NCBI GenBank assembly: GCA_018055005.1
Contig: JAGPIM010000007.1
Span: 1-35,060, forward strand
From: Laribacter sp.
GTDB lineage: Bacteria > Pseudomonadota > Gammaproteobacteria > Burkholderiales > Aquaspirillaceae
Direction of reading: 5' to 3'
DNA: 35,060 bases
How positions within the stretch are numbered: the first letter of the stretch is position 1; each line of letters begins with the position of its first letter. Below, in pieces: positions 1 to 35,060 of this stretch. A model generated the notes under the pieces. It searched no databases. It had not been told where the DNA came from and saw nothing but the letters and a program-made list of their open reading frames with translations. A program made the position numbers and the translations under genes.

Positions 1-170
1 TTCTGGCCCAGATGGGCCGGATTGACGGTCTGGCTGGAGGACTGGCCGACAGAGTTGATCAGCGTCGTCACCGTATCCTTCACAACTTCGCGTTGCTTCT
101 TGATGGCGTAGATGGCTGACTGGTCAAGCACGTTGGCGCTTTGGTTGTTGACTGACTGCACGCTGTCCAT
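1..170 (-). CDS. YjfB-like putative motility protein, C-terminus cut by window edge
   Basis: The reverse strand has an open frame from an ATG at 170 to the left edge, giving 56 codons without a stop. A strong ribosome site (GGGAGG) lies 6 bases before the ATG. The visible protein starts MDSVQSVNNQSANVLDQ, continues with a polar helical stretch (AIKKQREVVKDTVTTLINSV) and ends in a Ser/Gln-rich part followed by NPAHLGQ. This short layout, with a central helix and an N-P-x-x-L-G tail, resembles the small YjfB family of putative motility proteins. The family's biochemical role is not known to me. The assignment rests on overall pattern only and the last residues are missing. It is divergent from trxB. 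Confidence 0.55.
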   Translation of the reverse strand, partial: MDSVQSVNNQSANVLDQSAIYAIKKQREVVKDTVTTLINSVGQSSSQTVNPAHLGQ

Positions 171-290
171 GTGCTGCCTCCCTGGTTAAGCATGACCGCA
201 ACAGGCGGCCACTCTCGATATCGTCCCTCATACTGCCTGCTTAAGGCAATGATGATGATAGAAGAGTCCAATCAAGTCCTCGCTGCGCAA

Positions 291-302
291 TGCTAGAATC
301 CG
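291..302 (+). promoter_or_regulatory. Extended -10 promoter element of trxB
   Basis: TGCTAGAATCCG contains the extended -10 pattern TGnTAGAAT, with the hexamer at 294-299, about 36 bases before the trxB start. No good -35 box is visible, which is common for extended -10 promoters. The identical 12-mer occurs again at 33183-33194 before darP, which supports a functional element. Confidence 0.5.
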
Positions 303-310
303 GTACTTAA

Positions 311-1282
<972 letters not shown>

Positions 1283-1291
1283 TTTCCGCAT

Positions 1292-1888
1292 GTGAGCAAG
1301 TCGCTCAAAGAGCGCCTGAAAGCCATCAAACCGGCGCTGGTAGTCAAACCTCCAGCGCCGGTTGTTGTCGTTCCGCCTCCGGAGCCCGGCTTTCTGGAGC
1401 TGATGCGCGATGTACAGCCACTGCGACCCGATAACCGGGCCAGCCTGTCGCATCCCCGGCCGTCCCCTCACCCTCGTCCGCGCCATGAAATGATGGCCTG
1501 CCCGGCTGCGCACGAGGCATTTGCCAGCTGGTTCGATGAAGACCAGTCAGTTGCCGACTTTGCACGCAATGGTGTTCCGCGCGACATTTTCAAGCGCATG
1601 CGCGCCCGGCACTGGCCCATTGCATCCCGCGTAGACTTGCACGGTCATGATCGTGATGCGGCTGAAGCCCGCCTGCTCCTGGTCCTGCACCAGGCCAGCA
1701 GTCATGGTCACCGCATGGTATGTATCATTCACGGACAGGGATTCGGTTCTGCTGGCCGCCCGGTTCTGCGCCCCATGGTCAGGGCACTGTTGTCCCGACA
1801 CCCGGATGTCCTGGCCTATTGCTCCGCCTCTCCGGCCGATGGTGGAGAGGGGGCCATACTGGTGCTGCTGCGCCGTATCTTCCGTTAG
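1292..1888 (+). CDS. Smr-domain protein (putative DNA/RNA endonuclease, SmrA/YdaL type)
   Basis: 198 aa from a GTG at 1292; the ATG two bases earlier runs straight into a stop. The N-terminal half (1-100) is basic and proline-rich, with stretches such as PPAPVVVVPPPEPG and HPRPSPHPRPR, and looks disordered. The C-terminal Smr domain (about 112-197) has VDLHG at 114-118, the family's LDLHG motif, then IIHGQG at 145-150 where most members have HGKG. It ends with the GGEGAILVLLRR strand typical of stand-alone Smr proteins. Family members nick or cut nucleic acids; the exact substrate here is unknown. The gene follows trxB closely, which may only reflect cotranscription. Confidence 0.88.
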   Translation: MSKSLKERLKAIKPALVVKPPAPVVVVPPPEPGFLELMRDVQPLRPDNRASLSHPRPSPHPRPRHEMMACPAAHEAFASWFDEDQSVADFARNGVPRDIFKRMRARHWPIASRVDLHGHDRDAAEARLLLVLHQASSHGHRMVCIIHGQGFGSAGRPVLRPMVRALLSRHPDVLAYCSASPADGGEGAILVLLRRIFR

Positions 1889-1952
1889 ACTGATTCCCCG
1901 ACGGATGACTCTGGCAATCCAAGATTGATACTGTCCAAAAGTATTGGTCCAT

Positions 1953-1987
1953 AAAAAAGCGAAGCCATCAGTTGACTTCGCTTTTTT
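1953..1987. terminator. Strong bidirectional rho-independent terminator after trxB-smr
   Basis: The inverted repeat AAAAAAGCGAAG (1953-1964) pairs with CTTCGCTTTTTT (1976-1987) around an 11-base loop. The T-tract follows the stem on plus and the A-tract gives a T-tract on minus, so it can stop transcription both ways. It marks the boundary between the GC-rich core block and the AT-rich stretch. Confidence 0.9.
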
Positions 1988-2015
1988 AAGAACGCCAGTA
2001 AAAATTCCAAAATTC

Positions 2016-2044
2016 TTGACGCATTAAAATTGATTTAATATTCA
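2016..2044 (+). promoter_or_regulatory. Promoter-like sequence without an obvious gene
   Basis: TTGACG (2016-2021), a 17-base spacer and TATTCA (2039-2044) fit a sigma-70 promoter reading rightwards. No plus-strand ORF with a ribosome site follows, and the small gene remains downstream are on minus. It could drive an antisense or small RNA, or be chance in AT-rich DNA. Confidence 0.3.
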
Positions 2045-2090
2045 ATGCATTTCATGCCATGAACAGCCATCATTGCAATTCTCGCCCAAT

Positions 2091-2460
2091 TCAAAAGACA
2101 TAGCCGTTATAGAGATAAACATCATGGCTTTCGTCAATGCAAAAGCATGCCCCTTCCTCAGATAACGGGCTTTCAAAAAAATTGACAATGACTTCCGTTG
2201 CCAGCTTATACGGATCTTGTTTCAAAAAATTCTTAATGAAAAATCCAGCTCTGTAAGGGGTAAGCATGCAAGCCACCAACTCATGAATTAATGCAGTCGA
2301 TCAAAGGTTGATGTGTTTTTCGGCTAAATCAATTATAAAAATAATAACCAAGAGCAATTTCACTCAGAGCGGAAGCAATGAGCCACAAGAAAAAGCGGGA
2401 TTAGCATCTTGAATACAATACAAATCATACAGACGATCTGCCAAATCCTTGCCATTTTAA
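2091..2460 (-). pseudogene. Decayed or fragmented hypothetical reading frame in AT-rich DNA
   Basis: One minus-strand frame reads as plausible protein across this whole interval but is broken by in-frame stops. In order it gives a piece ending SCGSLLPL-stop, then VKLLLVIIFIIDLAEKHINL-stop, then STALIHELVACMLTPYRAGF and on to a final stop at 2091. The last, stop-free part (2091-2297) is the longest and includes FFIKNFLKQDPYKLATEV and ends DVYLYNGYVF. No convincing ribosome site or ATG precedes it; the nominal start at 2279 is a TTG. Either this is a gene inactivated by point changes and indels, or only the last 60-70 residues are a small gene from a weak start. I do not recognise the family. 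Confidence 0.4.
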
Positions 2461-2485
2461 TGGCAGGTTTCAACGTTTCATTTTG

Positions 2486-2599
2486 CTACTTTTTTGAAGC
2501 CTCCTCCAGCATCCTGATCAAAAACTCACCAACAAACCAGCGCTGCCAAGCCAGTTTGGCCATGAGTCGATCAAGCTGAGATACTACTTTACTATCCAT
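2486..2599 (-). CDS. Small hypothetical protein of 37 aa
   Basis: ATG at 2599 on minus, stop TAG at 2486-2488. The leader reads CGAGGTAAAACA before the ATG, a good ribosome site with normal spacing, which is the main reason to call it. The peptide begins MDSKVVSQLDRLMAKLAWQR and ends EFLIRMLEEASKK. It is an alternation of charged and hydrophobic/aromatic residues that would form one amphipathic helix, with no signal peptide or membrane span. I do not recognise a family. It lies just upstream (in its own direction) of the decayed frame at 2091-2460 and may be the surviving start of that gene or an independent small protein. Confidence 0.45.
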   Translation of the reverse strand: MDSKVVSQLDRLMAKLAWQRWFVGEFLIRMLEEASKK

Positions 2600-2780
2600 T
2601 GTTTTACCTCGTATTCACATTTACGTAACTTGAATTTGAAGACTGATCTCAATATGATTGATTTATTTTTTAATACGAATATTCAAGCCAGCACTGCAAC
2701 CATTCCATAGGAGCAGGCACCAATCGCTTCAATAAAGATCAAAGCATTGTCATTCGGATTATTTTCCTGGATTTTCATTA

Positions 2781-2811
2781 AAAATAAAAGCCTGTAACAG
2801 GCTTTTATTTT
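2781..2811. terminator. Bidirectional terminator after the small secreted protein gene
   Basis: Perfect 14-bp stem: AAAATAAAAGCCTG (2781-2794) and CAGGCTTTTATTTT (2798-2811) around a TAA loop, with A/T tracts on both sides. In the minus direction it lies 9 bases after the stop of the gene at 2820-3125. Confidence 0.9.
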
Positions 2812-2819
2812 TTCTTGCA

Positions 2820-3125
2820 TTAATGATTTTCACCATGCATTTTCTCCCATTTGGCCTTGTACTTTTCTCGCATGGATTTCTGCGCCATCCTTGATTCCTT
2901 CAGGCACTGACGTAGTTCATCACTTGCCTGAGCTTTTTCGATACAGGCATTATTGCTTTTAAGCAAATCCATCTTTTCTGCATTCATTTGCAGGATCATT
3001 TGCTTATGCTCCTTGAGTTGCTCGGGCGTCATTGGCTTGCCAGCACCATCACCGGATGCAGCAAATGCTTGAGACAAGGCCAAAACCGACAGCAAGGAAC
3101 ATGTCACTACAAGATGTGTACGCAT
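2820..3125 (-). CDS. Small secreted (periplasmic) hypothetical protein
   Basis: 101 aa from ATG 3125, chosen because AGAGAGGT sits 7 bases upstream and because it begins a clear Sec signal peptide: MRTHL, a hydrophobic core VVTCSLLSVLALSQ and a cleavage site AFA/AS near residue 22. A longer frame upstream adds 15 residues that break this pattern. The mature part is about 79 residues and strongly helical and charged (MTPEQLKEHKQMILQMNAEK, then RMAQKSMREKYKAKWEKM). Two cysteines (in NNACIEK and LRQCLKE) could form a disulfide. The M-T-P-E-Q-L start recalls small periplasmic Spy/CpxP-like helical proteins, but the LTxxQ repeats are not evident, so no function is assigned. It is monocistronic, ending at the terminator at 2781-2811. 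Confidence 0.75.
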   Translation of the reverse strand: MRTHLVVTCSLLSVLALSQAFAASGDGAGKPMTPEQLKEHKQMILQMNAEKMDLLKSNNACIEKAQASDELRQCLKESRMAQKSMREKYKAKWEKMHGENH

Positions 3126-3453
3126 AGTGCGGACCTCTCTGAAAAAAGATGTAATTAATGTAAGCAACAAGGATGTTCCAATCAGTCCTGCAATCAGGAT
3201 AGCTGCTTAATGATGACAGTAACGCTTCCACACTATTTCTTCATACTCCTGAAATGTGAAGAAATAGTGGGCGCACAAATCAGGTGCACTTGACCAAAAT
3301 ATCCAGACCGTTAGAGGTCACTTAAGCACCAACTGGGTGCATAAATCAATCCTGGATCCTTGAGCTGAAACATTTTAGTGCAACCCTATCAAACCAGAGT
3401 GAAGTGCATTCTTCATGATTTCTGCAAAATCCGACCTGCTTTTGTGCTGAATG
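3126..3453. other. Intergenic region, 328 bases, no gene seen
   Basis: It lies between two minus-strand genes and must hold the promoter of the small secreted protein gene. Apart from the inverted repeat at 3231-3269 I see no coding frame with a ribosome site and no terminator with a T-tract. The composition is AT-rich like the surrounding 2-4 kb. Confidence 0.5.
3231..3269. repeat. 13-bp perfect inverted repeat
   Basis: CACTATTTCTTCA (3231-3243) and TGAAGAAATAGTG (3257-3269) are perfect reverse complements around a 13-base spacer. No T-tract follows on either strand, so it is not a normal terminator. It sits 106-144 bases upstream of the start at 3125 and could be an operator, a leader hairpin or a scar of a small mobile repeat. 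Confidence 0.7.
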
Positions 3454-3807
3454 TTACTTTTCCCTCCAGTGCCCGCCATTCAGTTTCCAGTGATTTCCTT
3501 CCCTTTCCCATCGATGTGGCTCCCATTGATAACCTGCACGATGATGCTCCCAACGGCCAGGTCGCCATACATAACGCACACCATTCCAGTCCCAGAATCC
3601 TGACATCCAGAAAAAGCCGGCCGCTGGTGCTACTCCAGGGAATTCAACCAAAGGTTCTGGTGGCGGGGTATGAATATAGAAAGGGGTGAAAACAGGGCTG
3701 GCAGCCGGATAGTAACCTGGAGTCACGACACACCCACCCATGCCGGTGATGACCCCGCATACCAGAGCAAGCTCCAAGATGCGCAATATAATTTTTTTCT
3801 CCATCAT
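3454..3807 (-). CDS. WXXGXW-repeat envelope protein, probable lipoprotein
   Basis: 117 aa starting at tandem ATGs (3807/3804) with AAGGAAAA just upstream. Residues 1-25 form a signal peptide with a hydrophobic core (ILRILELALVCGVITGM). Cys26 follows Met-Gly-Gly, a loose lipobox, so lipid attachment is likely but not certain. A proline-rich linker follows. The second half carries repeated aromatic W-x-x-G-x-W units (FFWMSGFWDW, YVWRPGRWEHH, YQWEPHRWERE, WKLNGGHWREK), the signature of the YXWXXGXW repeat family found in outer-envelope proteins of beta- and gammaproteobacteria. The family's role is not defined. The base composition is lower in GC than the core genes nearby. The gene is monocistronic on minus with palindromes in its upstream region. 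Confidence 0.8.
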   Translation of the reverse strand: MMEKKIILRILELALVCGVITGMGGCVVTPGYYPAASPVFTPFYIHTPPPEPLVEFPGVAPAAGFFWMSGFWDWNGVRYVWRPGRWEHHRAGYQWEPHRWEREGNHWKLNGGHWREK

Positions 3808-4066
3808 GAATTTTCCTTTTGGGCATAATCAAAATACTGAGACATACGATATGTTAGTTCACAGAACAAATATCAATAATATTTTTTCCAGATGCAGCCA
3901 TGTAATTGACAGCATCCAATGCCCTGTCAAGGCAATTGATCTACCTGAAATTCATTAATGAGGATGCATGGAAGATCCAGAATTCATTATTAATGAATAC
4001 AGATCAGATGTCCTGTACGTTACAGTAAGCTGGATAGCTGGAAAATTAAAAATCTGTATTGGTCAA
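3808..4066. other. Intergenic region upstream of the WXXGXW gene, with palindromes
   Basis: AT-rich, with no credible gene on either strand. It holds the inverted repeat TTGACAG-N11-CTGTCAA (3906-3930) and two related AT palindromes, one at 3952-3961 (TCATTAATGA) and a longer one at 3982-3998 (ATTCATTA-t-TAATGAAT). They lie 100-190 bases upstream of the WXXGXW gene start and are candidates for regulator binding. Confidence 0.5.
3906..3930. promoter_or_regulatory. Candidate operator: 7-bp inverted repeat containing TTGACA
   Basis: TTGACAG (3906-3912) and CTGTCAA (3924-3930) are exact reverse complements with 11 bases between, so each arm contains a consensus -35 hexamer on one strand. On minus, the arm at 3930-3925 could be the -35 box for the WXXGXW gene, although no strong -10 is visible 17 bases on. 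A regulator covering both arms would cover the -35. Confidence 0.35.
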
Positions 4067-4093
4067 TAAAAAAAGCCCTGCTGTTGCAGGGCT
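4067..4093 (-). terminator. Rho-independent terminator of ssb
   Basis: On minus the stem AGCCCTGC/GCAGGGCT (4074-4093, 4-base loop) is followed by a run of seven T (4067-4073 region). It begins about 38 bases after the ssb stop. Confidence 0.9.
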
Positions 4094-4131
4094 CAAAGGT
4101 GAAACTTTATGCTTGATGTCGTAGCTGTATT

Positions 4132-4656
4132 TTAGAACGGAATGTCATCATCCATGTCGTCAAAATTGCTGGCCGGCTTCGGTTCCGGGCGACGCGGGGA
4201 AGGCGGCGGAGTGTCATCGCGCACCCGTTCCATCGGGCTGCCTTCGTCCATCCCTGCAGAGGAAGAAGAAGCCCGGCTGCCACCGCCATAGCCTCCACCG
4301 CCATAGCTGTCACTACCTTGGCCATCACGTCCGCCCAGCATCTGCATTTCGGTTGCTTCGATTTCAAACGCAGTACGTTCCACACCGTCCTTGCCCGTGT
4401 ACTTGCGCGAGCGGATCCGGCCCTCAACGTAAACCGGGCGGCCTTTCTTCAGGTATTCACCGGCAATTTCCGCCAGCCGGCGGTACATCACGATGTTGTG
4501 CCATTCCGTGCGCTCCTGGCGCATGCCGTTCTTGTCTTTCCAGGTATCGGTCGTGGCGATGCTGAAATTGCAGACGGCTTCACCGTTGGGCATGTAGCGC
4601 ACTTCCGGGTCACGGCCCAGATTGCCGACCAGAATGACCTTGTTGACGGATGCCAT
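4132..4656 (-). CDS. ssb: Single-stranded DNA-binding protein
   Basis: 174 aa, the normal size for a proteobacterial SSB. It coats single-stranded DNA in replication, repair and recombination and recruits partner proteins through its tail. The N-terminal OB fold (residues 1-110) starts [20 protein letters not shown] and contains [20 protein letters not shown] and the [10 protein letters not shown] strand. A flexible Gly/Ser/Pro-rich linker with [10 protein letters not shown] follows. The protein ends in the acidic tip DDMDDDIPF, the conserved partner-binding motif. The ATG at 4656 has AGGAG 9 bases upstream. It is divergent from the tetrathionate operon, and its terminator is at 4067-4093. 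Confidence 0.97.
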
Positions 4657-5132
4657 GTGTCTGTCTCCTGATGAGCCCGCGCCAGACAGGAACGGGCGGA
4701 CTCTAAATCTGATGAATGAAAATGACCGGACTCGCCATTTGCCAGCGTAAGCGAAGGCACGGGAAGCTGCCTAGTCCGATCTGCACACCTGTAAACCGGT
4801 GTGGCAAAAAGAAGGATTATACCGGTCCGCCAGAGCTGCGCCGAGTTGTTGCATGGCAAGCACACCACCATCCCTGCCTGGTGATTCCAGCCTTGCAGGT
4901 TCCCGTAGCCTGGTCCGCCTGGACTACATGGCTGGCCATGCCCGGCCCCTTGCAGCATCAGCCCCCGGGTTTTCCGGTCACGCAAGACATATTGCGTCAA
5001 GCCGATCCGTCAAACCCTATTCGCGACCAGGGGTTTTTATCTAGCCGGGTCCGGTTTCATCCCGATTGTGGCCATATCTCCTGAAACCTAGTCTGCCTGC
5101 ATGCGATTTTGCGTGTGCGAGGGAGCGTCATC
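4657..5132. other. Divergent intergenic region between ssb and ttrB (476 bases)
   Basis: No protein with a ribosome site and sensible composition is visible. On minus there is a TATAAT at 4816-4821 that could be the -10 box of ssb, without a clear -35 box. An inverted repeat CACACC-N8-GGTGTG lies at 4784-4803. Near the ttr side two direct copies of CGTCAA occur at 4995-5000 and 5008-5013, 13 bases apart. I see no convincing FNR box (TTGAT-N4-ATCAA). TtrR would be expected to act in this region. Confidence 0.45.
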
Positions 5133-5852
5133 ATGGGATGTAACCGCAGGGATTTCCTGCTCTCGGCCGGACAGGCCAGTATCGGCGTTGCCACCTGGGC
5201 CATTGCCGGTGATGCCAGAGCCGCAACCAGCGAAACCGGGCATGTACCGCGCTGGGCCATGGTGGTGGACGTCGGCAAATGCATTGGCTGCCAGGCGTGC
5301 ACGGTCAGCTGCATCATGGAAAACGCCGTGCCGGAAAACAGCTTCCGCACCATCGTTTCCACCTACGAAGTACACGACGACAGCCACACCGGCACCTACA
5401 TGCTGCCGCGGTTGTGCAATCACTGCGCCAACCCGCCCTGCATTCCGGTGTGCCCGGTCGGCGCCACCTTCCAGCAGGCTGACGGCACCGTCGTGGTCGA
5501 CGGCGAGCGTTGTGTCGGCTGTGCCTACTGCGTCCAGGCCTGTCCCTACGACGCCCGCTTTATCAATCACGATACCGGCAAGGCCGACAAGTGCACTTTC
5601 TGCGCCCACCGCATCGCGGTCGGCCTGCTGCCGGCGTGCGTGGAAACCTGCGTCGGCGGTGCCCGCGTGTTCGGCGACCTGAACGATCCGCAAAGCCAGG
5701 TCAGCCAGCTGGTCAAACAGCACGAGGTCAAGGTGCTCAAGCCGGAGCAGAACACCAGGCCGCACGTGTTCTACATCGGGCTGGACCCGCGCTTTGCCGG
5801 CCGAGTGGAGGGCGAAGGCGCCCTGTGGCAACCGCAAGAACATGGAGGCTGA
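5133..5852 (+). CDS. ttrB: Tetrathionate reductase subunit B, four-cluster ferredoxin
   Basis: 239 aa. It carries electrons from the membrane subunit TtrC to the catalytic TtrA in the periplasm. The ATG at 5133 is chosen over an upstream TTG because GGGAG lies 7 bases before it and it starts the twin-arginine signal (NRRDFLLSAG, residues 4-13), cut near GDARA/AT. Sixteen cysteines form four [4Fe-4S] motifs: C50/C53/C56/C60, C95/C98/C103/C107, C127/C130/C133/C137 and C154/C157/C169/C173. This is the DmsB/NrfC/PsrB type. ttrC starts 2 bases after the stop. The order B-C-A matches the characterised Salmonella operon, and together with ttrS/ttrR this separates it from other polysulfide or DMSO reductase-like sets. 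Confidence 0.93.
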   Translation: MGCNRRDFLLSAGQASIGVATWAIAGDARAATSETGHVPRWAMVVDVGKCIGCQACTVSCIMENAVPENSFRTIVSTYEVHDDSHTGTYMLPRLCNHCANPPCIPVCPVGATFQQADGTVVVDGERCVGCAYCVQACPYDARFINHDTGKADKCTFCAHRIAVGLLPACVETCVGGARVFGDLNDPQSQVSQLVKQHEVKVLKPEQNTRPHVFYIGLDPRFAGRVEGEGALWQPQEHGG

Positions 5853-5854
5853 GC

Positions 5855-6958
5855 ATGGACACCCAGATTGTCGAAGTCATCAACGTCAGCCGCGCCGTCG
5901 CCTGGCTGCCGTGGGCCGTACAGTATTTCTTCCTGATCGGCCTCAGTGTCGGCGCCTGGCTCCTCGCCCTGCCGTGGCTGTGGCGTGGTACGCAGGAAAC
6001 CCTCGGCCGCCTCTCCCTGCTGGCGTCCCTGGTATGCGGACTGGTGGCACCGGTGGCCCTGCTGGCCGATTTGCACGGCCCCGGGCGCTTTTACCATTTC
6101 TACCTCTACCTCCAGCCCCATTCATGGATGGCCTGGGGCTCGGTCTTCATCCCGCTTTATCTGGGCGGACTGATGCTGACCACCTGGCTGGCGTGGCGTG
6201 GCGACTTTGCCCGTCTGGCCGGAGCCACCTCCGGCCGGCTCGCCCGCCTCTACCGCCTGCTGGGTCACGGCGGCAGTACCAGCCGCCGCCAGCTGCGCAG
6301 CGTCAGCGTGCTGACCTTCGCCGGCGCCGCACTGGTAGCGCTGTACACCGGCATGGAAGTCATGGTGATCCAGGCACGTCCGCTGTGGCATACCCCGTTC
6401 CTGCCACTGCAATTCGGCGTGACTGCCGTTGCCGGTGCCATCGGACTGGTCCTGGTGTTCAACCGTTTGCTGGAAACACACGACCGCACGCTTGAAATTC
6501 GCCTGAACCAGTTGCTCGCCCTCACCCAGTTGCTGGTACTGGCACTGGGCGCACTGTGGCTGGCTACCGGCCTGCTGGCACTCGACCCGGTACACGCGCT
6601 GGCCCTGCAACAGGTCGCACGATCGGCCAGCTGGCAATTCTCCGCCGTCTGGGCCACCGCCGCCACCCTGCTGACCCTGCTGATCGCCACCCGCTGGCCG
6701 CATGGCAGCGGCCTCGTCACCGGCCTGCTGGCCCTGCACAGCGCCTGGATGATCCGCTGGACCGTGTTCATCGGCGGCCAGAGCGTACCCAAGACCGGCG
6801 CTGGCTTCTACGACTACCAGCTGCCGCTGGGCAACGACGGCCTGCTCGGCATCGTCGGCACGGCCGGGCTGTGGCTGGCCCTGCTGATGATCCTGCTCAG
6901 CTATTCCCCGTGGGCCGGCACCACCGGCCGTGACCTGACCGCACGGAGCGCATCATGA
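5855..6958 (+). CDS. ttrC: Tetrathionate reductase subunit C, NrfD-type membrane anchor
   Basis: 367 aa with ATG at 5855 and GGAGG 6 bases upstream. It is almost entirely hydrophobic, with about eight to nine membrane helices (for example WAVQYFFLIGLSVGAWLLAL, LASLVCGLVAPVALLA and TAGLWLALLMILL). The family is NrfD/PsrC, in which the subunit oxidises menaquinol or ubiquinol at the periplasmic side and passes electrons to the ferredoxin subunit. DLHGPGRFYHF in the second/third helix region matches the conserved quinol-site area. A longer in-frame extension upstream overlaps ttrB and is not real. The stop overlaps the ttrA start (ATGA at 6955-6958), so the two are translationally coupled. Confidence 0.9.
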   Translation: MDTQIVEVINVSRAVAWLPWAVQYFFLIGLSVGAWLLALPWLWRGTQETLGRLSLLASLVCGLVAPVALLADLHGPGRFYHFYLYLQPHSWMAWGSVFIPLYLGGLMLTTWLAWRGDFARLAGATSGRLARLYRLLGHGGSTSRRQLRSVSVLTFAGAALVALYTGMEVMVIQARPLWHTPFLPLQFGVTAVAGAIGLVLVFNRLLETHDRTLEIRLNQLLALTQLLVLALGALWLATGLLALDPVHALALQQVARSASWQFSAVWATAATLLTLLIATRWPHGSGLVTGLLALHSAWMIRWTVFIGGQSVPKTGAGFYDYQLPLGNDGLLGIVGTAGLWLALLMILLSYSPWAGTTGRDLTARSAS

Positions 6959-9900
6959 CCGATCGCCGCAATTTCCTTCGCAAGGCCGCCATTGGCGGTG
7001 GCCTCACCGCCTTTGCCGCCGGCTTTGCCACCACCGGCGTGCGCATGGCCGAGCATGCACTGGGACAGGACGCCCCCAACGACCGCCTGCACGGCAATTC
7101 GCTCAAGCCGGAGTTCCGCATCGATCCGGCCAGCGGCCGTCTTGAACCCGACCCCGGCCAGCAGGTCAGCTATACCGCCTGCCTCGGTTGCACCACCCAG
7201 TGCGGCGTGCGTGTGCGTATCGACAAGGCCAGCGGCAAGGTGCTGCGCGTGGCCGGCAACCCGTACAGCCCGCTGTCGACCGACCCGCACCTGCCGATGA
7301 AGGCATCAATCCGAGACAGCTTCATCGCGCTGTCGCGGCAAAACGAAAAAGGCCTCGCCGGGCGCTCGACCGCCTGCGGTCGCGGCAACGCGGTACTGAG
7401 CCAGATGGATTCGCCGTTCCGGGTGCTGACGCCGCTCAAGCGCGTCGGACCGCGCAACAGCGGCCAGTGGCAGCCGATTGCATTCGAACAGCTGGTAAAG
7501 GAGCTGACCGAGGGCGGAAACCTGTTTGGCGAAGGCCATGTCGACGGCCTGCGCGCGCTGCGCAGCTTCGAGCCAATCGACCCGGCCGCTCCGCAGCTAG
7601 GGCCCAGGGTCAACCAGGTGGCGGTATGGAGCAGCGTCAACGACGGGCGCGAGCCTTTCGCCCGCCGTTTCTGGCAGCAGGCCTACGGCACGCTCAACTT
7701 TGTCGGCCACGGCTCGTACTGCGGCGGCGCCTACCGCTCCGGCTCCGGTGCCATGTTCGGCGACCTGAAAGCCATGCCGCACGCCAAGCCTGATTTTGCC
7801 CACGCCGAATTCGTCATCTTTGTCGGCACGGCGCCGGGCAATGCCGGCAACCCGTTCAAGCGTCAGGGCACCTTGCTGGCCAAGGCTCGCACCAGCGGCC
7901 AGCTGAATTACGTGGTGGTCGATCCGGTGCTCTCCAACGCCGACAACCTGGCGAGCCGCGAACGTGGCAACTGGATTCCGATCCGCCCTGGCACCGACGG
8001 CGCGCTGGGCATGGCAATGATCCGCTGGATCATCGACCAGAAACGCTACGACGCCGCCTACCTGTCGCATCCCAACCAGTCCGTCGCACTGGCCGGCGGT
8101 GAACCCTCGTCAAGCAATGCCACCCATCTGGTGATCTGCCAGCCGGAGCATCCCCGCTTTGGGCGCTTCCTGCGTGCCTCGGACATGGGCTGGATCACGT
8201 TCGACAACGAGGAAGAGCGCTACGGCGAAGCCGACGGTTTCGTGGTCCTGCCCGCCGGGCAGACCGTCCCGGTGGCCCATCATGCAGCCACCGGGGCTGC
8301 CGAGCTGGAATACACCGGCCCGCTGGAAGTGGCCGGCAAACCGCTACTGGTTGCCACCTCGTTTTCCCTGCTGGCCGAATCGGCCAGACGGTACGATCTC
8401 ACGGAATACAGCGCGGCCTGCGGCATTCCCGAAGCCACCATCGTCGGACTTGCGCGCGAATTCACGTCGCACGGCAAGCGTGCGGCCGTCAACGCGCACG
8501 GCGGCATGATGTCCGGCAGCGGTTTTTACAATGCCTTCAGCCTGATGATGCTCAACACGCTGATCGGCAACCTGAACTGGAAAGGCGGCACCCTGCGCAA
8601 CGGCGGCGGCTTCAAGGAGGACGGCGAAGGCCCGCGCTACAACCTCGCGGCTTTCCCCGGCCAGACCAAACCGGGCGGCACGCCGCTGGGACGCAACGTG
8701 CCGTACGAGAAATCGGCCGAATTCGCCCGCAGGAAAGCGGCCGGCGAAAAGCCCTACCCCGCCAGCCTGCCGTGGTATCCCAATGCACCGGGGCTGACCA
8801 CCCAGTGGCTGCCGGCGGCACTGGCCGGCAATCCCTATCCGCTCAAGGCGCTCGTCTTGTGGTCAAGCAACCCGGTGTACGGCGTAACCGGCTTGCGTGC
8901 ACAGGTGGAAAAGGAACTGGCCGACCCGAAAAAACTGCCACTGATCGTGTCGATCGACCCGTTCATCAACGAATCCAACGCCTTTGCCGACTACATCGTG
9001 CCGGACTCGCTGATGTACGAATCGTGGGGCTGGACTGCCCCGTGGGGTTCGGTGCCGACCAAGGCCAGCACCGCGCGCTGGCCGGTGGTAGAACCCAAGG
9101 CCGACAAGCTGCCGGACGGCCAGGCGATCGGTCTGGAAACCCTGTCGATTGCACTGGCCCAGGCGATGGCACTGCCAGGTTTTGGCGAGGCGGCCATCAC
9201 CGACACCGACGGCAATACCTACCCGCTCAAGCGACCGGAAGACTGGTACCTGCGTGCCGGCGCCAATGTGGCGTGGCTGGGCAAGGAGCCGGTAGCCGAT
9301 GCCAGTGACGATGACCTTGCCCTCTCCGGCCTTGCCCGCCTGCAACCCGTGCTTGAAAACACGCTCAAGCCGGAAGAATGGCGCAAGGTAGCGTTCGTGC
9401 TGGCCCGCGGCGGCCGCTACCAGCCATACAAGGACACCTACGACGAGGAACATCCCGAGTGGGCCACCAACCGCTGGGACAAGCCGATGCAGGTGTACAA
9501 CGAATCGCTGGGCGCCTCGCGGGACAGCCAGAGCGGCCAGCGTTTTGCCGGCGTTCCGGTGTGGCAGCCACCGCGTTTTGCCGACGGCACGCCGGTACGC
9601 CAGTACTACGACGAACAGGCATGGCCATTGCAGCTGATCAGCTTCAAGTCGCCGCTGATGAACAGTTACGCCATTGCCTCGCCGCGCCTGCGCGGCCTGC
9701 ATCCCAGCAATCCGGTATCGATGCATGCGGACGATGCGGCGAAGCTGGGACTGGGGCACGGCGACCGTATCGTCATCGAAACACCGGGGGGCAAACGCGA
9801 AGCCACCGTGCTGGTTCGCCACGGCATCATGCCCGGCGTGGTAGCGGTCGAGCACGGCTACGGCCACCGCGAACTGGGTGCTCGCGCCCACCGTATCGGC

Positions 9901-10059
9901 AGCCAGCACCAGCCGGAAGTGGCCGGACTGGATGCCGGGATCAACCTGAACGACCTTGGCCTGGCCGACCCGACCGTGAACGGCAAATCGGTCTGGGTCG
10001 ACCCGGTCAGCGGTACCAGCGTGCGCCAGGGCATTCCGGCCCGGATCAGCAAGGCATGA
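6955..10059 (+). CDS. ttrA: Tetrathionate reductase catalytic subunit A, molybdopterin enzyme
   Basis: 1034 aa, close to the size of characterised TtrA. It reduces tetrathionate to two thiosulfate in the periplasm. The twin-arginine signal DRRNFLRKAA is at residues 3-12 with a hydrophobic stretch to about 27. One [4Fe-4S] cluster is bound by C76, C79, C83 and C141. C256 in SYCGGAYRSG is the likely molybdenum ligand. The central part is a DMSO-reductase-family bis-MGD fold (for example NAHGGMMSGSGFYNAFSLMM and SIDPFINESNAFADYIVP). The C-terminal molydopterin-dinucleotide-binding domain is at about 880-1030 (NPVSMHADDAAKLGLGHGDR). Relatives are arsenate and polysulfide reductases; the ttrBC and ttrSR context decides the call. 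The TtrA cofactor depends on Mo-cofactor synthesis, to which the mog gene at 33793 contributes. Confidence 0.92.
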   Translation: MTDRRNFLRKAAIGGGLTAFAAGFATTGVRMAEHALGQDAPNDRLHGNSLKPEFRIDPASGRLEPDPGQQVSYTACLGCTTQCGVRVRIDKASGKVLRVAGNPYSPLSTDPHLPMKASIRDSFIALSRQNEKGLAGRSTACGRGNAVLSQMDSPFRVLTPLKRVGPRNSGQWQPIAFEQLVKELTEGGNLFGEGHVDGLRALRSFEPIDPAAPQLGPRVNQVAVWSSVNDGREPFARRFWQQAYGTLNFVGHGSYCGGAYRSGSGAMFGDLKAMPHAKPDFAHAEFVIFVGTAPGNAGNPFKRQGTLLAKARTSGQLNYVVVDPVLSNADNLASRERGNWIPIRPGTDGALGMAMIRWIIDQKRYDAAYLSHPNQSVALAGGEPSSSNATHLVICQPEHPRFGRFLRASDMGWITFDNEEERYGEADGFVVLPAGQTVPVAHHAATGAAELEYTGPLEVAGKPLLVATSFSLLAESARRYDLTEYSAACGIPEATIVGLAREFTSHGKRAAVNAHGGMMSGSGFYNAFSLMMLNTLIGNLNWKGGTLRNGGGFKEDGEGPRYNLAAFPGQTKPGGTPLGRNVPYEKSAEFARRKAAGEKPYPASLPWYPNAPGLTTQWLPAALAGNPYPLKALVLWSSNPVYGVTGLRAQVEKELADPKKLPLIVSIDPFINESNAFADYIVPDSLMYESWGWTAPWGSVPTKASTARWPVVEPKADKLPDGQAIGLETLSIALAQAMALPGFGEAAITDTDGNTYPLKRPEDWYLRAGANVAWLGKEPVADASDDDLALSGLARLQPVLENTLKPEEWRKVAFVLARGGRYQPYKDTYDEEHPEWATNRWDKPMQVYNESLGASRDSQSGQRFAGVPVWQPPRFADGTPVRQYYDEQAWPLQLISFKSPLMNSYAIASPRLRGLHPSNPVSMHADDAAKLGLGHGDRIVIETPGGKREATVLVRHGIMPGVVAVEHGYGHRELGARAHRIGSQHQPEVAGLDAGINLNDLGLADPTVNGKSVWVDPVSGTSVRQGIPARISKA

Positions 10060-10240
10060 CGGCCCGGGTGGCCCGGCATGGCAGACACGCACTGCCCCGA
10101 CCGGGCCACCGGCGTTACCATGCTCCCGTTGCATGACAAACAGGCAGACATCCTTGCATGTGCATTCACCCCGTCCACCACCGGCCCCACTCCCGCCAGG
10201 CAGCCGGCAGCATGAGCTGCCCGGCGGGCCGTGCCGACTG

Positions 10241-12019
10241 ATGGGAATGCCCCGTCTTGCCGGTGCCGTGCTGCTGGCTGCCAGCCTGTGCCTGTCGCTG
10301 GCGGCTAGCGCCACCGGCATCCGCATCGGCATTCTTGCTCCCACCGGCCGCGAAAGCGCACGCAGCAACTGGGCCGAGCTTGAACGCTGGCTGGGGCAAG
10401 CCTTGCCCGGCGAAGAGCTGCACTTTGCCTATCTGTCACCGGAGGAACTCAACGATGCCGTTTCCCGGCATCAGCTTGAGTTCGTCCTGACCAATCCTGG
10501 CCACTACATCACGCTGGAAACCCGCTACGGCTCCAGCCGCATTGCCACGCTGGAATCCGGCCTGTCACCGCTGGCCGGCGAAGTCATCGGTTCGGCTGTC
10601 GTGGTACCGGCCGGCTCGCCGCTCCAGACTCTGGATGACTTGCGCCGGCGCCGGATCGTGGCGGTGGCACCCGATGCATTCGGCGGCTACCAGATCGCCG
10701 CACGCGAACTGCTCAAACGTGGCATCAATCCGGAACACGACCTGTCTGCGCGGCAATTCACCGGTTTTCCGGTCCAGAACCTGTTTGCCGCGCTGGATGC
10801 CGGCGCTGCCGACGCAGCCATTGTCGGCAGTTGCCAGATGGAGATGCTGCAAGCGCAAGGGCTGATCGCAGCGACCGGTTACCGGGTACTGCCGCCTGCC
10901 GCGCCACCGCCGGCCGGCTACCGGTGCCGGGTATCGACCCCGCTCTATCCCGACTGGCCGTTTGCCACCCTGCCCGGCACTGCGCATCCCCTGTCACGTC
11001 AGGTTGCCGTTGCGCTGTTGACCATGCCGCGTGGCACCGACGGTGCCGGTTTCACCGTACCGACCGACTATGCCGCCGTGCATGGCCTGTTCCGGGACTT
11101 GCAGACCGGACCTTACGCCTACCTTGCCGAATGGAACTGGCAGGACTGGGCCCGCCGTTACTGGGACTGGCTGCTGGCGGGTCTGGCGCTGCTGGCCGTA
11201 TGGGTCTTGCATACTATCCGCGCCGACCGGCTGGTCGAACAGCGCACGCGGGCACTGCGCCAGGAGATGGCCGCCCGCGCCGCAGCCGAAGAGCAAGGCC
11301 GCCGCCAGCGTGAACAGCTTGACCACCTTTCGCGCCTTGGCCTGCTGGGAGAAATCTCCAGCCAGCTCGCCCACGAAATCAACCAGCCGCTGACTGCCAT
11401 CGGCAACTACGCCCGCGGCATGGTCAGGCGGGTGGAAAACGGGCGGATGGAAGCCGACGGCCTGATCGAGGCCGGCCACGAAATCACCGCCCAGGCCGAG
11501 CGCGCTGCCGCCATTGTCCAGCGCGTGCGCACCTTTGCCCGCAAGCGCGTGTCCGAGCGCCAGCCCGTGGCCATTGATGCCCTGGTCGCCGATACCGTCC
11601 GCCTGTTTGCCGTGGCCTGCCCGGGCATTCCGCCGGTCGAAACCGACAACCGCCTGCCGCCCGGTAGCCGTCTGCACGTCGACGGCCTGCAAATCCAGCA
11701 GGTGCTGTTCAACCTGCTGAAAAATGCCAGTGATGCCATGGCCGGCCTGCCGGCATCGCAACGCATCATCCGGCTGGAACTGGCGCCGGACGAAGCCGGC
11801 CGCATGCGGATTACCGTGACCGACCGGGGGCCCGAGCTGGACGCCGGCACACTGTCCCGCATGGGTACGCCATTTTTCACCAGCAAACCGGACGGGCTAG
11901 GCATCGGCCTGTCCATTTCCCAATCCATCATCGAGGCGCACGGCGGTCATCTGGACTGGCGGCCACGCTCCGATGGCCCGGGACTGTGCGTCCTGTTCAC
12001 CCTGCCCCTACTGCCATGA
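10241..12019 (+). CDS. ttrS: Tetrathionate sensor histidine kinase
   Basis: 592 aa from ATG 10241; ATG 10247 and a longer frame from 10133 are alternatives, but the longer one adds a proline-rich piece before the signal peptide and has no ribosome site. The signal sequence AGAVLLAASLCLSLAASA leads into a periplasmic PhnD-like binding domain (about 25-300; IRIGILAP, VVVPAGSPLQTLDDL, GGYQIAARELLKRGINP). One membrane span follows at about 307-326 (WDWLLAGLALLAVWVLH), then a short coiled linker. The kinase has H378 in the H-box (SQLAHEINQPLTAIGNY), an N-box (FNLLKNASDA) and a GLGIGLSIS ATP lid. The FixL-like H-box fits a FixJ-type partner. The stop overlaps the ttrR start. In Salmonella the ttrSR pair also lies beside ttrBCA. 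Confidence 0.9.
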   Translation: MGMPRLAGAVLLAASLCLSLAASATGIRIGILAPTGRESARSNWAELERWLGQALPGEELHFAYLSPEELNDAVSRHQLEFVLTNPGHYITLETRYGSSRIATLESGLSPLAGEVIGSAVVVPAGSPLQTLDDLRRRRIVAVAPDAFGGYQIAARELLKRGINPEHDLSARQFTGFPVQNLFAALDAGAADAAIVGSCQMEMLQAQGLIAATGYRVLPPAAPPPAGYRCRVSTPLYPDWPFATLPGTAHPLSRQVAVALLTMPRGTDGAGFTVPTDYAAVHGLFRDLQTGPYAYLAEWNWQDWARRYWDWLLAGLALLAVWVLHTIRADRLVEQRTRALRQEMAARAAAEEQGRRQREQLDHLSRLGLLGEISSQLAHEINQPLTAIGNYARGMVRRVENGRMEADGLIEAGHEITAQAERAAAIVQRVRTFARKRVSERQPVAIDALVADTVRLFAVACPGIPPVETDNRLPPGSRLHVDGLQIQQVLFNLLKNASDAMAGLPASQRIIRLELAPDEAGRMRITVTDRGPELDAGTLSRMGTPFFTSKPDGLGIGLSISQSIIEAHGGHLDWRPRSDGPGLCVLFTLPLLP

Positions 12020-12669
12020 CCGACATTGCCAGCGAAACTGCCCTGATCCACCTGGTCGACGACGACGCCGCCATGCGCCGGTCGCTGGTCTATCTGCTTG
12101 ATTCGGTCGGCTGGCAGGCCGTGGCCCATGAATCGGCCAAAGCGTTCCTTGCAGCCTATCAGCCAGGCAACGTTGCCTGCCTCGTCCTTGACGTGCGCAT
12201 GCCTGACATGAGCGGACTGGAACTGCAACGGGAGCTGGGCGGCCATGACTGCAACCTGCCGGTCGTGTTCATCACCGGGCACGCCGAAGTCGGCATGGCA
12301 GTCGATGCCATGAAGGCCGGCGCATTCGACTTCATCGAAAAGCCGTTCAGCGACCAGCGTCTCCTGGACGTGATTGGTGCCGCCATCCGCGAAAGCCGGC
12401 GCCGCCTGCAAGCGATTCAGCGGCAACAGCAGGCCAGTACGCGACTGGCCCATCTGTCGCAACGCGAGCTGGAAGTCGCCCGCAAGGTGGCGCTTGGCCT
12501 GCCCAACAAGGTGGTGGCCCGCGAGCTGGCGATCAGCGAAAAAACCGTACAGGCTCACCGGCGCAACGTGATGGACAAGGCCGGGATCAGTTCGGCCGCC
12601 GAACTGACCCGCATGCTGATGATTGCCGATCCCGGATTCGCCGCAGAGCCGGAGGCCGGCAAGCCCTGA
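12016..12669 (+). CDS. ttrR: Tetrathionate response regulator, FixJ/NarL type
   Basis: 217 aa from ATG 12016, overlapping the ttrS stop by four bases (ATGA). The receiver domain (7-125) has the acidic pocket DDD at 15-17, phospho-acceptor D59 (VLDVRMPDMSG) and the conserved lysine in FIEKPF near 110. A helical linker (RRRLQAIQRQQQ) leads to a LuxR-type helix-turn-helix at about 145-205 (LSQRELEVARKVALGLPNKV, ISEKTVQAHRRNVMDKAGI). Its likely target is the ttrBCA promoter region at 4657-5132. No terminator with a T-tract is seen right after it, and the next gene starts 291 bases later. Confidence 0.92.
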   Translation: MTDIASETALIHLVDDDAAMRRSLVYLLDSVGWQAVAHESAKAFLAAYQPGNVACLVLDVRMPDMSGLELQRELGGHDCNLPVVFITGHAEVGMAVDAMKAGAFDFIEKPFSDQRLLDVIGAAIRESRRRLQAIQRQQQASTRLAHLSQRELEVARKVALGLPNKVVARELAISEKTVQAHRRNVMDKAGISSAAELTRMLMIADPGFAAEPEAGKP

Positions 12670-12960
12670 GCGGACAGCGCCTGTCGCACTGCCGCAGCCG
12701 GCTGGACTGACAAGCCGCAGGCATGATCTGCCGGGATGGTCAGCAGCCGCCTGCCCGTCATTGCAGCACAGGAAAACTGTGCAAAGCCCATGATTTTCCA
12801 GGGCATTCGGCTCCATGCGCTTCGCCTCATGGCCACAATCCAGTACCACGGGCAGCGAAGCCGGCGAATCCTCTGCATAATGTCGGTTACGCAGTCAGTC
12901 AACATGCTGAAAGCATTAAGAATAAATCCGCGCAATCCTGACGGGGTGCCAGAGCCAGCC

Positions 12961-15900
12961 ATGAAATTCCCTTCCCGCCTTCGCAAACCCCTTCATGTCG
13001 GACTCGTCACCACGTTGACCCTGGCCGGTCTGGGCGTCGCCGTTTACCTGTCCGGTCCCTTGCTGCTGCGCGGAGTGGCAGAAGAACAGCTCTCCGAAGC
13101 CCTTGGGCGGCCGGTCAGCATCGGCGGGCTGACGCTCAATGTGTTCACCCTTGGCGTGACGGTCGGCAACGTGCAGATCAGCGAGCCGGACGGCAGCACG
13201 CCCTTCGCTCGCCTGGACCGGCTGGAAATGCATTTCAGCCCGCGCTCGCTGCTGGGAGACTGGCGCATTGCCAGCCTTAAACTGGATACGCCGGACATCC
13301 GGCTGGTTCGCTTTGCCGACAACCGCTTCAATATCAGCGACCTGATCGAGCGTTTCCAGACGCCTTCCGGCAAACCGGTCCTGTTCGCCCTGGCAAATGC
13401 CAGAATCCGCCACGGCCGCATTGTCATCGACGACCGGCCGCTCAACCACCAGCACACCATCGACCGGCTGCAACTGACCATTCCGTACCTGTCCAATTTC
13501 CCGGCCGATCTGGATGTCAGTACCCAGCCGGAATTCAGTGCCAGCATCAACGGCAAGACGGTTTCGCTGGCCGGCAACAGCCATGTCTTCCGCGCCGACC
13601 GCCAGACGGTGATGAACCTCTATCTTGACGGCGTGGACCTGGCGCCGATGCTCGCCTACCTGCCCGTCAGCCTGCCCGTCAAGATCCCTTCGGTCCGGCT
13701 GGATACCCGGCTGCGGCTTTCCTACAGCACGCCGCCCAAAGGCATTCCGTCCCTGGACATCAGCGGCGTCATCGGCCTGCGCCGGCTGGCCTTGCAGAAT
13801 GCCGACGGCCAGCCGCTGGCCAGTGCGGAACGCATCGCATTCGACATCGACAGCTTCCAGCCGTTCAATCGTGAACTCAGAATTCGTGAAATCAGCATTG
13901 CCGCGCCCCGTTTTGACCTGATTCGCGCGGCTGACAGCCGCTTCAACTGGCTCAAGCTGGTTCCGCCGACCAGCCAGGGCCGTGGATCACAAGCAGCCGG
14001 CAACATTCCAGGCTGGCACTGGTCCATTGATACCGTCCGCCTGCGCCGGGGCGAGCTCTTCATGCACGATGCCGCCCTGGCCAAACCCTTTGCCAGCGAG
14101 CTCAACGACATTTCGCTGGATCTGCTCCGGCTGGACCAGCGCATGGAGACCCCGGTCTCGGCACGCCTGCGGATCAGCAGTCCCTATGCAGAAAGCGCCA
14201 CGCTCAGCGCCCAGATCGACCCGGCCGGGCGCACGCTGACCGGCGATTACCAGATCGATGCGCTCGACGTGGCGCGCTGGCGTCCTTATCTCGACCCGGT
14301 GCTGGCTTCCTATACCAGCCTGCGTCCGGCATCGCTGCGCCTGAGCAGCCGCGGGCAGCTGACCCTTGGTACCGCCCCGCAGGATGAATGGCGTTATGCC
14401 GTACAGGAAGGTCAACTGACACTGCGCGAACTGGCACTGGACGAACCGGGCAGCACACGACCGGCCATCCAGGCCGACGTGATCGAAGCCAGCGGCATCA
14501 GGCTGGACAGCCAGACGCGCCGCCTGTCGCTGGACACCCTGAACATGAGCCAGCCGGACATCAACCTGCTCCGGCAGCGCCAGCAGGACAACTTCGCCGG
14601 CTGGATCAAGCGTCCGCCGGCCCGGACTGCGGCCGGGCGCCGCAACAACACGCCGGACTGGCGCATCCAGGTTGGCCAGGCCCAGGTTGAACAAGGGCAG
14701 CTGCACTGGAACAGCGTGCGTGAACGCCGGCCGGTAAAGCTCGACCTGAGCGAGCTGTCCGCCCGTCTGCGTGGTTTTGACAGCGCCCGGCCGGCCGCCA
14801 TGCCGCTGGACCTGGAAACCCGCATCAACCGTCAGGGACGCGTCAATGCCCGGGGCCAGCTGAACCTGGCGCAAAGCGCACTGAAGGTGCAACTGAATGC
14901 CAGCCGCGTCGACCTTGTGCCGCTGCTGGTGCCGCCGACTTCACACATCCGCGTCAACATCGCCCGCGCCGGACTGGATGCGCGCGGAGAACTGGCCGTC
15001 GGCTGGCGCGATCCTGCACAGCCCAGCCTGGCTTATCGCGGACAGGCTGCCCTGCGCGATGTGCGCATCCGCGACGAAATCAACGTCGGTACCGAACTGG
15101 CCCGCTGGAAACAATTGGGCTTCAAAGACATCGACCTTGACTGGCAAGCCAGCACCCACAAGCTGCATGTCGGCCAGATCGACTGGCAGCAGTTTTTTGT
15201 GCAGGCGGTGCTGAACCAGAATGCCCGGCTCAACGTGCGGGAACTGCGCGACGACATGACCGGAGCGTCCGGCACACCGGCCGATGCCCCGGCCGCACCG
15301 GCGGTCTTGCCGGCAGCCGCCGCCACTTCCACGGTGCCGCTGGACCTGAGCATCGGCAAAATCCGCCTGCAACAAGGCAGCGTCAACTGGACTGACAATT
15401 TTGTCCGGCCGAACCTGCGGGCCAACATTACCGGCCTGAACGGCGAAATCGGCCGGTTGAGCAGCCAGGGCGGCAAGACGGCCGAAGTCGACCTGAAAGG
15501 CCGGGTCAACCGCGATGCGCCGCTTGTGGTGCAGGGCCGCATCAATCCGCTGGTGTCGCCCATGGCACTGGACCTGACCGCCACGGTAAAAGGCGTGGAC
15601 CTGCCACCCCTGACCCCGTACGCTGCCAAATACGCCGGCTACCCGATCACCAAGGGCAAAATGTCGCTGGACATGCACTACAGCGTGGCCAACCAGCAGC
15701 TCAAGGCTGAAAACCGCCTGTTCCTTGACCAGCTGACCTTTGGCGACAAGGTGGACAGCCCGGACGCCACCAGCCTGCCGGTGCTGCTGGCAGTGGACCT
15801 GCTGAAAAACCGTGACGGCGTGATCGACGTCAACCTGCCGATCAGCGGCACGCTGACCGATCCGGACTTCAGCGTCGGCGGCATCGTCATGCGGGTCATC

Positions 15901-16473
15901 GTCAACCTGCTGCAAAAAGCCGTCACCGCACCTTTTGACCTGCTGGCCCACGCCTTTGGCGGTGACACGGCCAGCCTGTCGAGCCTTGACATGGTGAATG
16001 TGCAGCCAGGACCGGAGGAACGCACCAGACTCGACCAGCTGGCCGCCATTCTGGCCGGCAAGCCGTCGCTGCGGCTGGAAATCCAGGGGCGGGCCGATCT
16101 TGAAGGCGCCCGTCGCGCCCGTCTGGAAGACAAGATCCAGGCCCGCTGGCAGGACCAGGGTGGTGACCCGGACAGCCAGCCGGATGCTGCGGCGCGTGCA
16201 GCCATCATCAAGTCCCTGTACGACGACGGTTCGTTCAAGAAGCCGCGCAACCTGATCGGCATTGCCAAAACCCTGCCGACCGGAGAAATGGAAGCGCTGC
16301 TGCTGGCCAGCCAGCCTGTCACGCCGCGCGAAATACCGCAGATTGCCCATGCACGGGCGCTGGAGGTCAAGCGTTATCTGGAAGACAATGCCGCGCTGGA
16401 TCCGGCCCGCCTGTTCATCGTGGCGGCCGGCGACAGCACCACGGGCAACGGTGTGGCATTCAGCCTGAAATAG
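12961..16473 (+). CDS. DUF748-family AsmA-like envelope protein
   Basis: 1170 aa from ATG 12961. The open frame extends to 12736, but the added residues have no ribosome site and precede the membrane anchor, so the later start is preferred even though its own ribosome site is weak. A single N-terminal anchor ([19 protein letters not shown], about 12-30) is followed by repeated beta-rich AsmA/TamB-like segments ([40 protein letters not shown]). The last 250 residues have the DUF748 pattern: [20 protein letters not shown], then an OmpA-like stretch [20 protein letters not shown]. Family members sit in the inner membrane facing the periplasm and are thought to act in lipid transport or envelope maintenance. 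The role here is inferred from the family only. It follows the ttr genes but is not clearly part of their operon. Confidence 0.85.
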
Positions 16474-16556
16474 GCCGGACCAGTCACAGCAGGCTGGCAA
16501 CTGCCGGTACACTCTTGCCCTTGTCATTCACCCAACCTTGTTCAGGGAGTTGCAGC

Positions 16557-17036
16557 ATGGATTTTCTTACCGCGGATTTGTGTGACGAATTCAGTGATCG
16601 CCTGCAGATACTGGCTCCTGGCTATGCAGCATTCGGCGGCCACGCCCGTTTTGCCGGGCGGATCGCAACACTGAAAGTATTCGAGGACAATTCCAGGGTG
16701 CGTGAAATGCTGTCCGAGCCGGGTGAAGGCCGCGTGCTGGTGGTGGATGGCGGCGGGTCACGCCGTTGTGCCCTCGTGGGCGACCAGCTGGGTGCACTGG
16801 CGGTCAAGAACGGCTGGGCCGGCATCGTGGTCTACGGCTGCATCCGTGATTCTGTCGCGCTGGGCCAGCTGCCGCTGGGTGTACGCGCACTTGCCACCCA
16901 TCCGCTCAAGTCGGTCAAGAATGGCGTGGGCGAACGCGAACTGGCCGTGACGTTTGACGGCGTCACGTTCCGGCCGGGTGACTGGTTGTACGCTGATGAA
17001 GACGGCGTGATCACCAGCCCCGACGCCTTGCTGTAA
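16557..17036 (+). CDS. rraA: RraA-family protein (regulator of RNase E activity A)
   Basis: 159 aa from ATG 16557, with GGGAG 7 bases upstream; an upstream in-frame extension is not needed. The central motif [20 protein letters not shown] and the following [14 protein letters not shown] are characteristic of the RraA/HMG-aldolase fold. The N-terminal [10 protein letters not shown] and the total length match RraA of beta- and gammaproteobacteria. E. coli RraA binds RNase E and inhibits its action. Some family members are instead metal-dependent aldolases using the G-D-x-x-G and R-D residues, which are also present here, so the enzyme role cannot be excluded from sequence. The LysR gene follows after 21 bases on the same strand. 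Confidence 0.88.
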
Positions 17037-17057
17037 TTTGCTGCCGGTCCTGTTCCC

Positions 17058-17978
17058 ATGCGCTTTACCCTCAAGCAACTGGAGGTGTTCACCTCAATCG
17101 CCCGCCACGAAAACGTGTCGCGGGCGGCCGATGAGCTGGCGTTGTCGCAATCGGCCGCCAGCGGCGCACTGGCCGAATTTGAACGTCATTACGGGGTGCA
17201 ACTCTTCGACCGGGCCGGCAAGCGGCTGCGGCTGAACGATCTCGGCCACGCCCTGCTGCCACCGGCCATGGAACTGCTGGACCGGGCACACGAACTGGAC
17301 GCCCTGCTGCGCCACAACCATATTGTCGGACCGCTGGCCATCGGTGCCACCCTGACCATCGGCAACTATCTGGCGCCGATCATTGTCAGTGATTACCTGC
17401 AAACGCATCCCGGCGCCCGGGTACGGCTGGAAGTGGCCAACACCTCGGCCATTGTCGAACAGGTAGCGCATTTCGGCCTCGACCTCGGACTGATCGAAGG
17501 ACATTTCCATCACCCGGATCTTGAATCACTCCCTTGGGGGGGCGATTCGCTGGAATGTTTTGTGGCACCGGACTATCCGCTGGCTGCCAGTGCCGTGCCC
17601 GTTACGGCCGACTTGCTGGCGGCACAGCCTTGGATCGTCCGCGAACCCGGCTCGGGCACGCGTCAGGCATTCGACCGGGCCTTTGCCTCCCTGGGATTGC
17701 GCCCGAACATCCTGCTTGAGCTGGAACATACCGAAGCCATCAAGCGGGCGGTCGAATCAGGGCTTGGCATCGGTTGCGTGTCGGCGCTGGCCCTGCGTGA
17801 AGCCTTCCGGCGCGGCAGCCTGGTCAAACTGGAAACCCCGGACCTGTCGTTGCGGCGGCAGTTTCATATTGCACTGCACCGGCAAAAGTATCGCAGTGCC
17901 GGCCTGACGGCTTTCCTGTCACTCTGCCAGGCACAGCTGGATGCCGGTCTGCTGGTCCGTCCTACCCGAATTCCCTGA
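17058..17978 (+). CDS. LysR-family transcriptional regulator
   Basis: 306 aa, a standard LysR length. The winged helix-turn-helix is at 1-60 (FTLKQLEVFTSIARHENVSR, SQSAASGALAEFE). The effector domain starts near 90 with GPLAIGATLTIGNYLAPIIV and includes the EPGSGTRQAFDRAF segment near 200. These two features are typical of the CysB/CbbR/YeiE-like group, which includes regulators of sulfur, carbon and iron genes; the target here is unknown. It lies 21 bases downstream of rraA and could be cotranscribed with it. No divergently transcribed neighbour gives a hint of its regulon. Confidence 0.9.
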   Translation: MRFTLKQLEVFTSIARHENVSRAADELALSQSAASGALAEFERHYGVQLFDRAGKRLRLNDLGHALLPPAMELLDRAHELDALLRHNHIVGPLAIGATLTIGNYLAPIIVSDYLQTHPGARVRLEVANTSAIVEQVAHFGLDLGLIEGHFHHPDLESLPWGGDSLECFVAPDYPLAASAVPVTADLLAAQPWIVREPGSGTRQAFDRAFASLGLRPNILLELEHTEAIKRAVESGLGIGCVSALALREAFRRGSLVKLETPDLSLRRQFHIALHRQKYRSAGLTAFLSLCQAQLDAGLLVRPTRIP

Positions 17979-18176
17979 AATCGGTCACACATCCTTCCCG
18001 GGCAGCCAGATACTACGCATGCACATGACATTTATCATGACGCCTCACGGTGGATATTCGTCATAATTGCAGTGTTCGTCACCCCACCCGGCATGAAAGC
18101 CTGCCCAAGCTCATACCGTGTGGACATGCATGAACATTTGTCTAGTTTGTGTCCGATTTTCAGGAATCCGCCGTAT

Positions 18177-19793
18177 ATGACCATCGCCAAACGACTGGGG
18201 CTGCTTGCCACTTTATTGATTTCCGGACTGATCGTGATTGGTCTGGCAGGCTTGTGGGCCATGAATACCATCCACCATCAGCTGGAAGAGGTCACCGCCG
18301 ACACTTTGCCGAGCTTGGATACCCTCGCCGAAGCAACCGTAGCATTTCACCGCGCCCGTCCGCCATTGTTGAGACATGTTCTGGAAACCAGTCCGGATGC
18401 CAAAGCAAAATATGCCAATCGTTTTAAAGAGCGTATTAAAGAAGCTGAAACCAACCTGAATAACTACCAAGCCCAAGGCTTAGTGACTAACTCCCAGGAT
18501 CAGGGCTATCTCGACAAAGAAAAAGCCCTGCTGCAACGCTATGTCAAATTTGGCGAGCAGTTCATGGCGCTGTCAGACCAGGGACAGCAGGCCGAAGCCA
18601 TCGCCTTGCTTGACCGGGAAAGTGCCCAAATTGACGAACTGGCCATGTTATTCAAGCAGCATCTGGCTTATAACCACCAGCTTGCGCAGCAATCCGACAA
18701 GACAGCCGAGAACGTCAACAACCAGATCCAGATCACCCTGATCTGCCTGATTGCTGCCTCGATCATCTTCGGCATCTGGCTGAGCCTGGCCATTTACCGG
18801 CAAATCTCCGGCAAGCTCCGGCACCTGTCGGGAACCTGCCAGCAGGTCACTGGCCAGCTGGACTTTACCTGCCGCGTACCGGTTCAGGGTAAGGACGAAA
18901 TTTCCGTCGTCGGCAATGCACTCAACAGTCTGCTGGACAAGCTGCAAACCAGCTTCCGTGACATGAGCCACCATGTCACCACCGTCAATACTGCTGCCCA
19001 ACGCATGGTTGATGCCGCCGGCAACCTGTCCTCGTCCTCCGGACAGCAAAGCGAAGCAGCATCCAGCATGGCTTCCACCATCGAACAGATGACCGTCAGC
19101 ATCGGTCAGGTGGCCGAGCGGGCCAGCGACACCAACGAGATTTCCAGCACGACCGGTACCCTGGCCCAGCAGGGCATGTCCGTGATCGACGAAACCGTGC
19201 GCGACATCCGCAGCATTGCCGAAACCGTGCGCGTGGCATCGGAGCAGATCGGTGAGCTGGAGCACAAGGGCGAACAGATTGATGCCATCATCTCCATCAT
19301 CAAGGACCTGGCCGATCAGACTAATCTGCTGGCACTCAATGCCGCCATTGAAGCAGCCCGTGCCGGCGAACAGGGCCGCGGCTTTGCCGTGGTGGCCGAC
19401 GAGGTGCGCAAGCTGGCTGAGCGTACCACTACCTCCACCCAGGAAATCTCTACCACCATCATGGAAATGCGTGAAGGGACGCAGCGGGTCGTGGCCGGCA
19501 TCAGTGCTGCTGTCGAGAAGGTCAACAACGGAGTAGCCCGCGCCGAAGAGGCCAGCCAGGCGATGGCCCGCATCGAATCCGGCTCACGCCAGTCGGTCAA
19601 CATGGTCGGTGACATCACCAACGCCATCCAGGAGCAGAGCTCGGCCAGCAACGCAATTGCCGTCAAGGTGGAAAACATTGCCCGCATGTCGGAAAGCAAC
19701 AACGCGATTGCGCGCTCTACCGCCGATACGGCGACCGAGCTGTCCCGCGTGGCTGACCAGATCCGGCAGGAAGTCGCCCAGTACCAGATTTGA
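18177..19793 (+). CDS. Methyl-accepting chemotaxis protein
   Basis: 538 aa from ATG 18177 (AGGA about 11 bases upstream); the frame is open from 18072 but the conserved start [20 protein letters not shown] is here. Membrane helix 1 is at about 8-30, a periplasmic four-helix-bundle ligand domain at about 31-185, and membrane helix 2 at about 188-210 ([20 protein letters not shown]). A HAMP domain follows at about 211-265 ([12 protein letters not shown]-type sequence), then a long coiled-coil signalling domain with the hairpin tip [20 protein letters not shown]. It relays ligand binding to CheA/CheW. No C-terminal NWETF-like pentapeptide for CheR binding is present; the protein ends VAQYQI. The ligand is not predictable. 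A strong terminator follows. Confidence 0.95.
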
Positions 19794-20150
19794 AATCCGG
19801 CACAGCATGCGCCTGATCCGTCAGACGGCGGATCAGGCGCTTTTTTATGAACCGACCCCGTGCAGGCCAGACCTGGCGAACCAGACCATCCGGAAGTGCA
19901 ACATCCTGTCCTGGGCATCAATGAAAACTGCGTCCAGCCTGGAACAGATGCCAGCCATCCGGACGATAGCCTTGAGTCTTCTGTTTCATGAGTATTCTGT
20001 TTTCCGAACCAGGAAAACAAAGGAACTATCCGGCAACGTGCCGGATAACCTCCCTGACCGGGTGACATCGCTTGTGCCGTGCCCCTGGACCGGACAGCGA
20101 ACGGCGGCAGGTCAGCCTGGATCAGGCCTCATGCCTCAAATCCGCAACAG
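19794..20150. other. Convergent intergenic region between the MCP gene and acpS (357 bases)
   Basis: It contains the MCP terminator (19809-19846) and a small hairpin, ATCCGGCA-ACG-TGCCGGAT (20028-20046), which in the minus direction lies about 105 bases after acpS and is followed by a moderately T-rich stretch. I see no gene on either strand. Confidence 0.5.
19809..19846 (+). terminator. Rho-independent terminator of the MCP gene
   Basis: GCGCCTGATCCG (19809-19820) pairs with CGGATCAGGCGC (19829-19840) around an 8-base loop and is followed by TTTTTT. It begins 15 bases after the MCP stop. Confidence 0.93.
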
Positions 20151-20528
20151 TCAGCCTTCGAACACCACAAAAGCAAGGCAATGAGTGCGCTCGTCGCTGA
20201 TGGACACATGCATGCGTTGTACTCCACGCGCAACCAGCCACTCCTGCAAGCCTGCGGTGCAGGCAAAGGCCGGTTTACCCAGTTCATCGTGGGTCACCGC
20301 AATGGCAGGCAGCAGCACAGGCGCACGGACTCCGGTGCCTGCGGCCTTGGCGAAAGCCTCTTTGGCAGCAAATCGCTTGGCCAGAAAACGGGCCGGTTCG
20401 GCCGCCCGTGCAAATTCATCCTGCTCGGCGGGAGCCAGCATCCGTCTGGTTGCCCTCTGGCCGTGGCGCGCCAGCAATTGCTCGAAACGCGCCACCTCGG
20501 CCAGATCGGTACCGATGCCGACGATCAT
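20151..20528 (-). CDS. acpS: Holo-[acyl-carrier-protein] synthase
   Basis: 125 aa, typical AcpS length. It moves the 4'-phosphopantetheine arm from CoA onto the serine of acyl carrier protein, needed for fatty acid synthesis. The magnesium-binding start [15 protein letters not shown] (Asp8) and the second motif [18 protein letters not shown] (Glu in AKEA) are both present, as is the late [16 protein letters not shown] strand. The start overlaps the pdxJ stop by four bases, giving translational coupling. It is the last gene of the lepA...acpS cluster. Confidence 0.96.
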
Positions 20529-21259
20529 GCGGCGTTGTGGCGCGCCTCGACCATCAGCGCCTTCATTTCGCGGACTGCCGGGGCAAAGCCGACCATCAGT
20601 GCATGGGCCACGATGGCATGACCGATATTGAGCTCACGGATTTCCCGAATGGCCGCCACCGGCTGCACGTTGTGGTAGCTCAGGCCATGCCCGGCATTCA
20701 CCACCAGACCCAGGTCGACCCCGACAATGGCCGCATGCCGGATGCGCGTCAGCTCACGCTGCCGGATGTCGTGACTCTCGGCATCGGCATAACGCCCGGT
20801 GTGCAGTTCCACTACCGTCGCGCCGGTTTCCTGCGACGCCTTGATCTGCTCGTCATCCGGGTCGATGAACAGCGACACCCGGATGCCTTTGGCCTGCAAC
20901 TGCCGGGTAAAGTCGGCAATCCGGTCAAAGTAACGGATCACGTCCAGTCCGCCTTCGGTCGTCAGTTCCTCACGCTTTTCCGGCACGATGCACACGTCCT
21001 GCGGCAGCACGCGCAGGGCGTTGTCCAGCATTTCGTCCGTCAGGGCCATTTCCAGGTTCATGCGCGTCTTGATCGCTGCCCGCATCACGGCCAGGTCATC
21101 ATCCTTGATGTGACGGCGGTCCTCGCGCAGGTGCAGGGTAATCAGGTCGGCTCCGGCGGTTTCTGCCACCAGAGCGGCCTCGACCGGACTGGGGTAGCGT
21201 GTACCGCGAGCATTGCGCAGGGTGGCAACGTGGTCGATGTTGACGCCGAGAAGAATCAT
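20525..21259 (-). CDS. pdxJ: Pyridoxine 5'-phosphate synthase
   Basis: 244 aa. It condenses 1-deoxy-xylulose 5-phosphate with 3-amino-2-oxopropyl phosphate to pyridoxine 5'-phosphate, the last ring-closing step of vitamin B6 synthesis. It starts with the hallmark [20 protein letters not shown]. Catalytic-barrel motifs include [20 protein letters not shown], the [15 protein letters not shown] loop, ELHTGRYA and the phosphate-binding [10 protein letters not shown]. The length and start are standard. recO lies 48 bases upstream, and acpS overlaps its end. The pdxJ-acpS neighbourhood is widely conserved in proteobacteria. Confidence 0.97.
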
Positions 21260-21307
21260 GATCGTGGGTCCAGCAAAGAAAACGGGGCGATTGTAGACGC
21301 GGGCAGC

Positions 21308-22036
21308 TTAATTGTCAGAAAGTGCTGCCACTTCATTGAGCAAGGCACGGGATGCCAGTTCGGCCCCGGCCAGGGCATGGGTCAGCAAGGCGCGGTTGAG
21401 GAAGCGGGCCTCACGCAAGACGGCTGCACTGGCCTGGTCAAGCGTATCCTGGTCCAGAGCCAGCAGCGTCTGGCCACTGACCTCGCACCCCCGCTCGGCC
21501 CCCGGCCGGGCACCTTCTCCGGGCACAAAACCATAGATAGCCTCGGCCCGCACCGGCTCACCGGCCAGATCGCGGTCCAGCGTCGGCGCATAGCCGGTGG
21601 CCGCCAGCAACTGCAACTCGAAACGGCGCAATACCGGCGCAATGGCGACCGAACCTCGGGCCAGATGGGCGATCAGCGTGCGGTAATCGTCAAACAGGCC
21701 TTCATGCGGGTCATCGCGGGCCACCAGCTTCAGGATGAGTTCATTGACATAGAACCCGGTCACGAGTGGCATACCGGCCAGTTGAGGCAAGCCGCCTTGC
21801 CAGTCGATGTCCGAAAGCGTGCGGATGTCGCTCTTGCCGAACCAGCCTACTTCCAGCGGTGAAAACGGCAAAAGCAAGGCGCGGATGCCGGCCCGCGGGC
21901 GTCGTGCACCGCGCGCCACCAGCCCTACCCGGCCATGATCGCGGGTGAACATTTCCACCAGCAGGCTGGTTTCCTTGTAGGGCTGGGCGTGCAGCACGAA
22001 AGCCTGCTGGCCCTTGACCTTGCCGGGTTGCGACAT
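21308..22036 (-). CDS. recO: DNA repair protein RecO
   Basis: 242 aa. With RecR it loads RecA onto SSB-coated single-stranded DNA in gap repair. The N-terminal OB-fold domain is visible in QQAFVLHAQPYKETSLLVEM and DHGRVGLVARGARRPRA. A helical C-terminal domain follows (ELILKLVARDDPHEGLFDDY, VLRRFELQLLAATGY), ending in LLNEVAAL. The CxxC zinc motif of some RecO proteins is absent; that part reads RGCEVSGQ, which is usual for beta/gammaproteobacterial members. The start follows the era stop by 10 bases. The ribosome site is weak, which suggests coupling to era translation. Confidence 0.93.
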   Translation of the reverse strand: MSQPGKVKGQQAFVLHAQPYKETSLLVEMFTRDHGRVGLVARGARRPRAGIRALLLPFSPLEVGWFGKSDIRTLSDIDWQGGLPQLAGMPLVTGFYVNELILKLVARDDPHEGLFDDYRTLIAHLARGSVAIAPVLRRFELQLLAATGYAPTLDRDLAGEPVRAEAIYGFVPGEGARPGAERGCEVSGQTLLALDQDTLDQASAAVLREARFLNRALLTHALAGAELASRALLNEVAALSDN

Positions 22037-22046
22037 GAACCTGCCG

Positions 22047-22943
22047 TCAGAGCTCGAACTGTTTCAGGAAGCGGACATCGTCAGCCCAGCCGCCTTTGAC
22101 CTTGACCCACACCTTGAGGAACACCTTGCCGTCAAAGAGCTTTTCCATGTCGAGCCGGGCTTCGGTCGAGATGCGCTTGAGCTTTTCACCATCCTTGCCG
22201 ATCACGATCGATTTCTGGCCGATCTTGTCGACCAGCACCGTGACGTAAATCTTGCGCAGCGTCCCTTCGACCTCGAACAGTTCGGTTTCCACGTTCATGG
22301 AATACGGCAGCTCTTCACCCAGGTAGCGGAACAGCTTTTCGCGGACGATTTCGGCCGCCAGGAACTTTTCGTTCTTGTCCGTCACCATGTCTTCCGGATA
22401 CAGCGGCACGCTTTGCGGCAGGTGCGGCTGCACCAGTTTCAGGAGCTCATCCAGCCGCTGGCCGTGCTTGGCGCAGACCGGAATGATGTCGGCAAAGGCA
22501 AAAGCCTCGCTGACCTTGACCAAGAAGCCGGCCATCTCGGCCTTGTCCTTCAGGCGGTCGGACTTGTTGATCACCGCCACCACCGGCCGGTTTTTCGGCA
22601 GCAGGTTCAGCACTTCCTGGTCGGCCGGACCAAGCTTGCCAGCCTCCAGCACCATCAGCACACAGTCCACATCAGACAGTGTCTGGCGCACGCTCTGGTT
22701 GAGCACGTCGTTCAGCGCATTGCGATGGCGGGTCTGGAAGCCCGGCGTATCAACGAAGATGAACTGGGCATCCTCGCGGGTTTCGATGCCGGTCACCCGG
22801 TGACGGGTGGTCTGGGCCTTCTTGGAGGTAATGCTGATCTTCTGGCCGATCAGGTGGTTCATCAGCGTCGACTTGCCGACATTGGGACGGCCGACAATAG
22901 CGACAAAGCCGCAACGGTAATCGGCGGGGGTAACAGGCATCAT
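22047..22943 (-). CDS. era: GTPase Era
   Basis: 298 aa. It binds GTP and the 3' end of 16S rRNA and acts in 30S subunit maturation. The G domain shows G1 GRPNVGKSTLMNHLIG, the G2/G3 region with HRVTGIETREDAQFIFVDTP, and G4 NKSD (AVINKSDRLKDK). The C-terminal KH domain (about 200-290) includes the GxxG-type loop in VIGKDGEKLKRISTEARLDM and ends in VRFLKQFEL. The start overlaps the rnc stop (GTATGATG), so era is translated as part of the rnc-era-recO unit, a classic arrangement. Confidence 0.97.
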   Translation of the reverse strand: MMPVTPADYRCGFVAIVGRPNVGKSTLMNHLIGQKISITSKKAQTTRHRVTGIETREDAQFIFVDTPGFQTRHRNALNDVLNQSVRQTLSDVDCVLMVLEAGKLGPADQEVLNLLPKNRPVVAVINKSDRLKDKAEMAGFLVKVSEAFAFADIIPVCAKHGQRLDELLKLVQPHLPQSVPLYPEDMVTDKNEKFLAAEIVREKLFRYLGEELPYSMNVETELFEVEGTLRKIYVTVLVDKIGQKSIVIGKDGEKLKRISTEARLDMEKLFDGKVFLKVWVKVKGGWADDVRFLKQFEL

Positions 22944-23656
22944 ACGGACTTCCTTGGTTTGCCGGTCTTGGCGTCCTGCGCCTCGATGGCTTCAATGGCA
23001 CGCTCGGCGGCCAGTTGTTCGGCGGCGCGGCGGCTGCTGCCCTCTCCGCAGGTTGCAAGGCCGAGCTGCGGAATGTCGCAGGCCACCTCGAACTGCGAGA
23101 GGTGTGCGTCACCGCTCTGGTTCAGTATGCGGTACGCCGGCAGCGGCAGGCGCCGGGCCTGGAGCATTTCCTGCAACCGGGTCTTGGCATCCTTGGCCTG
23201 GCGGTTGAGGTCAATGCCGGCCACCCGGGCGGCGTACAGCCGGCGTACCACGTTTTCGGCAACTGCAAAATCGGCATCCAGACAGACGGCAGCGAAGATC
23301 GCCTCCATGGCATCCGCCAGGATGGACGGACGGTCATGTCCGCCGCTCTTGCGCTCTCCGTCACCGAGAAACAGGCAGTCGCCCAGCGTCAGCTCACGGG
23401 CGATTTCGGCAAGGGTGGCCTGGTTGACGAGATTGGCACGCAGGCGTGACAGCTGGCCTTCGGAAAGCTCCGGAAAAGCATCAAACAGCATGCGCGCAAT
23501 GGTGTAGTTGAGGATGCCGTCGCCGACAAACTCGAAACGCTCGTTGTTGGGCTGGCCGTAACTGCGGTGGGTCAGCGCCTCTTTAAGCAGGGCCGGACTG
23601 GTGAAAAGGTGGCCGATGTGCTGCATCAGCCGGTCAATGGGTTGTGGCGTTCTCAC
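22940..23656 (-). CDS. rnc: Ribonuclease III
   Basis: 238 aa from GTG 23656, with GGAG 8 bases upstream. It cuts double-stranded RNA, including rRNA precursors. The catalytic domain (1-150) carries the signature ERFEFVGDGILNYTIARMLF, a little different from the usual ERLEFLGDSVLN but with the acidic residues kept, and the second acidic pair in ADAMEAIFAAVCLD. The dsRNA-binding domain (about 155-230) reads DAKTRLQEMLQARRLPLPAY to RRAAEQLAAERAIEAI. The short tail GKPRKSV is basic. The upstream leader (23657-23762) is rich in hairpins. The gene overlaps era. Confidence 0.96.
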   Translation of the reverse strand: MRTPQPIDRLMQHIGHLFTSPALLKEALTHRSYGQPNNERFEFVGDGILNYTIARMLFDAFPELSEGQLSRLRANLVNQATLAEIARELTLGDCLFLGDGERKSGGHDRPSILADAMEAIFAAVCLDADFAVAENVVRRLYAARVAGIDLNRQAKDAKTRLQEMLQARRLPLPAYRILNQSGDAHLSQFEVACDIPQLGLATCGEGSSRRAAEQLAAERAIEAIEAQDAKTGKPRKSV

Positions 23657-23671
23657 GGACGAGACTCCGGC

Positions 23672-23719
23672 GCCTGAATCGGCTCAGGCACAATGCTCGG
23701 GTGCAACCTGGCTGCACCC
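23672..23719 (-). other. Two hairpins in the rnc leader
   Basis: Arms GGGTGCA (23699-23705) and TGCACCC (23713-23719) pair around 7 bases, and arms GCCTGA (23672-23677) and TCAGGC (23684-23689) pair around 6 bases. Both lie between the terminator-like hairpin at 23722-23761 and the rnc GTG, so any transcript reading into rnc carries them. They could be processing or translation-control structures. Confidence 0.5.
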
Positions 23720-23721
23720 CT

Positions 23722-23761
23722 AAAAAAACAAGCCCCCGCAAACGCGCTCCGCTTGCGGGGC
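23722..23761 (-). terminator. Rho-independent terminator after lepB, upstream of rnc
   Basis: On minus, GCCCCGCAAGCG at one side and CGTTTGCGGGGGC at the other form a GC-rich stem (CCCCGCAA 23734-23741 with TTGCGGGG 23753-23760) followed by a run of seven T from 23728 to 23722. It lies 38 bases after the lepB stop and 65 bases before the rnc start, so it separates or attenuates lepAB from rnc-era-recO-pdxJ-acpS. Confidence 0.85.
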
Positions 23762-23798
23762 ATGAAGCGGCCGGAACCGGCCGCCCTTGAAGGTCATT

Positions 23799-24764
23799 TT
23801 ACTGGATACGGTGACCGATGCGACCCAGATCACCGAAGTTCATCCAGACCATGAAGGCCTTGCCGACCAGCATGTTGTCCGGCACGAAGCCCCAGTAGCG
23901 GCTGTCATGGCTGTTGTCGCGGTTGTCACCCATGGCGAAATACTGGCCCTCGGGTACCTTGCACACAAAGCCGTCCGGATCGAAGCTGCAGTTTTCGCGG
24001 CCGGGGAACTGGGCCACCTGCGACAGGTGCAGCGTCGGGGTCGGCTCGGTCCGGAGCACGTCGTACTGCTTGCTGCCGTTGTTTTCGCGGTAGAGGTCGC
24101 TCTTCAGGTAGCCGATCTGGTTTTCGACATAGTCGTAAGTACCGGTCTGCTTGTCCTGAACCGGCTTGCCGTTGACGATCAGCTGCTTGTTGCGGTACTC
24201 GACCGTGTCGCCCGGCAGACCCACGATGCGCTTGATGAAGTTGACCTGCGGATTGGGCGGAAAGTTGAACACCACCACATCGCCGCGTTCGACCTGGCCT
24301 ACCGGCACCAGCACGTTGTTCACGATCGGCGTACGGATGCCGTAGGCAAACTTGTTGACGAGGATGAAGTCACCCACCACCAGCCCCGGCCGCATCGAGG
24401 ACGACGGAATCTGGAACGGCTCGGCAAGGAAAGAGCGCAGCAGGAACACCACAAGGATGATCGGGAAAAAGCCGCGCGAATACTCCACCAGCGCCGGCTC
24501 CGGCTTGCCGGCAGCCGCACGCTGGCGGCGCAGCCAGAAGCGGTCGATGCCGGCCACGATGCCTGTCACCACGACAAAGGACAGCAACACGGCGCTGAAA
24601 CTCATGTACTGCGCCAGTATGCCAAAGCCGCCGACCAGCACGCCGATATATCCCCACTGCGTCAGCATCGGCGGATCCTTGTCCTCCGGCTGGCGTTTGG
24701 GAGCCGCCAGGATCATGACGATACCGGCGGCCAGTACAAAGACGAAAATCCACAAGAGGTTCAT
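23799..24764 (-). CDS. lepB: Signal peptidase I
   Basis: 321 aa. It removes signal peptides from exported proteins at the outer face of the inner membrane. AGGAA lies 6 bases before the ATG. Two N-terminal membrane segments are visible (LWIFVFVLAAGIVMILAAP and YIGVLVGGFGILAQYMSF to VVVTGIVAGI). The catalytic serine is in FQIPSSSMRPGLVVGDFIL and the lysine in VNFIKRIVGLPGD. The late conserved box GQYFAMGDNRDNSHDSRYWG is intact. The gap to lepA is 42 bases and holds a GC-rich hairpin (24783-24800). lepA-lepB pairing is standard in proteobacteria. Confidence 0.97.
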   Translation of the reverse strand: MNLLWIFVFVLAAGIVMILAAPKRQPEDKDPPMLTQWGYIGVLVGGFGILAQYMSFSAVLLSFVVVTGIVAGIDRFWLRRQRAAAGKPEPALVEYSRGFFPIILVVFLLRSFLAEPFQIPSSSMRPGLVVGDFILVNKFAYGIRTPIVNNVLVPVGQVERGDVVVFNFPPNPQVNFIKRIVGLPGDTVEYRNKQLIVNGKPVQDKQTGTYDYVENQIGYLKSDLYRENNGSKQYDVLRTEPTPTLHLSQVAQFPGRENCSFDPDGFVCKVPEGQYFAMGDNRDNSHDSRYWGFVPDNMLVGKAFMVWMNFGDLGRIGHRIQ

Positions 24765-24782
24765 GCTGGTTCCTGTCGTACT

Positions 24783-24800
24783 CCGGCGCCGCAGCGCCGG
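24783..24800 (-). other. GC-rich hairpin between lepA and lepB
   Basis: CCGGCGC (24783-24789) and GCGCCGG (24794-24800) pair around 4 bases. No T-tract follows in the minus direction, so it is more likely an mRNA stability or processing element than a terminator. Confidence 0.45.
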
Positions 24801-24806
24801 TCGGGA

Positions 24807-26600
24807 TTACTTGTCGCTGACTTGCAGGATGGCGAGGAAGGCTTCCTGCGGAATTTCCACGTTGCCGACCTGTTTCATGCGGCGCTTGCCGGCTTTCTGC
24901 TTTTCCAGAAGCTTCTTCTTGCGGGTGATGTCACCACCGTAGCACTTGGCCAGCACGTTCTTGCGCAAAGCCTTCACCGTTTCGCGGGCAATGATGTTGT
25001 TGCCGATGGCAGCCTGCACGGCGATGTCGAACATCTGCCGCGGGATCAGCTCGCGCATCTTGCTCACCAGTTCCCGGCCGCGATAGATGGCATTCTGGCG
25101 GTGCACGATCAGTGACAGCGCATCGACCTTCTCGCCGTTCACCATCACGTCGAGCTTGACGAGGTCAGAGGCCTGGAAGCACTTGAATTCGTAGTCGAGC
25201 GAAGCGTAGCCGCGGCTGGTGGATTTCAGCTTGTCAAAAAAGTCCATCACCACTTCGTTCATCGGCAGGTCGTAGGTCAGCATCACCTGCCGGCCCATGT
25301 ACTGCATGTTGACCTGCACGCCGCGCTTCTGGTTGCACAGCGTCATCACGGCGCCAACGTAGTCCTGCGGCACCAGGATGGTCGAGGTGATGATCGGCTC
25401 GCGGATTTCCTCGATCTTGGACGGGTCCGGCAGTTTCGAGGGGTTTTCCACTTCGATGACCGTGCCATCCTTCAGCAGCAGCTCGTACACCACGGTCGGT
25501 GCCGTAGTGATGAGGTCCATGTCGAACTCGCGCTCAAGGCGTTCCTGCACGATTTCGAGGTGCAGGAGGCCGAGGAAGCCGCAGCGGAAACCAAAGCCCA
25601 GTGCCTGCGACACTTCCGGCTCGAACTTGAGCGAGGCATCGTTGAGCTGGAGCTTTTCCAGCGCATCACGCAGGTTGTCGTAATCGTGGCTTTCCACCGG
25701 GTAGAGACCGGCAAACACCTGCGACTGCACTTCCTTGAAGCCCGGCAGCGCCTCGGCAGCCGGACGGGCTACCTGCGTGATCGTGTCGCCGACCTTGGCC
25801 GATTTCAGTTCCTTGATGCCGGCGATGATGAAACCCACCTCGCCTGCCTTCAGTTCGCTGCGCTGCACCGATTTCGGCGTGAACACGCCCACCTGCTCGA
25901 CCAGGTGCTCGGCACCGGTCGCCATGAACTTGATCTTGTCCTTCGGCTTGACCGCGCCGTCCACCAGACGGACCAGCATGACCACGCCCACGTAGTTGTC
26001 GAACCACGAGTCGATGATCAGCGCCTTCAGCGGCGCATCGGCATCGCCTTTGGGGGCCGGGATTTTCTGCACCACCGTTTCGAGGATGTCCTCGATGCCG
26101 ATGCCGCTCTTGGCCGAAGCACGGACGGCATCAATGGCCTCGATGCCGATGATGTCTTCAATCTCCTGGCTTACGCGCTCGGGTTCGGCGGCGGGCAGGT
26201 CGATCTTGTTCAGGACCGGCACCACTTCCACGCCCAGCTCGATGGCGGTGTAGCAGTTGGCCACGGTCTGGGCTTCCACCCCTTGCGAAGCGTCCACGAC
26301 CAGCAGCGCGCCTTCGCAGGCAGAGAGCGAACGGCTGACTTCGTAGCTGAAGTCGACGTGCCCCGGAGTGTCGATCAGGTTGAGGTGATAGACCTGACCG
26401 TCGCGGGCCTTGTAGCTGAGGGCGGCCGTCTGCGCCTTGATGGTGATGCCGCGCTCTTTCTCGATATCCATCGAGTCGAGCACTTGTTCAGACATTTCGC
26501 GCATTTCCAGGCCGCCGCAATACTGGATGAAGCGGTCGGCCAGCGTGGATTTGCCGTGGTCGATGTGGGCGATGATCGAGAAGTTGCGAATATTTTTCAT
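24807..26600 (-). CDS. lepA: Elongation factor 4
   Basis: 597 aa, the normal LepA/EF4 length. It is a ribosome-bound GTPase that acts on elongating or assembling ribosomes. The G domain at the N-terminus has [17 protein letters not shown] (G1), ERGITIKAQ (G2), [16 protein letters not shown] (G3) and [11 protein letters not shown] (G4). EF-G-like domains II, III and V follow, then the LepA-specific C-terminal domain ending [20 protein letters not shown], with [20 protein letters not shown] just before it. ATG 26600 starts directly at the conserved [17 protein letters not shown]. The ribosome site is weak. A terminator-like hairpin lies only 18 bases upstream. Confidence 0.98.
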
Positions 26601-26610
26601 GTGCCAGTCA

Positions 26611-26640
26611 ACAATAAAGAAGGGCGCCCAAGCGCCCTTC
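26611..26640 (-). terminator. Terminator-like hairpin between grx gene and lepA
   Basis: On minus, GAAGGGCGC and GCGCCCTTC (26640-26632 and 26627-26619) form a 9-bp stem with a 4-base loop, followed by TTTATTGTTG. It is 22 bases after the grx stop and 18 bases before the lepA ATG, leaving no room for a lepA promoter between them. It is therefore either a leaky terminator or a leader hairpin of lepA. Confidence 0.7.
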
Positions 26641-26662
26641 CAGTTCTGAGTTCGCGCGGAGT

Positions 26663-26914
26663 TTACCCGATTTCAGCAAGATACGCAGCGAGCCGCTCCG
26701 GGGCAAAGTGCCAGTGGCACACTTCGTGCCCGTCAGGACCGACCAGTACCGGCACCAGTTCGTCAAAGCGGGCCACCAGCGCCTCGTCGGCATCCACGTC
26801 GACGATCTCCAGCGCCAGTTGCCCCGCAGCCACATAAGGCCTGAGAGCATCGCGCATGGCATGGCACAGGCTGCAATAATCCCGGTAATACAGGGTGAAC
26901 TGCGGAGCCATCAT
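26663..26914 (-). CDS. Glutaredoxin-like thiol protein
   Basis: 83 aa from tandem ATGs at 26914/26911. The short thioredoxin fold begins [20 protein letters not shown] with a CxxC (Cys-Ser-Leu-Cys) and continues through [18 protein letters not shown] to the cis-proline segment [10 protein letters not shown]. This is the compact glutaredoxin-like (DUF836) group often found next to proteobacterial degP or lepA. It is cytoplasmic, with no signal peptide. The substrate is unknown. The start overlaps the degP stop (AAATGATG), so it is translated with degP and may be induced with the sigma-E regulon. Confidence 0.88.
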
Positions 26915-28341
26915 TTGGCAACCGGCAACGGCAGGAACAGGGTAGCGTTGCCGCGCATGACTTTCAGCGGCACGAAAGCACCGGCCTGGGTCGCGTCGAT
27001 GCGGGCCTTGAACTCACCGAACGACGTCACCGGGTCCGTACCGACTCCGACAATCACGTCTCCTGGCAGCAGCCCGGCCTGGGTCGCCAGCCCGCTGGTG
27101 CGCTGCACCACCAGACCGAAGCGGATTCCCAGCCGTTGCAGGAGCGGTGGCGGCGCATCCGCCAGGACCAGTCCCACCGGGGCAATCTGCTGCTGCGCCC
27201 GGGCCGGCTGTTTGGGCTGGGCTTCGCGCTGGGCCGCACGGGCGTCGGCTTCACGCAATTCGTCCGGCACCACGGTAACAGTCCGGCTGGCCTGGTTGCG
27301 CCAGATTTCGATACGGGTGGCCTGACCGGGTTTGACGGCCCCGATCAACCTCGGGAGATCGCTGGTCTCCTTGATCGGCTGGCCATTGACGGCCAGAACG
27401 ATGTCACCGGCACGAATGCCCGCCTTGTCAGCCGGGCCACCGGCCTCGACCGAGTTCACCAGTGCCCCGCTGGGCGACTTCAGCCCAAACGAAGCGGCCA
27501 GATCCTTGGTCAGGTCCTGGATCTGCACGCCCAGCCGTCCGCGACTGACGCGGCCGTTCTGCTTGAGCTGGTCCGCCACCTGCATGGCCACGTCGATCGG
27601 AATGGCAAAGCTGATGCCCATGAAACCACCGGAGCGGCTGTAGATCTGCGAATTGATGCCGACGACCTTGCCGTCCATGTCGAAGAGCGGGCCACCGGAA
27701 TTGCCCGGATTGACTGCCACGTCGGTCTGGATGAACGGCACGTAGTTTTCGTCCGGCAATTGCCGGCCCTTGGCCGACACGATGCCGGAAGTAACGGTGT
27801 TGTCAAAGCCGAACGGCGAACCGATAGCCAGCACCCACTCTCCGACGCGCAGGGTATTCGGGTTGCCCAGCTCCACGGCGGGCAGGTTGTGCGCATCAAT
27901 CTTCAGCAGGGCCACGTCGGTACGGCCGTCAGCGCCGATCAGGCGGGCCTTGTACTCGCGCTTGTCGTTGAGCTTGACGGTGATTTCATCGCCCCGCGCC
28001 ACTACGTGGGCGTTGGTCAGGATGTAGCCGTCCGGCGAAATGATGAAACCTGACCCCAGCGACACGGCTTCTTCGCGTTGCTGCTGCGGCGGGGCAAAAC
28101 GGCGGAAAAACTCAAAGAACGGGTCACCCGGCGCCAGGTCCGGCAAGGGATTGGCTGCCGTGGTGCGGGCATTCTGTCTGGCGGAAATGTTGACGACCGC
28201 CCGGCCTTCTTTGTCCACCAGCTGGGCAAAATTGGGCAGCCCTGGCGGCTGCGATGCAGCCAGCGCGGACGGGCTGGCCGACAGGGCAAGGCTCAGGGCA
28301 AGCGAGCTGGCAATGAAGGTCTGTTTTAACGTGAACGACAT
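26911..28341 (-). CDS. mucD: DegP/MucD-type periplasmic serine protease
   Basis: 476 aa from ATG 28341, with GGAGA about 6 bases upstream. A Sec signal peptide (FIASSLALSLALSASPSALA/A) is followed by a trypsin-like protease with the triad H in TNAHVVARGD, D in GRTDVALLKID and S in NPGNSGGPLFDM. Two PDZ domains follow, at about 285-370 (GALVNSVEAGGPADKAGIRA) and about 385-470 (SGLATQAGLLPGDVIVGVGT). It degrades or refolds damaged envelope proteins. The layout matches DegP/DegQ/MucD (DO family). In the operon it follows rpoE-rseA-rseC, the usual place of mucD, but rseB/mucB is missing. A GC hairpin (28358-28376) lies in its leader. Confidence 0.95.
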   Translation of the reverse strand: MSFTLKQTFIASSLALSLALSASPSALAASQPPGLPNFAQLVDKEGRAVVNISARQNARTTAANPLPDLAPGDPFFEFFRRFAPPQQQREEAVSLGSGFIISPDGYILTNAHVVARGDEITVKLNDKREYKARLIGADGRTDVALLKIDAHNLPAVELGNPNTLRVGEWVLAIGSPFGFDNTVTSGIVSAKGRQLPDENYVPFIQTDVAVNPGNSGGPLFDMDGKVVGINSQIYSRSGGFMGISFAIPIDVAMQVADQLKQNGRVSRGRLGVQIQDLTKDLAASFGLKSPSGALVNSVEAGGPADKAGIRAGDIVLAVNGQPIKETSDLPRLIGAVKPGQATRIEIWRNQASRTVTVVPDELREADARAAQREAQPKQPARAQQQIAPVGLVLADAPPPLLQRLGIRFGLVVQRTSGLATQAGLLPGDVIVGVGTDPVTSFGEFKARIDATQAGAFVPLKVMRGNATLFLPLPVAK

Positions 28342-28357
28342 GGCTTCTCCGTCGGCT

Positions 28358-28376
28358 TGCCGGCATTCGGCCGGCA
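28358..28376 (-). other. Hairpin in the degP/mucD leader
   Basis: TGCCGGC (28358-28364) and GCCGGCA (28370-28376) pair around 5 bases in the 47-base gap between rseC and degP, just before the ribosome site. No T-tract follows. Confidence 0.45.
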
Positions 28377-28388
28377 GGTTGTCTGGGT

Positions 28389-28844
28389 TCAGGTCCGGTT
28401 GCGGCAGCCGCTGCGCGGACTGCCTACCCGGATGATGGCAGGTTCAAAATCGCTGCGATGGGTGTAGTTTGCGGTCATGCGGCGCAAGATCAAGAGCATG
28501 ACCGCAAAAGCCGTGGCTCCCAGCAGCACCGAGGCCAGCTCGCTCCAGTACGCGCCCAGGGCGGCACCGGCAAACAGCGCCAGCAGCGGCAGCAGGTACA
28601 TCGCCAGCGCACTTTTCAGCAGTACCTGTTCGTGAACCGCCACGATGACCCAGTCGCCGGCGGTGGCACCGACCGGATTGGCCACGCGGTAGCGTTGCTG
28701 GCCAGTGGCAAACAGGCGGGAAATGGCAACGGACTTGCAGCCGCCTCCGCCTTCGCACAAGGCACAGCTGCCGTGTGGCCGGGTTTCAACCCAGGCGTGG
28801 CTTTCTCCGTCCAGTGACAGGACTCGGGCTTCGGTTTCGATCAT
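28389..28844 (-). CDS. rseC: RseC/MucC-family membrane protein
   Basis: 151 aa from ATG 28844, chosen because the family begins M-I-E-T-x-A-R-V; the open frame extends 64 codons upstream but overlaps rseA. The N-terminal part has a cysteine cluster GSCALCEGGGGCKS (C-x2-C-x5-C) typical of RseC. Two membrane helices follow in the middle (SALAMYLLPLLALFAGAALG and ASVLLGATAFAVMLLILRR). The tail is basic and ends with a cysteine in RSGCRNRT. RseC proteins are part of sigma-E operons and also of the SoxR-reducing (Rsx/Rnf) system. Which role applies here is not decidable from sequence. Confidence 0.85.
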   Translation of the reverse strand: MIETEARVLSLDGESHAWVETRPHGSCALCEGGGGCKSVAISRLFATGQQRYRVANPVGATAGDWVIVAVHEQVLLKSALAMYLLPLLALFAGAALGAYWSELASVLLGATAFAVMLLILRRMTANYTHRSDFEPAIIRVGSPRSGCRNRT

Positions 28845-28911
28845 GGCCAACCCGCAGGGAATGCATCCCGCAACAACAAGGCCGCCATTATCGGCAAGCA
28901 TCGCCCGGACG

Positions 28912-29127
28912 TCACGCAAGGAGCGACGAATCACCTGCCGGCTGTGGGTTGGATGGTGCAAACCCACGACGCAGGGCCTGACCGATGGCCAGCCATGTGT
29001 CCCACGACTGCGCCAGCCGGAGCAAGTCACCATCACGGCAACAGAGCCGGCAGGCCTCGTCTACCGGCAACTCCTCGTCCATCCACGCAGACAACAGCAT
29101 TTCGTCCCGGTATTCCGTTGCTACCAC
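28912..29127 (-). CDS. rseA: Short anti-sigma-E factor, RseA/MucA N-terminal domain only
   Basis: 71 aa from GTG 29127, which overlaps the rpoE stop and has GGAG 8 bases upstream; ATG 29100 is an alternative. The sequence EMLLSAWMDEELPVDEACRL and then SWDTWLAIGQALRRG matches the RseA N-terminal domain, which binds and silences the sigma factor (S-x-M-D-x-E-L and W-x-x-x-x-x-I-G-x-A-L-R). Typical RseA/MucA proteins are about 190-220 aa, with a membrane helix and a periplasmic RseB-binding part. Here the frame stops after GDSSLLA, and only 67 bases separate it from rseC. The two adjacent cysteines CRLCC are unusual and could be redox-sensitive. Confidence 0.75.
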   Translation of the reverse strand: MVATEYRDEMLLSAWMDEELPVDEACRLCCRDGDLLRLAQSWDTWLAIGQALRRGFAPSNPQPAGDSSLLA

Positions 29128-29720
29128 CGCTTGTTCTCCGGTGTATCGAGCAAGGGGCGCAATTCCGCCGCAATGGCTTCGCGCGCGCGAAATATCCGCG
29201 AGCGGACTGTTCCGATCGGGCAATTCATGCGGCGGGCGATCTCCTCGTACGACAGGCCTTCGAGTTCGCGCAGCGCAATCGCCTGACGCAGGTCATCCTG
29301 CAGACCATCCATGGCCCGGTTGACTGCCTCGATGATTTCGCGCGACAGCAGCTCGGTTTCCGGCGTGCCATCGTCAGGGCACTCCTGCACGCTCCGGCCG
29401 TTTTCTTCATCCCCGCTTTCCAGCTCGGCCATCAGGAGCGGACGGTGCCGTTCTTCGCCCAGCTGGTTTCTGGCGGTGTTGACGCCGATGCGGTACAGCC
29501 AGGTATAAAACGCACTGTCGCCACGAAACTGCGGCAAGGCCCGGAATGCCTTGATGAAGGTTTCCTGCAGGACATCTTCCGCCATGCCGGGGTCGCGCAC
29601 GATCCGCGCCAGCAGCCGTGCCAGCTTGCGCCGGTACTTGATCACCAGGAGATCGAATGCCCGTGCATCGCCTGCACGGGCGCGCTCTACCAGCAACAGG
29701 TCAACTTCCCGATCGTTCAT
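29121..29720 (-). CDS. rpoE: RNA polymerase sigma factor RpoE (sigma-E/AlgU type)
   Basis: 199 aa from ATG 29720; GGAGGT lies 9 bases before it, while the ATG two codons earlier would leave only three bases of spacing. Region 2 is clear (AFDLLVIKYRRKLARLLARI, EDVLQETFIKAFRALPQFRG, FYTWLYRIGVNTARNQL). After an acidic linker (LESGDEENGRSVQECPDDGT) region 4 follows (LREAIALRELEG-like segment and GLSYEEIARRMNCPIGTVRS). It directs transcription of envelope-stress genes. The following genes rseA, rseC and degP/mucD support the RpoE identity. The stop overlaps the rseA GTG. Confidence 0.95.
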   Translation of the reverse strand: MNDREVDLLLVERARAGDARAFDLLVIKYRRKLARLLARIVRDPGMAEDVLQETFIKAFRALPQFRGDSAFYTWLYRIGVNTARNQLGEERHRPLLMAELESGDEENGRSVQECPDDGTPETELLSREIIEAVNRAMDGLQDDLRQAIALRELEGLSYEEIARRMNCPIGTVRSRIFRAREAIAAELRPLLDTPENKRW

Positions 29721-29846
29721 GCCCATGCTACCTCCGGCCTGCACAACATGGCTGTTGCACAAGCTGAGTGTAGCGATCCCGTCCGCCCTCCCCTTGCCGT
29801 GCGATGGGCGGAAAGCAGCAACGGTACGTCGTTGCTGTCTGCCCAA

Positions 29847-29873
29847 TGGACAACCGGCAGCAGAAAAGGTTCT
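29847..29873 (-). promoter_or_regulatory. Candidate sigma-E promoter of the rpoE operon
   Basis: On minus, AGAACCTT (near 29873-29866) resembles the GGAACTT -35 box and GTCCA (near 29852) the -10 box at about the right distance. It lies about 125-150 bases before rpoE and overlaps the end of the moxR reading frame region. Autoregulation of rpoE is common, but the match is partial. Confidence 0.25.
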
Positions 29874-29878
29874 GGCGT

Positions 29879-30724
29879 TCAGCGCCGTACCATGGACAGC
29901 ACCCGGGCCACGAGGCCGAGGTCCTGCTCGTTTTTCAGCAGGGCACCGGCAAACGGCGGCAGTTCTCCCTGGCGGGCACCGACCGACAGGGTTTCAGGCG
30001 CGATGCCGGCCGCATCCAGCAGGCGCATCCAGTCCAGAAGCTCGGATGTGGACGGTTTCTTGCGCAGGCCGGGCGCTTCGCGCAGACCGAGAAATACTTC
30101 CAGTGCTTCGGCCAGCAGGGTTTCACGCAGGTCCGGATAGTGCGCGTTGACGATCTGCGCCAGCGTTGCCCGGTCGGGGAAACGGATGTAGTGAAAAAAG
30201 CAGCGACGCAAAAAGGCGTCCGGTAGTTCTTTTTCGTTGTTGGACGTGATAATGATGATCGGCCGCTGGCGTGCCTTGACCAGTGTTTTGGTCTCGTGCA
30301 CGAAAAACTCCATCTGGTCGAGTTCACGCAGCAGGTCGTTGGGAAATTCGATGTCGGCCTTGTCGATTTCGTCGATCAGCAGCACGGGAGCCGTGGCGGC
30401 CTCGAATGCCTCCCACAGGCGTCCGCGCACGATGTAGGCCCCGATGTCGCTGGCTCTTGCCTCGCCGAGCTGGGCATCGCGCAGACGGGATACCGCATCG
30501 TATTCATACAGGCCGTGCTGGGCCTTGGTCGTGGATTTCACCGGCCAGACAATCAGCTCGCGGCCAAGGGACTGCGCGACTTCCTCGGCCAGACGGGTCT
30601 TGCCGGTTCCCGGCTCCCCCTTGATCAGCAGAGGACGCTCCAGCGTAATGGCGGCGTTGACTGCGGTCAGCAGGTCTTCGTCGGCAATGTAATCACGGGT
30701 ACCGGTAAAACGGGGTTGGGACAT
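29879..30724 (-). CDS. MoxR-family AAA+ ATPase
   Basis: 281 aa from ATG 30724 (SQPRFTGTRDYIADEDLLTA); a five-codon upstream extension is possible. Walker A is GEPGTGKTRLAEEVA and Walker B is VLLIDEIDKADIEFPNDLL. Sensor 1 is IIITSNNEKELPDAFLRRC, with the arginine pair of the AAA lid in the last part. MoxR proteins act as chaperone-like ATPases that help assemble or activate metal enzymes or VWA-domain partners; the CoxD-like members sit next to a CoxE/VWA gene. No VWA gene is present here. Its neighbours are a TerB-like gene and a thioesterase. The partner is therefore unknown. Confidence 0.9.
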   Translation of the reverse strand: MSQPRFTGTRDYIADEDLLTAVNAAITLERPLLIKGEPGTGKTRLAEEVAQSLGRELIVWPVKSTTKAQHGLYEYDAVSRLRDAQLGEARASDIGAYIVRGRLWEAFEAATAPVLLIDEIDKADIEFPNDLLRELDQMEFFVHETKTLVKARQRPIIIITSNNEKELPDAFLRRCFFHYIRFPDRATLAQIVNAHYPDLRETLLAEALEVFLGLREAPGLRKKPSTSELLDWMRLLDAAGIAPETLSVGARQGELPPFAGALLKNEQDLGLVARVLSMVRR

Positions 30725-30790
30725 GACGACAGCTCGCAAAAAGACCCGCGGACAGCAAGCCGGCGGGTCGGAAAAACCGGGGAAGGACGA

Positions 30791-31207
30791 TCAGGGACGG
30801 ACGAACTCGGACTCGATGTCGGCCAGCGTCAGCCCCCAGCAGGCCAGCATGTGCTTGAGCAGGGCCATTTCACCCTCCTGGATCTGCTGGTCAGCCTTGC
30901 ACAGGTCCAGTGCCAGGGCACTGATCACGATGCGTTTTTTGCGGTCGGTCACGTTTGCAAACAGCCGCTCGGCCCGCTCGCGGTCAAGCAGGCGGATATG
31001 GCCGCTTTCATCGGCTTCGTCACTGATATTGTCGCAATAGGTCTTGAAGACCTCGATAAATGCCTTGCGTGTCAGTCCGAGCAGGGGATACACCCGCAAA
31101 CGGTCGAATGCGTCCAGTTCGTCATCGTAGGCATCTCCGTTGCCGAGCAGGAACATCGACAGGATGCTGGCTGCGGCCTCCGGGCTATTGGGCAGATAGG
31201 TTTTCAT
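30791..31207 (-). CDS. TerB-like helical protein
   Basis: 138 aa from ATG 31207 (KTYLPNSPEAAASILSMF); the open frame runs 12 codons further up inside the thioesterase gene. It is all-helical and acidic, with conserved-looking DELDAFDRLRVYPLLGL early and KKRIVISALALDLCKADQQI followed by GEMALLKHMLACWGL late. That pattern of acidic residues on helices (A-D-G/Q-x-I-x-x-x-E) is typical of TerB domains, named after tellurite resistance. Stand-alone TerB-like genes are common and mostly uncharacterised, so no tellurite role is claimed. It overlaps the thioesterase end by 23 bases and precedes the MoxR gene by 66 bases. Confidence 0.75.
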   Translation of the reverse strand: MKTYLPNSPEAAASILSMFLLGNGDAYDDELDAFDRLRVYPLLGLTRKAFIEVFKTYCDNISDEADESGHIRLLDRERAERLFANVTDRKKRIVISALALDLCKADQQIQEGEMALLKHMLACWGLTLADIESEFVRP

Positions 31208-31691
31208 CGGTTTGGATTCCGGCAGAGGCAAAGCGGTGGGCAAACCCTTCGGGCACGCGTGCCACCTTGCGGGCCGCGTAATCGAAAAAGACGATGCCGG
31301 TCTTGACGCGGGCTATTTCCCGTCCGTCCGATACGCGGACCAATTGATAGAGAAAATCGCAGCCTGACCGGTTGAGGTCGGCCACGGCAACATGGATGTC
31401 AAGTTCGTTGCCATGAAAGGCTTCGGCTCGGTACATTATGGCTGCATCGGCCATGATGATGCCCCGCCCTTCGACGTCCAGTTCACTGGCATTGAGGGTT
31501 GCCAGAAAACGTATGCGCGCTTCCTGTACCAGCCGGAGCACGGCATCGTTTCCCAGGTGACCACCATAGTTGATGTCGCCGATGGCAACGGTCACGCGTG
31601 TCGTGAAATCCCAGTGACCGGGAAGTTCTATAGTCAGGCGAGGCATAGGCAAACCAGCCGGGTCGAATTGCGGCGCAGTGTATTCATTCAT
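31185..31691 (-). CDS. Hotdog-fold acyl-CoA thioesterase (4HBT family)
   Basis: 168 aa from ATG 31691; ATG 31646 (PRLTIELPGHWDF) would give 153 aa and is a reasonable alternative since neither has a strong ribosome site. The hotdog core includes the catalytic-loop region AIGDINYGGHLGNDAVLRLV (Asp/Gly-His pattern of YbgC/FadM-like enzymes), a long helix and the strand set HGNELDIHVAVADLNRSGCD to VKTGIVFFDY. Such enzymes hydrolyse acyl-CoA or similar thioesters. The substrate is unknown. It is the first gene of a minus-strand run with terB-like and MoxR genes and is divergent from uspA. Confidence 0.85.
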   Translation of the reverse strand: MNEYTAPQFDPAGLPMPRLTIELPGHWDFTTRVTVAIGDINYGGHLGNDAVLRLVQEARIRFLATLNASELDVEGRGIIMADAAIMYRAEAFHGNELDIHVAVADLNRSGCDFLYQLVRVSDGREIARVKTGIVFFDYAARKVARVPEGFAHRFASAGIQTDENLSAQ

Positions 31692-31710
31692 CTGCGCTAA
31701 ATCAACCTGA

Positions 31711-31737
31711 CCCAGTGTTACGTGTGGTTACACTGGG
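31711..31737. promoter_or_regulatory. Inverted repeat in the thioesterase-uspA divergent region
   Basis: CCCAGTGT (31711-31718) and ACACTGGG (31730-31737) are exact reverse complements around 11 bases, lying midway between the divergent thioesterase (31691) and uspA (31772) starts. No T-tract follows, so an operator is more likely than a terminator. Confidence 0.45.
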
Positions 31738-31771
31738 CTCGAACCCACAGATACACGAGGAGAAGGCCATC

Positions 31772-32230
31772 ATGTACAAACGCCTCTATGTCCCGATCGA
31801 TGACAGCAGCACCTCCAAGCGTGCCCTTGACGAAGCGGTACGCTTCCTCAAAGGCAGCGATGCCGTCCTGAAAGTGGTGCACGTCATTGATCTGGCTCAG
31901 TATGGCTGGGGTGGAGCCGAGTTTCTCGACGCAACCGAGTTGCAGAAAAACATCAAGGAAGCCGGCGAAAACGTCCTCAAGGGCGCCATCGAGTGGCTGG
32001 GCGAACAGGGTGTCACATGCGAAACCGCCCTCCTGGAAAGCTGGGGCGACAAGATCGCCGAAGTACTGGTGGAAGACGCCGACAAATGGGATGCCGACCT
32101 GATCGTCATGGGTACGCACGGCTGGGGTGAATTCATGAACCTGATCATGGGCAGCGTAGCCGAAGGCGTGCTGCGCAAATCCGACGTACCGGTCATGCTC
32201 CTGCGCTACCGGGACGAAGAATCCCGCTGA
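31772..32230 (+). CDS. Universal stress protein, UspA family
   Basis: 152 aa from ATG 31772, with GAGGAG 9 bases upstream; the frame is open further up without a ribosome site. The Rossmann-like fold starts YKRLYVPIDDSSTSKRALDE. The ATP-binding motif G-x2-G-x9-G-S is intact in MGTHGWGEFMNLIMGSVAEG, and the last strand VPVMLLRYRDE fits. It is a cytoplasmic nucleotide-binding protein induced in stress or growth arrest in many bacteria, and the precise role is not predictable. It is monocistronic, followed by a hairpin at 32274-32297. Confidence 0.93.
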   Translation: MYKRLYVPIDDSSTSKRALDEAVRFLKGSDAVLKVVHVIDLAQYGWGGAEFLDATELQKNIKEAGENVLKGAIEWLGEQGVTCETALLESWGDKIAEVLVEDADKWDADLIVMGTHGWGEFMNLIMGSVAEGVLRKSDVPVMLLRYRDEESR

Positions 32231-32273
32231 TCCTTCACCACACCGGCCGGCCATCAGGTTCGTGCCGGTCACA

Positions 32274-32297
32274 AAACCGCCGCCAATGCGGCGGTTT
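32274..32297. terminator. Hairpin after uspA, weak terminator
   Basis: AAACCGCCGC (32274-32283) and GCGGCGGTTT (32288-32297) form a 10-bp stem with a 4-base loop, 44 bases after the uspA stop. The T-tract after it on plus is short (TTT, then GCCGTTATT), so termination may be partial. Confidence 0.55.
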
Positions 32298-32318
32298 GCC
32301 GTTATTCTTGCGCACGTG

Positions 32319-33170
32319 ATGACTTCGACGCCCCTTACTCCCCACGACCACAGCCGCAATTCTGCCGGCTTTCAATACGTCTATCCCGTGCTGTCGCGCC
32401 GGGCAGGCGGTGTCTCGGTCGGGATCAACCTCAACCCCAACCAGGCCTGCAACTGGCGCTGCATTTACTGCCAGGTGCCCGGTCTGGTAAGGACCCAGCC
32501 GCCCGACATCCCCCTGCTGACACTGGAGGCCGAGCTCGTCCAGCTGCTCGCCCAGATCCTGCGCGGCAACTTCCTGACCGACCGCATCGCCGACCCTGAG
32601 CAACGCATTCTCAAGGACATCTCGCTGTCCGGTGACGGCGAACCCACCCTCAGCCCACACCTGCCCGAGGTCATCGACCTGATCGGCCGCGCGCGCCAGC
32701 AATTCAGCCTGGGTGCCAGCGTCAAGACCGTGCTGATCACCAACGGCAGCCAGCTTGGCCGCAGTTCCACCCGGCTGGCGCTGGAAAAACTGGCCCTGCT
32801 GGGTGGCGAAGTCTGGTTCAAGCTGGATCGTGGCAGTGCTGCCGGCATGCGCGCAGTCAACGACAGCCGGCGCCCCCCCGCCCTCGTCCAGCGCGACCTG
32901 GCACGGGCGGCCACGCTGTGTCCGACCTGGTTGCAAAGCTGCTTTTTCCGGCTTGATGACGCCTACCCGCCCGAACACGAAATCGCCGCCTGGCTGGAAC
33001 TCGTCCAGCCTCTCTCTCCGCTGCTGAAAGGCGTGCTGCTGTACACCGTCGCCCGACCGTCTCAGCAGCCGGAGGCCGGCCGCCTCAGTCCGGCCGAGCC
33101 CCTGTGGCTCAAGACGCTGGCCGCCCGAGTGCGCGACGAGCTGGGACTGGAATGCCGGGTCAGCCCGTAA
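32319..33170 (+). CDS. Radical SAM protein of unknown substrate (COG0731-like)
   Basis: 283 aa from ATG 32319; the open frame runs to 32262, but that part contains the hairpin after uspA. The radical SAM cluster motif C-x3-C-x2-C is in NQACNWRCIYCQVPG near residues 51-58, preceded by GGVSVGINLNPN. Further SAM-binding features are the GGE-like SLSGDGEPTLSPHLPEV and the VLITNGSQLGRSS strand. WFKLDRGSAAGMRAVNDS follows at the position of the second SAM-contact region. COG0731-like members are described as Fe-S oxidoreductases related to tRNA wybutosine enzymes. I cannot name the reaction. It has no operon partner that reveals a substrate. Confidence 0.85.
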   Translation: MTSTPLTPHDHSRNSAGFQYVYPVLSRRAGGVSVGINLNPNQACNWRCIYCQVPGLVRTQPPDIPLLTLEAELVQLLAQILRGNFLTDRIADPEQRILKDISLSGDGEPTLSPHLPEVIDLIGRARQQFSLGASVKTVLITNGSQLGRSSTRLALEKLALLGGEVWFKLDRGSAAGMRAVNDSRRPPALVQRDLARAATLCPTWLQSCFFRLDDAYPPEHEIAAWLELVQPLSPLLKGVLLYTVARPSQQPEAGRLSPAEPLWLKTLAARVRDELGLECRVSP

Positions 33171-33182
33171 AGCGGCCCGCTC

Positions 33183-33194
33183 TGCTAGAATCCG
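33183..33194 (+). promoter_or_regulatory. Extended -10 promoter element of darP
   Basis: TGCTAGAATCCG is identical to the element before trxB at 291-302. The -10 hexamer TAGAAT is at 33186-33191, about 64 bases before the darP ATG. Confidence 0.5.
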
Positions 33195-33254
33195 CTTCAT
33201 TACCCGCCGGCCTTGCCGGCGTTGCCGTTTTAGCGCCACGGAGCCCGCGCCCAG

Positions 33255-33809
33255 ATGAATACCCAGACGACCCCAGACGATTTTGACGACCTGCCCTCCA
33301 AATCGCAGCGCAAGCGCGACATGGACGCCTTGCAGGACATGGGTCAAGAGCTGACCGAACTGTCCAAAGACACTCTGAAAAAACTCACCCTGCCCGACGA
33401 TCTGCGTGCAGCCGTGCTTGAATGCAAGCGACTGACCGCCCACGGTGCCATCCGCCGCCAGCGGCAATACATCGGCAGGATCATGCGCAGTGTCGATCCG
33501 GAGCCGATCCAGGCCCAGCTTGCCTCCCTGCGCGGTGAAAACGACCGGCACAGCGCCTGGCTGCACAGCCTCGAGCGCCAGCGTGACCGGCTGTTGAGCG
33601 ACGACAGCGTGTTGCCGGTGCTGGTTGCTGCCAATCCGGGCTGCGATGTCCAGCAACTGCGGACCCTGATCCGCAACGCCCGCAAGGAACAGGCCGAGCA
33701 AAAACCGCTCAAGGCCTATCGCGAGCTGTTCCAGTTCCTGAAATCCCTGTACCCCGAACCGCCGCTGGTCAACTACAAGCAGGAGCCGGAAGATGACCAG
33801 CAAGCATGA
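33255..33809 (+). CDS. darP: Ribosome-associated protein DarP/YjgA (DUF615)
   Basis: 184 aa, the family's usual size. It begins with an acidic/polar lead (TTPDDFDDLPSKSQRKRDMD) and then shows the YjgA core: ALQDMGQELTELSKDTLKKL, LPDDLRAAVLECKRLTAHGA and IRRQRQYIGRIMRSVDPEPI. In E. coli this protein binds late 50S precursors and helps ribosome assembly. It is highly helical and basic, with no membrane segment. The ATG at 33255 begins the conserved start. Its end overlaps the mog start by 17 bases, so the two genes are coupled. Confidence 0.93.
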   Translation: MNTQTTPDDFDDLPSKSQRKRDMDALQDMGQELTELSKDTLKKLTLPDDLRAAVLECKRLTAHGAIRRQRQYIGRIMRSVDPEPIQAQLASLRGENDRHSAWLHSLERQRDRLLSDDSVLPVLVAANPGCDVQQLRTLIRNARKEQAEQKPLKAYRELFQFLKSLYPEPPLVNYKQEPEDDQQA

Positions 33810-34389
33810 TCCGGTCCGGATCGGCATCGTGTCGGTCAGCGATCGTGCCAGCCAGGGCACATACGAAGACCGCGGCCTGCCGGCCCTGCGCGAATGGCTG
33901 TCCTCTGCCCTGCTCAACCCGGTCGAATTCGTTGAGCGGCTGATTCCCGACGAACAGCCACTGATCGAGACCACGCTGACCGGGCTGGTCGACGACGCGG
34001 GCTGTGACCTGGTGCTGACCACCGGTGGCACCGGCCCGGCACCGCGCGATGTCACGCCCGATGCCACCCTCGCGATAGCCGACCGGCTGATGCCGGGCTT
34101 TGGCGAGCAGATGCGCCAGATCAGCCTTGCATTCGTGCCGACGGCCATCCTGTCGCGCCAGGTCGGCGTCATCCGCGGCCGCTGCCTGATCCTCAACCTG
34201 CCAGGCCAGCCCAAGGCGATTGCCGAAACACTGACCGGACTCAAGGCTTCGGCCGACCGCCCGGCCGTCCCCGGCATTTTTGCCGCCATACCCTACTGCA
34301 TCGATCTGATCGGCGGGCCTTACCTCGAAACCCGCGACGACGTCGTGCAGGCTTTCCGGCCGAAAAGCGCACAGCGTCCGGCTGCTTGA
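33793..34389 (+). CDS. mog: Molybdopterin adenylyltransferase
   Basis: 198 aa. It adenylates molybdopterin before molybdenum insertion, a step in molybdenum cofactor synthesis that supplies enzymes such as TtrA. AGGAG lies 7 bases before the ATG. Motifs are VRIGIVSVSDRASQGTYEDR at the start, the MPT-binding loop VLTTGGTGPAPRDVTPDAT (T-T-G-G-T-G, then D-V-T-P-[DE]) in the middle and GRCLILNLPGQPKAIAETL later. The length and these motifs fit Mog rather than the shorter MoaB. It overlaps darP, and the YheT-like gene starts 7 bases after it. Confidence 0.94.
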   Translation: MTSKHDPVRIGIVSVSDRASQGTYEDRGLPALREWLSSALLNPVEFVERLIPDEQPLIETTLTGLVDDAGCDLVLTTGGTGPAPRDVTPDATLAIADRLMPGFGEQMRQISLAFVPTAILSRQVGVIRGRCLILNLPGQPKAIAETLTGLKASADRPAVPGIFAAIPYCIDLIGGPYLETRDDVVQAFRPKSAQRPAA

Positions 34390-34396
34390 TCCTGCC

Positions 34397-35060
34397 ATGC
34401 CTGCCGCCTACCGTTCTCCGCGCTGGCTGCCCGAGGGACACAGCCAGACCATCTGGCCGGCGCTCCTGTTTCGCCGGAACGCACCGGCCTACCGGCGGGA
34501 ATGCTGGCCGACACCGGACGGCGGCATCATCGCGCTGGATTTTGTCGATGCACCGCAACCGGATGCACCGCTGGTGGTGCTGTTTCACGGGCTGGAAGGT
34601 TCCAGCCACAGCCATTACGCCATCGCCCTGATGCAGGCCGTCCGGCAGCGCGGCTGGAATGGCGTCGTGCCGCACTTTCGCGGCTGTGGCGGCATCGAAA
34701 ACCCGTTGCCGCGTGCCTACCACGCCGGCGACTCGGCCGAGGTGGCCTGGATCCTCGACACGCTGGCCGGACGTTACCGGTCCCTCTTTGCCGCCGGCGT
34801 CAGCCTCGGGGGCAACATGCTGCTCAAGCATCTTGGCGAAGCCAACGGCCGTGCCGTGGTCAAGGCCGCCGTCGGCATCAGCGTGCCGGTTGACCTCGTC
34901 GCGGCCAGCGAGAGCCTCGACCGCGGGCTGTCGAGGCTGATCTACACCAACATGTTCCTCAAGACACTCAAGGCCTCCGGCCGCGCCACCCTTGCACGCC
35001 ATCCGGGCCTGTTCGACCGGTCCCGGATGGAAGCCAGCCGCACCTTCGGCGAATTTGACG
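34397..35060 (+). CDS. YheT-family alpha/beta hydrolase, C-terminus beyond the window
   Basis: 221 codons are visible from ATG 34397 with no stop before the window ends. It starts PAAYRSPRWLPEGHSQTIWP, the YheT-type N-terminus. LVVLFHGLEGSSHSHYAIAL forms the oxyanion region, HFRGCGG follows, and the nucleophile elbow is FAAGVSLGGNMLLKHLGE (Ser in G-x-S-x-G). The Asp/His part of the triad would be further on. Family members are predicted esterases with unknown natural substrates. Full members are about 320-340 aa, so roughly a third is missing. It follows mog closely and is probably in the same transcript. Confidence 0.9.
   Translation, partial: MPAAYRSPRWLPEGHSQTIWPALLFRRNAPAYRRECWPTPDGGIIALDFVDAPQPDAPLVVLFHGLEGSSHSHYAIALMQAVRQRGWNGVVPHFRGCGGIENPLPRAYHAGDSAEVAWILDTLAGRYRSLFAAGVSLGGNMLLKHLGEANGRAVVKAAVGISVPVDLVAASESLDRGLSRLIYTNMFLKTLKASGRATLARHPGLFDRSRMEASRTFGEFD

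Follow-up and report, generated by a model that had tools for sequence, protein, structure and literature searches.

The closest described system lies in the same genus. The tetrathionate reductase operon of Laribacter hongkongensis HLHK9 (LHK_01476-01478; PMC2652115, PMC3125206, PMC6722228) was published in 2009 and 2011, so the ttr cluster itself is already known, and it was described as the sole such operon among the Neisseriaceae genomes then complete. Its transcript was reported to rise without oxygen, with a partial influence of FNR (PMC6722228). In other bacteria, the response regulator TtrR activates ttrB (PMC5408782, PMC11293645). The ttrR box reported for gammaproteobacteria is GTGG-N4-CCAC, and in Vibrio parahaemolyticus, which carries this box at its ttrRS promoter, TtrR activates its own operon (PMC11293645). 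Tetrathionate respiration has been reported to aid Salmonella in the inflamed gut (PMC3125206), and Ttr sensors serve as inflammation reporters (PMC5408782). The locus analyzed here lies in a 35,060-nucleotide stretch of Laribacter DNA (the window) and has, by description, the same three reductase genes as the HLHK9 operon; a text search of PMC3125206 returned neither ttrS nor ttrR.

Five intact genes in the order ttrB-C-A-S-R, as the initial annotation had described them, were found at 5133-12669 with all frames unbroken on the plus strand. The features of the locus are as follows.

5027-5044, plus strand: candidate TtrR operator (dyad), the best matrix match in the window, 106 bp before ttrB
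5133-5852, plus strand: ttrB, iron-sulfur subunit (NF011569, 321.6 bits, cut-off 416; Fer4_11)
5855-6958, plus strand: ttrC, NrfD-type membrane subunit (NF011568, 202.4 bits; PF03916)
6955-10059, plus strand: ttrA, molybdopterin catalytic subunit (NF011567, 1215.2 bits; TtrA clade in the tree)
10060-10240, plus strand: spacer between ttrA and ttrS, holding a GC-rich hairpin (about 10062-10115) but no candidate TtrR site
10241-12019, plus strand: ttrS, sensor kinase (NF040750, 318.3 bits) with HisKA, HATPase_c and a periplasmic-binding-protein-like domain (PF12974)
12016-12669, plus strand: ttrR, FixJ/TtrR-type response regulator (NF006900, 222.2 bits; NF040749, 147.3 bits; Response_reg, GerE)

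The stop/start overlaps claimed for the cluster hold for ttrC/ttrA and ttrS/ttrR, both of which share an ATGA, and fail for ttrB/ttrC, where the stop codon (5850-5852) and the ATG (5855) are 2 nt apart. The gap between ttrA and ttrS measures 181 bases as previously stated, provided that ttrS starts at 10241. The ttrS frame is open, with an ATG start, already from 10133; an N-terminal extension of TtrS from this codon was considered unlikely, since three of the nine differences from the same-genus genome between 10133 and 10240 fall at third codon positions, a weak indication from a hand count. Key residues were also present in the translations as proposed, including RR motifs near the N-termini of TtrA and TtrB, HEINQP in TtrS and DVRMPD in TtrR. 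The translation of ttrB contains 16 cysteines in four groups, matching four cluster motifs. In an alignment of 17 sequences, TtrA C76, C79, C83 and C256 were invariant, and we take these to be the Fe-S cysteines and the molybdenum-ligand cysteine.

In NCBIfam searches, the Ttr model was the top match for ttrB, ttrC, ttrA and ttrS, while for ttrR the FixJ model NF006900 outscored the TtrR model NF040749. The best scores of the five genes stayed below the curated cut-offs (TtrA 1215 against 1750, TtrB 322 against 416, TtrC 202 against 314, TtrS 318 against 750 and TtrR 147 against 290, or 222 against 255 with the FixJ model), and ttrB cleared the cut-off of the DsrO model (233 vs 200). Among five TtrA relatives scanned, four were likewise below the TtrA cut-off and only the E. 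coli plasmid protein passed it, so that the cut-offs for TtrA, TtrB and TtrC seem to be fitted to enteric proteins. The pattern seen for the window's TtrS and TtrR recurred in both proteins of L032 and L064 and in the TtrR of L123. Pfam detected NrfD in TtrC, a phosphonate-binding-like domain with HisKA and HATPase in TtrS, and a receiver with a LuxR-type HTH in TtrR, which completes the domain set expected of TtrSR. Family-level ttr matches for five genes in pathway order are far beyond chance.

The identity of the reductase was addressed by phylogeny. A grouping of TtrA with arsenate or polysulfide reductases had been named beforehand as the outcome that would speak against the assignment; in a quick tree of 42 rows, the window protein instead fell inside a single clade of 25 TtrA rows (SH-aLRT 100). 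Five ArrA-like rows, four PhsA-like rows, one DmsA and more distant groups of five and two rows lay apart from this clade; the tree carried a long-branch warning, its ArrA-like and PhsA-like rows score below their own curated cut-offs, and it was built without SrdA and without named PhsA or ArrA. The nearest solved structures by sequence, thiosulfate/polysulfide reductase and ArrA, are both distant. Most likely, the cluster encodes a complete reductase of the tetrathionate type, to which a two-component system is linked; the substrate is indicated by the clade and this sensor. A main substrate other than tetrathionate, for instance selenate, arsenate or thiosulfate, is highly improbable. TtrA has been placed in one lineage with SrdA, a selenate reductase, and with an arsenate reductase from an archaeon (PMC7331816), and TtrBCA of V. 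parahaemolyticus also takes thiosulfate (PMC11293645); against this, a TtrS-type sensor is linked to the window enzyme, and its TtrA groups with that of the E. coli plasmid in trees from which SrdA is absent. A separate TtrA-like group outside the clade, with 38-41% identity to the window TtrA, was seen at L043, L044, L056, L057 and L058; the TtrA model gave the two members scanned about 708 bits each, and genomes G045 and G161 contain both kinds.

One same-genus genome (3.1 Mb) encodes TtrA at 98%, and TtrA was found in two of six family genomes searched, both of this genus. Counting the window's own genome, matches occurred in 15 of 300 genomes of the order and, at a stricter limit, in 7 of 369 genomes of the class. 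The own genome, which is incomplete (2.76 Mb in 262 contigs, 87% complete), also has a DmsA above its cut-off and a further molybdoenzyme frame with an in-frame TGA, which we infer to be a selenocysteine formate dehydrogenase; both DMSO reductase and selenocysteine are on record in papers on L. hongkongensis, whose genome is given there as 3.17 Mb with 62% GC. Around the cluster, about 2.2 kb of AT-rich DNA (1886-4130; GC 0.44-0.48 in 1500-base windows) lies between smrA and ssb and holds short minus-strand frames, for example 2820-3170 and 3454-3807; the smrA-ssb spacing in the same-genus genome (L031) is about 0.35 kb. As for an insertion of ttr between ssb and a DUF748 gene, the two genes lie apart in the one relative viewed (G235). 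The DUF748 gene at 12736 was dropped as a cluster member, as it also occurs in five genomes in which no TtrA was found.

The regulators-last order on one strand had been flagged as unusual, and a gene-order comparison bears this out. We compared 109 loci, comprising the window, 23 genome stretches, five plasmid-collection records and 80 contigs, the last being the best 80 of at least 550 confirmed relatives, which biases the sample to close kin. In this similarity-biased sample, ttrBCA followed by ttrSR on the same strand was found at two loci, the window and L031. The convergent arrangement (ttrBCA> <ttrRS) was the most frequent, with 37 loci, mostly from betaproteobacteria, and two more with a match for R only. 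Regulators stood first on the same strand at 18 loci, mostly alphaproteobacterial, and at two more with a match for R only; L138 (Alcaligenaceae) was the lone betaproteobacterial locus of this kind. Five loci were divergent (ttrRS/ttrBCA). No ttrSR was seen in the stretch at 32 loci (29 once three duplicates are subtracted), several of which end at contig edges. Nine loci were unclassified; L045 and L048 are convergent by eye, and L046 and L047 gave nothing above threshold. Two of the loci with ttrBCA and no nearby ttrSR, L060 (NZ_CP097491.1, Pseudomonas) and L063 (NZ_CP115780.1, Paracoccus), lie on plasmids typed as conjugative, a possible route of ttrBCA spread. L061 (NZ_AP026896.1) is a 4.9-Mb record labeled as an Aeromonas caviae plasmid, and its size looks chromosomal.

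In a TtrA tree of these loci, the window belonged to a supported set of 47 rows made up of 37 convergent, five regulator-less, three other and the two regulators-last loci. In the TtrR tree, its supported set comprised 31 rows, of which 28 are convergent, and the TtrS tree gave, within half of the rows, no supported set beyond the pair of the window and L031. On the simplest reading of these trees, the ancestor was convergent and ttrSR later became inverted; the branch of the window may, however, be basal in that set, and the change may have run in either direction.

Upstream of ttrB, the gammaproteobacterial box GTGG-N4-CCAC was present at all five divergent loci and had no match at one mismatch or fewer in window positions 1205-6384. 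For the FNR consensus, there was no site upstream of ttrB in the window within the mismatches allowed. A different dyad, TAGG-N8-CCTA, with no more than a single mismatch, was found before ttrB at 25 of 36 convergent loci, where shuffles predicted 1.25, and upstream of ttrS at 1 of 37 (0.55 expected); the pattern was chosen with the window's upstream sequence already in view, and the counts run over related loci and are therefore non-independent. It also preceded ttrB at 9 of 18 regulators-first loci (0.8 expected), often as TAGGGG-N4-CCCCTA, and at 4 of 29 loci without ttrSR (1.45 expected). The fuller palindrome stands before ttrB at the regulators-first loci L134, L143, L125, L118 and L113, and is perhaps an alphaproteobacterial form of the TtrR operator.

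A matrix was refined on the 36 convergent loci with the window and L031 left out; 33 sites were used, and L070, L082 and L102 are the convergent loci without a good site. Most training sites (29 of 33) are situated 95-135 bp upstream of the aligned ttrB start. When both strands of the window were scanned, the top match was 5027-5044, at 12.03 bits compared with a convergent median of 20.5. The same dyad is identical in the same-genus genome, and when the own genome was searched for this exact box, allowing three mismatches and thus missing weaker sites, the ttrB site alone was returned. Upstream of ttrB, at least 12 bits were reached by three of the 18 regulators-first loci and by none of the five divergent ones; upstream of ttrS, by one of the 37 convergent loci and by neither of the two regulators-last loci. 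The dyad could match by chance or belong to a different regulator, with TtrR binding elsewhere, as 25 of 200 shuffled windows reached 12.0 bits somewhere and 7 of the 29 loci without ttrSR also have at least 12 bits before ttrB. We consider this unlikely, because only one of 200 shuffled versions of the 476 nt preceding ttrB reached that score and the distance to ttrB agrees with that of the training sites. The dyad at 5027-5044 is statistically supported as a candidate TtrR site.

These observations suggest how the locus might work. By analogy with the protein families, TtrC would draw electrons from quinol, TtrB would relay them to TtrA's molybdenum site, and TtrA would convert tetrathionate to two thiosulfate. 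TtrS would detect tetrathionate and phosphorylate TtrR, whose binding at the dyad would switch ttrB on. If some transcripts extend past the hairpin and the rest of the 181-base gap into ttrSR, activation would raise its own regulators because they lie downstream on the same strand, giving positive feedback through gene order. Cotranscription with positive feedback is plausible, and the candidate TtrR site upstream of ttrB makes it likelier; co-orientation and the two ATGA overlaps also support the read-through model. For the whole explanation, an operon under TtrR control through the dyad with feedback by read-through into ttrSR, we estimate a probability of about one half.

The hairpin of the ttrA-ttrS gap is GC-rich without a U run (fold z -2.64 for the whole gap stretch), its arms are unchanged in the same-genus genome, and such a stable structure in a long gap may cut or stop read-through. 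A rival reading is a promoter of ttrSR's own, in the gap or late in ttrA and under constitutive or anaerobic control, with the hairpin ending the ttrBCA transcript and no feedback. The gap and hairpin fit this reading, as does the fact that ttrS of most convergent relatives must have its own promoter, and one without the dyad. A scan of 4600-13000 found no sigma-70-like site; it was blank at ttrB too and is therefore insensitive. The terminator scan of the same region gave two terminator-like sites, fewer than in shuffles; both lie on the minus strand. Of the separate promoter that the initial annotation had suggested for the gap, a TtrR-driven form finds no support, the gap containing no matrix site (best -2.5 bits), while a promoter of another type may lie there. 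On balance, independent transcription of ttrSR seems somewhat less likely than read-through.

Returning to the read-through model, its extension to the wider group is possible but tentative: the FixJ-like betaproteobacterial TtrR may have its own operator, TAGG-N8-YCTA, and control ttrBCA and not ttrSR in most convergent relatives, whereas in the window's genus the placement of ttrSR behind ttrBCA would create a self-reinforcing switch by gene order. Neither the regulators-last order nor this dyad was found described in the open-access literature as far as it was covered, a weak indication that no description exists. Should the dyad prove to be the TtrR site of betaproteobacteria, the four arrangements of enzyme and sensor would form a natural set for testing the effect of gene order on feedback. 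The system is a known one with a small variation in layout, and its unusual part is the gene order.

Among other systems, the window is close to the convergent betaproteobacterial loci, for example those of Janthinobacterium, Rhodoferax and Aromatoleum, with which it shares the nearest TtrA clade, a TtrR resembling FixJ and, before ttrB, a dyad of the same kind; their ttrSR genes, however, lie tail to tail on the opposite strand, whereas those of the window lie on the same strand. The five protein families are also common to the enteric and Vibrio/Shewanella ttrRS-ttrBCA systems. In the enteric-type locus of the E. coli plasmid, the regulatory genes run divergently from ttrBCA on the other strand, unlike in the window, and the enteric, Vibrio and Shewanella box is GTGG-N4-CCAC in place of TAGG-N8-YCTA. 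Whereas autoregulation in V. parahaemolyticus operates through a box at the regulators' own promoter, in the window it would arise from gene order.
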